64,000 nucleotides of DNA from Pedobacter endophyticus (GTDB taxonomy: Bacteria > Bacteroidota > Bacteroidia > Sphingobacteriales > Sphingobacteriaceae): the NCBI RefSeq assembly GCF_015679185.1, contig NZ_CP064939.1, positions 1,984,001 to 2,048,000 on the forward strand, read 5' to 3'. A program made the position numbers and the translations under genes. The notes beneath the pieces are model-generated. The model searched no databases, was not told the origin of the DNA, and saw only the letters and a program-made list of their open reading frames with translations. Below, piece by piece: positions 1-64,000 of this stretch (the stretch's first letter is position 1; the number at the start of each line of letters is the position of its first letter).

Positions 1-1159
1 TATGGAAAAAAGAGGCGGTACTGTCCCAGCTCATCCAAACAAATAATGCCTTGCCTACAATATGGTCTTCAGGTACGAAACCCCAGTAGCGTGAGTCGGC
101 AGAATTGTGGCGATTATCGCCCATCATCCAGTAATAATCCATCTTAAAGGTATAGGTGGTTGCTGGCTTATCGTTAATGTACCAAACACCGTTTACCTGT
201 TCAACCTTGTTTCCTTCGTATGTTCTAATTGCACGGTAGTAAAGTGGCATTGTCATACTATCAATCTTAACTGTCCAGCCTTTTGCGGGAACCTTAATTG
301 GCCCAAAGTTATCCCTGTTCCAGTTTGAGCGACTTTTATCGTGCGGAAACACACCGCCTTGCTCGGGGCCAACCGAATCGGGATATAAGGCTACCGACTG
401 CACGAAATCAAAAGATTTAAGCTTGTCTGCAATTTCTGAGGAAGCATTAATAACATAGGTGTTTTCTGCAATCGCCGGACTATTGCCCAAATCGAGCTTG
501 AACTCATCTAAAAGCGAATAGTTAAAATCAGTAGTTTTGAAAGTAACGCGATAAGGCATTAAGCCTGTATTTTTCAGCGGTTCTTGCTTCCCATTAACAT
601 TGGCAACGCCGTTGCTCATCGAAATCACATCACCAGGGATGGCAATGCATCTTTTAATAAAGTTTTCGCGTTTATCTACCGGCCTGTCAACAATTGTAAA
701 AGTGCTTCTTACCTGCTCGCGTCCCATGTTGCGAACGAGGTTATAATAGCTGTCTTCCTGATTCTCTACGGCCACTGTATCGCCCTCCGGGAAGTTGAAT
801 ACCACAACGTCATTTCGCTTAATCTCTGATAATCCTGGCAAACGGTGGTATTTCCATTGAACGCCGTCCCAGTACGCTTTTGTAGATGTGGTTAAAGGCA
901 ATGTATGATGAGCGAAGGGAAATGCAACAGGCGTCATCGGAATACGTGCTCCATAATTTACCTTACTTACAAAAAGAAAATCGCCGATTAACAACGAGCG
1001 CTCCATTGAACCTGAGGGGATCGTGTAAGCCTCAATAAAAAACACGCGAATAATGGTGGCGGCTACAACAGCAAAAACAATTGCATCTACCCATTCTCGG
1101 GTTTTAGTTTTTTTCTTTTTTGGGGCATCTTTTCTTTTCTGCCAAAATTTATAGTTCAT
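1..1159 (-). CDS. lepB: Signal peptidase I, 3' part outside window
   Basis: Membrane-anchored serine peptidase that removes signal peptides from exported proteins. The ATG is at 1159 and the frame stays open to the window edge, so at least 386 residues are present; Bacteroidota LepB proteins are often longer than the E. coli one. A basic N-terminus is followed by a membrane segment at about residues 24-44. The box-B motif IPSGSME then gives nucleophile Ser51, and KRCIAIPGD gives general base Lys169. Box E (GDNRHNSADSRYWGFVP) lies near the window edge. It is the last gene of the parA-parB-DUF5683-dapB-lepB series, separated from dapB by about 280 bp. The assignment is firm; only the C-terminus is missing. 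Confidence 0.95.
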   Translation of the reverse strand, partial: MNYKFWQKRKDAPKKKKTKTREWVDAIVFAVVAATIIRVFFIEAYTIPSGSMERSLLIGDFLFVSKVNYGARIPMTPVAFPFAHHTLPLTTSTKAYWDGVQWKYHRLPGLSEIKRNDVVVFNFPEGDTVAVENQEDSYYNLVRNMGREQVRSTFTIVDRPVDKRENFIKRCIAIPGDVISMSNGVANVNGKQEPLKNTGLMPYRVTFKTTDFNYSLLDEFKLDLGNSPAIAENTYVINASSEIADKLKSFDFVQSVALYPDSVGPEQGGVFPHDKSRSNWNRDNFGPIKVPAKGWTVKIDSMTMPLYYRAIRTYEGNKVEQVNGVWYINDKPATTYTFKMDYYWMMGDNRHNSADSRYWGFVPEDHIVGKALFVWMSWDSTASFFH

Positions 1160-1349
1160 ATATATCTTTATATTTTTTCGCGGCCCGTTATCCGGCCCTA
1201 CCGACCCTCCGAAGGGAGCCGTTAGCGATACATTTTAGTTATTAGTTATCAAACTTTTAGCGCCATCACCTTTCAAACGCCGCTTTTCTGTGTTGTTCTA
1301 CCCTCTAAGGCATTTAGGTTCACTTAAGTGCGTTGTTTATTCTAATTGC

Positions 1350-1440
1350 CTACTGTCTTCTTTCTCTCATCTCCAGACTCACAACTCCAAACTCCTGACT
1401 CCAAACTCCTGACTTCGGACCTCCGACTATCGGACTTCTC
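1350..1440 (-). repeat. Heptanucleotide array after dapB
   Basis: Thirteen consecutive 7-nt units, almost all beginning CT on the plus strand (CTCCAAA, CTCCTGA, CTTCGGA and variants). They run without indels up to the dapB stop codon. In the dapB sense direction the units read NNNRRAG, for example TCCGAAG, TCAGGAG and TTTGGAG. No coding potential is seen. The array belongs to the dispersed heptad family described in the findings. Confidence 0.8.
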
Positions 1441-2178
1441 TTACTCAAAAATATCAGTAATGCTAAAAAATCCTTTTTTATCTTTTAGCCATTCTGCGGC
1501 TACAACCGCTCCCAACGCAAATCCTGCCCTACTATGTGCCGTGTGCTTTATTTCAATGTCGTCAACCTCGCTACTGTAAATTACCGAATGCGTTCCGGGT
1601 ATATTTTCAATCCTGTGCGATTCGATCAGCAGTTGCTCGGCTTTTGGAAATACCTCTACATGAGTTCCTATCAATTCATTCAACCATTCCGATTTTCGGT
1701 CGAGGTTATCAACTATCCCTTCGGCAAGGGTTATTGCCGTGCCGCTCGGAGAATCCAACTTTTGGGTATGGTGTATTTCTTCTACCTGAACTTCGTAAGC
1801 CGGGTAGTTATTCATCAGCTTCGCCAGCATTTGGTTTAGCTTGAAGAACAAATTAACGCCTATACTGAAGTTAGACCCATACAACAGGGCATTGTTACTG
1901 CTGTTGCAATCATTCTTTACTTCTTGCAATTTTCCATACCAGCCTGTTGTGCCAACAACCACCGGAACGTTCGCATCAAAACAAGTGGAAATGTTATTCA
2001 AAACCGAATCTGGTGTACTAAAATCGATGGCTACATCGGCAAGTTTAAGGTTTTGCCTGGTCAAATCGGCTTGATTATCAATCGTGATCTTCAATACGAT
2101 TTCGTGGCCACGTTCTAAAGCAAATTTTTCGATAATCTGCCCCATTTTGCCATAACCTAAAAGCGCAATTTTCATCAT
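1441..2178 (-). CDS. dapB: 4-hydroxy-tetrahydrodipicolinate reductase
   Basis: Cytosolic NAD(P)H-dependent reductase of the diaminopimelate/lysine pathway, feeding peptidoglycan and lysine synthesis. The protein has 245 residues. An N-terminal Rossmann motif GYGKMG spans residues 8-13. The family's catalytic signature EIHHTQKLDSPSGTA has His136-His137 and Lys140. Two ATG codons stand in tandem at 2178 and 2175; the first is used here. It lies 2 bp downstream of the DUF5683 gene and is probably co-transcribed with parAB. At 245 residues it is slightly shorter than proteobacterial DapB (about 270), as is usual in Bacteroidota. Confidence 0.95.
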   Translation of the reverse strand: MMKIALLGYGKMGQIIEKFALERGHEIVLKITIDNQADLTRQNLKLADVAIDFSTPDSVLNNISTCFDANVPVVVGTTGWYGKLQEVKNDCNSSNNALLYGSNFSIGVNLFFKLNQMLAKLMNNYPAYEVQVEEIHHTQKLDSPSGTAITLAEGIVDNLDRKSEWLNELIGTHVEVFPKAEQLLIESHRIENIPGTHSVIYSSEVDDIEIKHTAHSRAGFALGAVVAAEWLKDKKGFFSITDIFE

Positions 2179-2180
2179 AT

Positions 2181-2909
2181 TTAAAATGTTAGTGAGAGTT
2201 TTAAGGCGGGTGTACCATTAAAACCATATAGGGAATTTGAAGTGATTACTGAGGGTGAAACTTTAAAGCTCAGTTCATCATCAATATTAAAAAAGTGCAA
2301 ACGAGCAGCTACATAAGCATCGATAACGTTGGCTGCATAGACCAAAAGGTACGAACCTAAAACAATCTGACGGTTTCTTCGGTAGGTATCCTTTCCATTG
2401 GTAATGCCCGATGTTGAGTATCTGCTACCAAAAGGCCCATTGGGATCCGGAGCACCATTATTGGCATCGCGATATTGCAGTTCTTTCAGAAAAAGCTTAT
2501 ATTGTTTGGTACTCTCTATGTACGACATGGTTAACACCGTAAAACCGGCATAAATAGCTGCTATTTTAGCCCCCGTGTACACCTTTTGCAAGGTTTGGCT
2601 TTTACCCGCCCTGGTACCATAGCCATCGTCGAGAATTTGCATATTGTACAGCTGCCCCCAGCCGGGAATAATCATCGATCGGAAAACCGCCTTTCTTCCT
2701 GCAACCTTTCCGGGATTTACATAAGCGGCTTTCATCGAATCTTGCCGGCTCATTACCTTGGTTGTAGTATCTTTCCTTACCGGCTTAATAACCTGTGTTT
2801 TTACACTATCGGTAGATTTTATTACCGTATCCCTAACCTGAGCCGAAGCAAGGTTTACGAAAAGGCCCGTAATTAAAGTAAACAGTATTAAAAACTTCAC
2901 CTTATGCAT
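2181..2909 (-). CDS. DUF5683 outer-envelope protein
   Basis: Protein of 242 residues starting at ATG 2909, which shares one base with the parB stop codon (TAATG), so translation is probably coupled. A TTG two codons upstream was rejected. An N-terminal signal peptide ends near residue 24 (NLASA-Q). A low-complexity Ser/Thr/Lys-rich stretch follows, then RKAVFRSMIIPGWGQLYN, the conserved start of the DUF5683 domain. Two hydrophobic segments follow at roughly residues 110-130 and 185-205. The function is unknown. Its position between parB and dapB is, to my knowledge, common in Bacteroidota. Confidence 0.85.
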   Translation of the reverse strand: MHKVKFLILFTLITGLFVNLASAQVRDTVIKSTDSVKTQVIKPVRKDTTTKVMSRQDSMKAAYVNPGKVAGRKAVFRSMIIPGWGQLYNMQILDDGYGTRAGKSQTLQKVYTGAKIAAIYAGFTVLTMSYIESTKQYKLFLKELQYRDANNGAPDPNGPFGSRYSTSGITNGKDTYRRNRQIVLGSYLLVYAANVIDAYVAARLHFFNIDDELSFKVSPSVITSNSLYGFNGTPALKLSLTF

Positions 2910-3817
2910 TACCAATCCAATAGCTCTAAAATTCGATTCAAGTCGTCATCGCTCATAAAAGGGATTTCAATTGCGCCTTTTCCATTTTGAGCAACTTTTA
3001 ATTTTACGCGAGTAGCGAATTTCGAGGCCAAATCATCCTGAAGTTTCTGATATTGAAACGATACACTTTTCGCTTTCGGCTTTTCTTCGGTTTTGAGCGC
3101 TGCATGCTGCAAATTGCGAACGAGCTCTTCTACTTTACGTACCGAAAGGCTTTTATCTAATATTTCCTGATGGATGAACAATTGCTTATCTACACCGTCG
3201 ACATTGATTAAGGCACGGGCATGCCCCATCGAAATGCGTTGATCGCGGATGGAAGCCTGAATGGCGGGCGGAAGTTTCAACAACCTTAAGTAGTTGGTAA
3301 CCGTAGTACGATTTTTCCCTACCCTATCGCCCAACTGCTCTTGTTTCAACCCTACTTCATCGATCATGCGCTGAAAACTTAGGGCCACTTCAATGGCGTT
3401 CAGGTTTTCCCGCTGAATATTTTCGATTAGAGCCATTTCCAACATCTGCTGGTCGTTAGCACTACGAATATACGCCGGAACTTGTGTTAAGCCGGCCAAT
3501 TTTGATGCCCTGAACCTGCGCTCGCCAGAAATTAGCTGATACTTATTGGCACTTAGTTTCCTTACGGTAATGGGCTGAATTAAGCCTTGCACCTTGATCG
3601 AATCGGCAAGTTCATTTAGTGCAACCTGATCAAACTCTGTTCGTGGCTGGTATGGATTGGTTTCAACTTCGGTTAAACTTACATGACTGATGTTGCCAAT
3701 CTGCTCTGTCTCACTAACGGCATTTGCCTGCTGTTTTGGCGGATGAGTAGATTCGCTATCATCTAAAAGCGCACTTAACCCTCTTCCTAAACCTGTTTTT
3801 CGCTGAAAAGATGTCAT
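2909..3817 (-). CDS. parB: Chromosome-partitioning protein ParB
   Basis: CTP-dependent DNA clamp that loads at parS sites and works with ParA in origin segregation. The protein has 302 residues. The N-terminal GLGRGLSALL motif is the ParA-interacting box. NPYQPR at about residues 54-59 and GERRFRA at about 98-104 form the CTP/Mg binding core. A helix-turn-helix (QEQLGDRVGKNRTTVTNYLR) follows, and a C-terminal dimerisation region ends the protein. It starts 7 bp downstream of parA. No parS palindrome was recognised by eye nearby. Confidence 0.95.
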   Translation of the reverse strand: MTSFQRKTGLGRGLSALLDDSESTHPPKQQANAVSETEQIGNISHVSLTEVETNPYQPRTEFDQVALNELADSIKVQGLIQPITVRKLSANKYQLISGERRFRASKLAGLTQVPAYIRSANDQQMLEMALIENIQRENLNAIEVALSFQRMIDEVGLKQEQLGDRVGKNRTTVTNYLRLLKLPPAIQASIRDQRISMGHARALINVDGVDKQLFIHQEILDKSLSVRKVEELVRNLQHAALKTEEKPKAKSVSFQYQKLQDDLASKFATRVKLKVAQNGKGAIEIPFMSDDDLNRILELLDW

Positions 3818-3824
3818 CTATAAT

Positions 3825-4625
3825 TTATAAAGTTGCTGTAGTTATTTCTTCTTCTTTTAACAAACCGTTCTTTTTTACGATTTCGCGGGCAAGGTTAAGG
3901 TAATTTATTGCTCCCTTGCAATTTGCATCGTGCATAATTACCGATACGCCATAGCTCGGCGCCTCGCTCAATCGCGTATTCCGTTGAATTATGGTTTCAA
4001 AAACCAGTTCATTAAAGTGTGTTTTTACCTCTTCAACAACCTGGTTTGATAAACGCAAACGAACATCGTACATGGTAAGTAAAATGCCTTCTATTTCCAA
4101 TTGAGGATTTAAACGGTTTTGAACTATTTTGATGGTATTTAACAGCTTGCCCAAGCCCTCTAACGCAAAATATTCGCACTGAACAGGAATGATTACAGAA
4201 TCGGCAGCAGTTAATGCGTTAATGGTAATCAATCCCAAAGATGGAGAACAATCGATGATAATAAAATCGTATTGGTCTTTTATTTTCTCCAGTACTGCTT
4301 TCATTTTATACTCACGATCGCTGAGGTTGATCATCTCGATCTCGGCACCTACCAAATCAATATGCGCAGGTAAAAGATCTAAATTTGGTGTATCAGTTTT
4401 TTGAATCGCTTCCAGTGGATCGATGTCGTTAATGATACATTCGTAAATACTGTTCTTAATATTTCGGGGATCAAAACCAATGCCTGAGGTTGAATTTGCC
4501 TGAGGATCAGCATCTAACAATAGAGTTTTGTATTCTAACACGGCTAAACTGGCAGCCAGGTTTATTGATGAAGTTGTTTTACCAACGCCACCCTTTTGAT
4601 TTGCTAATGCAATAATTTTGCTCAT
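3825..4625 (-). CDS. parA: Chromosome-partitioning ATPase ParA (Soj)
   Basis: Deviant Walker ATPase that binds nucleoid DNA and drives ParB-parS segregation. The protein has 266 residues. The Walker A box KGGVGKTT is at residues 11-18 with the signature lysine at residue 11. DADPQANST (switch I) and DCSPSLG (Walker B region) follow. The protein is chromosomal in type, with no N-terminal DNA-binding extension. It is the first gene of the minus-strand series and is divergent from the FMN reductase gene across a 179-bp gap that probably holds both promoters. Confidence 0.95.
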   Translation of the reverse strand: MSKIIALANQKGGVGKTTSSINLAASLAVLEYKTLLLDADPQANSTSGIGFDPRNIKNSIYECIINDIDPLEAIQKTDTPNLDLLPAHIDLVGAEIEMINLSDREYKMKAVLEKIKDQYDFIIIDCSPSLGLITINALTAADSVIIPVQCEYFALEGLGKLLNTIKIVQNRLNPQLEIEGILLTMYDVRLRLSNQVVEEVKTHFNELVFETIIQRNTRLSEAPSYGVSVIMHDANCKGAINYLNLAREIVKKNGLLKEEEITTATL

Positions 4626-4672
4626 CTATATATCCCAAATGGTTTAACGTTTATTTTGGCGCTTTTATTTTT

Positions 4673-4703
4673 ACCTGTTAATCGGCAAAAAGTTCTATTT
4701 TTG
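4673..4703 (+). promoter_or_regulatory. Possible promoter for the FMN reductase gene
   Basis: TATTTTTG at 4696-4703 fits the Bacteroidota -7 box TAnnTTTG. The -33 region is only weakly matched (a T-rich stretch near 4673). The leader to ATG 4805 would be about 95 nt. Confidence 0.3.
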
Positions 4704-4804
4704 TGCTGTTTACGCCCTTTTTCTCAATCAGCTAAGATACAAACTATATGGCAATATTAGCAATAAGGGCATTCGGGTTTTAAACATCTTATTAACATTT
4801 GCCC

Positions 4805-5326
4805 ATGATTACGATTATAGCCGCTACGAACAGACTCAATAGCAATACGCTTAAAGTTGCAAAATATTACCAGAACAATTTAAAACTTAAGGGGGTTGAT
4901 GCGGAATTATTCAGCCTGGAACATTTGCCTGCAGATGTTTTAAATACGGATATGTATGGCAAACGCTCGGCGGCTTTTCAAAAAATTCAGGAGCAAATTA
5001 CTGCTACGGACAAATTTTTATTTGTTATGCCAGAGTACAATGGCAGTTTCCCCGGCGTTTTGAAAGTATTGATTGATGCCTGTGCTTTTCCGGAAAGTTT
5101 CTTCGAAAAAAAAGCGGCGCTGGTTGGCATTTCATCGGGTAAATACGGCAATATTCGCGGTGTAGATCACTTTACGGGTGTATGTCATTATATTCGGTTG
5201 CATGTTTTACCGCTGCGCTTACACATTCCAAACATCCGTACGGAGCTGGATGCCGACGGGAATTTGAACCAGCAAGACACAATCAAGTTCGTTAATGAAC
5301 AAATAGAAGCGTTTATTAACTTCTAA
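4805..5326 (+). CDS. NAD(P)H-dependent FMN reductase family protein
   Basis: Flavodoxin-fold reductase of the NADPH-dependent FMN/azo/chromate reductase family; the physiological substrate is unknown. The protein has 173 residues. The N-terminal beta-strand and phosphate loop (ITIIAATNRLNSNT) bind FMN phosphate. FVMPEYNGSFPGVLK contains the family motif PEYNxSxPG. ALVGISSGKYGNIRG matches the third flavin loop. The start used is ATG 4805; an in-frame TTG two codons earlier is less likely. It stands alone, divergent from parA. Confidence 0.85.
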   Translation: MITIIAATNRLNSNTLKVAKYYQNNLKLKGVDAELFSLEHLPADVLNTDMYGKRSAAFQKIQEQITATDKFLFVMPEYNGSFPGVLKVLIDACAFPESFFEKKAALVGISSGKYGNIRGVDHFTGVCHYIRLHVLPLRLHIPNIRTELDADGNLNQQDTIKFVNEQIEAFINF

Positions 5327-5706
5327 AAACCTCTCCCTGTAAAGTTTGTACTTGGCTAATTTTGTGCTTATATAGACTACTGCGCTACATCATTGCCTAC
5401 CTGATAGGGAATCTTAAAGCTTCAAACTGGTTTATGGTATTAAAATTCCCGCATGCGCGAGAATGACGATTTGGTGAAATGGGAACTATGGGAATTGATC
5501 GAAATCACTTTCGATAGGTGGTCTCTTGCTAGCGTACAAGGCTCTGCCCCTCTCGTAAGGAAAGGGAAACAAAAGACTCGGGTTTGAACCTTTGGGTTTA
5601 AAGCAGAGGCTCTGAAATCCGCTCCCCCGGAGAGGGTGGTTACTAAGCCTGCCGAATCTCTGCCTTTCAAGGGATGAGGCCTCACTGCCTTTCAAATGGT
5701 GAGCTG
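5327..5706. other. Gene-free region with repeat fragments
   Basis: No credible gene. It contains a fragment of the REP-like family (ATGCGCGAGAATGACGA near 5452). From about 5540 to 5700 there is a GC-rich stretch rich in CCCCTCTC, CCCCCGGAGAGGG and CCTTTCAAGGG words, resembling the GC palindromes near leuC and leuD. Short open frames here are repeat-derived and were not called. Confidence 0.6.
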
Positions 5707-6183
5707 TTAAGCAATATAAGGTTCCATTTCCTTATCAATGCTTTTGCGCAGTTCCATCAATTTTATGGCATAGCCGTGCATGGCGATTTCTCTTTCGGTT
5801 TTCGGTTTAAAGGGTGGTATGGGTTTTGGCTGCCCATCCTCATCAACAGCTACAAAAACGATAATACAGTGCGTATTTTTAACAAAGTCGGTTTGGCCGA
5901 CGGGTTTCGAATAGGCATCAACCGCAATATGCATGCTTGTTTTGCCTGTATAAATAATTCGCGCCTCCATTTTTACCAGGTGGCCAATATGCACAGGGTG
6001 GAAAAACCTGATGCCGCCAACATAAACCGTTACGCAATAGCTCTGGCTCCATTGCAACGCACAGGCAAAAGCGGCCTGGTCGATCCATTTCATCATCATT
6101 CCACCGTGAACTTTGCCCCCATAGTTTACATCAGATGGCTCGCTCAAGAACTGTAGTTCGATGTGATTATTTGTTTTCGGCAT
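5707..6183 (-). CDS. Hotdog-fold acyl-CoA thioesterase
   Basis: Probable cytosolic acyl-CoA thioesterase of the YciA/BFIT-like hotdog family, hydrolysing acyl-CoA to free acid and CoA. With the ATG at 6183 it has 158 residues; an in-frame extension of 46 residues upstream is hydrophobic, unlike the family, and was rejected. The motif DVNYGGKVHGGMMMKWIDQAAF matches the hotdog signature (N-x-x-G-x-V-x-G-G-x-x-M-x-W-x-D). GGIRFFHPVHIGHLVKMEARI forms the central strands. The C-terminus ends in a charged helix. No functional partner is adjacent. Confidence 0.88.
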   Translation of the reverse strand: MPKTNNHIELQFLSEPSDVNYGGKVHGGMMMKWIDQAAFACALQWSQSYCVTVYVGGIRFFHPVHIGHLVKMEARIIYTGKTSMHIAVDAYSKPVGQTDFVKNTHCIIVFVAVDEDGQPKPIPPFKPKTEREIAMHGYAIKLMELRKSIDKEMEPYIA

Positions 6184-6604
6184 AATTTGTTGTGTTTCGC
6201 AGGTTGAACAGTTCTGTTTATCGATACCAATATGCAAAAAAATCTGATTCGGGTGAAAAAAGAATAAAATGATAACAAGAATAAGCGTACAAAATTCTAA
6301 TTGTACTTTAAACCTAAACATGAATGGTCCTCATCCTCAGAGATTATTTTTCTGAAAAAAAAGTAAGGGTAACAGTACTTTTTTTCTAGCAAATTCTCCT
6401 TTCGACTGAAGTGCTCCATAGGAGCTCCTACGGAGGAGAAATCGTTGAACCTTGGATAGAGATTTAGCTTCGCTGAGCACTTCGTGGTTCTCGGCTGCGC
6501 TCAAAATGACGACCCTTCTTAAAAGCATTCTTCGAAAAAACGGCGTCACTTATATTGATTTTATTTCCGAAAAATTAACACTCAGGATGATAGCAAAAAG
6601 AATT

Positions 6605-6652
6605 AGTCATCGAATGAATATAGCGACCACGCCTGGTATTCATCCGATGACT
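6605..6652. repeat. Inverted repeat, TCATCCGATGAATA family
   Basis: Two 16-nt arms (6605-6620 and 6637-6652) pair with one mismatch around a 16-nt loop. A relative with the same core lies after leuA at 36887-36926. There is no U-tract, so it is not an obvious terminator. Confidence 0.6.
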
Positions 6653-6724
6653 AGTGAACCAATGACAAATGAACTAATCATCAATGAACTAATGACTAAT
6701 GACAAATGAACTAATGAACCAATA
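6653..6724 (-). repeat. 7/8-nt array after the GH97 gene
   Basis: About ten units of 7 or 8 nt such as ACTAATGA, ACCAATGA and CAAATGA run up to the stop codon of the GH97 gene. In that gene's sense they read TCATTAG or TTCATTTG. The same words occur at 53161-53227. Confidence 0.7.
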
Positions 6725-6726
6725 AA

Positions 6727-8913
<2,187 letters not shown>

Positions 8914-8943
8914 TCAGCTGATTATACAGGTTTTTGTTGTTCA

Positions 8944-9048
8944 ATGAGTCGTCATTTCGCCCTTGCGGAGCTATCTTTCCTTTAAAGTGCTTTCCATTTC
9001 GCTACCGATGCAAATTCGATATAGTGCACTCCAGTCTAAATGACAACG
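8944..9048. repeat. REP-like imperfect inverted repeat
   Basis: The segment begins GAGTCGTCATTTCGCCC and ends CCAGTCTAAATGACAACG. These ends are a GTCATTTCG/AAATGAC inverted pair of the dispersed REP-like family. It lies between the DUF2130 and GH97 genes. Confidence 0.5.
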
Positions 9049-9075
9049 TTCTTAGGTGTTAACGATAGAACTTAC

Positions 9076-10326
9076 TTAATCTAAAAGCAATTGCTCATCA
9101 TCGTCCGTTAAACTTAATTGAATAGTGTCGCTTCCGGCGATACCCTCAATGGAGCCTCGAATATGGGTTGCATTTAGAAGCACCTTTTCCAACTGTTTTT
9201 CGCGGGCTTTCCACAACCGCTCCATGGCATCACGCTCGCGTTGAATAGATAATTTCATACTCATAAATCCTTCGCGAATGGCTTTCCATTGTTCAGAAAA
9301 CTCGGCTCCGGTTAAATAATCGTAAAGCATGTGCATTTTATCGCCCCGGTTTTCCTGCGATTTCATTGCGCTCGATAAACGCAAAATTCCGTCGCGTAAA
9401 ACATACGCAACCGCATTCACTTCCTCAAACGAGCAAATCCAAACGCCATCACGCTGGCCAAAGCAATCCATACCTTTAGGATAACACTGACTTACAATTA
9501 CGGCAACATCAACACCGAGGCTCCGCATGTCTTTCTTGAGTTTCTCAATCCAGTCGCCACCGAAATCTTTCGTACGTTTGCTTTCATAAATAATTTTGCC
9601 ACATTCTTGTCCAAACTGGTTACGCACCACCTGGATACAATCGGCACCGCGAACGCCTTTGCCAACTTCATCAATTAAATCGAAAGGGAAATTACTGCGT
9701 AACAATTCCTCCAAAATCAGTTCCTGCACCTCACCCTGCAATTGCATACTGCCTTGCTCGGCCTTGCGTTTCATTTCTTCAGCAAGTTTTTTCTGGTCGG
9801 CAAGTTGCTTTTCCAGTTCACGCAAACGCAGCTGATGTTCAGTATCTTTAATGCTGTTTTTCTCGGCTTCCTGCTTACGAATTTGTTCCACCAACTCATT
9901 ACGCTGTTCTTGCATTTTACGCTGAAACGCCAGTTCCATCTCTTCCTCTTTAACCTTAAGGCTTTGCTCTCTCCGCAAAAACTCAAGCTCTTTTTCGCGG
10001 GCAAGCTTTAACTTCTCTTCGTTTTCTTTGGCGTTGCCCTCCAATATTTGCAGTTTTGTTTCAAAATCAGAAGCAATGCGCTTACGCAAATCGCCCTCTA
10101 AATCGGTTTTCAATTTCGCTTTCTCTTCCGCTAATTTCGTTTCAAAAGACCGTTGTTGTTGCTGCTTTTCTGATTCTACGGTAGCTAATTTACGCTGAAA
10201 TTCTTCATCCTTTTGCCTCGTAAAAGCAACCATCTTCTCTCTCAGTTCTTTCTTATAATCTTCGGCCATGGCTTCTTCCATCGGAAAAACATGGGCACAG
10301 TTAGGACATTTAATTTCGGTAGCCAT
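9076..10326 (-). CDS. DUF2130 protein with long coiled coil
   Basis: Protein of 416 residues. The N-terminus has a CPNC motif (residues 8-11) followed by HVF, like a half zinc ribbon. Residues about 25-210 are an almost continuous charged coiled coil rich in Glu, Lys and Gln. The C-terminal third (from about residue 215, with LRSNFPFDLIDEVGKGVRGAD and IIYESKRTKDFGGDWI) is the DUF2130 domain. That domain has been proposed to resemble a nuclease fold because of its D-x-E-x-K-like arrangement. The biological role is unknown. It is transcribed alone, from a promoter seen at 10359-10390. Confidence 0.85.
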   Translation of the reverse strand: MATEIKCPNCAHVFPMEEAMAEDYKKELREKMVAFTRQKDEEFQRKLATVESEKQQQQRSFETKLAEEKAKLKTDLEGDLRKRIASDFETKLQILEGNAKENEEKLKLAREKELEFLRREQSLKVKEEEMELAFQRKMQEQRNELVEQIRKQEAEKNSIKDTEHQLRLRELEKQLADQKKLAEEMKRKAEQGSMQLQGEVQELILEELLRSNFPFDLIDEVGKGVRGADCIQVVRNQFGQECGKIIYESKRTKDFGGDWIEKLKKDMRSLGVDVAVIVSQCYPKGMDCFGQRDGVWICSFEEVNAVAYVLRDGILRLSSAMKSQENRGDKMHMLYDYLTGAEFSEQWKAIREGFMSMKLSIQRERDAMERLWKAREKQLEKVLLNATHIRGSIEGIAGSDTIQLSLTDDDEQLLLD

Positions 10327-10358
10327 AAATATTTTTTTACTTCATAAAAGAGGCGTTA

Positions 10359-10390
10359 CAAAGATACCAAAGCTTTTTAGCATTGTGAAA
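10359..10390 (-). promoter_or_regulatory. Promoter of the DUF2130 gene
   Basis: On the minus strand TATCTTTG (10366-10359) is a perfect TAnnTTTG -7 box, preceded about 20 nt upstream by TTTC as a -33 element. The start codon is 33 nt downstream. Confidence 0.5.
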
Positions 10391-10410
10391 GCGAGTTTTG
10401 CACCGTTTGG

Positions 10411-10791
10411 CTATAGCACTTTCGAGCGCACATCGTGGCCTACGGTTAAAATTTTGCTAACAGGGCACTTTGATGCAATGGTTTCCAGCCGGGCCTTTTG
10501 CTCTTCGGTAAGGTTGCCTGTGCAGGTAATCTCTTCGTAAAATACATCCTCGGCATTTTCTACGCCCATGTTCACTTCTACTTCAATTTTTTCCACCGCC
10601 CATCCCTTCCTGTCTACATACATCCGTAGCGTTATTGCCACACATGAGGCCAGCGAAGCCATCAAAAGTCCTTTCGGTGCAAAGCCCTTGTGCGTGCCGC
10701 CCAATTCAAGAGGTTCATCCACTACAATATCGTGCGATCCGTTAGTTACCGAACAAGCATAGTGTTCTTTGTTTATTGTTGCTTTTACCAT
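10411..10791 (-). CDS. OsmC/Ohr family peroxidase-like protein
   Basis: OsmC-family protein of 126 residues, a family that reduces organic hydroperoxides through two cysteines. Visible are GLLMASLASCVAITLRMYVDRKGW (first Cys at about 53) and ASKCPVSKIL (second Cys at about 110), the normal pair. GGTHKGFAPKGLL matches the conserved loop before the first cysteine. It is closer to the general OsmC/YhfA type than to Ohr. It is a single-gene unit; a REP-like sequence follows upstream in the intergenic region. Confidence 0.85.
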   Translation of the reverse strand: MVKATINKEHYACSVTNGSHDIVVDEPLELGGTHKGFAPKGLLMASLASCVAITLRMYVDRKGWAVEKIEVEVNMGVENAEDVFYEEITCTGNLTEEQKARLETIASKCPVSKILTVGHDVRSKVL

Positions 10792-11295
10792 TATTTTTTG
10801 TTTGTTAAAAGCTAAAGATTATGCTTTAACTTCGAATTTAAGTAAAATCGATGTCTTTTTTTCAAATATCACTGTGGCCGGGCTATGCGAGTCACTCCGC
10901 TCAGGGTGACAATGTTTTTTGTTTTTTTCTTAACTAAATGACATAGGCCATCCGCTGTAGCCCGCACCGAAAGGTAGCGGGGCTGCCACTCGGGTTTAAT
11001 AATTAAAGGTCTGCAGGCTTTCGGTTCCAATCCATTTTTCCCATTCTAGTGACTAAAAATTACACTTAAGCATACCGATGGTAAAGCATTTGAACAATGG
11101 GCGACTGCCAACAACAAAAGCGGCAAACATTTGGTAAAAAGCGACTTGCAGGGCTGTCAAATCAAAAAAAATTAAACATTATGCCAATCGGTTTGTTCAA
11201 TTATAGACCTGCAAGTGGGAGCCAACTATAAGCGTAAGTTAATAAAATATAGTATATTGGTAACACGCACGATAAAACACTTAAATAATAAACAC
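10792..11295. other. Gene-free region with REP end and a remnant
   Basis: From about 10890 to 10955 it carries CTCCGCTCAGGGTGACAATG and a T-rich tail, the same right end as the composite elements at 38.4 and 54.8 kb. A possible protein remnant lies at 11053-11175. No promoter was recognised. Confidence 0.5.
11053..11175 (+). pseudogene. Possible 3' remnant of a lost gene
   Basis: A frame open for 40 codons from a stop at 11050, with no start codon, reads with protein-like composition (TLKHTDGKAFEQWATANNKS and on to CQIKKN before TAA). It could be the decayed end of a small protein gene, or chance. No family is recognised. Confidence 0.2.
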
Positions 11296-11661
11296 ATGAA
11301 ATTTAGAAAATTAATCGGAAAATGCCTGGCGCATAAATCAAATAATAATGCTCAGGTAGCAATTGCCTTAGTTGCAGGACTTGCGGCTGGCGCAGTAATA
11401 AGCGTATTGTTTGCGCCTGATAGTGGTGCAGGAACAAGGGGAAGAATTGCCAGCGGAGCAAATAATCTACGTTATGGCTTTCGCGATAAATATAACCTGT
11501 TAAAAGAGAAGGTTTTTGGCGTTGAGGCAATTGAAGAGGATATTGTAGAGCACGAAGTTCCGCATTTTAAACACAAGGCACCTAAAAAACCTAAATCTGA
11601 TATCAAAGAGATTTTAGAGCATGCGCATGACAATGGTCAGGTGCAAGAAGGACAGGGTTAG
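11296..11661 (+). CDS. YtxH-like small membrane protein
   Basis: Protein of 121 residues starting at ATG 11296; a longer frame from 11215 lacks a good start. One membrane segment (VAIALVAGLAAGAVISVLFAP) is followed by DSGAGTRGRIASGANNLR, the glycine-rich motif of the YtxH/gas-vesicle-like family. The C-terminal tail is charged and low in complexity. Such proteins are often stress-induced in Bacteroidota, but no function is established. It appears to be monocistronic and is followed by a TTAATT-rich heptad array. Confidence 0.75.
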   Translation: MKFRKLIGKCLAHKSNNNAQVAIALVAGLAAGAVISVLFAPDSGAGTRGRIASGANNLRYGFRDKYNLLKEKVFGVEAIEEDIVEHEVPHFKHKAPKKPKSDIKEILEHAHDNGQVQEGQG

Positions 11662-11667
11662 CCGCAT

Positions 11668-11712
11668 TAACGGGTTAATTAACTGGTTAATTGTTCTAAC
11701 TAATTAATTGTT
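11668..11712 (+). repeat. Heptad-like array after the YtxH gene
   Basis: Words such as GGTTAAT, TAACTGG and ACTAATT recur at a 7-nt spacing directly downstream of the YtxH stop codon. The match to the period is looser than in the other arrays. Confidence 0.45.
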
Positions 11713-11804
11713 ATTGAAACGCCTCAAAGGTATTGCTCAACTTTTACTGCCATCTTCAGAATTGCGAGGTCCGAAGAAAAACGCCTACCTTGTACGCCAA
11801 TTTT

Positions 11805-11866
<62 letters not shown>

Positions 11867-11873
11867 TTTAAAA

Positions 11874-12872
11874 CTACCCTTCAATAGCTTTCCAAAGCAG
11901 ATCTTTCAGCTCGAGAAGATTTTTTTGTGCTACAGATGATATGAATATCGACGGAAGATTGGTTGGTAATTCCCGCTTCATTTCGTCCATAAGTTCATCG
12001 TCAAGCATATCTGATTTAGTAATGGCTAAAACATGTGGCTTTTGCATTAACTCAGGATTGTACGATTGAAGTTCTTTTTTCAGGATTTCATACTCTTCTT
12101 TTATGGAACGACTGGTATCGGCAGGCACCATAAAGAGCAAAACGGAATTTCTTTCTATATGGCGAAGGAAACGATAGCCCAAACCTTTACCCTTTGATGC
12201 GCCTTCGATAATTCCCGGAATATCGGCCATTACAAACGACTTTCCACCCCGGTAGCTCACTATGCCCAGGTTCGGAACAATAGTAGTGAAAGGGTAATCG
12301 GCAATTTCTGGCTTGGCTGCAGATACTACTGAAAGCAACGTAGATTTACCGGCATTTGGGAAACCCACCAAACCAACATCCGCCAAAACCTTAAGCTCAA
12401 GAATATTCCAAACTTCTTTGCCAGGCTCTCCGGGCTGGGAAAAACGTGGCGTTTGCTGTACGGCATTTTTAAAGTGCGCATTACCTAAGCCGCCCCGGCC
12501 TCCGGCTGTTAAAATTTTTGTTTCGCCATCCTGAGTGATCTCAAAAAGCACCTCTCCGGTTTCCGCATCTTTTGCGATAGTTCCGAGGGGAACCTCCAAA
12601 ACTTCATCCTTACCTTGTTTTCCAAACTTGTGCGAACTGCCGCCTGCACCGCCATCTTCGGCTATGATGTGTTTACGGTATTTCAAGTGCAGTAATGTCC
12701 AAATGTGAACGCTTCCTCTCACAATAATGTGTCCACCACGACCGCCGTCGCCCCCATCAGGACCGCCCATTGATGTTAAAATATCACGATGCAAATGAGA
12801 AGAACCTGCACCGCCTTTACCTGAACGGCAACAAATTTTTACATAATCTACGAAATTCGAACCTTGTGACAT
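11874..12872 (-). CDS. obgE: Obg family GTPase
   Basis: Ribosome-associated GTPase acting in 50S maturation and stress control. The protein has 332 residues. The glycine-rich Obg fold covers residues 1-160 ([12 protein letters not shown] and [11 protein letters not shown] are clear). The G domain follows, with G1 GFPNAGKST near residue 168, G3 [10 protein letters not shown] and G4 TKSD. No C-terminal OCT domain is present, as is usual for short Obg proteins in this phylum. The array at 11807-11866 follows its stop codon. Confidence 0.95.
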
Positions 12873-12875
12873 ATT

Positions 12876-12970
12876 AAGTGAGTGAGTTATTGAATGAATG
12901 AGTGAATGATAGAATGGTGATTGACAAAATGAGTGTTTATTGACTCAGCGAGTTGTTAATTAGTGAATGT
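12876..12970 (-). repeat. Degenerate heptad array between adk and obgE
   Basis: GAGTGA, GAATGAATGA and ATTGACT words recur at roughly 7-nt spacing directly upstream of obgE. The period is partly eroded. No gene lies in the rest of 12873-13130. Confidence 0.5.
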
Positions 12971-13130
12971 GTGATTTAATTCTCAAATACTTTACACCAA
13001 AGCCAGTTTGAAAAACGCCGTAAAGTTAAAGAGTTACAACGGTAAACGTCATAACTCTTTTATAAATAATCAAGATTTGAAGTCGTTTTACAAATGTGAT
13101 ATTTGCTATTGACTACTTGATACGGAATAT

Positions 13131-13700
13131 CTAAAACTGATCAATTACTGCACAAAGATCAGCGTAAATCTTTTCTATTTCACCAATTCCGTTTACTTTC
13201 CTAAGCTTTCCCTGTTCTTCGTAGTACGGTAACACGTGGATGGTTTTCTCAAAGTATTCTGAAATTCGCTTTTTTAACTTTTCAGCATCGTCATCCGGGC
13301 GGCCGCTAACTTTATGGCGCTCAGCAATGCGCTTTGTTAACTCTTCCTGATCGACATCGAGGGCGATAACACCGGCAATTTTGCTGCCCTTACGCTCTAA
13401 AAATAAATCAAGTTCTTTTGCTTGCGGAACTGTACGGGGAAAACCGTCGAAAACAAATCCCTTTGCATCAGGGTTTTTATCAACTTCTTCCTCAAGCATA
13501 GCGATTGTAATTGCATCAGGAACCAATTCTCCATCAGCCAATAGCTGACTTACTTTCTTTCCTAGCGCTGTTTCGCCTTTAACATGTGCTCTGAAAAGAT
13601 CGCCTGTTGAAACATGTACCAACTGATATTTTGCAATCAGTTTTTCCGATTGGGTGCCTTTACCCGCCCCCGGGGGGCCAAAGAGAACTAAATTAAGCAT
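13131..13700 (-). CDS. adk: Adenylate kinase
   Basis: Cytosolic enzyme interconverting ATP, ADP and AMP. The protein has 189 residues. The P-loop GPPGAGKGT is at residues 8-16. The AMP-binding region includes STGDLFRAHVKGET and GFVFDGFPRT. The LID is short (RHKVSGRPDDDAEKLKKR), with no zinc cysteines, so this is the short-type Adk common in Bacteroidota. A terminator-like hairpin lies between its likely promoter region and its start (13727-13751). Confidence 0.95.
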   Translation of the reverse strand: MLNLVLFGPPGAGKGTQSEKLIAKYQLVHVSTGDLFRAHVKGETALGKKVSQLLADGELVPDAITIAMLEEEVDKNPDAKGFVFDGFPRTVPQAKELDLFLERKGSKIAGVIALDVDQEELTKRIAERHKVSGRPDDDAEKLKKRISEYFEKTIHVLPYYEEQGKLRKVNGIGEIEKIYADLCAVIDQF

Positions 13701-13726
13701 TACGTGGTTTAGGTTGTCTTTAAAAT

Positions 13727-13751
13727 AAAAAAGCCTTATTCCTACGGCTTT
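13727..13751 (-). terminator. Rho-independent terminator upstream of adk
   Basis: On the minus strand AAAGCC, a 10-nt loop and GGCTTT are followed by a short T-run. It lies 27-51 nt upstream of the adk start. It could end transcription from the sulfatase side, or act as a leader terminator for adk if the -7-like TATATTTG at 13801-13794 is a real promoter. Confidence 0.6.
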
Positions 13752-14001
13752 GTGAAAAATGGAAATTACATGGCGTACTGCCTTTCAAGGCTGCAAATAT
13801 ATAATTATTAATTTAGATGAGGTTTACAATTGTAAAGTTATTTAAAAAAGCACCATTTTAATGACATTTATTGCTTTCTATCGCAGTTATAATGCCATTT
13901 TTATATTTGCGGCAGTATCTCGAACATCATAGTAGAAATACCTCATTTCAGCGTTCACACCCTATAACCCAAAAAACCATCACCGTAACATCCAGCTCAG
14001 A

Positions 14002-15516
14002 CTATAACAACGCTTTGGCTTCGTCATCTTTGTACTTATCAATCAATGTTGCAAGTTGCTTCTTAAGTGTGCTGATTAAACCCCTGTTTTCTTGTTTCTC
14101 ATAAATATTTTCCATCTCCTTTGGGTCTTTTTTCAAATCAAACAACTCCCACCCACTAACCTGATCGTAATAGCGGATTAATTTATAACGAGCGGTTTTT
14201 ATGCCAAACTGTGGCGATACATTGTGCTCTCCCCTGTCCTCGTAATAATGGTAATAAATTGCTTCCCGGGGCTTTGCTGTTTTGGCATTAAACAAAGGTA
14301 AAATAGATTCGCCCTGCACAGTAGATGGCACCGCAACGCCGGCGGCCTTAAGCAAGGTGGGTGCAATATCAATGTTCATTACAAAGTCGTTGTTTACCGT
14401 ACCGGGTTTAATTACACCGGGATAACGCATTACGAAGGGTGTTCTAAACGATTCCTCATACATAAAACGCTTATCAAACCAACCATGCTCGCCGAGATAA
14501 AAGCCTTGATCGGACAGATAAATTACGATTGTATTTTTGGTGAGATTATTCTTATCCAAGTAATTAAGTACTTCATTGATATTCCGATCTAAAGAGGCCG
14601 CGGTGTTCATGTAATCGCTCATGTAACGCTGGTATTTCCATTCAGCCAGTGCCTTTCCTGTTAAATTCTCCTTGATAAATTTGGCTCTGATAGGATCATA
14701 ATATTTTTTCCAGGCTGTTTTTTGTGCAGCATTCATCCTCTTGAGCAACCCATCTTTAAGTTCTTGTTCAGGAGTATTCATTTTTAAATCGTAGCCCAGC
14801 GTCATATCCTTACTTACACTCATGGTTTGCTGAGAGGCTGCGATACGCGTTTTGTAAGTATCATAAAAATTCGCCGGGATCGGAAACTTGATGTGGTCGT
14901 ACTTGCCGAAGTCGGCGGTGTCTGGTGCCCACGAGCGATGTGTTGCCTTGTGGCCTATTACGATACAAAATGGCTTGTTGCGGTCTCTTTGATCGAGCCA
15001 TTTTTCGGATTTTTGGGTGATGATGTTTGTTACGTAGCCCTCTACCCTTTCCATTTTCCCATCCATACCTATAAAATCGGGGTTATAATACTGACCTTGG
15101 CCGGGCAAGATTGAATAATAATCGAAACTCTGTGGCTTGTTGCCCAAATGTTGCTTCCCAACCCATGCAGTTTGATAGCCGGCGGCCTGAAGGCGCTTGG
15201 CAAAAGAATCCCGATCATGGTTGAAAACCGAATGTGTATTATCCTTAAATCCGTTCATATGACTGTACTGGCCGGTTAAGAGCGAGGCCCGGCTAGGCCC
15301 ACAAAGCGAGTTGGTAACATATGCTTTTTGAAAAATTGCACCTTCCTTCGCAATGCGATCTATTCCAGGGGTCTTGATTAGCTTGTTACCATAAGCTCCA
15401 ATGGCCTGGAAGGCCTGATCGTCGGAAATAATCACTACAATGTTTGGTTTCTCCTGGGCGAAAAGACCGTTAACGCAGTAGAAGCAATAAAACAAAAAGG
15501 CCACTAGTTTTTTCAT
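14002..15516 (-). CDS. Exported type-I sulfatase
   Basis: Formylglycine-dependent S1-family sulfatase, probably periplasmic, hydrolysing sulfate esters of glycans. The protein has 504 residues. The signal peptide ends at VNGLFA-Q (about residue 20). Asp32-Asp33 belong to the metal site (IISDDQ). The maturation motif LCGPSRASLLTG has Cys72 as the residue converted to formylglycine (C-x-P-S-R type). GKQHLG and YLSDQGFYLGEHGWFDK carry further metal and sulfate ligands. The cognate maturase (anSME) is not in the window. The substrate cannot be read from sequence. The 301-bp gap to adk holds only a terminator. Confidence 0.9.
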   Translation of the reverse strand: MKKLVAFLFYCFYCVNGLFAQEKPNIVVIISDDQAFQAIGAYGNKLIKTPGIDRIAKEGAIFQKAYVTNSLCGPSRASLLTGQYSHMNGFKDNTHSVFNHDRDSFAKRLQAAGYQTAWVGKQHLGNKPQSFDYYSILPGQGQYYNPDFIGMDGKMERVEGYVTNIITQKSEKWLDQRDRNKPFCIVIGHKATHRSWAPDTADFGKYDHIKFPIPANFYDTYKTRIAASQQTMSVSKDMTLGYDLKMNTPEQELKDGLLKRMNAAQKTAWKKYYDPIRAKFIKENLTGKALAEWKYQRYMSDYMNTAASLDRNINEVLNYLDKNNLTKNTIVIYLSDQGFYLGEHGWFDKRFMYEESFRTPFVMRYPGVIKPGTVNNDFVMNIDIAPTLLKAAGVAVPSTVQGESILPLFNAKTAKPREAIYYHYYEDRGEHNVSPQFGIKTARYKLIRYYDQVSGWELFDLKKDPKEMENIYEKQENRGLISTLKKQLATLIDKYKDDEAKALL

Positions 15517-15676
15517 AGTAATTTTGATCAGGTGAATTGAAGCATCGGCAGAAACACAGGCACCAAATTTTAACTAAGATAAATTATTAAAGTTGAATTT
15601 ATGCCTTTTTAGCCCGACATTTAACGGAAGCAACCTATGGAAATAGAGAGCGAAAGTTTTGAGGATGATAATAAAC

Positions 15677-15710
15677 AAAAAAAGGACCTCAAATTAATGA
15701 GATCCTTTTG
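15677..15710 (-). terminator. Terminator downstream of tRNA-Arg
   Basis: On the minus strand a stem made of AAAAGGATCTCA and TTGAGGTCCTTTT with a short loop runs into a T-tract. It sits 6 nt past the tRNA 3' end, so it is the natural end of the tRNA transcript. Confidence 0.8.
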
Positions 15711-15715
15711 TTCTG

Positions 15716-15789
15716 TGCACTTGTAGGGATTCGAACCCCAAACCTCCTCATCCGTAGTGAGGTGCTCTATCCAGTTGAGCTACAAATGC
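15716..15789 (-). tRNA. tRNA-Arg (anticodon ACG)
   Basis: A 74-nt cloverleaf. The acceptor arms GCATTTG and CAAGTGC pair with one G-T. The D arm is GCTC/GAGC. The anticodon stem CCTCA/TGAGG encloses loop CTACGGA, giving anticodon ACG (read as ICG). The T loop is TTCGAAT. The discriminator is A and CCA is not encoded. A promoter is seen upstream and a terminator downstream, so it is a single-gene unit. Confidence 0.95.
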
Positions 15790-15812
15790 GTTTCCGTATC
15801 GTTAACGGACTG

Positions 15813-15844
15813 CAAAGGTATAATTTGACTTTTTAAATTCCAAT
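15813..15844 (-). promoter_or_regulatory. Promoter of tRNA-Arg
   Basis: On the minus strand TACCTTTG (15820-15813) is a perfect TAnnTTTG box, 24 nt before the tRNA 5' end. A TTG about 20 nt further upstream serves as a partial -33 element. Confidence 0.6.
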
Positions 15845-15888
15845 TAAAATTTAAAAAAAATCTCAATTTTATTTTTGCAAACTTACAA

Positions 15889-16353
15889 TCATGCTTTCAG
15901 GGCATCATCAATTGCTTTAAAATCAGGCAAATCGTGTGCGTCTTCTAGAACTTCTGCATAGCTTATTTTTCCGTCTTCGTTTATAACGAACGCTGCTCTT
16001 TTGGAAACACCTTTTAATCCAAAGGCAAATTCATCGTAAAATGCGCCATAGGCTTTCGAAACCTCCTTATTGAAATCAGACAATAAAGGGAACTGATAAC
16101 TTTGTACTTCTTTGAATTTGGCCAAAGAGAATGGCGAATCAACCGAGACACCTAAAACCTGAGCGTCGATTCCTTCGTAGAAGCTAAAATTATCTCTCAT
16201 GGTGCACAATTGTTCGGTGCATGTTCCTGTAAATGCCATTGGAAAGAAATGAATAATCACTTTTTTCCCTTTAAAACCTGACAAAGAAATCTCCGCTAAA
16301 TCGGAACTGTATAATTTAAAATCCGGGGCTTGGTCGCCTACTTTTAATGACAT
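15889..16353 (-). CDS. Thiol peroxidase of the AhpC/TSA (AhpE-like) class
   Basis: Peroxiredoxin of 154 residues that reduces peroxides by a reactive cysteine. FFPMAFTGTCTEQLC contains the P-x-x-x-T-x-x-C motif with peroxidatic Cys45; Cys50 may act as resolving cysteine, as in atypical two-Cys BCP/Prx. SVDSPFSLAKFKE and the C-terminal Arg-containing KRAAFVINEDGKI strand match the family. It lies between tRNA-Arg and an array-rich spacer and is probably monocistronic. Confidence 0.9.
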   Translation of the reverse strand: MSLKVGDQAPDFKLYSSDLAEISLSGFKGKKVIIHFFPMAFTGTCTEQLCTMRDNFSFYEGIDAQVLGVSVDSPFSLAKFKEVQSYQFPLLSDFNKEVSKAYGAFYDEFAFGLKGVSKRAAFVINEDGKISYAEVLEDAHDLPDFKAIDDALKA

Positions 16354-16359
16354 ATTGCT

Positions 16360-16480
16360 ATTGTTTAATTGTTGAATTGCTTAATTGTTAAATTGCTTAA
16401 TTGTACCGTTGAACCGGTTATTGCTTATTGCTCACTGGTTATTGCTTGTTAGCTATTGATTATTGCTTATTACTTATCTA
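16360..16480 (-). repeat. Heptad array upstream of the peroxiredoxin gene
   Basis: TTAATTG, AATTGCT, GGTTATT and GCTTATT units recur at 7-nt spacing through most of the spacer between the RmlD-like and peroxiredoxin genes. The rest of the spacer is the second array at 16511-16557. Confidence 0.65.
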
Positions 16481-16510
16481 AAAACCCTAACTTGCTCCGC
16501 TTCTTTGAAC

Positions 16511-16557
16511 GGACTTCGGACTTCGGACTTCGGACTCAAGACTCAAGACTCAAGACT
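16511..16557 (-). repeat. Two-word heptad array spanning the RmlD-like stop
   Basis: In the gene sense, three units of AGTCTTG pass directly into three of AGTCCGA without losing the 7-nt phase. The first units overlap the last five codons and the TGA at 16543-16545, so the array encodes the C-terminal residues SLES. Confidence 0.9.
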
Positions 16558-17451
16558 AATCTGCCCATCAACAACCTTAAGCCCTTCTTCGAAGCTATGC
16601 GGCCTGTAGCCTAAATCGTTAATCGCCTTATCCAATATAAAACCGGTTTTCATTGGGCGCCTTGCTGTTTGATTTAAGCCAACGGAAGTTACTTCGGTTA
16701 CTATCGATTGATCAAGCGCCCAATAATCGGCAACTTTTCGCACTAAATCTGCAATACTCATGTAATCTTTGCCCGAAATATGATAAATTCCATTTGCTTG
16801 TTTTTCTACTGCAAGCAAGCAAGCTTCTGCAAGATCTTCGGCCAGGGTTGGCATGCGCCATTGGTCGTTAACAACGTTGATTGGTAGCCCTTTTTCTAAG
16901 GCACCTTTTGCCCAAAGTACAATATTGCTTCTGCTCATGTCGCTGGTAATGCCATAAACTAAAATTGTTCTCAGTATTGCCCAGTTTGCTTTTGAGTCCT
17001 TAAACAATTCTTCCGCCAAAACCTTCGATTCGCCGTAATAACTGAGCGGATTGGCGGCGTCATCCTCTTTATATGGCCCATTCGCACCGTCGAAGATAAA
17101 GTCGGTACTTAAATGAACCAGCTGAATGTTTTTTTCCTCGCAAAGCGAAATCAAGGTCTGAACGGCATTTACGTTAAGTGCGTAGCAAAGCTCTTTGTTA
17201 GCTTCGGCTGTATCAACGTTCGTCATAGCAGCCGTGTGGATAATGGCATCTGGCTTGTATCTTTCAATAACATCCCTTACCTGTTTCGAATCGAGGATAT
17301 CCATTTCGGCATATTCGTAGCCCGCTGCTGCCGGGTATCTGTTTTCGCCTTTCGATGTTGCTACTAGCTTTACCCTTCCCTCGGCCAACACCTTTTCGGT
17401 GATCTTTTGTCCTAAAAGACCGTTGCTGCCGGTTGTTAAAATAGTTTTCAT
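16543..17451 (-). CDS. RmlD-like SDR sugar-nucleotide reductase
   Basis: Extended short-chain dehydrogenase of the dTDP-4-dehydrorhamnose reductase (RmlD) superfamily, 302 residues from ATG 17451; an upstream in-frame extension to 17553 lacks family similarity. The Rossmann motif TTGSNGLLG has Gly8, Gly11 and Gly14. The catalytic YGESK (YxxxK) follows PLSY. No other dTDP-rhamnose genes are nearby, so the exact substrate is open; methionine adenosyltransferase regulatory subunit-like or generic NAD-dependent epimerase functions are alternatives. Its C-terminal residues come from a heptad array. Confidence 0.8.
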   Translation of the reverse strand: MKTILTTGSNGLLGQKITEKVLAEGRVKLVATSKGENRYPAAAGYEYAEMDILDSKQVRDVIERYKPDAIIHTAAMTNVDTAEANKELCYALNVNAVQTLISLCEEKNIQLVHLSTDFIFDGANGPYKEDDAANPLSYYGESKVLAEELFKDSKANWAILRTILVYGITSDMSRSNIVLWAKGALEKGLPINVVNDQWRMPTLAEDLAEACLLAVEKQANGIYHISGKDYMSIADLVRKVADYWALDQSIVTEVTSVGLNQTARRPMKTGFILDKAINDLGYRPHSFEEGLKVVDGQISLES

Positions 17452-17622
17452 AAATTTAGTCCCATAGGTTGTGGTAACATAAACTGCTATGGCTTCGGTA
17501 CACACAGAACACAAACTAATCAAATATACAGATGCGACCAATATTAATTGCATTTTTATTATCCTTCGTCTTTTAAATCGTTAATTTCCAGGATGCTTTT
17601 CGTTAAAAATACATTGTAATAA

Positions 17623-19251
<1,629 letters not shown>

Positions 19252-19252
19252 G

Positions 19253-19327
19253 AGACTGAGACACTAGATATGAGATGTGAGAAGAGACCTAGTCTCAAAT
19301 CTCATATCTCACATCTCCAATCTAAAA
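19253..19327 (+). repeat. Heptad array forming a hairpin between atpD and atpC
   Basis: Units such as AGATATG, AGATGTG, CTCATAT and CTCACAT recur at 7-nt spacing. The left arm (19266-19288) pairs with the right arm (19292-19316) around a 3-nt loop, giving a long imperfect hairpin. No U-tract follows. It fills the atpD-atpC spacer. Confidence 0.8.
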
Positions 19328-19330
19328 GGA

Positions 19331-19576
19331 ATGAATTTAGAAATATTAACTCCAGATAAAAAAGTTTTCGAAGGTGAAGTAACAGCAGTTACGGTACCTG
19401 GTACTTTAGGCTCTTTCCAGATTTTAAAAGACCACGCCCCTATCATCTCAACTTTAGAAGATGGAGAAGTAATTATAAAAGCAAACAAAGACGACGAACA
19501 ACGCTTTTTTATTAAAGGAGGCACAGTTGAAGCCATCCATAATAAAATTGTTGTTTTGGCAGAAGGTATTGCTTAA
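19331..19576 (+). CDS. atpC: F1 ATP synthase epsilon subunit, short form
   Basis: Central-stalk subunit of F1, 81 residues from ATG 19331. Only the N-terminal beta-sandwich domain is present (LEILTPDKKVFEGEVTAVTVPGTLGSFQIL then HAPIISTLEDGEV). The inhibitory C-terminal helical hairpin found in E. coli epsilon (138 residues) is absent, as in many Bacteroidota. It is co-transcribed with atpD and followed by a strong terminator. Confidence 0.95.
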   Translation: MNLEILTPDKKVFEGEVTAVTVPGTLGSFQILKDHAPIISTLEDGEVIIKANKDDEQRFFIKGGTVEAIHNKIVVLAEGIA

Positions 19577-19598
19577 AATAGCTTAACACAAAAAAAAA

Positions 19599-19633
19599 GA
19601 GCCTTTTCGATTAGTTTCGGAAAGGCTTTTTTT
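19599..19633 (+). terminator. Terminator of atpD-atpC
   Basis: AGCCTTTTCGA, a short loop and TTCGGAAAGGCT form a hairpin followed by a run of seven T. An A-run precedes it, so it may work in both directions. Confidence 0.9.
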
Positions 19634-20141
19634 ATAATACATCACTTTGCGCTAACAATACCGGCTTTCTGTAGAAATTAGTCTAATCAATGTCTTATTT
19701 ATATCTTGTTCTTTTTGAAAATGAGCGGTACTGTCTCATTATGATATCGAAAACGAATTACATGCAAAGTAAAAAGAATTCGAAAATATAAAGCGATTAG
19801 TTACTTCATCATAACCAACTCAATGGCATTTTAGGTCTGTTTCAAGCACCCTGTCCGCGTACACCTTACGGCTATAAATTTTCAACTTTTCTCGACTAAA
19901 AACCAATTTTAAGAAGAAAACTATAAAATTTACAATGCAAGCATAACAAACAGACCGTATACCGTTTTGATATTTGGTCTAGACCGATCGAGATTAAATC
20001 ACTATTTCCGTCGTTATTCAGAATTTTATTCGGAATCTATGAGAAATATAAGAATTATATTCTAATTTCATTTTTTTCTGATTTCTCTTGCATATTAATG
20101 AACCAAAAACTAAATTGGTATTTATAAAGAGTCAAGAAATA
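19634..20141. other. Gene-free upstream region of the ilv leader
   Basis: About 500 bp of AT-rich sequence with no credible gene. It should contain the promoter of the ilv leader transcript. The only -7-like sequence noted is GATATTTG near 19969, which has one mismatch and no clear -33 element. Confidence 0.5.
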
Positions 20142-20279
20142 ATGATTAATCACAACAACATACTTTCAAACAATTTCATCGCAACTGCGACTGGAAATGT
20201 TGTGCTGTTGCCTGTCATTATTTTAAACTTACTGCTGCTAAACATTTTATTGGGCAGTAAGCGGGCGACTTTTAAATAG
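20142..20279 (+). CDS. Branched-chain leader peptide (ilvL-like)
   Basis: A 45-residue frame from ATG 20142 to TAG 20279. Residues 20-38 are almost entirely Val, Leu and Ile (NVVLLPVIILNLLLLNILLG), including three adjacent CTG/CTG/CTA codons. It ends 27 nt before a strong terminator and 79 nt before ilvE. The position, composition and overlap with alternative RNA stems are those of an attenuation leader peptide. The longer frame from TTG 20088 is less likely. No family name is assigned. Confidence 0.75.
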   Translation: MINHNNILSNNFIATATGNVVLLPVIILNLLLLNILLGSKRATFK

Positions 20280-20337
20280 ATTTAAAAAAAGATTAAATAT
20301 ACTTAAAGCGTCCTGACACAAACAGGACGCTTTTTTT
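20228..20337 (+). promoter_or_regulatory. Transcription attenuator of the ilv operon
   Basis: Three stems are visible. CTTACTGC (20228-20235) pairs perfectly with GCAGTAAG (20254-20261) across the Leu codons. GGGCGACTTTTAA (20263-20275) can pair with TTAAAGCGTCC (20303-20313) as an antiterminator. AGCGTCCTG (20307-20315) pairs with CAGGACGCT (20323-20331) as the terminator. The last two exclude each other. A ribosome reaching the stop codon at 20279 would cover 20263-20275 and allow termination; one stalled at Leu/Ile/Val codons would leave it free. The mechanism is inferred. Confidence 0.75.
20307..20337 (+). terminator. Leader terminator upstream of ilvE
   Basis: A perfect 9-bp stem AGCGTCCTG/CAGGACGCT with loop ACACAAA is followed by seven T. 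It lies 21 nt before the ilvE start, so read-through is needed for ilvE expression from the leader promoter. Confidence 0.9.
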
Positions 20338-20357
20338 AAATAACAAAACACGGTATT

Positions 20358-21248
20358 ATGAAGTACTATAATTCTAATACGATTATTTACCTCGATGGGC
20401 GCTTTGAAAAGGCAGTAGACAGTAGCACTGATCTTTACGGGCAATCGTTACATTACGGTTATGCTGCATTTGAGGGCATCAGAGCGTACAAAACCCATAA
20501 CGGAAACCGCATCTTTAAGGCGGCCGCTCACTTCGACCGTTTAGAGCGTTCGTGCCAGCTGGCCAATATTCCGTTTCCGTGGGACAAACAAGAACTGATC
20601 AGGCAAACCTACAAACTCCTTACGCTAAACAAACTAAAAGACGCCTATATCCGTCCGCTGGTTTTTTGCCACCCAAACATGAAGCTAAACGAGCCAAGCG
20701 GCGTTTCCATTTTGATTTGTGCGTGGGATTGGGATGCGTATTCGGGTAACAAGCTGTTGAAACTGACCATTTCAGAGTTCGAAAGGCCAAACCCAAAATC
20801 GACTCCTATGGAGGCTAAGTTGAGCGGAAACTACGTTAACTCCATTCTGGCTACGACTGCCGCCAATATTAAAGGCTACGATGAGGCTTTACTTTTAGAT
20901 ATGCATGGATTTGTTGCCGAAGCATCAGGCGCCAACATCTTCATCGAAAAAGACGGAAAGCTTTTTACACCATCTTTAGGAAACATTTTGCCAGGAATTA
21001 CCAGGGCTACCGTTAAAGAGCTTTGCAACGTTCTCGACATCGAATGTATTGAGAAGAAACTTACCGTTGAGGATTTGAGAAAAGCAGACAGTGCGTTTTT
21101 GTGCGGAACAGCCACAGAAATTGCAGGCATTGCCTCTATAGACGATATCGTTTTTCGTACCCTTTGGAGAGAATCACTCGGTTACACCATACAGCGGGCC
21201 TACAAAAATCTGGTGCTCGAAAAAGTAAATTATGAAGTGATAATATAG
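20358..21248 (+). CDS. ilvE: Branched-chain amino-acid aminotransferase
   Basis: Class IV PLP enzyme for the last step of Val, Leu and Ile synthesis. The protein has 296 residues. SLHYGYAAFEGIRAY is the family's N-terminal motif. Lys154 in EAKLSGNYVNS is the PLP lysine. DMHGFVAEASGANIFIEKDG and PGITRATVKELC are the conserved C-terminal blocks. First structural gene after the attenuator; ilvD follows after a repeat-filled 171-bp gap. Confidence 0.95.
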   Translation: MKYYNSNTIIYLDGRFEKAVDSSTDLYGQSLHYGYAAFEGIRAYKTHNGNRIFKAAAHFDRLERSCQLANIPFPWDKQELIRQTYKLLTLNKLKDAYIRPLVFCHPNMKLNEPSGVSILICAWDWDAYSGNKLLKLTISEFERPNPKSTPMEAKLSGNYVNSILATTAANIKGYDEALLLDMHGFVAEASGANIFIEKDGKLFTPSLGNILPGITRATVKELCNVLDIECIEKKLTVEDLRKADSAFLCGTATEIAGIASIDDIVFRTLWRESLGYTIQRAYKNLVLEKVNYEVII

Positions 21249-21249
21249 T

Positions 21250-21283
21250 CAGAAAGTCGGGAGTCAGAAAGTCCGAAGTTTGG
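21250..21283 (+). repeat. Heptad array after ilvE
   Basis: TCGGGAG, TCCGAAG and TTTGGAG with interspersed 8-nt TCAGAAAG units begin at the ilvE stop codon and run in its sense direction. Confidence 0.75.
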
Positions 21284-21300
21284 AGGCAAAAAAATCAAAA

Positions 21301-21399
21301 ATCGGTGGAATCACATTGATATCAGTGTAATCAAACTGAAGGAAAAAGCGCAAGATAAAATCGGTGAAATCACATAAAAATCCGTGAAATCACTTTAAA
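21301..21399 (+). repeat. 20-nt ATCNGTGNAATCA repeats before ilvD
   Basis: Four units start at 21301, 21321, 21360 and 21380, in two exact 20-nt-spaced pairs. The core is ATC-N-GTG-N-AATCA. Sister pairs lie before leuD (32222, 32240) and before the twin-ABC gene (33005, 33023) at 18-nt spacing. Confidence 0.8.
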
Positions 21400-21419
21400 C
21401 AGAATATATACCTTAAACA

Positions 21420-23102
21420 ATGAGCGAATTAAACAAGTACAGTAAAACATTTACACAAGATCCAACACAACCGGCAGCGCAGGCTATGCTTTACGGAATC
21501 GGTTTAACCGATGCAGATATGGCGAAAGCACAGGTCGGTATTGCAAGTATGGGCTACGACGGCAACACCTGCAACATGCACTTAAACGACCTTGCAAAAG
21601 AAGTTAAAGTTGGAGTCTGGAAAAATGATTTAGTGGGCTTGGTATTCAATACCATTGGCGTAAGTGATGGCATGAGCAACGGTACCGATGGCATGCGTTA
21701 CTCGTTGGTAAGCCGCGATGTAATTGCAGATAGTATCGAAACCATTTGCGGCGGGCAATATTACGACGGCATCATCTCCATACCCGGTTGCGATAAAAAT
21801 ATGCCGGGCGCTATTATGGCTATGGCACGCTTAGATCGCCCATCAATTATGGTGTATGGCGGTACAATTGCGCCGGGACATTATAAAGGAGAGGAACTCA
21901 ATATCGTTTCAGCTTTCGAGGCTTTAGGTCAAAAAATCTGCGGCAATTTATCAGAAGACGATTATCAAGGCATTATTAAACATACTTGTCCCGGTGCGGG
22001 CGCCTGTGGTGGCATGTACACCGCAAATACAATGGCTTCGGCAATAGAAGCTTTGGGCATGAGCTTACCCTATTCGTCATCGAACCCGGCAACGAGCGAG
22101 GAGAAAAAACAAGAGTGTTTAGATGCCGGAAAGTATATCAGAATCCTTTTAGAAAAAGACATTAAACCGTCTGATATCATGACAAGGAAGGCATTCGAAA
22201 ATGCAATTCGCTCAATCATTATATTAGGTGGAAGTACTAATGCGGTATTACACTTCATCGCAATTGGTAAGGCCGTTGGTGTAGAAATTACTCAAGACGA
22301 CTTTCAACGCATGAGCGACGAAACACCCGTTCTTGCAGATTTTAAACCAAGTGGAAAATATCTGATGCAAGATCTGCATCAATATGGCGGTACACCTGCT
22401 GTGATGAAATACCTCTTAAACGAGGGATTAATTCATGGCGATTGCTTAACTGTAACCGGTAAAACAGTTGCCGAAAACCTTGCTGATGTAAAATCGATAA
22501 TGGATTACGATCAAAAGATTGTTCAGAAACTGGATAATCCCATCAAAGCAACTGGCCATTTACAAATTCTTTATGGAAACCTGGCTGAGAAAGGTTCTGT
22601 AGCAAAAATCAGCGGTAAAGAAGGTGAAAAATTTGAAGGTCCGGCACGTGTATTCGACGGTGAAAAAGATTTAGTTGCAGGAATATCTAGCGGCAGAATT
22701 AAACCGGGCGATGTTGTCGTTATTAAAAATGAGGGCCCGGTTGGCGCTCCGGGTATGCCCGAAATGCTAAAACCAACTTCTTTAATTATTGGTGCCGGTT
22801 TAGGTAAATCAATCGCATTAATTACTGATGGCCGTTTCTCTGGCGGAACACATGGTTTTGTGGTTGGCCATATCACTCCCGAGGCCTATAAAGGTGGACT
22901 AATTGGCTTGGTAGAAGATAATGACCTGATTGAAATCGATGCTGTGAACAATACTATTAACTTGAAAGTTAGCGAAGAAGTTATTGCAGAGCGAAGGAAA
23001 AATTATGTTCAGCCAGCCTTAAAAGTAACAAAAGGTGTGCTTTATAAATATGCTAAAACAGTTTCAGACGCGGCCAGTGGTTGCGTAACTGACGAGTATT
23101 AA
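21420..23102 (+). CDS. ilvD: Dihydroxy-acid dehydratase
   Basis: Iron-sulfur dehydratase making the 2-oxo acids of the Val/Leu and Ile branches. The protein has 560 residues. Cluster ligands are recognisable: Cys51 (YDGNTCNMH), Cys124 (PGCDKNMPG) and Cys196 ([11 protein letters not shown]). The C-terminal domain includes [16 protein letters not shown] and [15 protein letters not shown]. It is full length. The window shows the usual ilvE-ilvD-ilvB-ilvN-ilvC order, broken here by the ORF6N gene. Confidence 0.97.
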
Positions 23103-23150
23103 ATTTTGGAAGTCATCCCGACAGAAAATTGATATTTAAATGAATACAAT

Positions 23151-23720
23151 ATGCAAATTATAAAAAGCATTGAAAGTAGAATTTATACAGTTCGGGGTGA
23201 AAGGGTAATGTTAGATTTCGATCTGGCGGCACTTTACGAAGTGGAAACAAGAGTATTAAATCAAGCGGTAAAACGAAATGAAAAACGTTTTCCTGATGAT
23301 TTCATGTTTCAGCTAACTTCAACTGAATGGGAAAGCATGCAGTCACAATTTGTGACCGCCTATGAGGAAATTAGTCCATCATCACAAATTGTGATGATGA
23401 ATATTCCGCAAAACAGAACCGGCAAATATTTACCCTACGCATTTACCGAGCAGGGGGTAGCCATGTTAAGTGGCGTTTTGAGGAGTGATAAGGCAATTAA
23501 AATGAACATTGCCATAATGAGGGCTTTTGTAGCAATTAGGAAGATTTTTCTTCAACCGAATGATGACAATGAAAGATTAAAAGAAATAAAAGAGCGAATT
23601 GAAGAGCATGATATCCAACTGAATCAATTATATGATGCTATGGATAATCTACTAGACGAGAGAATCGCCCAAAAGAAGTGGAACGATAGAAAACGAATCG
23701 GCTTTAAAATAAAAGAATAA
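23151..23720 (+). CDS. ORF6N-domain DNA-binding protein
   Basis: Protein of 189 residues with an N-terminal ORF6N domain (residues about 5-90: ESRIYTVRGERVMLDFDLAALY, then LNQAVKRNEKRFPDDFMFQLT). ORF6N is a phage- and mobile-element-associated domain related to KilA-N. AFTEQGVAMLSGVL and IMRAFVAIRK are also typical. The C-terminus (about 130-189) is a charged coiled coil. It is inserted between ilvD and ilvB in the same orientation, 21 bp before ilvB. The function is unknown; a phage-derived regulator is plausible. Confidence 0.85.
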   Translation: MQIIKSIESRIYTVRGERVMLDFDLAALYEVETRVLNQAVKRNEKRFPDDFMFQLTSTEWESMQSQFVTAYEEISPSSQIVMMNIPQNRTGKYLPYAFTEQGVAMLSGVLRSDKAIKMNIAIMRAFVAIRKIFLQPNDDNERLKEIKERIEEHDIQLNQLYDAMDNLLDERIAQKKWNDRKRIGFKIKE

Positions 23721-23741
23721 TAGAACCGCAAAAACATAATT

Positions 23742-25490
23742 ATGGAAACTGCACAAGATACATTACAACAAACGGAGGCGAAGGCAGAAACCTCTAAAAC
23801 CTTTAAGGGAACAGGCTCGCAGGTTCTTTTAAACGGACTAATTGAAGAGGGCGTAACCACCATCTTCGGTTATCCGGGTGGAGCAATCATGCCGATTTAT
23901 GATGCACTTTACGACTATGCCGACAAGCTGGAGCACATTTTAGTCCGCCATGAGCAGGGCGGCATCCATGCGGCCCAGGGTTTTGCCAGAGCAAGTGGCA
24001 AAGTTGGGGTTTGTTTCGCAACCAGCGGACCGGGTGCAACCAATTTGGTAACTGGTTTAGCCGATGCTCAAATCGATAGCACACCCTTAGTTTGTATCAC
24101 AGGGCAAGTTTTCGCTCACTTATTGGGAACTGATGCATTTCAGGAGACAGATGTAATTAACATTACTACGCCTGTTACCAAATGGAATTATCAGGTTACC
24201 GATGCCAAAGAAATCCCCGAGGTTTTAGCTAAGGCTTTCTACATTGCTAAAAGTGGCAGGCCAGGCCCGGTTTTAATCGACATTACAAAGAACGCACAAT
24301 TACAGGTTGAAGAATTTCCAGAGTATGTAAAGTGCAACCATATCCGCTCCTATCGCCCAAAACCAAAAGTTAGGGTAGAATTTATTGAGCAAGCTGCACA
24401 ACTAATTAATGCCGCACAAAAACCCTTCATACTCTTTGGGCAAGGCGTTATTTTAGGTCAGGCTGAAGCAGAATTTAAGGCGTTTATTGAAAAAAGTGGC
24501 ATTCCGGCAGCATGGACTATTATGGGCGATGGCGCAATTCCAACAGATCACCCATTAAATGTGGGGATGTTGGGGATGCACGGTAATTATGGGCCGAATG
24601 TTTTAACAAACGAAGCTGATGTAATCATTGCAATCGGAATGCGTTTCGATGACCGGGTAACGGGTAGATTAGATAAATATGCAAAGCAGGCAAAGATTGT
24701 TCATTTAGACATCGATCCGGCCGAGATTGACAAAAATGTTAAAGCCGACGTTGGCGTTTGGGGCGACTGCAAAGAAACTTTGCCGCTTTTAACCGATTTG
24801 GTAAACGAAAAAAAACACGATGATTGGTTAGCTAAATTTAAAGACTACAACCAACAGGAGATCGATCAGGTGATTACGCCCGAGCTTTATCCCGAAGGTG
24901 ATGAAATGACCATGGGCGAGGTATTGCGCAACATCAACGAAATTTGTGGCGGCGATGCCGTAATCGTAACCGACGTTGGTCAGCACCAAATGGTAGCCTG
25001 TCGTTACGCCAAGTTTAACAACACACGTAGTAACATCACCTCTGGCGGTTTGGGAACAATGGGCTTCGGCTTGCCAGCTGCAATAGGCGCTAAATATGGT
25101 GTGCCAAACAAAACGGTAATTGCAATTATTGGCGATGGTGGTTTCCAAATGACTCCGCAAGAGCTCGGTACAATTATGCAATTTGGCGCCGCTGTTAAAA
25201 TTTTGATCCTGAACAACCGCTTCTTAGGCATGGTGCGTCAATGGCAACAGCTATTTCACGATAAAAGGTACTCGTTTGTAAACATCACAAGTCCTGATTT
25301 CGTCGCCCTGGCAAAGTCTTATTACATAGAGGCTAGCAAGGTTGATGAACGTGCAAACTTGAGGAACGCTTTGGAAACAATGATTAATCACGAAGGATCG
25401 TACCTTTTAGAAGTAATGGTTGGTCGAGAAAACAACGTTTTCCCGATGGTTCCCCAAGGAATGAGTGTAAGCGAAATTAGGTTAAAATAA
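23742..25490 (+). CDS. ilvB: Acetolactate synthase large subunit
   Basis: ThDP- and FAD-dependent enzyme condensing pyruvate with pyruvate or 2-oxobutyrate. The protein has 582 residues. The ThDP-activating glutamate is in LVRHEQGGIHAAQGFARA. The Mg-ThDP motif is GDGGFQMTPQELGTIMQFG ending in NN. FGYPGGAIMPIYD begins the pyrimidine-binding domain after a short variable N-terminus of about 25 residues. ilvN follows, 122 bp downstream. Confidence 0.97.
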   Translation: METAQDTLQQTEAKAETSKTFKGTGSQVLLNGLIEEGVTTIFGYPGGAIMPIYDALYDYADKLEHILVRHEQGGIHAAQGFARASGKVGVCFATSGPGATNLVTGLADAQIDSTPLVCITGQVFAHLLGTDAFQETDVINITTPVTKWNYQVTDAKEIPEVLAKAFYIAKSGRPGPVLIDITKNAQLQVEEFPEYVKCNHIRSYRPKPKVRVEFIEQAAQLINAAQKPFILFGQGVILGQAEAEFKAFIEKSGIPAAWTIMGDGAIPTDHPLNVGMLGMHGNYGPNVLTNEADVIIAIGMRFDDRVTGRLDKYAKQAKIVHLDIDPAEIDKNVKADVGVWGDCKETLPLLTDLVNEKKHDDWLAKFKDYNQQEIDQVITPELYPEGDEMTMGEVLRNINEICGGDAVIVTDVGQHQMVACRYAKFNNTRSNITSGGLGTMGFGLPAAIGAKYGVPNKTVIAIIGDGGFQMTPQELGTIMQFGAAVKILILNNRFLGMVRQWQQLFHDKRYSFVNITSPDFVALAKSYYIEASKVDERANLRNALETMINHEGSYLLEVMVGRENNVFPMVPQGMSVSEIRLK

Positions 25491-25514
25491 GCTGAAAAAT
25501 CAAAGCTGGTGCAA

Positions 25515-25595
25515 TCGTCATCTCGACTGAAGCGCAGCGAAAATGGAGCGAACTTTGAAAAAAGATTTCTCCGCGAGGTCGAAATGACGATACGG
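25515..25595 (+). repeat. REP-like element between ilvB and ilvN
   Basis: The ends GTCATCTCGACTGAAGCG and CGAGGTCGAAATGACGA form an inverted pair typical of the GTCAT-type dispersed repeats. It would lie inside the ilvB-ilvN transcript. Confidence 0.65.
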
Positions 25596-25612
25596 TAAAA
25601 AAAGAAATTATC

Positions 25613-26251
25613 ATGAATACTGAAAATACATTAGAACATAAAAAAGACAAAGCCGATATAGACGGAAAGCAAGAATATACCATTACGGTTTATGCTGAAA
25701 ATCGCATCGGATTATTAAACAGGATTGCGATCATTTTCTCAAAAAGGAAAATCAATATCGAGAGCCTGAACACCTCTCCATCAGAAATTGATGGCATTCA
25801 CCGTTTCAATATCGTAATTACCGAAAGTTACGATGTGGTGCGTAAACTTGCCCGCCAGATTGAGAAACAGGTTGAAGTACTGAAAGTATACTTCAACACC
25901 AACGAGGAAATTATTTGGCAGGAGCTCGCCTTATATAAGGTGTCGACAGATGAAATTGCGGAGAAAGTGACTGTAGAGCGATTGCTGAGGCAATATGGCG
26001 CCAGTGCGGTGGTGATTCGTAAAGACTATACTGTTTTTGCAGTAACTGGTCACAGAGAAGAAACAGATGCATTGGTAAAAGCCCTCGAACCGTTTGAATT
26101 GATCGAATTTGTTCGCTCGGCAAGGATTGCCATTATCAAGGACAGTGCCGGTTTCCACGAGAAGCTGAAAGAGTTTGAGGCTTTTGAACCAGGTGAAGAA
26201 TTGATAGAGAACGAGTTTTTAGATAAGGGCGAAAAGATTTTCACAATGTAG
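25613..26251 (+). CDS. ilvN: Acetolactate synthase small subunit
   Basis: Regulatory subunit of acetohydroxyacid synthase, binding valine through an N-terminal ACT domain. The protein has 212 residues. After about 20 charged residues, YTITVYAENRIGLLNRIAII starts the ACT domain, ending near residue 100. A second, C-terminal ACT-like domain follows (YTVFAVTGHREETDAL). The length is slightly above the 160-190 usual for IlvN/IlvH because of both termini. Confidence 0.95.
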   Translation: MNTENTLEHKKDKADIDGKQEYTITVYAENRIGLLNRIAIIFSKRKINIESLNTSPSEIDGIHRFNIVITESYDVVRKLARQIEKQVEVLKVYFNTNEEIIWQELALYKVSTDEIAEKVTVERLLRQYGASAVVIRKDYTVFAVTGHREETDALVKALEPFELIEFVRSARIAIIKDSAGFHEKLKEFEAFEPGEELIENEFLDKGEKIFTM

Positions 26252-26256
26252 TGGAG

Positions 26257-26311
26257 CTTAAAGCTGAAAGAGCAAGCTGAAAGATTAAAGCTGAAGGATC
26301 AAAGAGCAAAA
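26257..26311 (+). repeat. NNNAAAG heptad array after ilvN
   Basis: CTTAAAG, CTGAAAG, ATTAAAG, CTGAAGG and ATCAAAG units with one 6-nt unit start 6 nt after the ilvN stop codon, in its sense direction. Confidence 0.85.
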
Positions 26312-26327
26312 CGAAAACCTAAACGAG

Positions 26328-26386
26328 TCGTCATTGCGAGGTACGAAGCAATCTCATTCATATAAACTTAGCCTCGCAATAACGAA
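26328..26386 (+). repeat. REP-like inverted repeat before the DinB gene
   Basis: CGTCATTGCGAGG and CCTCGCAATAACG form inverted arms with one mismatch; the left arm continues with TACGAAGCAATC. This is the same family as the perfect pair at 61168-61229. Confidence 0.8.
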
Positions 26387-26395
26387 CAAATAACA

Positions 26396-26860
26396 ATGAA
26401 CGAAATATTTAAATTTATAATAGACTCACGCAAGGCTTTTATCAGGTTGATAGACGAATTAACTGTTGAGCAGTTGAACCAAATTCCAGCGGGCTTTAAC
26501 AACAACATTATCTGGAATTTCGGCCATATTGTAGTCACCAGTCAAACCCTTTGCTATGTGCGCACCGGGATTTTGCAAGATGCGAACGCTGTGAAGTTTA
26601 ACGAATTTTATAAGAGAGATACTCGCCCAACTTACACAGTAACAGAAGAAGAAGTGGCAGAATTAAAGGCAATGGCGTTGGAAAGCATCGAAAAGATTAA
26701 GCTGGATTATAACAGCGGCTTCTTCCCTGTCATTACCCCTTTTTCAACCTCAACCTTTGGAGTTGAAATAAAAACCATTGAAGAAGTACTAACTACCACT
26801 GTTGGCCATGATAACCTACACTTTGGCTACGCGTTGGCGCAGAAAAAGGCATTAACGTAG
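26396..26860 (+). CDS. DinB-like putative metalloenzyme
   Basis: DinB/YfiT-fold four-helix protein of 154 residues. The likely metal-binding histidines are in WNFGHIVV (about residue 43) and GHDNLHFG (about 141 and 145), the family's three-His arrangement. The DinB superfamily includes thiol-dependent transferases such as BstA and the mycothiol/bacillithiol-linked enzymes. No substrate can be read. It is cargo between ilvN and ilvC, flanked by repeats on both sides. Confidence 0.8.
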   Translation: MNEIFKFIIDSRKAFIRLIDELTVEQLNQIPAGFNNNIIWNFGHIVVTSQTLCYVRTGILQDANAVKFNEFYKRDTRPTYTVTEEEVAELKAMALESIEKIKLDYNSGFFPVITPFSTSTFGVEIKTIEEVLTTTVGHDNLHFGYALAQKKALT

Positions 26861-26967
26861 AGGGTTAGAAACGATAAGGAGCTGAAAAGGATAAAGATAA
26901 AGCAAAACGCTCAATAAATAATCGGTGAATAGACCGGAAGACTAAACAATTTTTAAGCATCATGACA

Positions 26968-27014
26968 ACAGTCTTGATACTTGACACTAAACACTTGATA
27001 CTAAATAATTAAAT
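26968..27014 (+). repeat. Heptad array before ilvC
   Basis: CTTGATA, CTTGACA, CTAAACA, CTTGATA and CTAAATA follow each other with an exact 7-nt phase, ending about 12 nt before the ilvC ATG. Confidence 0.8.
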
Positions 27015-27025
27015 AACAAAAAACG

Positions 27026-28507
27026 ATGTCAAATTATTTTAACACATTACCTCTTAGAGAAAAATTGAACCAACTTGGTGTTTGCGATTTCATGGACAGC
27101 AACGAATTTTTGGATGGCGTTAGCGCTTTGAAAGGCAAAAAACTAGTAATTGTAGGTTGCGGTGCCCAAGGCTTAAACCAGGGGTTAAATTTAAGAGATA
27201 GTGGTTTAGATGTTAGCTATACCTTGCGTAAAGAAGCCATTGAAGGCAAAAGAGACTCATGGAAAAATGCAACCGAAAACAATTTCAATGTAGGCACCTA
27301 CGAAGAATTGATTCCGACAGCTGATGTGGTAATTAACCTTACGCCCGATAAGCAACACACCGCTGTGGTAAATGCAATTATGCCTTTAATGAAAGAAGGC
27401 GCTACTTTATTGTACTCTCACGGCTTCAACATTGTTGAGGAAGGCATGCAGATCCGTAAAGATTTAACCGTTATTATGGTTGCTCCTAAATGCCCTGGTA
27501 GCGAGGTTAGGGCAGAATATGTACGTGGTTTTGGGGTGCCAACTTTAATTGCCGTACACCCGGAAAACGACCCTCAAGGTAAGGGATTGGCCCAAGCCAA
27601 AGCCTATTGCGTAGGTACAGGTGGCCACAGAGCCGGTGTATTAAAATCATCGTTCGTTGCCGAGGTGAAATCTGATTTGATGGGCGAGCAAACCATTTTA
27701 TGTGGCTTGTTGCAAACAGGTTCTATCCTATCTTTCGATAAAATGGTAGAAAAAGGAATAGACGCGGGTTATGCTTCTAAACTGGTTCAATACGGTGTTG
27801 AGGTAATTACCGAAGCCCTAAAACAAGGCGGAATTACCGCAATGATGGATCGCTTAAGTAATGTTGCCAAAATTAAGGCGTTCGAGATTTCCGAAGAATT
27901 GAAAGACATCATGCGTCCGTTGTTTCAAAAACACCAAGACGACATTATGAGCGGTGAGTTTAGCCGTACAATGATGGAAGACTGGGCCAATGGCGATAAA
28001 AACCTCTTGAAATGGAGAGCTGAAACAGGCGAAACTGCTTTCGAGAAAACCCCTGCTGGCGACGTTAAAATTGGTGAGCAAGAATATTTCGACAACTATT
28101 TATTGATGGTTGCTTTTGTACGTGCTGGTGTTGAACTGGCTTTCGAAACTATGGTTCAGGCAGGTATCAAACCAGAATCTGCTTACTACGAATCGTTACA
28201 CGAAACACCGCTTATTGCCAACACCATTGCCCGTAAAAAATTATTCGAAATGAACCGCGTAATTTCTGACACTGCCGAATATGGTTGCTATTTATTCGAT
28301 CAGGCATGCAAACCTCTGTTAGCTGATTTTATGACAAGAGTTGATACGGACCTGGTTGGTAAAAATTTTAACGAAGGTAAAGATGGCGCCGTTGACAACA
28401 GAAAATTAATCGACGTTAACGAGGCAATCCGCTCGCACGAAGTAGAACAGATTGGTGCTACTTTGCGTAAAGCGATGACTGCAATGAAAGCCATTAAAAC
28501 TGCATAA
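27026..28507 (+). CDS. ilvC: Ketol-acid reductoisomerase, class II
   Basis: NADPH- and Mg-dependent enzyme of Val/Leu and Ile synthesis. At 493 residues it is the long class II (E. coli-like) form with a duplicated C-terminal helical domain. The Rossmann motif is [25 protein letters not shown] carries the NADPH-phosphate-binding loop. [10 protein letters not shown] and the second EQEYFDN region hold metal-binding acids. It is followed by two GC-rich palindromes, then leuC. Confidence 0.97.
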
Positions 28508-28508
28508 T

Positions 28509-28534
28509 CCCCCAAACCCCCAAAGGGGGCTTTT
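28509..28534 (+). repeat. GC-rich palindrome after ilvC
   Basis: CCCCCAAAGGGGG with a preceding CCCCCAAA and a trailing CTTTT. It is 2 nt past the ilvC stop codon and may double as a weak terminator. Confidence 0.7.
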
Positions 28535-28561
28535 AAAATACAAAAAATAACACACTCACTA

Positions 28562-28596
28562 AGCCCTCTCCTTAAGGGGAGGGTTCGGTGGGGCTA
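28562..28596 (+). repeat. GC-rich palindrome before leuC
   Basis: CCCTCTCCTTAAGGGGAGGG followed by TTCGGTGGGGC. This is the same class as the copies at 28640 and in leuD. Confidence 0.7.
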
Positions 28597-28639
28597 TTGA
28601 GAGAGAATAAAATGCTAACACAAACACCTAAAAGCCATG

Positions 28640-28672
28640 CTACCCCTTTCCCTTTGGGGAAGGTTGGGATGG
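28640..28672 (+). repeat. GC-rich palindrome touching the leuC start
   Basis: CCCCTTTCCCTTTGGGGAAGG followed by TTGGGATGGGG. Its right end contains the ATG at 28669 that I take as the leuC start codon. Confidence 0.7.
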
Positions 28673-30075
28673 GGAAAACATTAGTAGAAAAAATTTGGGA
28701 CGCTCACGTTGTAAAAAGTGAAGAGGGTTTCCCCGACATTTTATACATTGATACACACTTAATACACGAGGTAACCTCGCCGCAGGCTTTTGATGGCTTG
28801 CGTAAGAGAGGATTACCCGTTTTTCGGCCAAAGCAAACGGTGGCCACTGCCGATCATAACGTACCCACTTTAAACCAATTATTGCCAATTAAAGAAGAGC
28901 TTTCGCGCTACCAGGTAGATATGCTTACCAAGAATTGCGCAGAATTTGGAATTGAGCTTTATGGCTTAGGTCATCCATTTCAGGGAATTGTTCACGTAAT
29001 CGGCCCCGAATTGGGCATTACCCTACCCGGTAAAACGATGGTTTGCGGCGATAGTCACACTTCAACGCATGGTGCTTTTGGAGCCATTGCCTTTGGTATC
29101 GGCACATCGCAGGTAGAGCAGGTTTTCGCTACCCAATGTTTATTACAGTCGAAACCGAAAACAATGAAGATTGAAGTAAACGGCCAGCTCGGAAAAGGCG
29201 TTGGTGCGAAAGACATTATTCTTTACATTATATCTCAGATTTCCGCAGCCGGCGGTACCGGATATTTTATCGAGTACGCAGGTTCCGCAATCGAGTCGTT
29301 GAGTATGGAAGCCCGTATGACCATTTGCAACATGAGTATCGAGATGGGTGCAAGAGGTGGCTTAATAGCGCCAGATCAAATAACCTTCGATTACATTAAA
29401 GGCAGACAATTTGCACCTGCCGGCGAAGAATGGGATCAATCTTTAGCCTATTGGAAAACATTGTATACCGATGCAGATGCAACATTCGATAGCGTTTTAA
29501 CTTTCGATGCGGCAGATATTGCACCGATGATTACCTACGGAACCAACCCCGGAATGGGTATGGGCATTAAAGAGCATATTCCTGCAACCAATGCCCAACC
29601 CGAAAAGGAAAAGCTTTCTTATCAAAAAGCACTCGATTATATGGGCTTCGACGACGACGCCTCGTTAATTGGGAAACCGGTTGATTATGTTTTTATCGGA
29701 AGCTGCACGAACTCTCGTATCGAGGATTTGCGTGAAGTAGCCGATTTTGTAAAGGATAAACGCAAGGCAGACAACGTAACGGTTTGGATTGTTCCGGGTT
29801 CAAAGCAGGTAGAAGCCCAGGCAAAGGCCGAAGGTTTAGACAAAGTTTTTGAACAGGCCGGCTTCCAGCTACGCGAACCGGGTTGCAGTGCTTGTTTGGG
29901 AATGAACGAGGATAAGATCCCAGCAGGGAAATATTGTGTTTCTACATCGAACAGAAACTTTGAAGGTAGACAAGGGCAAAATGCCCGTACACTATTGGCC
30001 AGCCCGCTAACGGCTGCCGCAGCTGCTGTAACAGGTAAGATTACCGATGTGAGGGAAATGCTGGAGAAAGCTTAA
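28669..30075 (+). CDS. leuC: 3-isopropylmalate dehydratase large subunit
   Basis: Aconitase-family iron-sulfur enzyme of leucine synthesis, partner of LeuD. From ATG 28669 it has 468 residues, matching the family's usual 465-470 and its usual MGKTL start. Longer in-frame starts at 28612 (ATG) and 28588 (GTG) would add residues encoded by the repeat element. [38 protein letters not shown] (cluster Cys) and GCSACLGMN (two cluster Cys) are all present. The stop codon lies inside the heptad array at 30064-30147. Confidence 0.95.
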
Positions 30076-30147
30076 AGCTTAAAGCAGAAAGACTAAAGCT
30101 TAAAGACCAAAGCTGAAAGCCGAAAGACCAAAGCTTAAAGCCGATAG
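30064..30147 (+). repeat. Twelve-unit NNNAAAG heptad array at the leuC end
   Basis: Twelve consecutive exact 7-nt units without any indel. Eleven end in AAAG and the last in ATAG, with variable triplets GAG, CTT, CAG, ACT, ACC, CTG and CCG. The first units are the final codons of leuC and include its TAA at 30073-30075. Confidence 0.95.
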
Positions 30148-30260
30148 CTAATGCTGACCGCTTATCATCCGATAGCTATCAGATGCGACGCACGGTTTAT
30201 CCTCACTTTTTTCGGGAAAGCAATCCATTTTGCGATGAAAACACAATAATAAATAAACCT

Positions 30261-30839
30261 ATGAACGAATTAAACATCAGGCTACCCGAACGCTATCAAG
30301 AAATCAAGGTAGAATCAACTTCGCTAGGGTTTGATATGCTTTCTGATGTACAGACCGGAAGTTTATTGAGAACGTTGGTTTCATCAAAACCTAATGGATT
30401 TTTCTTGGAACTTGGTACAGGAACCGGGCTTTCTCTTTCTTGGTTGGTCGATGGAATGGACAAGTCGTCGAAGCTGATTTCAATTGATAATTCAGCTGAT
30501 TTCCAATCGGTTGCTGCAAGACACTTTGGAAAAGATGATCGTGTAAAACTGATTTGTGAAGATGCAAATCAATGGATAAAAGAAAATCAAGATCAATATT
30601 TTGATTTAATTTTTGCCGATGCCTGGCCCGGTAAATATGAAAGTTTACAGGAAACGTTGAATTTGATGAAAACCGGTGGCTTTTACATTATCGATGATAT
30701 GCTTCCTCAACCAAACTGGCCGATGGCGCATGAACAAAATGTAGAAAAATTGATCGCTCATTTAGAGACATTAGATTTTATTAATCTAACCAAAATGAAT
30801 TGGTCAACTGGTTTGGTAATTATTACAAAAATTAAATAG
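30261..30839 (+). CDS. SAM-dependent O-methyltransferase-like protein
   Basis: Class I methyltransferase of 192 residues from ATG 30261; the frame opens at 30183 but the extra part is not family-like. FFLELGTGTGLSLSWLVDGMD is the SAM-binding motif I, KLISIDNSADF gives the acidic residue after strand 2, and DLIFADAWPGKYE is the motif II region. The arrangement resembles the O-methyltransferase group (CCoAOMT-like). The substrate is unknown. The next gene begins immediately at its stop codon, so the two are likely coupled. Confidence 0.8.
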   Translation: MNELNIRLPERYQEIKVESTSLGFDMLSDVQTGSLLRTLVSSKPNGFFLELGTGTGLSLSWLVDGMDKSSKLISIDNSADFQSVAARHFGKDDRVKLICEDANQWIKENQDQYFDLIFADAWPGKYESLQETLNLMKTGGFYIIDDMLPQPNWPMAHEQNVEKLIAHLETLDFINLTKMNWSTGLVIITKIK

Positions 30840-31130
30840 GTGATTTTAGAAGTTGCGATATTAGATGTAAAAGCTGGTTTATCAGCTGATTTTGAAAAAG
30901 CCTTTAGCGAGGCGCAAAAAATCATTTCTGCGATGGAAGGTTACATCTCGCATCAACTAAAAAAGTGTCTCGAAAAAAGCGATAGATACATTCTGCTGGT
31001 AAACTGGGAAACACTGGAGGCGCATACCGAAGGCTTCAGGGGCTCAGTAGAATATGAGGAGTGGAAAAGCTTGCTGCATCATTTTTATGAGCCTTTTCCA
31101 ACGGTTGAACATTATGTGGAAGTAGAGTGA
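30840..31130 (+). CDS. ABM-domain (antibiotic biosynthesis monooxygenase) protein
   Basis: Ferredoxin-like ABM protein of 96 residues starting at GTG 30840, directly after the TAG of the methyltransferase gene. MILEVAILDVKAGLSADFEKAF, YILLVNWETLEAHTEGFRGS and HHFYEPFPTVEHY match the family. Members degrade heme, oxidise quinol-like compounds or have unknown roles. The tight linkage to the methyltransferase suggests a shared small-molecule substrate, but this is inference. Confidence 0.8.
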   Translation: MILEVAILDVKAGLSADFEKAFSEAQKIISAMEGYISHQLKKCLEKSDRYILLVNWETLEAHTEGFRGSVEYEEWKSLLHHFYEPFPTVEHYVEVE

Positions 31131-31131
31131 G

Positions 31132-31186
31132 CTGAAAGCAGAAAGACTAAGCTTAAAGCTCAAAGCTTAACGGCCAAAGCTTAAAG
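31132..31186 (+). repeat. NNNAAAG heptad array after the ABM gene
   Basis: CTGAAAG, CAGAAAG, CTTAAAG, CTCAAAG and GCCAAAG units with one 6-nt unit, starting 2 nt after the stop codon. A REP-like element follows. Confidence 0.85.
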
Positions 31187-31190
31187 CTAG

Positions 31191-31328
31191 CTGTCATGCT
31201 GAGGCACGAAGCATCCCTAACCTACTAATTACTGTTTTTGCCAACCCACTTGCCTCTTTTGGCAGTAGGTTATTAAAGTTCAGTTTTCCATCGGTTGGAG
31301 ATTATTCGCAATCCTCAGAATGACAGTT
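31191..31328 (+). repeat. REP-like element with distant arms
   Basis: CTGTCATGCTGAGG at the left and CCTCAGAATGACAG at the right pair with one mismatch; the left arm continues with CACGAAGCAT. The region between (about 100 nt) has no gene. Confidence 0.65.
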
Positions 31329-31392
31329 AAAATGAAAAGAATAGATTTAAATTTTACATTTTTATTTCCCTTTGAGGGAGTTAGGAGATGAC

Positions 31393-32160
31393 ATGCCAGA
31401 AATAGCGTGGGACGCAACCTTGTACGACAAGCAACACCACTTCGTATCTGATTACGGAGCAGATGTTTTGCAATGGCTGGCGCCAAAGGCCAATGAGCAT
31501 ATTTTAGATGTGGGTTGTGGCACGGGTCAGCTGGCGGCGCAAATTGCCGAAAGTGGCGCTATTGTTTTAGGAACCGATGCATCTGCAGATATGGTGGCCA
31601 ATGCAAAAGCCACTTATCCGACTTTAAGCTTTGAAGTGGTTGACGGAACTAAACTGCCCTACCAAGAAAACTTCGATGCGATTTTTAGCAATGCCACATT
31701 CCATTGGATTGAAGACCAAAATGCGCTGGCCGAAGGTTTATTTAAAAGCTTAAAACCTGGTGGAAGATTGGTTGCCGAGTTTGGCGGAAAAGGAAACGTT
31801 AAAAGCATTACCGATGCAATTACCGCTGCCGCCGAACAATTGGGCTTGTCAAATCAGGTAATTACCAACTTTTGGTTCTTTCCATCCATTAGTGCTTACA
31901 CCACTTTGTTAGAAACGAAAGGTTTTGAAGTAGAGCAAGCCTGGCTGTTCGACAGGCCAACCAAATTACTTGGCGAGGAAGGTATGTACGTTTGGATAAA
32001 TCAATTTGCACAACACGCCTTTAAAAACCTGAATAACGAGCAAGCTGAATCCATCAAAAATTTAGCCGTAGAAATTCTAAAGCCTAATTACTACATCAAT
32101 GGTGAATGGGTTGCAGACTACAAAAGATTAAGAATTAAAGCGAACAAGCCGAAAGCTTAA
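31393..32160 (+). CDS. Tam-like SAM-dependent methyltransferase
   Basis: Class I methyltransferase of 255 residues from ATG 31393. WDATLYDKQHHFVSDYGADVL and HILDVGCGTGQLAAQIA (motif I) are like trans-aconitate 2-methyltransferase and related Methyltransf_11 proteins. DAIFSNATFHWIEDQNAL matches the motif that Tam shares with BioC. The true substrate is unknown. It lies between leuC and leuD, separating two subunits of one enzyme. Its KA-stop end is formed by AAAGCTTAAAG, as in leuC. Confidence 0.82.
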   Translation: MPEIAWDATLYDKQHHFVSDYGADVLQWLAPKANEHILDVGCGTGQLAAQIAESGAIVLGTDASADMVANAKATYPTLSFEVVDGTKLPYQENFDAIFSNATFHWIEDQNALAEGLFKSLKPGGRLVAEFGGKGNVKSITDAITAAAEQLGLSNQVITNFWFFPSISAYTTLLETKGFEVEQAWLFDRPTKLLGEEGMYVWINQFAQHAFKNLNNEQAESIKNLAVEILKPNYYINGEWVADYKRLRIKANKPKA

Positions 32161-32185
32161 AGATTAAAGCAGAAAGCGAATAGTT
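32154..32185 (+). repeat. Short NNNAAAG array after the Tam-like gene
   Basis: CTTAAAG, ATTAAAG, CAGAAAG and CGAATAG; the first unit contains the TAA stop codon of the gene. Confidence 0.75.
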
Positions 32186-32221
32186 ACTGGAAATTAAAAT
32201 ATTAAAAAGATGGCACGCAGA

Positions 32222-32258
32222 ATCGGTGTAATCATCTAAATCAGTGAAATCATATTTA
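32222..32258 (+). repeat. ATCNGTGNAATCA pair before leuD
   Basis: Two units at 32222 and 32240, 18 nt apart, the second ending 4 nt before the leuD ATG. It is the same family as before ilvD. Confidence 0.75.
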
Positions 32259-32261
32259 ACA

Positions 32262-32882
32262 ATGAAAAAATTCACAACATTAACATCGGCAGTAGTGCCA
32301 TTAAATATAGAAAATATAGATACCGACCAGATCATACCTGCCCGGTTCTTAAAAGCAACAACCCGTGAAGGGTTCGGTGAAAACTTGTTCCGCGATTGGC
32401 GTTACAATGGCGACAATACGCCTAAGCCAGAATTTGTAATGAACAACCCAACTTACAGCGGGCGGATTTTAGTGGCCGGAAAAAACTTTGGTTGCGGCAG
32501 CAGTCGCGAACATGCAGCCTGGGCCATTCAAGATGCCGGTTTCGATGCGGTGATCAGCAGTTTCTTCGCCGACATTTTTAAGGGTAATGCATTAAACAAT
32601 GGCCTATTGCCAATACAAGTGAGTGAGGAATTTTTAAAGGAAATTTTTACCGCTGTAGAAGCAAATCCCAAAACAACTTTAACCATCGACTTAGAAGTTC
32701 AAACCGTAACACTCGAGGGGCAAGTCCTCCCTACCGGGGAGGATTTAGGAGGGGCTGAATCTTTCGAGATTAACCCGTATAAAAAATCGTGCTTAATTAA
32801 TGGCTACGATGATATCGATTTTATCCTGGCGCAAAAGAGCTTAATCGAGGAATTTGAAGAAAGCAGAAAGGTTAAAGCTTAA
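32262..32882 (+). CDS. leuD: 3-isopropylmalate dehydratase small subunit
   Basis: Swivelling-domain subunit of isopropylmalate isomerase, 206 residues from ATG 32262; a GTG at 32244 lies in the upstream repeat. [14 protein letters not shown] and [16 protein letters not shown] are the family motifs. Near residues 154-165 a 12-residue segment ([12 protein letters not shown]) splits the usual strand between TVTLEG and [13 protein letters not shown]. This segment is encoded by a GC-rich dispersed palindrome, so it appears to be an in-frame repeat insertion tolerated by the protein. The gene ends KA-stop in a heptad. Confidence 0.95.
32721..32759 (+). repeat. GC-rich dispersed element inside leuD
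   Basis: CAAGTCCTCCC, a short centre, GGGGAGGATTTAGGAGGGGCTGA. It matches the intergenic copy at 57519-57552 (CAAAGTCCCCTTTGGAGATT then TAGAAGGCTTA) in order and spacing. It adds 12 codons in frame. Confidence 0.75.
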
Positions 32883-32992
32883 AGACCAAAGCTAAAACAC
32901 TCGTCATTGCGAGGCTGGATGCGAGCGAGCCGAAGCAATCTCATTAAACAGATGCCCAACTCGCTACAAAGTAGCCCTTTGGGGCAATGACG
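32876..32992 (+). repeat. Short heptads and REP-like element after leuD
   Basis: CTTAAAG (holding the TAA) and ACCAAAG are followed by CGTCATTGCGAGGC at 32898 and a distant GGGGCAATGACGG near 32983, with CCGAAGCAATC inside. It is the same REP-like family as at 61168. Confidence 0.7.
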
Positions 32993-33004
32993 GTAGTAAC
33001 AAAA

Positions 33005-33040
33005 ATCAGTGTAATCACTTAAAGCTGTGTAATCAAACCG
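33005..33040 (+). repeat. ATCNGTGNAATCA pair before the twin-ABC gene
   Basis: Units at 33005 and 33023, 18 nt apart, the second slightly diverged (AGCTGTGTAATCA). It ends 9 nt before the ATG. Confidence 0.65.
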
Positions 33041-33049
33041 AAAGGAAAT

Positions 33050-34552
33050 ATGCAAGAAAGTTTCGTCACCATTCAGGATTTGAATTTGAAACACCAACAA
33101 AAGTCGGTGTTAACGGATTTGAACTGGACCACCAATATTGGCGACAACTGGGTGTTGGGCGGAGCCAGCGGAAGCGGAAAAACTTCGTTAGCGAAAATAA
33201 TAGCTGGCCTGCAAAGTGGCGTTGGCAACGTAAAAATCAATTTCGCAACAAATACACAGCTCCCCGCAGAAGTTTTATTTGTAGAAAGCTGGTACCAGTT
33301 TAAGAACCTTGAGGGCGTTGCAAATTTCTATTACCAACAACGTTACACCAGCCAGCAAGCTAAAGACACGTTAACAGTACATGCCGAACTGGTTGCCTAC
33401 GGCAAAGAAAAACATTTGCACTTTGACAAGGTTGAACCCATATTAGAGGCGCTGAATTTTTCTGCTTTTGCCAGTTCGCAGTTGATTGAATTATCCAGCG
33501 GAGAACATAAAAAGCTGCAGCTCATTAAAGCGCTTTGGTTAAAACCTCAGTTGCTCATCATCGATCAGCCCTACACCGGCCTGGATGCCGCATCGCGAAA
33601 GAATTTAAATACTTTATTCGATGAAGTTGCTGCCGAAGGTTTACAATTGATCTTAATTTCGAATGATGCAGAACTACCAGACTCTATCAATCATTTTGCA
33701 GAAATAAAAGACGGTAAGCTAATCGAAGTTGATGAGTTTAATTTGGCATCACATGTTCAGCAACACGCCAGAGAAATCCCCGATTTCTTAAAGGCATCGC
33801 CAGTTTATTCTTCGTCAGCTATCATCAAAATGGTTGATGTAAATATTAGTTATGGCGAAAAACAGGTACTTAAAGGTATTAACTGGGAAGTAAAAGCAGG
33901 CGAAAAATGGCTATTGCAAGGTCATAACGGCTCAGGCAAATCCACGCTTTTGAGTCTCGTAAACGGCGATCACCCACAATCTTACGCCAACGAACTGTAT
34001 TTGTTTGGCAACAGACGCGGAAGTGGCGAAAGCATTTGGGATATTAAACAGCATATCGGCTTAATCTCTCCCGAGTTTCACTGGTATTTCGATGCCACAT
34101 CCACCGTATGGCAGAGCATTGCCTCGGGCTTTTATGATACCGTCGGCCTATTTCAACAATTGCCGTATTCAAAAAGTGCGCAAGTTGACGATTTGGTCGA
34201 ATATTTCGGACTTACCGAAAATAAAAATGAGTTGTTGAGCTCGCTCCCACTCGGAAAACAACGACTGGTTTTATTGGCAAGAACCATCATCAAAAATCCT
34301 GAATTATTAATTCTCGATGAACCCTGCCAGGGATTAGACCAACAGCAAACACAACATTTTAATCACCTGGTTGATGAACTGTGCAGCAATGGAATGACCT
34401 TAATTTATGTTGGCCATTTTGAATCGCAGTTGCCAACCTGCTTAGAAAAGAGAATATTATTAGAAAAAGGCGAGGTAAAAGTCGTCGAAAGTTTAAATAC
34501 CAAAACGCGTCGTGCTGAGCTACAAAGCGAAATAATGCGCTCTACTTCTTAG
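33050..34552 (+). CDS. Twin ABC ATPase, ModF-like
   Basis: Soluble protein of 500 residues with two complete ABC domains. Domain 1 has Walker A GGASGSGKTS (about 37-46), signature LSSGEHKKLQ and Walker B LLIIDQPYTGLD, where the catalytic Glu is replaced by Gln. Domain 2 has Walker A GHNGSGKST, a weak signature LPLGKQRLVLL and Walker B ELLILDEPCQGLD. It resembles ModF/PhrA of enterobacteria, a protein of unclear role linked to molybdate genes. No permease is adjacent. It is inserted between leuD and leuB. The Glu-to-Gln change suggests one degenerate ATP site. Confidence 0.82.
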   Translation: MQESFVTIQDLNLKHQQKSVLTDLNWTTNIGDNWVLGGASGSGKTSLAKIIAGLQSGVGNVKINFATNTQLPAEVLFVESWYQFKNLEGVANFYYQQRYTSQQAKDTLTVHAELVAYGKEKHLHFDKVEPILEALNFSAFASSQLIELSSGEHKKLQLIKALWLKPQLLIIDQPYTGLDAASRKNLNTLFDEVAAEGLQLILISNDAELPDSINHFAEIKDGKLIEVDEFNLASHVQQHAREIPDFLKASPVYSSSAIIKMVDVNISYGEKQVLKGINWEVKAGEKWLLQGHNGSGKSTLLSLVNGDHPQSYANELYLFGNRRGSGESIWDIKQHIGLISPEFHWYFDATSTVWQSIASGFYDTVGLFQQLPYSKSAQVDDLVEYFGLTENKNELLSSLPLGKQRLVLLARTIIKNPELLILDEPCQGLDQQQTQHFNHLVDELCSNGMTLIYVGHFESQLPTCLEKRILLEKGEVKVVESLNTKTRRAELQSEIMRSTS

Positions 34553-34594
34553 CTGAAGTTAACCGTACTCGCAACGACGACAATAGATAATACA

Positions 34595-35686
34595 ATGAAG
34601 AAGAACATTTTAGTAATACCTGGAGACGGTATCGGCCCTGAGGTAACCACTTGGGGTAAAGCAGCTTTAGAAAAAATCGCTGAAATTTTTGGTCACGAAT
34701 TTACGTTCGATGAGGCGTTGATGGGGCACGCGGCAATAGAAGTTACCGGCGAACCTCTGCCAGATGAAACACTCGAAAAAGCAAGAAAAAGCGACGCAAT
34801 TCTCTTTGGTGCAATCGGCCATGCAAAATACGACAACGATCCAAGCCTAAAAGTTAGACCTGAGCAGGGTTTGTTAAAAATCCGTAAGGAATTGGGGCTT
34901 TTCGCAAACCTCCGCCCAATATTACTATTCGATGAACTTCTTCAGGCATCCAGCATTAAACCCGAAATATTAAGAGGCACAGATATCTTGTTCTTCCGCG
35001 AATTAACAGGCGACGTTTACTTTGGCGAAAAATCTCGTTCAGAAGATAGAAATACAGCTTCTGACCTGATGATTTATCACCGGTACGAAGTGGAACGTAT
35101 TGCCCATAAAGCTTATCAGGCTGCACAACAACGGAGCAAAAAATTATGCTCGGTAGATAAGGCAAACGTATTAGAAAGCTCTCGTTTATGGCGTGAAGTT
35201 GTTCAGGAAATTGCCAAACAATACCCTGATGTTGAAACTGAGCACATGTTTATCGATAATGCAGCAATGCAATTGATTAAGAACCCCAAAAAATTCGACG
35301 TTGTGTTAACCGCAAACTTATTTGGCGATATCCTTACCGATGAAGCTTCGCAAATTGCAGGCTCAATGGGCATGCTCGCGTCGGCATCTGTGGGCGAAAG
35401 CACAGGTTTTTTCGAGCCCATTCACGGCTCAGCGCACGATATTACCGGCAAAGACCTGGCCAACCCACTCGCCTCCATCCTATCGGCAGCATTGATGCTC
35501 GAAATAGGCTTCGGATTAAAAGAGGAAGCAAAGTGCCTGGTTGACTGCATCGACGAAGTATTGAAAGAGGGCTTCAGAACGCATGACATTGCCGACCAAA
35601 CCACCAACCGATTTAAAGTTTTGGGCACAGCCGAAATGGGCAAATTGGTATTGAAGTTCTTATCACAAAAATTAATGAATTCCTAA
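34595..35686 (+). CDS. leuB: 3-isopropylmalate dehydrogenase
   Basis: NAD-dependent oxidative decarboxylase of leucine synthesis. The protein has 363 residues. VIPGDGIGPEV starts the fold, LLKIRKELGLFANLRP binds substrate, FRELTGDVYFGEK and DKANVLESSRLW carry catalytic Tyr and Lys, and HGSAHDITGKDLANP binds the adenine part of NAD. It is complete, 12 bp upstream of leuA. Confidence 0.97.
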   Translation: MKKNILVIPGDGIGPEVTTWGKAALEKIAEIFGHEFTFDEALMGHAAIEVTGEPLPDETLEKARKSDAILFGAIGHAKYDNDPSLKVRPEQGLLKIRKELGLFANLRPILLFDELLQASSIKPEILRGTDILFFRELTGDVYFGEKSRSEDRNTASDLMIYHRYEVERIAHKAYQAAQQRSKKLCSVDKANVLESSRLWREVVQEIAKQYPDVETEHMFIDNAAMQLIKNPKKFDVVLTANLFGDILTDEASQIAGSMGMLASASVGESTGFFEPIHGSAHDITGKDLANPLASILSAALMLEIGFGLKEEAKCLVDCIDEVLKEGFRTHDIADQTTNRFKVLGTAEMGKLVLKFLSQKLMNS

Positions 35687-35698
35687 AAACACAAGATT

Positions 35699-36859
35699 AT
35701 GATTCACGACCCTAACAAAGTTTATATTTTCGACACGACATTACGTGATGGCGAGCAGGTTCCCGGCTGCCAATTAGATACAAACCAAAAAATAGAAATC
35801 GCTAAATCACTTGAGCTTTTAGGTGTTGATGTGATTGAAGCCGGCTTCCCGGTATCCAGCCCCGGCGATTTTAACAGTGTAATCGAGCTTTCAAAAGCCG
35901 TTAATCATCCAATTATTTGCGCCTTAACGCGTGCCAATAAAAATGATATTGATGTAGCTGCAGATGCCTTGCGTTTTGCTAAACGGCCACGAATTCACAC
36001 TGGAATTGGTGCGTCAGATTTCCATATCAAACACAAGTTTAACAGCACCCGCGAAGAGATTTTGGCTCGTGCCGTTGATGCAGTAAAATATGCTAAAAAA
36101 TATGTTGAGGATATCGAATTTTATGCCGAAGATGCTGGCCGTGCCGATATTGAGTTCTTGGCCAAAATGGTCGAGGCCGTTATTGCAGCCGGAGCAACCG
36201 TAGTAAATATTCCCGATACCAATGGCTATTGCTTGCCAGACCAGTACGGTTCGAAGATTCTTTACTTAAAAGAAAACGTCAAAAACATTGATAACGCCAT
36301 CATCTCGGTGCATTGCCACAACGATTTGGGCCTCGCCACCGCAAACTCAATTGCCGGCTTGCAAAATGGTGCCCGTCAGGTAGAATGTACCATTAACGGC
36401 ATTGGCGAACGTGCCGGCAATACTTCTATGGAAGAAGTAGTAATGATTATGAAAACGCACAAAGTATTGGGTTTAAACACCCAAATTGATGCCACTCAGT
36501 TTTACGCCATTAGCCATATGGTGCGGAGCCAAATGAATATGCCTGTTCAACCCAATAAAGCAATTGTTGGTGGAAACGCCTTTTCTCACAGTTCAGGCAT
36601 TCATCAAGATGGTTTCTTGAAAAATCGCGAAAACTACGAAATTATCAAGCCCGAAGATGTAGGCTTCCCCGATGCCACAATTGTGCTTACCGCAAGAAGT
36701 GGCCGTGCGGCCTTGAACCATCACTTGGAGCGCTTAGGCCACAAGCTCGAAAAAGAACATTTAGATATCGTTTACAAGCAATTTTTAGTATTGGCAGATA
36801 GCAAACAAGGCATTAACGATACCGATTTGAACCAATTGGTTGCTTTGCATCTTGCTTAA
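35699..36859 (+). CDS. leuA: 2-isopropylmalate synthase without regulatory domain
   Basis: HMGL-like acyltransferase condensing acetyl-CoA with 2-oxoisovalerate, the committed step of leucine synthesis. The protein has 386 residues. [13 protein letters not shown] is the first family motif. [15 protein letters not shown] carries metal-binding His residues. [16 protein letters not shown] lies in the linker. It ends shortly after this region, so the C-terminal leucine-binding domain (about 120 residues) found in the common ~510-residue LeuA is missing. Homocitrate or citramalate synthase activity is possible in the family, but the leu context favours LeuA. Confidence 0.92.
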
Positions 36860-36880
36860 GGGCTGAAAGGTAAAACGCAT
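36854..36880 (+). repeat. Short eroded heptads after leuA
   Basis: CTTAAGG (holding the leuA TAA) followed by GCTGAAAGG and TAAAACG, a decayed version of the NNNAAAG arrays. Confidence 0.5.
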
Positions 36881-36886
36881 TTTCGT

Positions 36887-36926
36887 CCGATGAATATTAA
36901 CATCATGCTCATATTCATCGGATGAC
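36887..36926. repeat. Inverted repeat, TCATCCGATGAATA family
   Basis: TCCGATGAATAT (from 36887) and ATATTCATCGGA (from 36911) pair perfectly around a 13-nt loop. It is the second copy of the element at 6605-6652. Confidence 0.65.
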
Positions 36927-37075
36927 TGTTAAAAGGGCAAAGTTGAAACGGCAGCTCCGAAGGACTGCCCTTGACGCCAAAATACAATAATCAAAAAGTG
37001 CTGCATTTGCTCTTCAACAACACACATTGCGTAGGTATTAATACTATGATGCTGAATCGCAACTTGATATAAAAC

Positions 37076-38326
37076 ATGAATACAATAACACCGAATACAT
37101 TAGATTTTGACGCTGCATTGCAACGACTCGAGGGCGTAGTAAAACGTACGCCACTGGAGTTTAACGCCGGACTTTCATCTCAATACAATGCTAATATTTA
37201 TCTAAAGCGAGAAGACCTGCAAATTGTGCGTTCTTATAAACTTCGCGGGGCATACAATAAAATTAGTCAGCTGCCTCAAAGCGATTTGGTAAATGGCATT
37301 GTATGCGCCAGCGCGGGTAACCATGCCCAAGGCGTTGCTTATTCGTGCAAAAAACTCGGCATTAAAGGTGTAATTTTTATGCCCGAAATAACGCCCAAGC
37401 AGAAAATTAAGCAGGTTAACATGTTCGGCGGCGATAATATCGAAATTGTTTTAGTTGGCGATACTTTCGACGATTGTTTAAAAGAGGCACTGATTTATTG
37501 TGAGGAAAAATCGTCTACATTTATTCCTCCGTTTGATGATGAAAAGGTAATTGAAGGTCAGGCCACCGTAGCGATGGAAATTTTTGAAGATTTGCCGGAG
37601 TTGGATGCAATAGTTGTTCCTGTGGGCGGTGGCGGCCTCGCTTCGGGCGTTAGTGCTTATTTACAAACCGTAAAACCCGATGTAAAAATATTTGGCGTTG
37701 AACCGATGGGCGCACCATCATTAAGCGAAGCGCTGAAAAATGGCGGTCCGGTAACTGTCGAAAATATAGAACGTTTTGTAGATGGAGCCGCAGTAAAGCG
37801 TATGGGCTGGATCACTTATAAGTACTGCCAGGAACTTTTGAGCTCAACGTACTTAATTCCCGAAGGACAGATTTGTACCACTATTTTAAAACTTTACAAT
37901 GAAGATGCCATTGTGGTTGAGCCTGCCGGTGCACTATCTGTTGCGGCGCTAGAGCAGGTTAAAGACCAAATTGTAGGCAAAAATGTTGTTTGCGTAATCA
38001 GCGGTGGCAACAACGATATTGAGCGCATGCAGGAGATCAAAGAGAAATCTTTACTTTTTGAGGGCTTAAAGCATTATTTTATCGTTCGTTTCCCGCAGCG
38101 ACCCGGCGCATTGAAACTTTTTGTAAACGAGGTTTTAGGTCCGCATGACGATATTACCCGCTTTGAGTTTATTAAAAAAACCAATAAAGAAAACGGACCT
38201 GCGTTAGTTGGAATCGAGCTTTCAGACAAAAATGATTATGCCAGCTTGCTGCAACGAATGAAAGATTTCAAATTTGAAATTATCGAGTTGAATCAAGATC
38301 AGACTTTGTTTGAGTATTTGGTGTAA
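37076..38326 (+). CDS. ilvA: Threonine dehydratase (biosynthetic type)
   Basis: PLP enzyme making 2-oxobutyrate for isoleucine. The protein has 416 residues. Lys55 in VRSYKLRGAYN is the PLP lysine, SAGNHAQGVAYSC binds substrate, and PVGGGGLASGV is the phosphate-binding glycine loop. The C-terminal 85 residues (HYFIVRFPQRPGALKLFVNEV) form one ACT-like regulatory domain, as in the shorter B. subtilis-type enzyme. It is the last gene of the branched-chain cluster, 216 bp after leuA. Confidence 0.95.
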   Translation: MNTITPNTLDFDAALQRLEGVVKRTPLEFNAGLSSQYNANIYLKREDLQIVRSYKLRGAYNKISQLPQSDLVNGIVCASAGNHAQGVAYSCKKLGIKGVIFMPEITPKQKIKQVNMFGGDNIEIVLVGDTFDDCLKEALIYCEEKSSTFIPPFDDEKVIEGQATVAMEIFEDLPELDAIVVPVGGGGLASGVSAYLQTVKPDVKIFGVEPMGAPSLSEALKNGGPVTVENIERFVDGAAVKRMGWITYKYCQELLSSTYLIPEGQICTTILKLYNEDAIVVEPAGALSVAALEQVKDQIVGKNVVCVISGGNNDIERMQEIKEKSLLFEGLKHYFIVRFPQRPGALKLFVNEVLGPHDDITRFEFIKKTNKENGPALVGIELSDKNDYASLLQRMKDFKFEIIELNQDQTLFEYLV

Positions 38327-38340
38327 TTTTTGCCTTTAAT

Positions 38341-38700
38341 GCTTGCCGTCATTTCGAGTGGAGCCGAGAAATCTGTTAAGCAAGAAGGGTGTCATCCGAT
38401 AGCTATCGGATCTGAGCGGAGTCGAAGACCTTTTCCATAGGAACAAACAAAAAACATCGCCTTTCGACTAAGCCTGTATTGAGCCTTTCGTCTACGCTCA
38501 AGATAAACTCCAGTCGAAATGCTCAGGGTGACAATGTTTTTTGTTCATTCCTTAAATAAGTGACACTAAGCACCCGCCTGAACGGAGGGACAGAAAGCCG
38601 AGAAATCTGTTAAGCGGTTTAATGCAACACTAAAAGAAAGATTTCTCCGCTCCGTTACCAATGAAAAATCGGTAAACTACGGTCGAAAAGACGATGAATT
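38341..38700. repeat. Composite REP-like element, copy 1
   Basis: The 393-bp gap after ilvA has no gene. It starts with GCCGTCATTTCGAGTGG, then CATCCGATAGCTATCGGATC, then from 38412 to about 38570 CTGAGCGGAGTCGAAGACC, GTATTGAGCCTTTCGTCTAC, CCAGTCGAAATGCTCAG and a GGTGACAATG-T-rich tail. A near-identical block occurs at 54820-54985. A further AAATCTGTTAAG / AAAGATTTCTCCGC pair follows near 38600-38650. Confidence 0.75.
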
Positions 38701-38719
38701 AACTAAATTTAGCACAAAA

Positions 38720-39070
38720 ATGAATTTCAAAGATTTAACAAATAAAACCCTCATAACCGATTCAGACATCGATTGGGAAGATTTAGGAGCAGGCGTTAAA
38801 CGCAAAATTATGGCATACGATGAAAACCTGATGCTGGTTAAAGTCGAATTCGAAAAAGATGCCATTGGGTCAATTCATAACCATCCGCATTTGCAAATGA
38901 GCTATGTTGCCAAAGGAAGCTTTGAAGTAAGTATGGGCGATGAAAAGAAAGTACTTAACGAAGGCGACGTTTTCTTTGCTTCGTCGAACGTTTTCCACGG
39001 TGTAGTTTGTAAAGAAGCTGGTTTGCTCATAGATATTTTTAACCCGCACCGCGAAGATTTTTTGAAGTAG
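38720..39070 (+). CDS. Small cupin-domain protein
   Basis: Single-domain cupin of 116 residues. SIHNHPHLQMSYVAKGSFEVSMG contains the H-x-H-x(3,4)-Q-type first cupin motif; GDVFFASSNVFHGVVC is the second with a further His. It probably binds a metal. The N-terminus resembles the cupin proteins often linked to pectin degradation (KdgF-like), but this is only a guess. It stands alone between two repeat blocks. Confidence 0.8.
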   Translation: MNFKDLTNKTLITDSDIDWEDLGAGVKRKIMAYDENLMLVKVEFEKDAIGSIHNHPHLQMSYVAKGSFEVSMGDEKKVLNEGDVFFASSNVFHGVVCKEAGLLIDIFNPHREDFLK

Positions 39071-39100
39071 TTCCGAGAGTCCGAAGTCAGAGGGCCGTGC
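39071..39100 (+). repeat. Heptad array after the cupin gene
   Basis: TTCCGAGAG, TCCGAAG and TCAGAGG follow the TAG directly in sense direction; eroded at the far end. Confidence 0.6.
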
Positions 39101-39150
39101 CAAAGGCATCCCTTTGGGAGGAAAAATCCGGGAATTAGTTGTACAAGCAA

Positions 39151-39206
39151 ACCTTACACCTAACGCCCTACACCTTAGACCTTACACCTTAAACCTTATG
39201 CCTCCA
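39151..39206 (-). repeat. NNNAAGG heptad array after the DUF4230 gene
   Basis: Eight 7-nt units without indel, ACCTTAC, ACCTAAC, GCCCTAC, ACCTTAG, ACCTTAC, ACCTTAA, ACCTTAT and GCCTCCA on the plus strand, that is NNNTAAGG-like in the gene sense. It ends 4 nt before the gene's stop codon. Confidence 0.9.
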
Positions 39207-39210
39207 TACC

Positions 39211-39771
39211 CTATTCAAACGTTAAGCGAACATTTTTATAACCTAATCCCTCTATAATTGGCTTAAGCACATTAGTTGCATTTGTTTTAGTTTGAGCTAA
39301 AATATCCGATTTCTTCACTTCTGCCGTTACTTGTCTTTCCGCAGCTTTGTATGCCTCATCAACCAAGCCAGCCTCGCGAAAGAAAGCCATTTTTGTATCG
39401 TAAACTTTCGACTTTTTGTGATCAATTTTGACGTAACAAATCTCAGGCTGTGGCAAATTTACTACAGCAGTATCCGCATCTATTTCAATATCATCTTTTG
39501 TAATTTTTGTGAGATCAATACAGCCTACCGCCTCTGCTTTTACGATGAGCAAGACGCTTGCATCAGGTAAAAAATCTGTTTTATGGGTATGCTCAAGCAC
39601 ATCGCTAATTTGATAGCGAACCAACTCTAGTTTGCCAATTGCCTCTATTTTCTCTACTAAAAGCTGATGTTTGCTTTCGATAGAGGTATTGATACTGAAC
39701 TTTTTGGAAATAAAAAAATAACCAGCGACCAGCAAGATCAGCCAGGGCAGTATTCTAAAAAATATTCTCAT
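39211..39771 (-). CDS. DUF4230 membrane-anchored protein
   Basis: Protein of 186 residues from ATG 39771; an upstream extension to 39888 was rejected. A single N-terminal anchor (FFRILPWLILLVAGYFFI) is followed by an extracytoplasmic domain with ELVRYQISDVLEH, LLIVKAEAVGCIDLTKI and VNLPQPEICYVKID, matching DUF4230. The function is unknown. The domain is widespread as a small envelope protein. It is convergent with the cupin gene and divergent from the lipoprotein gene. Confidence 0.75.
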   Translation of the reverse strand: MRIFFRILPWLILLVAGYFFISKKFSINTSIESKHQLLVEKIEAIGKLELVRYQISDVLEHTHKTDFLPDASVLLIVKAEAVGCIDLTKITKDDIEIDADTAVVNLPQPEICYVKIDHKKSKVYDTKMAFFREAGLVDEAYKAAERQVTAEVKKSDILAQTKTNATNVLKPIIEGLGYKNVRLTFE

Positions 39772-39908
39772 TATTAAGCGTTTTAATTCAATTTCGAATG
39801 CCGTGTGAAACCAAAAATAACAATTATTGAACCATAAATGCGTTTTCCAGATTTTTTGGCAGTTGTTTTGTGTTAGCAGAATATACACACAAATAAAAAC
39901 TAATCAAA

Positions 39909-40310
39909 ATGAAAAAACTTACTATTTTAATGCTTTGCATTGCCACACTAGGTTTGGCTTCATGCAAGAAAGACACAATTATAGGTCCACAAAACATTGT
40001 AATTGTCCGAGACATTTCTCCTAACCAATGGTCATTAATTAATAATGGCGAAACTTACACAGCAAGTCTTTCTATTGGAGAAATAGACCAATACCACGTT
40101 GACAATGAAGGAACACTCGCTTATATTTCGTATAACAACGGCACAAGCTATATTCAGATGCCATTTGTATATAATGTTGACGCATACAGCTATGAGGTTT
40201 ATAATGGAGGTGTATCTATTGATATCGAGAGTTCAGATTTGCAAGACAGATCACCCATCAAACCAACTTCTTCTGTTAGAGTAAAAATCGTACTTGTGTC
40301 TACTGATTAA
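39909..40310 (+). CDS. Unknown small lipoprotein
   Basis: Protein of 133 residues. The signal peptide ends in lipobox LASC (Cys19), followed by KKD. The mature part is about 115 residues, rich in Tyr, Ser and Asn, with likely beta strands (TYTASLSIGEIDQYHVD, MPFVYNVDAYSYEVYN). I recognise no family. It is followed by a strong terminator of the sibling type and precedes two other exported proteins. Confidence 0.7.
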   Translation: MKKLTILMLCIATLGLASCKKDTIIGPQNIVIVRDISPNQWSLINNGETYTASLSIGEIDQYHVDNEGTLAYISYNNGTSYIQMPFVYNVDAYSYEVYNGGVSIDIESSDLQDRSPIKPTSSVRVKIVLVSTD

Positions 40311-40330
40311 TATATTTCTCAAATCTCATA

Positions 40331-40370
40331 AAAACGACCAGTGTTCAACGGACACTGGTCGTTTTTTTTT
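40331..40370 (+). terminator. Sibling terminator, copy 1
   Basis: AAAACGACCAGTGT and ACACTGGTCGTTTT pair perfectly around TCAACGG, followed by a T-run. The A-run at the left makes it potentially bidirectional. Confidence 0.92.
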
Positions 40371-40385
40371 GCATCAAACATAGTT

Positions 40386-40406
40386 AATACAACTACAGGT
40401 TGTATT
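40386..40406. promoter_or_regulatory. Operator-like palindrome
   Basis: AATACAAC and GTTGTATT are perfect inverted arms separated by 5 nt, 28 bp upstream of the next gene. The size fits a dimeric repressor site, but no regulator is identified. Confidence 0.35.
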
Positions 40407-40433
40407 ATTAGTTTATTTTCGTTATATTGTTAA

Positions 40434-40877
40434 ATGACAAATAAATATTTATTGGCGTGGTTAATCCCGCTGCTACTTTTAGGAGCCTCCTGTAAAAAGC
40501 AAGAAAACCCAATTCAAGAGGAGATTAGCAAAGACATTCGAAAGGCTGATTTTATTGGGGTTTGGACTCCTTTCAAAATTGAAACAACATTTACGGATAA
40601 ACAAAATCAGGAAGTATCTATTATTGACAGTACTGAAAAAGTTAAATTTTACATTCCTGCGTACAAGTTTACCTATGACAAGGTAATTGTTGATCACAAT
40701 GGCTGGGATTACAGTGTTAATACACTCGGAAAAACCAAAACACTGGAATATTTGAGATATGGGGTACTACAAGATTACGAGATCTTAAAATTAAACGCTA
40801 GTCAGCTGATTTTGAAAGATATCAACATCGAGGACACAGGAAAAAGAGTTGAGATTGTCTATTTTAACAAGAACTAA
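40434..40877 (+). CDS. Unknown lipoprotein
   Basis: Protein of 147 residues with signal peptide YLLAWLIPLLLLGASC (lipobox LGASC, Cys20) and a Lys-rich start of the mature chain. The rest has alternating strand patterns such as FIGVWTPFKIETTF, reminiscent of the lipocalin-like lipoproteins of Bacteroidota, but without a firm match. The next gene starts 1 nt after its stop codon, so the two form an operon. Confidence 0.7.
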   Translation: MTNKYLLAWLIPLLLLGASCKKQENPIQEEISKDIRKADFIGVWTPFKIETTFTDKQNQEVSIIDSTEKVKFYIPAYKFTYDKVIVDHNGWDYSVNTLGKTKTLEYLRYGVLQDYEILKLNASQLILKDINIEDTGKRVEIVYFNKN

Positions 40878-40878
40878 C

Positions 40879-42000
40879 ATGAGAAAAACAAACATATTTA
40901 TCGCATTGCTTCTGTTATCTATTTCTGAGATCGCGTATGCTCAAACTGTAATCGATTTCAGCACTATTTCATTTAATCCAAACTTCTTTGATAATGGCGG
41001 ATGCAAAACTTATAACAGATTCGGTCCAAACCCTATCTCGGTAAATGGACATAACGTACGAACAGTTGGCTCTTCGTTATGGACTTGGAGTCAGCCAAAA
41101 TCTTTAACTTTATACGCTTTTTCAAATATGGAGACTAATCCACGTGAAAATGTTGTTATTTCGGTTGAATATGCATTTCAAGCAAACAAAACTTATAAGA
41201 TTGAAATAAATGGCCTTAACGATCACTCTTGGAACAATTGGATAGTTCCCGAAAATCATTATAATGGCGTTTTTTGGGTGAAATTGGAAAACAACCCCGA
41301 AATTAGTACAACAGTTTCAAACCCTTGTTCTGGATCATACACATCTGTAGAGAAAAAAATCGATAGGTATTCAAAGTTAATTGCTGATCCTCGTGTCGCC
41401 TTTGAGAATAAAAATTATATCGTGAAATTTTCTCCTCTGGAAAATAAAAATGCTTTAAAGATAACTTTCGACTCATCACCCAATGATCCGAACCTAGTAA
41501 TCGATAACATTTTCAGATTAAAAAACATCAAAATCACTGAGATGCCTTATGAGGAAGACCAACCTTCAACCCATTTTTACTACAATACCTCTGGAGAAAC
41601 ATTAGGGCAAAATACAAGAAATAACCCAGCATACTATATTCCATATATCAGGCCAATTGGCAGTCGCCCTAGTAGAGGGGACACCTATAAAGCCCTATCG
41701 ATAAATCCAAACCAGTGGACTTCAAATTCAAACGGTAACGGATATTCAATTTACTTTAGTTCTCTTATAGATAATTTTCAATTGGCTGAACTGACATCAC
41801 TAAATTTACTTGGAGATCTAGCTACTGGAGGAACTCGACCAACTCGTTCTGGAGAAAGGCAGAATATTCCCTTACCTGGAACATATCAAAACAACAACTA
41901 CCAGTATTCTATAATTAACTACGATGTAATAATAACGTGTACAAACAGCACTAATGCTCCCCCTTCATCGGTTGTTGATTTTGTGACAACTTATCGGTAA
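40879..42000 (+). CDS. Unknown secreted protein
   Basis: Protein of 373 residues from ATG 40879; the frame opens at 40849 but overlaps the previous gene. The signal peptide (IFIALLLLSISEIAYA-Q) is a standard Sec signal without lipobox. The mature chain is rich in Asn, Ser, Tyr and Pro with beta-type strands, for example VVISVEYAFQANKTYKIEI, which resembles a carbohydrate-binding-like sandwich. No family is recognised. It is translationally close to the preceding lipoprotein and closed by a sibling terminator. Confidence 0.7.
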   Translation: MRKTNIFIALLLLSISEIAYAQTVIDFSTISFNPNFFDNGGCKTYNRFGPNPISVNGHNVRTVGSSLWTWSQPKSLTLYAFSNMETNPRENVVISVEYAFQANKTYKIEINGLNDHSWNNWIVPENHYNGVFWVKLENNPEISTTVSNPCSGSYTSVEKKIDRYSKLIADPRVAFENKNYIVKFSPLENKNALKITFDSSPNDPNLVIDNIFRLKNIKITEMPYEEDQPSTHFYYNTSGETLGQNTRNNPAYYIPYIRPIGSRPSRGDTYKALSINPNQWTSNSNGNGYSIYFSSLIDNFQLAELTSLNLLGDLATGGTRPTRSGERQNIPLPGTYQNNNYQYSIINYDVIITCTNSTNAPPSSVVDFVTTYR

Positions 42001-42018
42001 AAATAGCCTGAAATTCAC

Positions 42019-42059
42019 AAAAACGACCAATGTTCAACCAAACACTGGTCGTTTTTTTG
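42019..42059 (+). terminator. Sibling terminator, copy 2
   Basis: AAAACGACCA and TGGTCGTTTT with inner TGTT/AACA pairs and loop CAACCA, followed by seven T. It is nearly the same stem as at 40331. Confidence 0.9.
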
Positions 42060-42080
42060 TTTAACGTCTTATGCATTTAG

Positions 42081-42140
42081 TTATAATTATACTTATAACT
42101 TTTATATACTTCCGCCTTAATTATAATCATACTTAAAACT
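42081..42140. promoter_or_regulatory. Direct repeat upstream of the sigma gene
   Basis: TTATAATTATACTTATAACT (42081) and TTATAATCATACTTAAAACT (42121) differ at two positions and are spaced exactly 40 bp. This could be a pair of protein-binding sites about 230 bp before the sigma gene, or a local duplication. Confidence 0.35.
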
Positions 42141-42371
42141 GTTTAAACAGGATTGTTTTGTTGACTAGTTTAAGCCTATCCTCCTTTTCCCATCCATTTA
42201 TTTGCTATATTCGTAACCTAACACTGGTTAACTACTTTGTAACAAAGGTATTGAAATATCAGCCGTGATAAACCACAGCAAACACAATTACTATAGCGTC
42301 TTATAATTTTAAATTGATCTGTGAAAAGCTGATAATCGGACTTGGTATTACAAGTTTGAAAACACATTATT

Positions 42372-42977
42372 TTGGTAAATAAGCATAAAGATATTGAGCA
42401 AGATCTGATCCAGGCCATCGCGGCCGGGAATGAGAAAGCGTTCGAAACTTTGTATATTTCCTATCATAAGAAACTGCATAAATTTTTATTAAAAACAACC
42501 CAAAACCATCAACAAACTGCTTCTGACATTTTACAAGAAGCTTTTTTAAGGGTGTGGCTAAACCGCGACAAATTAACGGAGATCGAAAACTTTCAAGCCT
42601 GGATTTATAAGGTTGTGAGCACAGAAGCGCTAACTTTAATTAGAAAAGAACTTCACCAGAAAACAAAAGCCGATCGGTTAAAGCTGAACCATGATCACAA
42701 TGAAACGGCCTTTTTTATCCAAAAGCCCATTGAGTTTGGCGAAATTAAATCAATAATTAAGCAAGCGGTTTTACAGTTGCCCGAACAACGCAGAACCATA
42801 TACATATTAAGCAGGGAAGAAGGCCTGAGCCCCTCTGAAATTGCCGAAAAATTAAACATCTCTATAAATACGGTTTACAATACCCTCACTTCAGCCCTAA
42901 AATCGATCCGCCAGGCGCTCACTACGGCAGGATATGGAGTATATTTGGGAATATTGATAATTTTACGTCTTTTTTAG
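42372..42977 (+). CDS. FecI-type ECF sigma factor
   Basis: Extracytoplasmic-function sigma factor of 201 residues. The sigma-2 region spans about 15-85 (AFETLYISYHKKLHKFLLK, DILQEAFLRVW). The sigma-4 region (about 135-185) contains LPEQRRTIYILSREEGLSPSEIAEKLNISINTVYN. No in-frame ATG precedes the conserved part, so TTG 42372 is used. It is followed by FecR, SusC and SusD in the usual order of trans-envelope signalling units. Confidence 0.88.
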   Translation: MVNKHKDIEQDLIQAIAAGNEKAFETLYISYHKKLHKFLLKTTQNHQQTASDILQEAFLRVWLNRDKLTEIENFQAWIYKVVSTEALTLIRKELHQKTKADRLKLNHDHNETAFFIQKPIEFGEIKSIIKQAVLQLPEQRRTIYILSREEGLSPSEIAEKLNISINTVYNTLTSALKSIRQALTTAGYGVYLGILIILRLF

Positions 42978-43068
42978 AAAAAAATTTCTTTGCAATAGTA
43001 GTCGTTCGCAAAAGTGCATTCATATGATAAGTTGGACGTAAATCCCTGCGCCATAACTACAAACAAAC

Positions 43069-44265
43069 GTGCATAAAGAACGAATCTTCTATTTATTAAA
43101 CCTGTATTACGAGAATAGCTTATCACACGATGAAAGCATAGAATTATCGCTACTAATTAACGAAACTGATCAGGAAGAAGTGATCAATGCGCTTTCGAAA
43201 ATTATAAGTGCTGCCCCCGACCCGGAGAGCGAAAACGCCGACTTCGATGAAGCAGAAATAAAATACCGGGTAAGTCAAATATTGGCGATCGACAGTCATC
43301 TTGAAATCAAAGCCGCCACAGCCAAATCGAAATTTAAGCTGTCAAAATATGGCGTCGCAGCTGCCGCAGCTGTTTTAATCATTTTGTTGGGCACTTATAT
43401 AATCAGTCGCAATAGCTTTATCGGCTCCGCCAACAGCAATAATATAGCTAAAACGATAGATGTTCAGCCCGGCAATAAGGGAGCCGTGCTGGTGTTGTCG
43501 GATGGCACCGAGGTTTTGCTCGATAGTGTGAGCAACGGCAAAGTCATTGTTGGCCGCGATGGATCAAAGATCAGGATTGATAACGGGCAGATCGTTTATC
43601 TGGATAAAAACGCTAAAGCAAGCAACATTAACACCGTTCGGACGCCGAAAGGCAGGCAATATCATCTTACCCTTTCCGATGGAACCAAAGTATGGCTCAA
43701 CGCCGCAAGCAGCATCGAATATCCTGTAGCTTTTACCACTGGCGCTAGAAAAGTAACCATATCTGGCGAGGCTTATTTCGAAGTGGTTAAAAATCCCAAA
43801 AAGCCTTTTAGGGTGAACATTGCCGACAGTAAAACAAACATCGAAGTTTTGGGCACCCATTTTAACGTTAACACCTATGCCGATAACGGCAACTACAAGA
43901 CAACGCTGTTAGAGGGAAGCATCAAACTGAATACCGGCAAGCTCAAATTTCTGTTAAAACCCAATCAACAAGCCATTACTCAACCCCAATCCGATCAGTT
44001 TCAAATTATCGAAAACATCAATCCGGAAGATATCGTAGCCTGGAAAAACGATCTGTTTTATTTTAACGAAGCGAGCATCGACGATGTAATGCAAGAACTG
44101 GCAAGGTGGTATAGTATCGACGTTAGCTACCAGGGCAGCAAACCATCAGGTACGTTTACCGGAAAAATCGATAAAAATCTAACCTTAAGGCAAGCACTCA
44201 AAATATTGGGCGCAACACGTGTTAAATACGAACTCCTGCAAAACAACAAATTAATTATCCAATAA
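43069..44265 (+). CDS. FecR-type anti-sigma factor
   Basis: Inner-membrane anti-sigma factor of 398 residues from GTG 43069. The cytoplasmic N-terminus (1-90) is followed by a single membrane helix (about 93-111, VAAAAAVLIILLGTYII). The periplasmic FecR domain includes VRTPKGRQYHLTLSDGTKVWLNA and KVTISGEAYFEV. The C-terminal DUF4974-like region (FYFNEASIDDVMQELARWY) interacts with the TonB-dependent partner in this family. It probably holds the preceding sigma factor until SusC signals substrate binding. Confidence 0.92.
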   Translation: MHKERIFYLLNLYYENSLSHDESIELSLLINETDQEEVINALSKIISAAPDPESENADFDEAEIKYRVSQILAIDSHLEIKAATAKSKFKLSKYGVAAAAAVLIILLGTYIISRNSFIGSANSNNIAKTIDVQPGNKGAVLVLSDGTEVLLDSVSNGKVIVGRDGSKIRIDNGQIVYLDKNAKASNINTVRTPKGRQYHLTLSDGTKVWLNAASSIEYPVAFTTGARKVTISGEAYFEVVKNPKKPFRVNIADSKTNIEVLGTHFNVNTYADNGNYKTTLLEGSIKLNTGKLKFLLKPNQQAITQPQSDQFQIIENINPEDIVAWKNDLFYFNEASIDDVMQELARWYSIDVSYQGSKPSGTFTGKIDKNLTLRQALKILGATRVKYELLQNNKLIIQ

Positions 44266-44383
44266 TAATCAACCTAAACCAAAACCAATATGATGGCAAC
44301 CCGCTAACTATGAAATCTCAATGAGCCGAGAGGCTTCTAAAACCAGTTAAGAACAAAGTATTTAAACGTAAACTTTTAGTTCA

Positions 44384-47300
44384 ATGAACCAAAAAACTAA
44401 CCTACAAAACCCCGATCCAGCAAAAAGGATAACGGGTAAAAAACCATTCAACACCTTTTTTGCAACAATGAAGTTTGTAACCATACTCAGCGTTTGTATT
44501 TCAACCTTCGCAAATGCAAAGTCATTTTCTCAAACCATCAGGTTAAATCTTAAGGCCGCTCAGGTTACAGCAGTTTTAAAGGCAATAGAAAAACAATCCG
44601 ACTACACTTTCTTTTACAAAACAGAGGATTTAAAATGGCTAAAACGGATTGATGTCAATATCAACGAGAACACCATCGATAATGCATTGCAAAAAGTGTT
44701 AAAAGATCTTCCCTTAGAATACAATATTGAGGGAAAGACGATAGCATTGAATAAAAAATCAGATAATATCACACTAATCAAGCCTTTGGCTATTAAGGGC
44801 CTCAGTGCTGAGGAAATAATCTCGGGTACCGTTAAAGATGCCAATGGACAAGCTATCCCAGGGGTTAGCATAAAGGTGAACGGCACCAACCGCGTTACCT
44901 CTACCAATGGCGCAGGCAATTTTACCATTGAAGCGAAAATTGGCGATGTGTTGACAATTACATCAATTGGCTTCACTACCCAACAAATTACCATAACCGG
45001 AGCTTCGTTGGGCAATATTACGCTTATTGAAGACCCAACCAATTTAGATGAACTGGTTGTTGTTGGATATAGCACGCAAAAAAAGGAGAGCTTAACGGGC
45101 GCCTTAAGCACCATTAGTGCCGAAAAATTAAAAAACGTTACCTCACCAAATGTACAGAATTTACTTGCGGGTAAAGCTCCGGGGCTGTTTGTGGCTCCAG
45201 GTTCGGGGAAACCAGGAACTGCAGGTGCGGTAATTATTCGTGGGCAAGCAACCCTAAGTGGCACAACCAGTCCGCTTTGGGTAATAGATGGCGTAATTAT
45301 AGGCAGCAACCCGGGAGACTTAAACCCCGAAGATATAGAAAATGTTACTGTTTTAAAAGATGCTGCTTCGACAGCAATTTACGGTTCGCAGGGAGCCAAT
45401 GGCGTAGTGATCGTAACTACTAAACGGGCAAAATCAGGGCAAATGTCTATCGATGTATCATCGAAAGCGGGCTTTACAACACTTACCAACGGAAATCTTG
45501 AAGTAATGAACGGTGCAGAGCTGTACGATTATTTTGCTTCATTTGCCAATGCAAGTACCATCAAGTTTCCGCGTTGGAACCCCGAGTTGCGCAACAGCAA
45601 TTTCGATTGGTGGGATTTGGCCACCAAAACAGGCTTTAACCAAAACCACAACGTTACTTTGCAAGGCGGAAGCGAAAAACTTCAATCACTGCTCTCAGTT
45701 GGGTTTTACGATGAAACGGGTGCCATAAAGGGTTACGATTACGAGCGCTATAATTTCAGGTTAAATACGGTTTACAAACCTTTTAAATGGCTAACTTTTA
45801 AGCCATCGTTAGTGGGGGCCCGCCGTGGTGTTACCGACAATCAGTATTCAGTTACGTCGATGTACTCCAACCTCCCATGGGATAGTCCATACGATGCCAA
45901 CGGAAACATTGTTCCCAATCGCTCAAGCACCTGGGTAAACAGCGTAGGCACGAACTATTTGTACGATTTGCAGTGGAACCATTCAGCAAACACGAACTAT
46001 GAGTTTATGGGTAATTTTGATTTTGATATTCAGATCACGAAGAACCTCACCTTTGCTTCGGTAAACAATTACAGATACAATAATTACAGCGCAAGCGGCT
46101 ACCAAGATCCACGTTCTGATGCTGGTTTAAGCACAAATGGCCGCATTACAGAGTACCGATCGGAATATACCCGCCGATATACCAACCAGATTCTACGTTA
46201 CAACAACAGCTGGGGGAAACATAGTTTAAGTGCTTTGGGTGGATATGAATTTAACGATTATCGCAGCAAAACACTCGATGTTTATGGAACCGGATTGATC
46301 CCAGGCTTCGAGGTGTTGGATGTAGTATCGACACCTGAAAGAACCAAAGGCGGTATAAACGAGTGGGCGGTACAATCGTTGTTATTTAACTCAAACTACT
46401 CTTACGATGGTAAATACCTGGCGCAGGTATCGCTTCGCCGAGATGGAGCATCGAACTTTGGCAAGAAGTATGGCAATTTCTTCTCTGTTAGCGGGGGCTG
46501 GAACATCAACCGCGAAGAATGGTTCAAAGCAAACTATTTCAGCACGCTAAAACTTCGCGCCTCATACGGTACGGTAGGCAATCGGCCAAGTGCGTTGTAC
46601 CCTCAATATGATCTGTATGCGGTGAATCCCGCAGCCAGTTACAACGGCATCCCCGGCCTTTTAATCGATCAAATTGGCAATAAAAACCTTACCTGGGAGC
46701 AAACGTATACCACCGGAATCGGTTTAGATGTTGCTGCATTTGACAACAGGGCGAGGTTAACAGTAGATTATTACATCAAAAATACCGACAACATTTTATA
46801 CAATGTACCGATTTCGGGCCTTTCGGGAGTGACCAGAATTTGGCAAAACGTAGGTAAAATGAAAAACAAGGGGATCGAAATTTCGGTAGGCGGCGATATC
46901 GTTCGTAACGACGATTTTGTTTGGAGCCTTGATGCAAATCTTAGCCACAACATCAATAAGTTAACCGATATCTATAAAACAAGAAATGTGGATGGCACAT
47001 ATACGGCCAAGCCTATTATTATCGGCGACGGACTTGGAATAGCAGGCTCAGCAAGCAGAATTTTGCAGATTGGCCTACCTGTAGACACTTATTACATGCC
47101 TGAATGGGCGGGTGTAAATGTTGATAACGGACTGCCGATGTGGTACAAAGTAACCAGAGATGCAAACGGTAACGAAACTGAACGGATAACAACATCGAAT
47201 TATGCACAAGCCACACAAGAAAAGTTAGGCAAGGCTTCGCCAGATTTGTTTGGTGGTATAACGACTTATTTAAGATGGAAAAAACTCGATTTTAACGCAG

Positions 47301-47746
47301 TGTTTGGCTACTCCATCGGTGGTAAAGTTTACAACTATTCTCGTCAGGAATATGATTCTGATGGAACTTATACCGACAGAAATCAAATGAAATTGCAAGA
47401 TGGCTGGAGCAGGTGGCAAAAACCGGGCGATGTTGCCACGCATCCGGTAGCACGCTACGATAATCAGGACAAAGGCAACTCGATGTCGTCGCGTTATTTA
47501 GAAAGCAACGACTTTTTCAGAATGCGCTCGCTTGCTTTTGGATATAATTTCGATTTGAAAAAGTACAAAGTAAAAAACCTCAGGGTGTTTGTATCAGGCG
47601 AAAATCTGTTTGTGATTACGAAATATTCTGGTGTCGATCCGGAAATACCAGTTAACGAAAGCGACGGGAATATCCTATTCTCAACAGGTCCATCCGTTTA
47701 CCCGATGACCAGGAAATTTATATTAGGACTTAATGTTTCATTCTAA
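44384..47746 (+). CDS. SusC/RagA TonB-dependent transporter with STN domain
   Basis: Outer-membrane importer of 1120 residues. The signal region is at about 30-48. An STN domain (about 52-123) interacts with FecR in this family. A carboxypeptidase-regulatory-like domain (about 147-215) follows. The SusC signature DELVVVGYSTQKK starts near 222. The plug domain runs to about 350 (LLAGKAPGLFV, LWVIDGVIIG). The barrel ends in the expected aromatic C-terminus (FILGLNVSF). Substrate unknown. Confidence 0.95.
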   Translation: MNQKTNLQNPDPAKRITGKKPFNTFFATMKFVTILSVCISTFANAKSFSQTIRLNLKAAQVTAVLKAIEKQSDYTFFYKTEDLKWLKRIDVNINENTIDNALQKVLKDLPLEYNIEGKTIALNKKSDNITLIKPLAIKGLSAEEIISGTVKDANGQAIPGVSIKVNGTNRVTSTNGAGNFTIEAKIGDVLTITSIGFTTQQITITGASLGNITLIEDPTNLDELVVVGYSTQKKESLTGALSTISAEKLKNVTSPNVQNLLAGKAPGLFVAPGSGKPGTAGAVIIRGQATLSGTTSPLWVIDGVIIGSNPGDLNPEDIENVTVLKDAASTAIYGSQGANGVVIVTTKRAKSGQMSIDVSSKAGFTTLTNGNLEVMNGAELYDYFASFANASTIKFPRWNPELRNSNFDWWDLATKTGFNQNHNVTLQGGSEKLQSLLSVGFYDETGAIKGYDYERYNFRLNTVYKPFKWLTFKPSLVGARRGVTDNQYSVTSMYSNLPWDSPYDANGNIVPNRSSTWVNSVGTNYLYDLQWNHSANTNYEFMGNFDFDIQITKNLTFASVNNYRYNNYSASGYQDPRSDAGLSTNGRITEYRSEYTRRYTNQILRYNNSWGKHSLSALGGYEFNDYRSKTLDVYGTGLIPGFEVLDVVSTPERTKGGINEWAVQSLLFNSNYSYDGKYLAQVSLRRDGASNFGKKYGNFFSVSGGWNINREEWFKANYFSTLKLRASYGTVGNRPSALYPQYDLYAVNPAASYNGIPGLLIDQIGNKNLTWEQTYTTGIGLDVAAFDNRARLTVDYYIKNTDNILYNVPISGLSGVTRIWQNVGKMKNKGIEISVGGDIVRNDDFVWSLDANLSHNINKLTDIYKTRNVDGTYTAKPIIIGDGLGIAGSASRILQIGLPVDTYYMPEWAGVNVDNGLPMWYKVTRDANGNETERITTSNYAQATQEKLGKASPDLFGGITTYLRWKKLDFNAVFGYSIGGKVYNYSRQEYDSDGTYTDRNQMKLQDGWSRWQKPGDVATHPVARYDNQDKGNSMSSRYLESNDFFRMRSLAFGYNFDLKKYKVKNLRVFVSGENLFVITKYSGVDPEIPVNESDGNILFSTGPSVYPMTRKFILGLNVSF

Positions 47747-47756
47747 AGTATTAAAA

Positions 47757-49466
47757 ATGAAAAAGATAATAGCTATTGTTTTTATTGCACTCGCCTTCTC
47801 ATCTTGTAAAATAGACAAGGAGCCTTTCGGATCTTTACAATCTGAAAAGATAAACGAAGATCCCGAAGCATCGATGGATGGTTTGTTAAATGGCGTTTAC
47901 GCCCAACTTAAGGCCTGGTCTGACCCTATGCACCGCTTAGGCGAATATGCCGGCGATAACATCATGATCAGGGGATCATCGACCGATGCTTTTTACGAAT
48001 TTATTTCTTTTGCCCGAACGCCAAACAACGGACGCTTAGGTACTTTTTGGGATAGTGGTTATAAGGCAATTGCCCAGGCCTCTAATATCATTAATCTGGT
48101 ACCGGAAGGTAAAAACGAAGAGCTCGACAGCAAATTGGGCGAATGCTACTACGTGCGTGGAATGATGTATTTTTATTTGGTTCGTGCCTTCGGACGTCCT
48201 TACTATCAGAGCCCCGAAACCAATCTGGGAGTGCCGATCGTTAACGGTACGCCTACCGACGTGATTAATGCCAGTTTTCCGGATAGGGCAACGGTGAAGG
48301 CTACCTACGAGCAAGCGATTGCAGATTTAAAAAAGGCTGAGGAAATGATCAGCGTAAACAAAGGGCCTATCTTCGCCTCTAAAGAAGCGGCACAGGCCAT
48401 GCTTTCGCGGGTTTATCTGTACATGAGCGGAACTTACGAAAACCCAAACAGAGAGTTTGCGCAATTATCGGTCGACTACGCTAACAAAGTAATCGACATG
48501 TCGACGAAGTACAGCCTGTTGCCGAGAGATCAATTCATGAAATACAATACTTTTACACCAGAAAACAACAGAGAAACCATTTTCGCCATTAAACGTGTTG
48601 CGTCTGAGTTTTCTGGCGACGACCACTACTATGGCATTGGCGGCATGTACTCGAACATTGGGGGCATGGGCTGGGGCGAAATGTATGCCAGCGCCAAGTA
48701 TATCAGCTTATTGAACGAAACAGGCAGAAATGACTGGAGACCGGATAATTACAAGATAGTGGATGCCCGGGCCGCTTTTATTGAGCCGACCTATTCTAAA
48801 ACCACGGCAGGCGGTTACACAGAAGTGTTCAGGTTTATTAAAGAAGAAGCCAATAATGCTTTAAATTATGCTCAGGATACCATTACACGTGCCGGCGCCA
48901 CAATTACCTGTAAAGAGCGTGGCGATGTATATACCCTTACACCAGTTGACGCCGCACAAGGGATTTACAACATCAATTATAAAGATGGAAAAACCTACAC
49001 GGGTTTCATCGATTATTTTATTACGTTAAACCGTGCTTATCCTCAGTTTTATATTGTTAAGGCATCAAGAGAAGGGGAAGATTCGCAGTTACACTCGCCG
49101 GTAATAAGCAGGCTGGGCGAAGTATACCTAAACCGGGCAGAAGCGTACGCAAAACTTGGAAATTATGGTATGGCACTCATCGATTTAAATAAAATCAGAA
49201 CACGTTCTATTGTAAACGGGGCCTATACTTCGTTAAACGCATCGAATGCCGGCGACCTGATTGATAAAGAAAGACAGCTGGAACTGGCCTATCAGGCAGA
49301 AAGAAGTTTTGATGTCTTCCGTAATGGGAAACCGCTTGTTCGTCAATATCCGGGGCCACAAAGTAAAACAAGTATACCAGCTACCGATTTTAGGGTTGTT
49401 TATTATATTCCGCAAAGTGCAATAAATTCATATCCGGGTAAGCTGACCCAAAATCCTACTAATTAG
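47757..49466 (+). CDS. SusD/RagB outer-membrane lipoprotein
   Basis: Surface glycan-binding lipoprotein paired with the SusC transporter. The protein has 569 residues from ATG 47757; an upstream ATG at 47733 overlaps susC and lacks a signal. Lipobox FSSC gives Cys17. TPR-like helices include CYYVRGMMYFYLVRAFG. The C-terminal region has RLGEVYLNRAEAYAKLG and the RQLELAYQAERSFDVFR block, both standard SusD signatures. No CAZyme follows, so the substrate is not indicated. Confidence 0.95.
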   Translation: MKKIIAIVFIALAFSSCKIDKEPFGSLQSEKINEDPEASMDGLLNGVYAQLKAWSDPMHRLGEYAGDNIMIRGSSTDAFYEFISFARTPNNGRLGTFWDSGYKAIAQASNIINLVPEGKNEELDSKLGECYYVRGMMYFYLVRAFGRPYYQSPETNLGVPIVNGTPTDVINASFPDRATVKATYEQAIADLKKAEEMISVNKGPIFASKEAAQAMLSRVYLYMSGTYENPNREFAQLSVDYANKVIDMSTKYSLLPRDQFMKYNTFTPENNRETIFAIKRVASEFSGDDHYYGIGGMYSNIGGMGWGEMYASAKYISLLNETGRNDWRPDNYKIVDARAAFIEPTYSKTTAGGYTEVFRFIKEEANNALNYAQDTITRAGATITCKERGDVYTLTPVDAAQGIYNINYKDGKTYTGFIDYFITLNRAYPQFYIVKASREGEDSQLHSPVISRLGEVYLNRAEAYAKLGNYGMALIDLNKIRTRSIVNGAYTSLNASNAGDLIDKERQLELAYQAERSFDVFRNGKPLVRQYPGPQSKTSIPATDFRVVYYIPQSAINSYPGKLTQNPTN

Positions 49467-49556
49467 TAGTCCAAATTACGAACAGTTTTAGGGCTGTTCG
49501 TAGTTCGGTTCTAGTTAAAAGGCTAGTATAAGCGGTGTCTAATCGGATAACCGCTA

Positions 49557-50567
49557 TTAAAATTCTAAAAAACGACTAATGTTCAATTGAACATGGTCGT
49601 TTTTTTTATGCTCTCCCCTGTTCAGCTGTAACGCCCGAACGATTACGCCGTTTCGCTCCAATAGCAATTCGTCATAAAAACCTTTGTAAAAAACATCTTT
49701 TACCTCAAACCTTCTGCTGTTCCAGCTATTGGATAATTCTGCCCACTCGGGATAAAAAGCAACAAATTCCTTTTCGGTTTTTAAGCCCAGCTTTTCGGCT
49801 TCTACACGAGACAGAACCACCGCATTACCTAATATCTGTGCGGTGTACATGTGCTTCGGGCGTTGGTAAATCTCCGACGGTTTCCCGGTCTGTAAAAGTT
49901 CGCCGTTGCGGATAATCAATAATTGATCGGCAAGAAACAAACCATCCGCAGGATCATGCGACACCAAGATCACTGTAACTCCAGTTTCGGCAGCTACCCG
50001 CTTAATATCGGCCCGCAATTGATTTTTAAGCAAAGCATCTACCTGACTAAAGGGCTCATCGAGCAAAAGGACTTTGGTATCGGCAACCATCGCCTTGGCA
50101 ATGGCCACACGCTGTTGCTCTCCCCCACTTAACTCAATAATCTTTTTATTTTGCAGCGGAAGAATGCGCAGATGTTCCATTATGGCCAGTGTTTTCTCTG
50201 CCTTGCTTTTAAGATCGGTGTTCGAAAGTTGCGAGGCAATGTTATCGTAAACCTTGGCATAAATGTTCAGCGAAAAATCCTGCGTAACCATCTTCATCTG
50301 CTTATGCCCCGGAATCAGTTGCTCATCGGGGCCTTTTACCCTTGCCTGTTCAAACTGAATTTCGCCTTCATCTATTTTTAATAAGCCATAAATGGATTTT
50401 AGCAGCGTAGATTTTCCACTTCCACTTTCACCTATAATGGCAACAACATCTCCTCTATTAATATCGAAACTGATGTTTTTGATGCCTCCTGCCTGTTCAG
50501 CCTGATACTGCTTGGTTAAATTTTTAACGCTTATGATGGGATTTCTCACATGGTAAAGATAAAGCAT
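49557..50567 (-). CDS. ABC transporter ATPase (PotA/UgpC-like)
   Basis: Cytoplasmic ATPase of 336 residues. Walker A GESGSGKST is at about 46-54, the signature is LSGGEQQRVAIAKAM, Walker B is KVLLLDEPFSQVD and the switch is VSHD. A C-terminal TOBE-like region starts near 240. Importer-type order and length suggest a CysA/PotA-type system, but no permease or binding protein is nearby, so substrate and partner are unknown. Its last residues (NDHVQLNISRF) are encoded by a terminator hairpin. Confidence 0.85.
   Translation of the reverse strand: MLYLYHVRNPIISVKNLTKQYQAEQAGGIKNISFDINRGDVVAIIGESGSGKSTLLKSIYGLLKIDEGEIQFEQARVKGPDEQLIPGHKQMKMVTQDFSLNIYAKVYDNIASQLSNTDLKSKAEKTLAIMEHLRILPLQNKKIIELSGGEQQRVAIAKAMVADTKVLLLDEPFSQVDALLKNQLRADIKRVAAETGVTVILVSHDPADGLFLADQLLIIRNGELLQTGKPSEIYQRPKHMYTAQILGNAVVLSRVEAEKLGLKTEKEFVAFYPEWAELSNSWNSRRFEVKDVFYKGFYDELLLERNGVIVRALQLNRGEHKKNDHVQLNISRFLEF
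49567..49608. terminator. Sibling terminator, copy 3, within the ABC gene end
   Basis: AAACGACT and GGTCGTTT enclose the palindrome ATGTTCAATTGAACAT, with A- and T-runs at both sides. It probably ends the susCD transcript in plus direction. It lies inside the last codons of the convergent ABC gene. Confidence 0.85.
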
Positions 50568-50603
50568 AAAGGAGAAAGACCAAAGCCCAAAACCAAACCA
50601 AAA
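50563..50603. repeat. Eroded heptads upstream of the ABC gene
   Basis: GAGAAAG, ACCAAAG and CCCAAAA followed by AAACC-rich sequence, a decayed array of the NNNAAAG family. Confidence 0.4.
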
Positions 50604-50662
50604 AGAACACGTGTATCTGCGTTTACATTTGAACGTGCGACATCTTTTTGTAAACTTATACT

Positions 50663-50933
50663 ATGAATACGAAGCTGACATTAACTGTAGATAAATCGAC
50701 TATAGAACAAGCGAAAGTATATCCCGAAGAGCACGGTAGAAGTTTATCTGCTTTGATGGAAAACTATATGAGGCATTAACACCGACTAAAGCTCGCAGTA
50801 CAGAAAAGAAATTATTAAATGAAAACGAATTCTCTGACACTTTAAAATCGCTAATTGGCGCTGCGAAGTCGCCTGCAGATTTTGATTATAAAAAAGAAAG
50901 GACACAACGTTTAATGGAAAAATATAAATGTTA
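50663..50933 (+). pseudogene. Frameshifted DUF6364 antitoxin
   Basis: The first 38 codons (NTKLTLTVDKSTIEQAKVY) closely match the intact antitoxin at 51623. A 1-nt loss near 50772 after ENYM leads to a stop; the homology resumes in the next frame (ALTPTKARSTEKK to SPADFDYKKERTQ) and ends at 50933. No PIN toxin follows this copy. It is a broken paralog of the antitoxin located about 1 kb downstream. Confidence 0.8.
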
Positions 50934-50974
50934 ATGTAAATATGCAATCACTTTAGTATTTTACTGAAAATCAA

Positions 50975-51466
50975 ATGAACCAAAAAATATTATTTTCAGA
51001 AATTCAAGGCGACGGAAATGTTGGGCTAATTATTTTATTGATTTTAATTGATATTTTGATGCTTTACCTGCTTTTTACAAAATGGAAAGCCAAAAGCATG
51101 TTATATAACATAGGAATTGGCCTAGGTTTGATTATTGCCTTTTTGGCTACTTTTATTATTATTACAATGAAACAGTATACTGAAATTAAAGAAGATGGTG
51201 TGTACGTTGAACTATTTCCAATTCAGCCCAGCTTTAATTTCTATCCTTGGGAAGGCATTGAAAAATGCTATGTTCGAACTTATAATCCAATCTCAGAATA
51301 TGGTGGTTGGGGATTAAAAGGAAGTGCTAAAAACAAAGCCGTTAATGAATCAGGAAATATTGGGTTGCAGCTCCGTTCTTAAAAATGGAGACAAACTACT
51401 CATTGGTACACAAAAACCTAACGAAATCGCTATTATTTTGAAAAAAAGTAATCTTTATTCACAATA
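50975..51466 (+). pseudogene. Frameshifted small membrane protein gene
   Basis: The frame from ATG 50975 encodes two membrane helices (IILLILIDILMLYLLF and IGIGLGLIIAFLATFIII) and a beta-rich C-terminal domain (YPWEGIEKCYVRTYNP). It stops at 51382 just after GLQLRS. In the next frame the sequence goes on naturally with LKNGDKLLIGTQKPNEIAI to a stop at 51466. A single extra base near 51378 explains both. It is a probable PH-like membrane protein, or a sequencing error. Confidence 0.65.
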
Positions 51467-51622
51467 ACAAACAAACACGCTTCGTCAGTCGCAACTGCAT
51501 TTCAGTTTTGTTTGAGCATTTGTTAATTAAAACCATAATGTTAAACCTATTACTTCAAGCCAAAGCACACGTGTGTTTTATTTAAAGTTGCACGTATTAA
51601 ATTTTATGCTTAATTTTATGTT

Positions 51623-51880
51623 ATGAAAACGAAGTTAACCTTAACAATGGATGAAACCGTTATAGAGCAAGCCAAAGCATATGCAAAAGAACAAGGCAGA
51701 AGTTTATCGGCTATTTTTGAAAATTATGTAAAAGCAGTTTCTAGAAGTGAAAGAGATAAATTAACGACCGAAGAATTTTCGCCTATTGTAAAACGACTAA
51801 CTGGGTCATTAAACCTGCCCAAAAACTTCGATTATAAAAACGCAGTATCTGAAGCTATTAATGAAAAATATAGCCAATGA
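51623..51880 (+). CDS. DUF6364-type antitoxin
   Basis: Protein of 85 residues. KLTLTMDETVIEQAKAYAKEQGRSLSAIFENYV is a ribbon-helix-helix-like N-terminus typical of this antitoxin family; the acidic C-terminus (NFDYKNAVSEAINEKY) would wrap the toxin. The stop codon overlaps the toxin start by 4 bp (ATGA). A broken paralog lies at 50663. Confidence 0.85.
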   Translation: MKTKLTLTMDETVIEQAKAYAKEQGRSLSAIFENYVKAVSRSERDKLTTEEFSPIVKRLTGSLNLPKNFDYKNAVSEAINEKYSQ

Positions 51881-52293
51881 AAAATTTATTCTTAGATACA
51901 AATATTATCATCGATGTTATAGACTATAGAATGCCATTTTATACAAAGAGTGCAAAAATTTTTGATTATGGAGCCAAAGGTTTTGTAAATCTTTTCATGT
52001 CATCTTTATCCTTTGCAACTATTTATTATGTTGCAAAAAAAACAATCTCACATCAAGAATGCATAAAAGTAATGAAAGATCTATCATCATTAATTACAAC
52101 AGTTGATGTAACGGGAGAAGTAATAAATTTATCAATTAATTCTAGTTTTAATGATTTTGAAGACGCCCTTCAATATTATTCAGCCTTAGCACAGGGCAAT
52201 ATCACAGCAATTGTAACCAGAAATAGCCAGGATTTTAAGCAAAGCGATATCCCAATCATGAACCCTGAACAAGCTCTTGCTATGATTTTATAA
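51877..52293 (+). CDS. PIN-domain toxin (VapC-like)
   Basis: Putative endoribonuclease toxin of 138 residues. The PIN acidic residues are recognisable: Asp7 (FLDTN), a central Glu/Asp in FNDFEDALQYYSA and a distal Asp in TRNSQDFKQSDI. The pairing with the preceding small antitoxin is tight. The target RNA is unknown. Confidence 0.88.
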   Translation: MKNLFLDTNIIIDVIDYRMPFYTKSAKIFDYGAKGFVNLFMSSLSFATIYYVAKKTISHQECIKVMKDLSSLITTVDVTGEVINLSINSSFNDFEDALQYYSALAQGNITAIVTRNSQDFKQSDIPIMNPEQALAMIL

Positions 52294-52324
52294 AAAATCC
52301 TGTTCCGCCTAACCGAAACAGGAT
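52293..52324 (-). terminator. Terminator of the minus-strand OMP gene
   Basis: ATCCTGTT and AACAGGAT arms; on the minus strand a run of six T follows, on the plus strand there is none. It probably serves the convergent outer-membrane gene. Confidence 0.7.
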
Positions 52325-52351
52325 CATATTTGTGTGTATGTATGTATGTGT

Positions 52352-53134
52352 TTAATTTAGTCCAAAGGTTATGCCGAAGCTCATATTTTTCAAGCCAGCT
52401 TGCGCAGTTGTATTAAACATATCGTTAAAGTAGTACTTGGTAAATAAGCCTAAGCCGCCGTAACCAAATCTGAATGTACCTCCATAACGAATGGACTGAA
52501 AGTGATAATTATCATATTGCTTCTGTTTACCAAACTCCTCGCTAATTTGCTTTACCTTTCCGCCAAGTAGAAAACTTACTTCAGGGCCTAAAACAAAGTA
52601 AAACCGCTTTCCTTTTTTGCTTTCATCTGTTCTGAATTCGAAATTCAACGGAATATGCACGTAGCTGCTCGAGAATCGATTTTTCGAAAACGCTACAGGC
52701 TCGTCCACATAAGTTAATGTAGGCTGGTTTTTCTGAATCGTGATGTTGTCTCTTAATCTGATCAACGTCCAATCGAACCCACCGGCAACATACACCTTGA
52801 AATTTGAGTTGAAGCGGTATCCGAATTGTAATACATCAAATGAAAAAGTACTGGTTTTACCGCCCTTATAATCTAGAAAATCGTTATTAGCTGATAAATT
52901 GAAGTCACCGTTATCGATTAATCTTGAGAAACCAAGATCTACCCTTGTAAAAGTAATTCCCCCAACAAAACGTCCATTTTTGGCTGAATCAGCGGAGTTG
53001 GTTTTTATCATGATGCCATGCCCTTCACTGTAATCTGTTTTCTTTTTAATACTATCTTGTTGTGCAAAAGCACCTGGAGCCATAACACTGGCAAGCCCGC
53101 TTACCAAAAGTGTTGAAAAAATTAGATGTTTCAT
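52352..53134 (-). CDS. Outer-membrane beta-barrel protein
   Basis: Protein of 260 residues from ATG 53134 with Sec signal (LIFSTLLVSGLASVMAPGAFA-Q). Alternating strands (FGYRFNSNFKVYVAGGFDW, FRFGYGGLGLFTKYYF) suggest an 8-10-stranded barrel of the PorT/OmpA-like group. It lies directly after a sigma/anti-sigma pair and may be their target or partner. Function unknown. Confidence 0.75.
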   Translation of the reverse strand: MKHLIFSTLLVSGLASVMAPGAFAQQDSIKKKTDYSEGHGIMIKTNSADSAKNGRFVGGITFTRVDLGFSRLIDNGDFNLSANNDFLDYKGGKTSTFSFDVLQFGYRFNSNFKVYVAGGFDWTLIRLRDNITIQKNQPTLTYVDEPVAFSKNRFSSSYVHIPLNFEFRTDESKKGKRFYFVLGPEVSFLLGGKVKQISEEFGKQKQYDNYHFQSIRYGGTFRFGYGGLGLFTKYYFNDMFNTTAQAGLKNMSFGITFGLN

Positions 53135-53160
53135 TTTATGCGTGTGTTTATTTGAAATGT

Positions 53161-53227
53161 TCATTGGTTTATTAGTTCAGTGGTTCATTGGTTAATTAGC
53201 TCATTGGTTAACTAGTTCATTGGTAAA
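53161..53227 (-). repeat. Octanucleotide array after the anti-sigma gene
   Basis: Eight units of exactly 8 nt in the gene sense, alternating ACCAATGA with variants such as ACTAGTTA and GCTAATTA. Words match the 7/8-nt array at 6653-6724. Confidence 0.85.
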
Positions 53228-53248
53228 AACAACCTTTAATTTTTAAGC

Positions 53249-54001
53249 CTATTTTTTCTTCTTCCCGAATTTAAACGGCCCGATATTGATCGATGATAGT
53301 GAAGAATCGTCATCATCGGTACGGAACTGAATAAACTTATCCTTCCGCTTATCAACAGTATTTACGATCAGGTTAACCACATCGCCAACATTGCGGATGC
53401 CTTTATTTTCAGTTTCGTTACCCTCTCCAATTACTTCGTCGACTTTTATCGCGTTCGCATTCGACGCAAGCACTGGCTCCTCTGTTTGTTCCAAAATCGC
53501 TTCCTTTATTTTGGTTTTGATATCTTTTGGCGTTTCATCAACTTTGGCGATAACTGTTTCTTGCTTCAACATTTCAGGTGCAGTGATCACTTTTTTGTTT
53601 TCAGGCTTTGTAACTGGCTTAACTTTGACTTTTGCTACCTCAACAGCAGTTTGAGCTTTCACAACCAGCGGAATTTGCACATCCTCAATTGGTGTTGCAA
53701 CCGTAGCCGCAGAATCTTTCAGGGGCTGTTGCTGTGCTATTGGCGAGGCTTTTTCAATCTTGTTACTTGCAAGTTTCTTATTGTTATCAGTGCTCGCCCC
53801 TTGCTGGTAGATTAAAAAACTAACCGCGGCAACCAACAGCACTGCCGCCGCCGATAGCCAGTACATGAGTATTGTTTTTTTCTTCTTCGGTTCAATTCCC
53901 TGCTCAATGCCGCTCCACAAATCCTTCGATGGTGAGATCTCTGCGTCATCAAAAGCGTTTTTAAATAATTGATCAAAATCCTTATCCCGTATAGGTTGCA
54001 T
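53249..54001 (-). CDS. Putative anti-sigma factor
   Basis: Protein of 250 residues from ATG 54001. A short cytoplasmic N-terminus (FDQLFKNAFDDAEISPSKDLWSGIEQ) is followed by one membrane helix (about 46-64) and a long Lys/Glu/Val-rich periplasmic region. Its start overlaps the end of the sigma gene by 20 bp. This layout is that of small Bacteroidota ECF/anti-sigma pairs; no named domain is clear. Confidence 0.7.
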   Translation of the reverse strand: MQPIRDKDFDQLFKNAFDDAEISPSKDLWSGIEQGIEPKKKKTILMYWLSAAAVLLVAAVSFLIYQQGASTDNNKKLASNKIEKASPIAQQQPLKDSAATVATPIEDVQIPLVVKAQTAVEVAKVKVKPVTKPENKKVITAPEMLKQETVIAKVDETPKDIKTKIKEAILEQTEEPVLASNANAIKVDEVIGEGNETENKGIRNVGDVVNLIVNTVDKRKDKFIQFRTDDDDSSLSSINIGPFKFGKKKK

Positions 54002-54551
54002 AACCAAATCCCTCCATTTTTATAATTTCTTCTTTTAATATTGCTCTGGCTCTGGATAGTTGCGATTTACTTGCCCCTTCAGAGATACCGAGCTTATCTG
54101 CAATTTCCTTGTGCGAATAGCCCTCAATTGCGTACATGTTAAATACCATTCTATAACCGTCGGCCAGTTTTTGTATTACCTTCATTAAATCTTGCATGCC
54201 GAGGGTACCGAAATCGAACCCTGTTGAGGGTTGCTCATAAGCTTCGTCTATCTCAACCACGTTTAAGCTGCGTAAATTTTTGCGGTAACTTTCTATTGCT
54301 GTGTTTACCATCACTCGCCTCATCCAGCCCTCAAACGAGCCATCGCCCCGATACTCCTTAATTTTTTGAAAAACCTTGATGTATCCCATTTGCAATACAT
54401 CTTCAGCCTCCATTCTGTCTTTGGCATAGCGCATACAAATCGCCAACATCTTCGATGCAGTTTGCCTGTAGAGCAGCTCCTGCATTTTCCGATCGCCAGC
54501 CTTGCAGCCTTCCATCAAGTCGTTTATCGTATAGCTTCGGGTCAATTTCAT
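53982..54551 (-). CDS. ECF-type RNA polymerase sigma factor
   Basis: Protein of 189 residues. Region 2 at about 22-90 (LLYRQTASKMLAICMRYAKD, EDVLQMGYIKVFQKI) and region 4 at about 125-180 (GYSHKEIADKLGISEGASKSQLSRAR) are clear. It forms a unit with the anti-sigma gene and probably the outer-membrane gene at 52352. Confidence 0.92.
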   Translation of the reverse strand: MKLTRSYTINDLMEGCKAGDRKMQELLYRQTASKMLAICMRYAKDRMEAEDVLQMGYIKVFQKIKEYRGDGSFEGWMRRVMVNTAIESYRKNLRSLNVVEIDEAYEQPSTGFDFGTLGMQDLMKVIQKLADGYRMVFNMYAIEGYSHKEIADKLGISEGASKSQLSRARAILKEEIIKMEGFGYATYTG

Positions 54552-55044
54552 TGTGTGTTTGTATGTAGAAGATGATAGCTTACAAACAATGGTTGCATGG
54601 GCAATAATAAAAAGTTTAATTTAATCTGTATCATTTGATAATCAGCAAGATAAAAAGTGATTATTTTCTTTTAGAAAGATATTGTTTTTTGCGGCGAAAA
54701 GCAATCGCAGAGCTTTTTGGTGGCTAAAGCCAATTTATCCTTACGCTCATTGTTCAATTAATTCACAACATGTCGTAGCGGGACGCTACCAATGCTATTA
54801 AGTTAAGCTCAGCAACTGTCAGTCTGAGCGGAGTCGAAGACCTTTTTTAATAGGATAAAGAAAAAAATATTTGTCCTTCGACTGACCCTGTATTGAGCCT
54901 TTCGTCTACGCTCAAGATAAACTCCAGTCGAAATGCTCAGGATGGAAATATTTTTTGTTTTATCCTTAACTTAATAGCATTGGGGACGCTACGACGAGGT
55001 AGTCAGGCAATAGTGGCAAAATATCTTCCCACTTTGGACTCCCC
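54552..55044. repeat. Composite REP-like element, copy 2
   Basis: No gene. From 54815 to 54985 it repeats the 38.4-kb block: GTCAGTCTGAGCGGAGTCG, TCCTTCGACTGACCCTG, GTATTGAGCCTTTCGTCTAC, CCAGTCGAAATGCTCAGG and a TTTTTTGTTTTATCCTTAAC tail. The remaining part is AT-rich without a recognised signal. Confidence 0.75.
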
Positions 55045-56196
55045 TTAGTCTTTCTTCACCTTAAATAATCTAAAATCTTGCTTATAAGTCAAGAAGAATG
55101 AATGGCTAAACTGCAAATTCTTTTCGGAATGATCGAGATCGACATGGGGCTCAAAACGCACATCAAGATATAAATTTGGGATCAGTTCTCTTTGATAAGC
55201 ATAACGCAATGAAACAATGTTCCGATGATCTTGAGTAAAACCGTCGTGATATAAATTGCTCGACACAGATTCGTACAATGGCATGCCCTTAATTGATATA
55301 AACTGATTTCCTTTCCAGTAAGAGGCCACCAAACTGCCCCATTTGCTTTCTATACCTGCGTTTAACCAAAGTCCAAATCCACCCTGATAAGCACGTCGTT
55401 TATCCGGCGAGAAGTCTTTATACACCGCAATGTAGTTATCGGTGTAAACCTGTTTAATTTTGGTGTTGAGTTCTTTATGCAATTTGAAACCTGTAGCGCC
55501 ATTAAAAATGGTACTAATCGGAATCGATTTTAACCGATCAATTTGACCGCCCTGATGAAAGGCCAGAAACTGAGCGGGAATACTGAATTTCCAGGCATCG
55601 TTTTTAACCAAAAACACCTCAGAAGATAATCCGCCGATAATCTCTTCTTTGGCTTCGTCACCTTTGTAAATCATTTTTTGCCAGGCAATCCATGCATCCA
55701 AATTAAATTTATCCCGCTCAATCAGTAATTGTGTACCATACTCAATCGGGGTAGTAATGGTCCGCTCAAAGTCGTAAAGCGGCTCGATATATTTATGCTG
55801 AATACCACCCTCTAAACTACCGAAAACAAGTGTCAGGTTCCGTTTATGGTACTTCAAACTGAACAGTGGTTTTGCATCAGAGATTCCATTCCTGCCAAAA
55901 TCTTTCCTAATAAATGCACCAGCTGTTATGGCTAAACTCGGGTTGGCGAAAAACACAAGTTGCGGCTGTAACTGGGTTCCATACATCGTGTAGCCATCAT
56001 GAAAATAGTTGGTGTATTCGTAATTACGAACGTAGTTGAAGTTATAAAAATTAAGGTGAACTTCGTTTGTGAGGCTGCTATCGGGCCGGATTCGATTCTC
56101 AAAAGCAGATTGATCGAATTGGGCATAGGAAAAGCAGGAAATGAGCAGAAAAGAAATTAAAAATACTGCCTTTTTAAAGGCCCGGGCTACAAACAT
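55045..56196 (-). CDS. Probable outer-membrane protein, unknown family
   Basis: Protein of 383 residues with signal peptide (VFLISFLLISCFSYA-Q). The body is rich in aromatic residues with repeated amphipathic strands (SLAITAGAFIRKDFG, NLTLVFGSLEGGIQHKY, YLDVRFEPHVDL), and ends in SFFLTYKQDFRLFKVKKD. It looks like an outer-membrane barrel of 12 or more strands. I do not recognise the family. Monocistronic. Confidence 0.7.
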   Translation of the reverse strand: MFVARAFKKAVFLISFLLISCFSYAQFDQSAFENRIRPDSSLTNEVHLNFYNFNYVRNYEYTNYFHDGYTMYGTQLQPQLVFFANPSLAITAGAFIRKDFGRNGISDAKPLFSLKYHKRNLTLVFGSLEGGIQHKYIEPLYDFERTITTPIEYGTQLLIERDKFNLDAWIAWQKMIYKGDEAKEEIIGGLSSEVFLVKNDAWKFSIPAQFLAFHQGGQIDRLKSIPISTIFNGATGFKLHKELNTKIKQVYTDNYIAVYKDFSPDKRRAYQGGFGLWLNAGIESKWGSLVASYWKGNQFISIKGMPLYESVSSNLYHDGFTQDHRNIVSLRYAYQRELIPNLYLDVRFEPHVDLDHSEKNLQFSHSFFLTYKQDFRLFKVKKD

Positions 56197-56382
56197 GGGA
56201 TTGAGTTTTTATCGGCCAAATTTAGAATAGTTTTTCGGTAAAGCACCAAATATTGTAATCAAATAACCAGCCAAGTTTAGTATCAAGCCCCTGCAAGCTG
56301 TTTGCTTTTTTGCTTATTACCATAAACACAAAAAACACAGACTTTGTATTTTCGTTCGACCTTAAATGCGACTGAGGATTTT

Positions 56383-56420
56383 GGACTTCGGACTCCCTAC
56401 TTCGGACTCTCTTCCCCTTA
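56383..56420 (-). repeat. Heptad array at the hemJ stop
   Basis: In the hemJ sense the stop is followed by GGGGAAG, a 4-nt offset, then TCCGAAG, TAGGGAG and TCCGAAG. It shares its unit with the obgE array. Confidence 0.75.
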
Positions 56421-56972
56421 CTTTCTCAACCGATAATTCTTGTACAGTTTCACAGCGATCATAATCGCCATTGCGACGCCCATAATGCCGATTAAGCCGT
56501 AAATCCAATTGATGGCGCTTTTAAGAATTACAACAAAAACAATTGCGATCATAAAAATAGTGGCAAGCTCTCGCCACAGCCGAAGTTGAAAGCTGCTTAA
56601 CTTGAAACGATTGTTTTTAAGTTGCTTAACAATGTTTTGGCAAATGAAATGGTAAATAAGCAGCCCGATTACGAAACCAAGCTTTACCTGCATCCAATCG
56701 GCTTGAAGTAGCGCAGGGTTTAAAGTCAACATAGATGCGCCTGCCAAAACGGTAATAACCATCGCTGGGAAGCAAATGATTTTCCATAAAGTGGACTCCA
56801 TTTTAACAAACTGCTTTAAGAGAACTCCTTTTTCTGGCTCAGGCTTCTCATTGGCCTCGGTGTGGTAAATGAACAAGCTTAAAATATAAAATAAACCGGC
56901 CATCCAGCTAATCACAAACACAATGTGTACGGCAAGGAAATATCGATAATAGGGCAATAGGGCTTCGATCAT
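56418..56972 (-). CDS. hemJ: HemJ-like protoporphyrinogen oxidase
   Basis: Integral membrane protein of 184 residues with four to five helices. HIVFVISWMAGLFYILSLFIYH contains the conserved His and the WMAGLFYxxRLFxYH-like pattern of HemJ (formerly UPF0093). The window's other heme genes hemE, hemL and hemB support oxidation of protoporphyrinogen IX. The usual Arg after YL is Ser here (ILSLF), so the match is good but not perfect; a CopD-like copper protein is the alternative. Confidence 0.75.
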   Translation of the reverse strand: MIEALLPYYRYFLAVHIVFVISWMAGLFYILSLFIYHTEANEKPEPEKGVLLKQFVKMESTLWKIICFPAMVITVLAGASMLTLNPALLQADWMQVKLGFVIGLLIYHFICQNIVKQLKNNRFKLSSFQLRLWRELATIFMIAIVFVVILKSAINWIYGLIGIMGVAMAIMIAVKLYKNYRLRK

Positions 56973-56999
56973 TGGTATCTGAAGGAATTAGGTCTTTAT

Positions 57000-57281
57000 T
57001 TAAAACAAATCAGAATGAGTTCCCAATCTTAACAGAATAATCTCATTGTCTTCTGTGACTTCAAACCAAATAATCAACAAATCAGGTTTAATATGAGCTT
57101 CCCAATTACCCCTGTAATTCCCAGCGAGTCTGTGAGCAAGATATCGCTTTTCAAGACCAATTGCACCCTTAACTTTCAGCTCTTCCAAGAAACCCTCGAT
57201 CAAGTCGAAATTTTTAGATGCTCTTCTGATTGCTCTTTTCGCATCTTTCTTGAATTGATTAGTAGGTTTTAAAGTAAACAT
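57000..57281 (-). CDS. YafQ/RelE-family toxin
   Basis: Ribosome-dependent mRNA-cleaving toxin candidate of 93 residues. QFKKDAKRAIRRASKNFD, LAHRLAGNYRGNWEAHIKPDLLIIWF and LLRLGTHSDLF follow the YafQ pattern with the catalytic His of HIKPD and terminal HSDLF. Its ATG overlaps the antitoxin stop codon (TAATG). It sits between hemJ and hemE. Confidence 0.9.
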   Translation of the reverse strand: MFTLKPTNQFKKDAKRAIRRASKNFDLIEGFLEELKVKGAIGLEKRYLAHRLAGNYRGNWEAHIKPDLLIIWFEVTEDNEIILLRLGTHSDLF

Positions 57282-57490
57282 TATAAAGACTCGAGAAACG
57301 ACTTTACATTTTTTATAGGCTCGCCGATGCCAATTCCATTACATGCGTCTTCAATCGTTTTACGTGTAACTTTGTTCGGAATATTGCCTTTCTTTGCCGT
57401 TTTTTTATGAATAGTAACGCCCAGTTCTTTCAATAAGCTTTTCACTAATGAACGTTTGTTTTCAGGAATATCAATAATTAATGTTTCCAT
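57281..57490 (-). CDS. Antitoxin partner of the YafQ-like toxin
   Basis: Protein of 69 residues from ATG 57490. TLIIDIPENKRSLVKSLLKELGVTI looks like the short DNA-binding/dimerisation segment of small Bacteroidota RelB-like antitoxins; a Lys-rich linker and an amphipathic C-terminus (TIEDACNGIGIGEPIKNVK) follow. Starts upstream at 57523 lie in a repeat element. Confidence 0.8.
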   Translation of the reverse strand: METLIIDIPENKRSLVKSLLKELGVTIHKKTAKKGNIPNKVTRKTIEDACNGIGIGEPIKNVKSFLESL

Positions 57491-57518
57491 AGTCAAATAT
57501 AACAATTTACTATCGTGA

Positions 57519-57552
57519 GTCAAAGTCCCCTTTGGAGATTTAGAAGGCTTAA
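57519..57552. repeat. GC-rich dispersed element at the hemE end
   Basis: CAAAGTCCCCTTTGGAGATT followed by TAGAAGGCTTA. Same order of blocks as the insertion in leuD. It touches the hemE stop codon at 57549-57551. Confidence 0.65.
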
Positions 57553-58574
57553 TACCTAAACTCCTTTACCACCTCAATCGCATATTTTACGTTATCGAAA
57601 GGAATATCGGGCATAATGCCATGCCCAAGGTTAAAGATAAAACCCTCGGTTCCACGCATGCGTTCAAATAATTTATGAATCTGTGCCTTGATTACCCGTT
57701 TATCAGCATATAAAATATGTGGATCCAGATTTCCCTGAACAGCAATTCCTTTGGGCAAAGCGTTTTTAATGTTCAACAGATCAGCATTCCAGTCTACCGA
57801 GATTACATCAGGCTTGGCCTCGGCCATAATCGGTGCAAAAACCGAGCTTCCCTTGCAGAAAGATATCACCGGAATATCTTTTCTGTTCAGATTTGAAATA
57901 ATTTCCTGAATATAACGGTGCGAAAACTCCTGATAATCGCTCCACGATAGGGCCTGTGCCCAACTATCGAAGATTTGAACGGCATTAACGCCCGCTTCAA
58001 TTTGCAGATTTAAATAATCGGCAGTTACTTTCGCAATTTTCGCCAAAAGCTGATGTGCCAATTCCGGCTGGTTATGCAACATCAATTTGGTCAGTTTGAA
58101 ATCTTTTGAAGAGCCGCCCTCAACCAAATAGCTCATTACGGTAAAGGGTGCACCAGCGAAGCCAATTAAAGGAATATTATTATCTAATCGTTGTTGTATC
58201 ACTTTAATAGCGTCGGCAACATATTGCAATTCACCTAAACAATCTACATTTAGATTTTCAACATCTTGCAGCGTACGCACCGGGTTGGCAAACTTAGGAC
58301 CAACGCCTTGAGTAAAACTCAAATCGCCACCCATGGCTTCGCCAGTTACCAAAATATCGCAGAATAAAATCGCGGCATCAATTCCCAACAAATCAACAGG
58401 TAACATGGTTACGTCGGCAGCAATTTCAGGCGTTTTGCACATCTCTAAAAAAGAGTATTTGTTTTTTATTTCCCAATATTGTGGCATAAAACGACCAGCC
58501 TGACGCATCATCCACACTGGCGGGCGTTCTGTTTGTTTTGAAAATGCAGCGTCTAAAAATAAATTATTCTTCAT
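57549..58574 (-). CDS. hemE: Uroporphyrinogen decarboxylase
   Basis: Cytosolic enzyme removing four carboxylates of uroporphyrinogen III. The protein has 341 residues. RPPVWMMRQAGRFMPQYWE is the family's first signature with the catalytic Arg pair; DILVTGEAMGGDLSF and HGIMPDIPFDNV are further conserved blocks. A promoter and terminator pair lie upstream. Confidence 0.97.
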   Translation of the reverse strand: MKNNLFLDAAFSKQTERPPVWMMRQAGRFMPQYWEIKNKYSFLEMCKTPEIAADVTMLPVDLLGIDAAILFCDILVTGEAMGGDLSFTQGVGPKFANPVRTLQDVENLNVDCLGELQYVADAIKVIQQRLDNNIPLIGFAGAPFTVMSYLVEGGSSKDFKLTKLMLHNQPELAHQLLAKIAKVTADYLNLQIEAGVNAVQIFDSWAQALSWSDYQEFSHRYIQEIISNLNRKDIPVISFCKGSSVFAPIMAEAKPDVISVDWNADLLNIKNALPKGIAVQGNLDPHILYADKRVIKAQIHKLFERMRGTEGFIFNLGHGIMPDIPFDNVKYAIEVVKEFRY

Positions 58575-58688
58575 GATTTGTAGTTGGGTGTTCCTTAATC
58601 AACGTCACTCTGAATTTAGTTCAGGGTCTTCATTGCAAAAAAGTTGCTGAAACAAGTTCAGCATAACGTGCAGGAAATTTTAATTGCG

Positions 58689-58718
58689 CAAAGGTATGAA
58701 ATAAAAAAAAGCGAAACA
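58689..58718 (-). promoter_or_regulatory. Promoter of hemE
   Basis: On the minus strand TACCTTTG (58696-58689) is a perfect -7 box with TGTT 18 nt upstream. The leader to ATG 58574 is about 110 nt and contains a REP-like GTCACTCTGAA segment. Confidence 0.45.
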
Positions 58719-58746
58719 CCTTTTTATTTTCAAATGGGTGCTTCGC
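58703..58746 (-). terminator. Terminator after the HK-RR-TPR operon
   Basis: On the minus strand GCGAAGCACC and GGTGTTTCGC form a stem followed by eight T. It lies just downstream of the TPR gene and overlaps the hemE promoter region. Confidence 0.85.
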
Positions 58747-58769
58747 CTTTCAAAATGACAATATGAATA

Positions 58770-59285
58770 TTATAGTTTCTGTATTTCTTTCTCGAGTTTA
58801 ACGATGATGTCTTTAGAACGTGCTGTTTCTGCAAGTTCTTTGGCTAGTTTTGTATATGCTTCTGCCTTTTCGCGGTCTTTCCTTCGTAGCGCGAGATTGG
58901 CAAGATGAATCAACACAAAAGACTTTTGGTTTTTTCCGCCCACAGGAAAACGGCTTGCCAACTGAAAGTGGTGCTCAGCCTTTTGCCAGTTTTCTTCTTT
59001 TAAAGCAATGTTGCCCTGCATAAATTCATAATAACCTCTACGCCCCTTCGATAATCTTTCGGGGCTGGCAACTTCATCAAGCAACGCCTTTGCCCTGGCA
59101 AATTCGTTATTTTTGAAATGTTTTGACGCCATTAACACAGAACTATGCCTTAAGTGGCTCCAAATTACAAAACCAAATAAAAGTGCGGACAGCGCAGCCA
59201 GTTCATTTTGCTCGTAATACAGGCAAACCCCGGCGGCCATTATAAAAACGGCCATCAAAGCATACCTGCCCTTGTTGTTGTACAT
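58770..59285 (-). CDS. TPR-like membrane protein
   Basis: Protein of 171 residues. Two hydrophobic helices (about 8-24 and 30-44) are followed by a cytoplasmic helical part (FARAKALLDEVASPERLSKGR, GNIALKEENWQKAEHHFQLAS, LANLALRRKDREKAEAYTKLA) with about three TPR-like repeats. Its ATG overlaps the response-regulator stop codon (TAATG), so it is coupled to the two-component system. Function unknown. Confidence 0.75.
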   Translation of the reverse strand: MYNNKGRYALMAVFIMAAGVCLYYEQNELAALSALLFGFVIWSHLRHSSVLMASKHFKNNEFARAKALLDEVASPERLSKGRRGYYEFMQGNIALKEENWQKAEHHFQLASRFPVGGKNQKSFVLIHLANLALRRKDREKAEAYTKLAKELAETARSKDIIVKLEKEIQKL

Positions 59286-59989
59286 TAATGAATATCAGTA
59301 AATTTGTAACCTACACCGCGGATGGAGTGAAAGTAAACCGGATTTTTTTGATCTGGTTCGAAATATTTTCTGAAAGTAAGGATAAAGTTGTCGATTGTTC
59401 TTGTCGATGGATACACATCATAGTTCCAAACCGTTTCGAGAATTTGTTCGCGGGAAACCGCTTCGTTTTTACGCTCAATTAAAAGCTTTAACAACATGGT
59501 TTCCTTTTTAGTTAACGGAGTGATGGTACCATCGTCGTGTTTCAACTCAAATGAGTTAAAATAGATCGTTTTATCACCGATTTTGTAAGAGTTTAATTCT
59601 TTTAAATCATCCGATTTTAAACTGCGTTTTACCAAAATGCCTACACGAAGAATGAGTTCTTCAAGATTGAACGGCTTAACCAAATAATCGTCAGCACCCT
59701 TTTTCAGTCCTAAAACACGATCTTCAGAAGTGTTTTTTGCTGTTAAAAACATAATTGGCACTTCAGCGTTTTCTAAACGAATGGTTTCGCAAACCTGAAA
59801 ACCATCCATTTCAGGCAGCATCACATCTAAAACAATTAAATTGAAGCGTTCTTCCTTAAATACTTTAAGAGCGGTTTTGCCATCTTTAACGGCGTGAACT
59901 TTATAACCCTCAAGTTCGAGGTTTAATTTAATGGCATCCAACAAGTGATCCTCATCTTCAACCAATAGAATTCTTAATTTTTGTGACAT
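59285..59989 (-). CDS. OmpR-family response regulator
   Basis: Protein of 234 residues. The receiver domain has acidic residues at VEDED (11-13), phospho-acceptor Asp55 (LIVLDVMLPEMDGF) and Lys near 106 (DYLVKPF). The C-terminal winged helix (about 135-232) has TPLTKKETMLLKLLIERKNE and the RTIDNFILTFRKYFEPD recognition region. It is 8 bp downstream of its kinase. Target genes are unknown; the nearby heme genes are possible but unsupported. Confidence 0.95.
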   Translation of the reverse strand: MSQKLRILLVEDEDHLLDAIKLNLELEGYKVHAVKDGKTALKVFKEERFNLIVLDVMLPEMDGFQVCETIRLENAEVPIMFLTAKNTSEDRVLGLKKGADDYLVKPFNLEELILRVGILVKRSLKSDDLKELNSYKIGDKTIYFNSFELKHDDGTITPLTKKETMLLKLLIERKNEAVSREQILETVWNYDVYPSTRTIDNFILTFRKYFEPDQKNPVYFHSIRGVGYKFTDIH

Positions 59990-59997
59990 AATGGAGA

Positions 59998-60864
59998 TTA
60001 ACTAAATGTTACTTCAAAAATACTTCCCTGAGGCAAATTGTCTTTTACTGTAATATCTGCATCATGGTATTGTAATACCTCTTTCACAATAAACAAGCCT
60101 AAACCTGTTCCTTTCGCTTTTCTGACATTCTCATTACCAACACGATAAAACTTATCAAATATCAACATTTTTTCGGCATCTGAAATGCCCGGCCCCTTAT
60201 CTATTACACTTAATCGAATATTTCCCTCCACCTTATTTAAAAGCACATTTATTTCGTCGCAAGGGCTTGAATACTTTACCGCATTCTCAATCAAATTGGT
60301 AACGACTGACGATAAGGCAAATTTGTCACCCACTAACTGCAAATTTGGCTGAATTTGAGCATTGATGAGCTGTTCGTTGCCACAAGAGTGAACTTGTAAC
60401 CGATCGGTGATCTTATAAACCAGTTCGGAAAAATTAAACTCCTCTTTTGGAAAGGTGTAAGAACGGTTTTCGATTTTCGTCGCCAGGAGCATGTTCTCAA
60501 CCAAATCATCCAATCGCTCGATATCTTTTAACGAATTACTCAATAATGAAACCTGACGGGCTTTATCTAAATCTCTTTTAACAATGGTTTGGATAGAAAG
60601 TTTTATTGCAGCCAGGGGCGATTTCAACTCGTGCGTTATCGACATTAAGAAATTTTGCTGTTGTTCTTTGAGTTTGTCTTCCCTTTTTAGCGATTGATGT
60701 AAAAAATAACCGCCAATGCAGAGCAGAAACAAGAATACCGAACCCTCGCCCATAATCATCGTCATGCGGCTGGGCTGCAAACGCACCACCAAAGTACCCC
60801 ACGAGATGAGCTGTATCAAGGCATAGAGTAATAATGCGTAAAATATAATAATGGATTTCTTCAT
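59998..60864 (-). CDS. Sensor histidine kinase
   Basis: Protein of 288 residues. Two membrane helices (about 5-27 and 38-56) flank a very short periplasmic loop, so the sensor part is minimal. The H-box SITHELKSPLAAIK has phospho-His78. NLIENAVKYSS (N box), DKGPGISD (G1) and KGTGLGLFIVK (G2) complete the catalytic domain. First gene of the HK-RR-TPR operon. Confidence 0.95.
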   Translation of the reverse strand: MKKSIIIFYALLLYALIQLISWGTLVVRLQPSRMTMIMGEGSVFLFLLCIGGYFLHQSLKREDKLKEQQQNFLMSITHELKSPLAAIKLSIQTIVKRDLDKARQVSLLSNSLKDIERLDDLVENMLLATKIENRSYTFPKEEFNFSELVYKITDRLQVHSCGNEQLINAQIQPNLQLVGDKFALSSVVTNLIENAVKYSSPCDEINVLLNKVEGNIRLSVIDKGPGISDAEKMLIFDKFYRVGNENVRKAKGTGLGLFIVKEVLQYHDADITVKDNLPQGSIFEVTFS

Positions 60865-60981
60865 GCTATGAGTTAGGTGTTTTAAAGTTTATTTCTTAAT
60901 CACTATTTTTTTTAGAAAAGCAAGTTTCTGCTTGCATCGGTTAGTTCAGTCCCGCTTTACGTTGCAATCTTTTTCAAACTT

Positions 60982-61069
60982 CTGTCATGCTGAGGCACGA
61001 AGCAACTTTTTCATAGGCTGCAGATGTCCCAAAGGGATTGCTGTGTAACTTCGTGCCTCAGCATGACAG
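60982..61069. repeat. REP-like inverted repeat, TGCTGAGG type
   Basis: Perfect 21-nt arms, CTGTCATGCTGAGGCACGAAG and its complement at 61049-61069, with a 46-nt centre. It shares GAGGCACGAAGCAA with the neighbouring element. Confidence 0.9.
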
Positions 61070-61167
61070 CGAAATCAAGGTTGCTGCTAAAAAAGTATTT
61101 CCACTACAATCGGGTTTAGAGAACTTGGGGGAAATGCAAGAAAACAAAAAGCCACTTCCTGGCCTGT

Positions 61168-61229
61168 CGTCATTGCGAGGCACGAAGCAATCTATTGGGC
61201 AAGAGATTGCTTCGTGCCTCGCAATGACG
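61168..61229. repeat. REP-like inverted repeat, TTGCGAGG type
   Basis: Perfect 26-nt arms (61168-61193 and 61204-61229) starting CGTCATTGCGAGGCACGAAG, separated by 10 nt. It is the most complete copy of the family in the window. Confidence 0.95.
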
Positions 61230-61341
61230 ATTTGTTGAACTCATATCTTCCCATTGCCTATGTGTTTAATCCATGTGTTTAAAAACCAAGCATTATCAGC
61301 CGCGAGGGCTGATGCAACTACGTCACGCATACACCATTACG

Positions 61342-62712
61342 TTACGCACTAAACACCAAGTCCAATGCCTCAAAAATTGCTCTTTTCGCTTTTTCCAGTT
61401 CTATTTTTGTATGTGCTGAAGATACAAAACCTACTTCATATCCTGATGGGCCTAAATAAATTCCCCTGTTCAGCAATTCGCGGTGCATTACTTTGAATTT
61501 TTCCATGCTGCTGGTCTCAATGTCATCAGCCGATTGGATCTTGTCTTTGTCAGTAAACGCAAACCAGAAGATAGAGCCGATTGAAAATACTTTGAACTTG
61601 TAGTTTCGAGCGGTAGCAAACCGTTGGATGCTTGCCACAAAATCCTGCGTTTTTGTATTCAGTTCTTTATAGAAACCCGATTTATTCAGTTCGGTTAGCG
61701 TTGCAATTCCGGCGGCCATCGCTACAGGATTGCCGGATAAAGTGCCACCTTGGTAAACGCCTCCATCGGGAGAAACATGGGCCATAATCGCTGCCGATGC
61801 GCCGTACATGCCCACTGGTAACCCTCCACCGATGATTTTTCCATAGGTTAAAATATCGGGTGTAATGCCGTAATGTGCGGCAGCGCCCTCAAAACCTACA
61901 CGGAAGCCGGTAATTACCTCATCAAAAATGAGTAACGAACCGTTATCGGTACAAATTTGACGTAAAAAATGAACGTATTCTTCATCCTGAATAATCAAAC
62001 CATTGTTTGCCGGCACACCTTCGATAATTACCGCAGCAATTTGATCTTTAAATTGGGCAAAAGCCTGCTCAATCGCCGTTTTATCGTTCAACGGAATTAC
62101 AATAGTTTCGTCTGCAAAGCCCTTTGGTACACCGGCCGAAGAAGTTTCGCCAAAAGTAACCAGGCCTGAACCGGCTTTAACCAACAACGAATCGCTGTGA
62201 CCGTGATAGCAACCTTCGAACTTCACGATTTTATCTCTGCCGGTAAAACCTCTGGCTAAGCGAATAGCCGACATTACCGCTTCTGTACCGGAGCTGGTAA
62301 ATCGAATTTTCTCTACGAAACGATTGTTTTTGATAATTAATTCTGCCAGTTCGTTTTCCAGGGCTGTTGGTGCGCCAAAGCTCATCCCGTTTTGCATTAC
62401 TTCGGTAACTTTTTCACGAATTTTAGGATTGTTGTGTCCTAAAATCAGTGGCCCCCAACTTCCGCAAAAGTCGATAAATTGATTTCCATCGGCATCCCAA
62501 ATGTAGCAACCGTCACCTTTTTGAATAAAAAGTGGCGTTCCGTAAACCGACTTAAACGCCCTAACGGGAGAGTTTACGCCTCCGGGGAAATAAGTTTTCG
62601 ATTTTTCGTACAGCTCGGCAGATTTTACCCTGGAAATATCAGGCTTTGAGCCTGTATTTACCGGAATTTCGGCCTCGTTGCCGCTAAACATTTTTTTTAA
62701 TGAATCTAACAT
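61342..62712 (-). CDS. hemL: Glutamate-1-semialdehyde 2,1-aminomutase
   Basis: PLP enzyme making 5-aminolevulinate in the C5 heme pathway. The protein has 456 residues, with an N-terminal extension of about 25 residues (LKKMFSGNEAEI) before the usual start SAELYEKSKTYFPGGVNSPVRAF. IFDEVITGFRVG and TYGKIIGGGLPVGMYG (PLP Lys) are the class III motifs. Met8 is an alternative start. It is paired with hemB upstream. Confidence 0.96.
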   Translation of the reverse strand: MLDSLKKMFSGNEAEIPVNTGSKPDISRVKSAELYEKSKTYFPGGVNSPVRAFKSVYGTPLFIQKGDGCYIWDADGNQFIDFCGSWGPLILGHNNPKIREKVTEVMQNGMSFGAPTALENELAELIIKNNRFVEKIRFTSSGTEAVMSAIRLARGFTGRDKIVKFEGCYHGHSDSLLVKAGSGLVTFGETSSAGVPKGFADETIVIPLNDKTAIEQAFAQFKDQIAAVIIEGVPANNGLIIQDEEYVHFLRQICTDNGSLLIFDEVITGFRVGFEGAAAHYGITPDILTYGKIIGGGLPVGMYGASAAIMAHVSPDGGVYQGGTLSGNPVAMAAGIATLTELNKSGFYKELNTKTQDFVASIQRFATARNYKFKVFSIGSIFWFAFTDKDKIQSADDIETSSMEKFKVMHRELLNRGIYLGPSGYEVGFVSSAHTKIELEKAKRAIFEALDLVFSA

Positions 62713-62719
62713 TTTTATT

Positions 62720-62754
62720 AAGGTATAAGGTAAAAGGCGTAAGGTTTAAGGTAT
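62720..62754 (+). repeat. AAGGNNN heptads before hemL
   Basis: Five exact 7-nt units AAGGTAT, AAGGTAA, AAGGCGT, AAGGTTT and AAGGTAT on the plus strand. They are complementary to the array at 62832-62866. Confidence 0.85.
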
Positions 62755-62831
62755 TGCAAACGTAAAAAACCTAAAAGCTAATTACCCAATTATATATTTC
62801 AACGATGAAGATACGGGATTGGCAAGAAAAC

Positions 62832-62866
62832 CCTATGCCTTAAACCCTCTACCTTTCACCTTTTTA
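62832..62866 (-). repeat. Heptads at the hemB stop
   Basis: Five exact 7-nt units CCTATGC, CTTAAAC, CCTCTAC, CTTTCAC and CTTTTTA on the plus strand; in the hemB sense GGTTTAA-like NNNAAGG words. The last unit contains the hemB stop codon (62864-62866). Confidence 0.85.
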
Positions 62867-63832
62867 AATCCAGTTTTTATTTAAAATATCTTTAATATGA
62901 TAAGTGGTTATAATGCTTGCACCTGCTCGTGCAAAGGCATGCATAGTTTCCATTACTACTTTTTGTTCATCTATCCAGCCACGCTCGGCGGCTGCTTTAA
63001 CCATTGCATACTCGCCCGATACATTGTAAACGGCGATGGGTAAATTGGTATCTTGTTTTAACCGTTGAATAATATCGAGATAGGCCAGGCCGGGCTTTAC
63101 CATCAATACATCGGCGCCCTCCTGCTCATCCAATTGCGCTTCACGCAATGCTTCCAACGGGTTTCTGAAATCCATTTGGTAAGCCTTTCTGTCGCCTTTG
63201 CTCGGCGCACAATCTGCAGCCTCTCTAAATGGCCCATAATATGCGGAGGCAAATTTGGTAGCATGACTCATAATGGCGGCATTTACAAAACCGTTCTGAT
63301 CCAATAAATTGCGCATGGCCTCAATTCTTCCGTCCATCATATCTGATGGGGCAAACATATCGGCTCCGGCTTGTGCGTGCGCTAAAGCCATTTTGGCAAT
63401 TACATCTACCGTTTTATCATTCTGAACATAATCGTTCTCCATAATACCGCAATGGCCATGGGTGGTGTACGAACAAACGCAAACATCGGTAATTACATAC
63501 AAATCTTCGCCGAATTGCTTCTTTAATTCGCGAACCGCGGTTGGTACTAACGAATGATCGTGATAGGCAGATTTTGCGTCGGCCGATTTCTCGTCGCCAA
63601 CCCCAAAAAGCATAATCTTGTTTAAGCCCTTTTGTAACCCGGCTTCTACATCTTTCACCAGTGTATCAACCGAATAATGGTTTACACCTGGCATCGCATC
63701 AATGGCATGTGTAACATTGTTTCCTGGCACCACAAAATACGGGTATACAAACATATCTTTCGATAGTCGGGTTTCGGCTACCATCTCCCTTACCAACGGG
63801 TTCTTCCTTAATCTTCTCGGACGATGTAACAT
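62864..63832 (-). CDS. hemB: Delta-aminolevulinic acid dehydratase
   Basis: Porphobilinogen synthase, 322 residues. DVCVCSYTTHGHCG supplies the zinc-site cysteines of the Zn-dependent class. SHATKFASAYYGPFR and VLMVKPGLAYLDI carry the two active-site lysines. It precedes hemL in the same direction, with a pair of inverted heptad arrays between. Confidence 0.97.
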   Translation of the reverse strand: MLHRPRRLRKNPLVREMVAETRLSKDMFVYPYFVVPGNNVTHAIDAMPGVNHYSVDTLVKDVEAGLQKGLNKIMLFGVGDEKSADAKSAYHDHSLVPTAVRELKKQFGEDLYVITDVCVCSYTTHGHCGIMENDYVQNDKTVDVIAKMALAHAQAGADMFAPSDMMDGRIEAMRNLLDQNGFVNAAIMSHATKFASAYYGPFREAADCAPSKGDRKAYQMDFRNPLEALREAQLDEQEGADVLMVKPGLAYLDIIQRLKQDTNLPIAVYNVSGEYAMVKAAAERGWIDEQKVVMETMHAFARAGASIITTYHIKDILNKNWI

Positions 63833-63838
63833 ATTATT

Positions 63839-63876
63839 ATCAAGTATTTATTATCAAGTATCAAAACTTGATGTTG
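63839..63876. repeat. Short heptad repeat upstream of hemB
   Basis: ATTATCA and AGTATTT or AGTATCA alternate at 7-nt spacing, followed by AACTTGAT. The words are complementary to CTTGATA used before ilvC. Confidence 0.6.
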
Positions 63877-63908
63877 TATTATTTCTCAAATCACCATGGT
63901 TCGTGTCT

Positions 63909-63998
63909 TCACGAAACATTTTTTATTGTCAATAGAGCGCGTTTTAGAAATTTGAAAAGCAACTCAATAAGCCTTGGGTCATTGTAGTCCAGCTTTTC
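63909..63998 (-). CDS. Possible 3' end of an upstream gene
   Basis: A minus-strand frame open to the window edge ends with TGA at 63909 and encodes 29 residues (EKLDYNDPRLIELLFKFLKR then ALLTIKNVS). The composition is protein-like but too short to identify; chance is possible. Confidence 0.25.
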   Translation of the reverse strand, partial: EKLDYNDPRLIELLFKFLKRALLTIKNVS

Positions 63999-64000
63999 GC

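Follow-up and report, generated by a model that had tools for sequence, protein, structure and literature searches.

What is the role of the 45-codon reading frame, rich in Val, Leu and Ile codons, that stands before ilvE, the first gene of a branched-chain amino acid cluster of Pedobacter endophyticus? We analysed this question in the window, i.e., the whole stretch of 64,000 nucleotides in which the cluster occurs in the 5.43 Mb genome (G000), and in the corresponding regions of related bacteria. From the comparison of these sequences, we propose that the ilvE-led cluster is very probably controlled by ribosome-mediated transcription attenuation, in which the supply of Leu, Ile and Val would govern read-through. 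The features on which this proposal is built are collected in Table 1.

Table 1. Features of the ilvE upstream region and of the downstream cluster (positions in the window).
Feature	Position	Strand	Remarks
Probable promoter −33 element, TTG of CTCTTG	20088..20090	+	near-constant block in the near clade
Probable promoter −7 element, TAAATTGG	20111..20118	+	block also in L053, L071, L081 and L115
Leader peptide ORF, 45 codons	20142..20279	+	ATG...TAG; product MINHNNILSNNFIATATGNVVLLPVIILNLLLLNILLGSKRATFK
Sensor run, 15 Val/Leu/Ile in 18 codons	20199..20252	+	
Conserved rare Val codon GTC	20214..20216	+	this column is GTC in 46/47 near-clade leaders
Stem over Leu codons	20228..20261 (20228-20236 with 20253-20261)	+	folds in the window; not conserved
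Antiterminator strand (segment 2)	20263..20272	+	encoded by the final leader codons
Terminator 5' arm (segment 3)	20305..20315	+	common to terminator and antiterminator
Terminator 3' arm (segment 4)	20323..20333	+	
Intrinsic terminator T-run	20331..20337	+	
ilvE, branched-chain aminotransferase	20358..21248	+	first gene behind the attenuator; TIGR01122, just over cut-off
ilvD	21420..23102	+	TIGR00110
ilvB, acetolactate synthase large subunit	23742..25490	+	TIGR00118
ilvN, acetolactate synthase small subunit	25613..26251	+	TIGR00119
ilvC	27026..28507	+	NF003557, TIGR00465
leuC	28588..30075	+	TIGR00170

Organization of the ilvE upstream region

Directly before the leader, a TTG followed after 20 nt by TAAATTGG (20088-20118) forms a block, almost invariant in eight near-clade sequences (the window being one of them), which we take to resemble the Bacteroidetes promoter consensus. 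The preliminary description of this DNA had counted about 15 Val, Leu or Ile in 19 codons of the leader, and the sensor run bears this out. In 47 near-clade leaders, the columns of the run are I, L or V in 94-100% of the sequences, except for column 26 (79%), column 40 (39%) and the conserved P and N columns. This composition is kept through the interchange of the three residues, for instance in columns 30 and 31 of the near-clade alignment, with medians of 4 I, 9 L and 3 V residues per leader. The region therefore has one hallmark of an attenuator, namely a short leader ORF in which the codons for the amino acids that the controlled genes produce form a run.

A second hallmark, an intrinsic terminator that separates the leader from the first biosynthetic gene, is present where the preliminary description had placed it, directly before ilvE. 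It consists of an 11-bp hairpin (20305-20333; −16.4 kcal/mol), located 25 nt past the leader stop, and of a T-run ending 20 nt upstream of the ilvE start. The alternative pairing had also been positioned essentially correctly: within 20263-20272 and 20305-20313, positions 20263-20267 pair with 20309-20313, and 20269-20272 with 20305-20308. When the transcript is folded up to the loop, i.e., with the 3' arm not yet transcribed, the free energy is −10.6 kcal/mol; since this is weaker than the terminator, the antiterminator would have to win by timing.

The segment 20120-20345 folds far better than its shuffled versions (z −6.9; 0/200). By contrast, the antiterminator is not significant in the window alone, as 230 of 2000 composition-shuffled leader ends (about 11%) pair equally well, and it therefore needs comparative support. 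Taken by itself, the latter figure would suit the view that the frame is a chance ORF lying next to the terminator of the transcription unit before it, a view on which the comparative data presented below bear directly.

The perfect stem over the Leu codons, also mentioned in the preliminary description, does fold in the window sequence but is not conserved. Synonymous recodings of the run fold almost as well (mean z −0.14 for 45 distinct near-clade sequences and −0.40 for all 134 distinct sequences), and we rejected this stem as a functional element. The same comparison with synonymous recodings revealed no conserved protector or pause hairpin (1:2, trpL-like).

Could the frame instead encode a small membrane protein acting in trans, the hairpin being a mere terminator between two units? 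The peptide is hydrophobic in the manner of a single membrane helix, and its N/L/K blocks are conserved in the near clade. Nevertheless, it matches no Pfam family at cut-off (PF06143 was the only hit; E 0.04, 14 bits versus 28.4 required), its length is variable (16 to about 50 residues), peptides of different clades share little identity, and, as described below, selection bears on the GTC codon and not on Val alone, while the last codons covary with the terminator. We thus regard the membrane-protein reading as very unlikely.

As concerns the downstream genes, we noticed that two others are lodged in the cluster, an ORF6N-domain gene (23151-23720) in the ilvD-ilvB gap and a DinB_2 gene (26396-26860) in the ilvN-ilvC gap.

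Leader and terminator in relatives

Using the ilvE sequence (E < 1e-120), orthologs were found in 114 of the 119 Pedobacter genomes searched, two more were added later, and all 116 loci were fetched. A fixed caller, which requires an ATG frame 15-74 codons long, in which some 16-residue stretch has at least eight I/L/V, and a terminator near the stop, detected leader and terminator in 115 of these 116 loci, versus none of 232 dinucleotide shuffles of the same regions. With a stricter cut-off of ten I/L/V in 16 residues, 106 of the 116 loci were retained. The 30 closest loci (window included) all possess both elements. A similarity search gave 79 ilvE loci; at 92-97% identity these belong to Pedobacter species and to L249, a metagenome-assembled genome (MAG) labelled only Sphingobacteriaceae, and at 67-87% identity they are mostly from Pedobacter. 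The preliminary description had held that the lack of a conserved Leu/Ile/Val run or antiterminator in orthologous regions would speak against attenuation; these counts, together with the covariation of the antiterminator (see below), contradict such a lack.

The sole Pedobacter locus without a call, L115 (genome G186), has kept the promoter block and lacks the leader, the promoter being followed by a different hairpin with a T-run; it is perhaps a natural loss of the attenuator. In many near relatives (L018, L022, L025-L029, L031 and others), the distance from the terminator to ilvE is about 120-150 nt and not about 24, some 100 extra nucleotides lying in between.

The preliminary description had suggested looking for the same arrangement before ilvE or ilvD in other Sphingobacteriaceae, and it was found in other genera before both genes. 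In Sphingobacteriaceae outside Pedobacter, leader and terminator precede ilvE in 10 of 35 loci (genus codes g18, 8/8; g13, 1/1; g21, 1/2) and are absent from the other 25; once false calls had been removed, none remained in g16 (0/8), g4 (0/9), g5 (0/4), nor in g2, g15 and g19 (0/1 each). A sample of the phylum yielded ilvD in 107 of 148 genomes, from which 70 loci were fetched, including three from Pedobacter, where ilvD is internal to the cluster. The same design occurs before ilvD in 16 of the 67 loci from other genera (16 of the 70 fetched, four doubtful calls having already been removed), with positives in the family codes f21 (same phylum, other class; 12/15), f8 (2/4) and f4 (2/12).

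These figures result from a curation in which 159 automatic calls were reduced to 141 loci. The calls upstream of ilvE in g16, g4, g2 and g19 (L120-L128, L135, L177) were inspected by eye, judged to represent the end of the gene before or unrelated frames next to a terminator lying upstream, and discarded; the ilvD calls L157, L217, L156 and L161 were dropped as doubtful; and L113, L114 and L116 were left out as second copies from genomes already counted.

Covariation of the leader end with the terminator

The last leader codons in most loci repeat the terminator 3' arm, so that they can pair with the 5' arm. The 141 loci present 43 distinct triples of segments 2, 3 and 4, many of the stretches being only 4-6 nt long, and in 111 loci segments 2 and 4 have the same sequence. 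The commonest triples are GGCGCT/AGCGCC/GGCGCT (33 loci) and GGACGC/GCGTCC/GGACGC (17 loci); others include GAAGGCGT/ACGCCTTC/GAAGGCGT, GAGACGT/GCGTCTC/GAGACGC and TGAGGCACT/AGTGCCTCA/TGAGGCACT.

The following lines of evidence indicate that the leader end changes in concert with the terminator, as the preliminary description had asked to verify. First, the pairing of each leader end with its own terminator arm has a mean of −11.84 kcal/mol, versus −9.38 with swapped partners, and it is better than the mean swap of the locus in 129 of 141 cases. Second, at least six contiguous pairs occur in 89/141 own combinations, compared with 628/1410 swapped ones and 106/1410 with shuffled leader ends; swapped ends often pair because many relatives share terminator cores. 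Third, a contiguous match score of at least 16 is reached by 79/141 own, 268/1410 swapped and 19/1410 shuffled combinations. Fourth, since related loci are not independent, we used 18 representatives of different terminator cores, for which none of 20000 permutations reached the observed mean; these representatives are not wholly independent either, some cores being shifted readings of each other. On the weaker side, the best contiguous match has a score below 12 in 16 of the 141 loci, and in the core group ACAGCC (two loci) the own leader end pairs worse than swapped ends.

An antiterminator that excludes the terminator, the third hallmark of an attenuator, is thus kept by covariation in the comparative data. 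Together with the 115 positive loci, for which the shuffles gave none, and with the conservation of the promoter-like block directly before the leader, this covariation shows that the arrangement of leader, terminator and alternative pairing is real and not due to chance. The chance-ORF view is contradicted by these data, and we consider it vanishingly improbable.

Proposed mechanism and position of the ribosome

In the attenuation that we propose, transcription would start directly upstream of the leader. With ample charged Leu, Ile and Val tRNAs, the ribosome would pass the I/L/V codons, reach the stop and cover the last leader codons. Segment 2 being covered, the terminator 5' arm would pair with its own 3' arm and the RNA polymerase would stop before ilvE. 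If any of the three tRNAs is short, the ribosome would stall in the run, about 11 nt or more before the antiterminator strand, which would remain free to pair with the terminator 5' arm as soon as this arm is made, thereby allowing read-through. As attenuation requires the ribosome and the polymerase to advance in step, such leaders would be ready-made reporters of the coupling between the two machines in Bacteroidota, which are thought to start translation mostly without Shine-Dalgarno sequences.

The spacing of the elements fits this scheme, i.e., a run-stalled ribosome freeing segment 2 and a stop-positioned one masking it. In the 141 loci, the last I/L/V codon and the antiterminator core are separated by a median of 11 nt (interquartile range 10-13), the core assignment behind these gap figures being wrong in some loci (e.g., L012, L017 and L027). 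The core starts 17 to 10 nt before the end of the stop codon in the middle half of the loci and ends at a median of 9 nt before it. The stop codon is thus placed as the preliminary description had said, so that a terminating ribosome with the assumed footprint would hide the strand.

To model the ribosome we used equilibrium folds with an assumed footprint, whose edge was set 11 nt beyond the A-site codon. In snapshot folds taken before the 3' arm is made, the predicted probability of the core exceeds 0.5 in 124 of 141 loci with a ribosome stalled in the run, and the core forms in 107 of 141 loci with no ribosome; its value of zero with a ribosome at the stop codon is a consequence of the mask and not evidence.

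According to the same model, the antiterminator of the window would form with a probability of 0.97 in the absence of a ribosome. That these mutually exclusive structures can form without translation is what one would expect of a translation-independent switch, i.e., a metabolite, a T-box or a protein-bound RNA choosing between terminator and antiterminator. Such a switch is nonetheless highly improbable here: the interval 19300-31000 has no Rfam family at gathering score, in addition to the leader and the terminator, no structured domain was seen to be conserved, and the run folds hardly better than its recodings. In the search for T-box and other cis-regulators in this interval, only rteR appeared at E ≤1 (E 0.26, 29.9 bits versus 72), and it was rejected. 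With regard to attenuation by the ribosome, the lack of a protector hairpin leaves room for membership in this class, since E. coli ilvL also has a high antiterminator value without ribosome (0.79 in the fold model). We rejected the notion that these systems are generally ON by default without translation, the modelled value being 0.97 for the ilv leader and 0.06 for the sister leader before thrA.

Preference for the Val codon GTC

Again because related loci are not independent, codon choice was studied in 42 divergent leaders (last residues less than 60% alike), with the first 280 codons of the gene downstream as the control. GTC makes up 51 of 101 Val codons in these leaders, versus 46 of 571 in the downstream genes, and it occurs at least once in 36 of the 42 leaders. 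In the window itself, GTC accounts for 3% of the 931 Val codons of long ORFs (37 mechanically called ORFs, each ≥200 aa). Most occurrences of the GTC trinucleotide are in the leader frame (48/50, 80/98, 6/9 and 30/32 in four groups), and its distance from the stop varies among leaders. Other codons are biased as well: ATT represents 0.83 of the Ile codons in the leaders versus 0.49 in the downstream genes, and CTA plus CTC represent 0.30 of the Leu codons versus 0.15. As judged from these frequencies, the leaders are under codon-level selection.

These biases bear on the possibility that the device is a real attenuator that senses mainly one amino acid, Val through GTC (or Leu through CTA/CTC), the other codons setting the pace. 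The GTC and Leu-codon figures point in this direction, but all three residues are present in the leaders, as the near-clade medians given above illustrate, and the Ile codons are biased too; we therefore see the one-amino-acid sensor as possible, though rather unlikely.

Fifty tRNA-model matches were obtained in the genome (from the best 150 of 454 candidates), 49 of which were read as tRNA genes by ARAGORN; the fiftieth, L399, had no ARAGORN call. In this set, the Val tRNA genes are two UAC copies only. A G34 tRNA was found in each of the Ala, Pro, Ser, Thr, Leu and Gly boxes. Among the best 150 of the 454 candidates, Val is the only one of the four-codon boxes (Ala, Gly, Leu, Pro, Ser, Thr and Val) in which no G34 tRNA gene was found. 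A search of the genome for the GAC-loop pattern, which recovers 23 of 38 known tRNA sequences, hit four places, none of them a tRNA. As no Watson-Crick Val tRNA was found here, GTC appears to be read only by wobble in this genome.

The codon bias of leaders has been explained by Elf and Ehrenberg by the selective charging of isoacceptors, with a warning against invoking rarity alone (PMC1183508). A genome with a single Val isoacceptor would fall outside the direct reach of this argument, and the GTC preference is for this reason worth testing. We tentatively suggest, with well under even confidence, that the branched-chain leaders of Bacteroidota carry a deliberately slow sensor codon, GTC, which in this genome is apparently read only by wobble with one Val tRNA species (UAC, two copies), and which selection would have kept in otherwise dissimilar families. 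The device may then sense Val tRNA charging and wobble modification besides supply, the ilv version being ON by default if the leader is untranslated. The GTC bias would thus offer a sharp and cheap test of the decoding step sensed by an attenuator.

Comparison with known attenuators

The preliminary description had presented the compact two-state form as less familiar. It is not unusual: when the same fold model is applied to E. coli K-12 MG1655, segment 2 lies inside the leader in thrL (−11 to −3 from the stop end), ilvL (−34 to −19) and leuL (−34 to −29), and lies past the stop in trpL, pheL and hisL, the assignment being unclear in ivbL (−31 to +8). For this reason, the compact form belongs to the thr/ilv type, and we rejected the idea of a new architecture.

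The Pedobacter system and E. coli ilvL/ilvXGMEDA (as well as ivbL and leuL) have in common an I/L/V leader, an intrinsic terminator and the control of branched-chain genes; with ilvL and leuL, it also shares an antiterminator strand assigned by the fold model to the inside of the leader ORF. The Pedobacter system differs from E. coli ilvL/ilvXGMEDA by its phylum, its gene order (ilvE or ilvD first), a segment 2 nearer to the stop (about −17 to −8 in the window) and the preference for GTC as Val codon; by appearance, the two leader sequences look unrelated. The closest geometry is that of E. coli thrL/thrABC, where the strand at −11 to −3 is followed 17 nt on by the terminator, but thrL has Thr/Ile codons, not I/L/V. 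In E. coli trpL and pheL, leader stalling likewise favours the antiterminator, whose strand is located after the stop codon; in the fold model without ribosome, their terminator 5' arm is mostly free of the antiterminator (0.05 for trpL and 0.16 for pheL), unlike that of the window.

Outside Proteobacteria, branched-chain leader peptides with terminators are described for Staphylococcus ilvD (PMC5794164) and Corynebacterium ilvB-II (a uORF; PMC10272879). Compared by description, the former differs in that its antiterminator is proposed to capture the U-tail of the terminator, and the latter in that its leader usually has 15-17 codons. Leader-peptide systems were presented in 2010 as known only from Proteobacteria and Actinobacteria, to which Firmicutes were added (PMC2965389). 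As for Bacteroidota, leader-peptide-like sORFs are reported in Bacteroides thetaiotaomicron (PMC7366714; 2020), and an article whose main text does not contain the term "ilv" states strong clues for attenuation by leader peptides before amino-acid operons of Flavobacterium psychrophilum (PMC9723704; 2021). In the openly licensed literature, our searches gave no account of an ilv attenuator from Sphingobacteriaceae. The Pedobacter ilv attenuator would be a known mechanism in another phylum, and the interest resides in the GTC signature and its breadth.

Related leaders in the same genome

A pattern for the ilvE terminator type matches two places of the genome, each on both strands, namely the ilvE site and a site before thrA (L306). 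The latter has the same terminator core and is preceded by a Thr/Ile leader, MTFNTSIITTIIITTGINQRG (L306, 1381-1520), standing before an aspartokinase-type gene; this leader looks like E. coli thrL. A thrA gene was present in 58 Pedobacter genomes; of the 30 loci fetched from these, 28 have a Thr/Ile leader, a terminator and a possible antiterminator.

Similarly, trpE is preceded by a Trp leader, MINNIHAWLWQGNSKQNCAGCV (L342, minus strand, about 2210-2070), with a terminator and an antiterminator duplex of −21.7 kcal/mol; a ribosome positioned at the stop would, according to the fold model, mask the strand only partly (0.41). The candidate cis-regulatory RNA of Bacteroidetes named Bacteroid-trp (RF01692; PMC2864571) has no match in the whole genome, the interval 19300-31000 included, despite this trpE leader with its terminator and antiterminator. 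With these sites, the isolated indications of leader peptides in a few Bacteroidota would grow into a regulatory layer that is conserved for the ilv and thr genes, and probably for the trp genes as well.

Finally, hisG is associated with a His-rich frame, MNLTLNHYLHLHHRR (L341, 1225-1290), whose stop codon is embedded in the perfect hairpin ATCGCC-GTTA-GGCGAT. As this hairpin has no T-run, it is not an intrinsic terminator, which suggests that hisG would be controlled by another mechanism.
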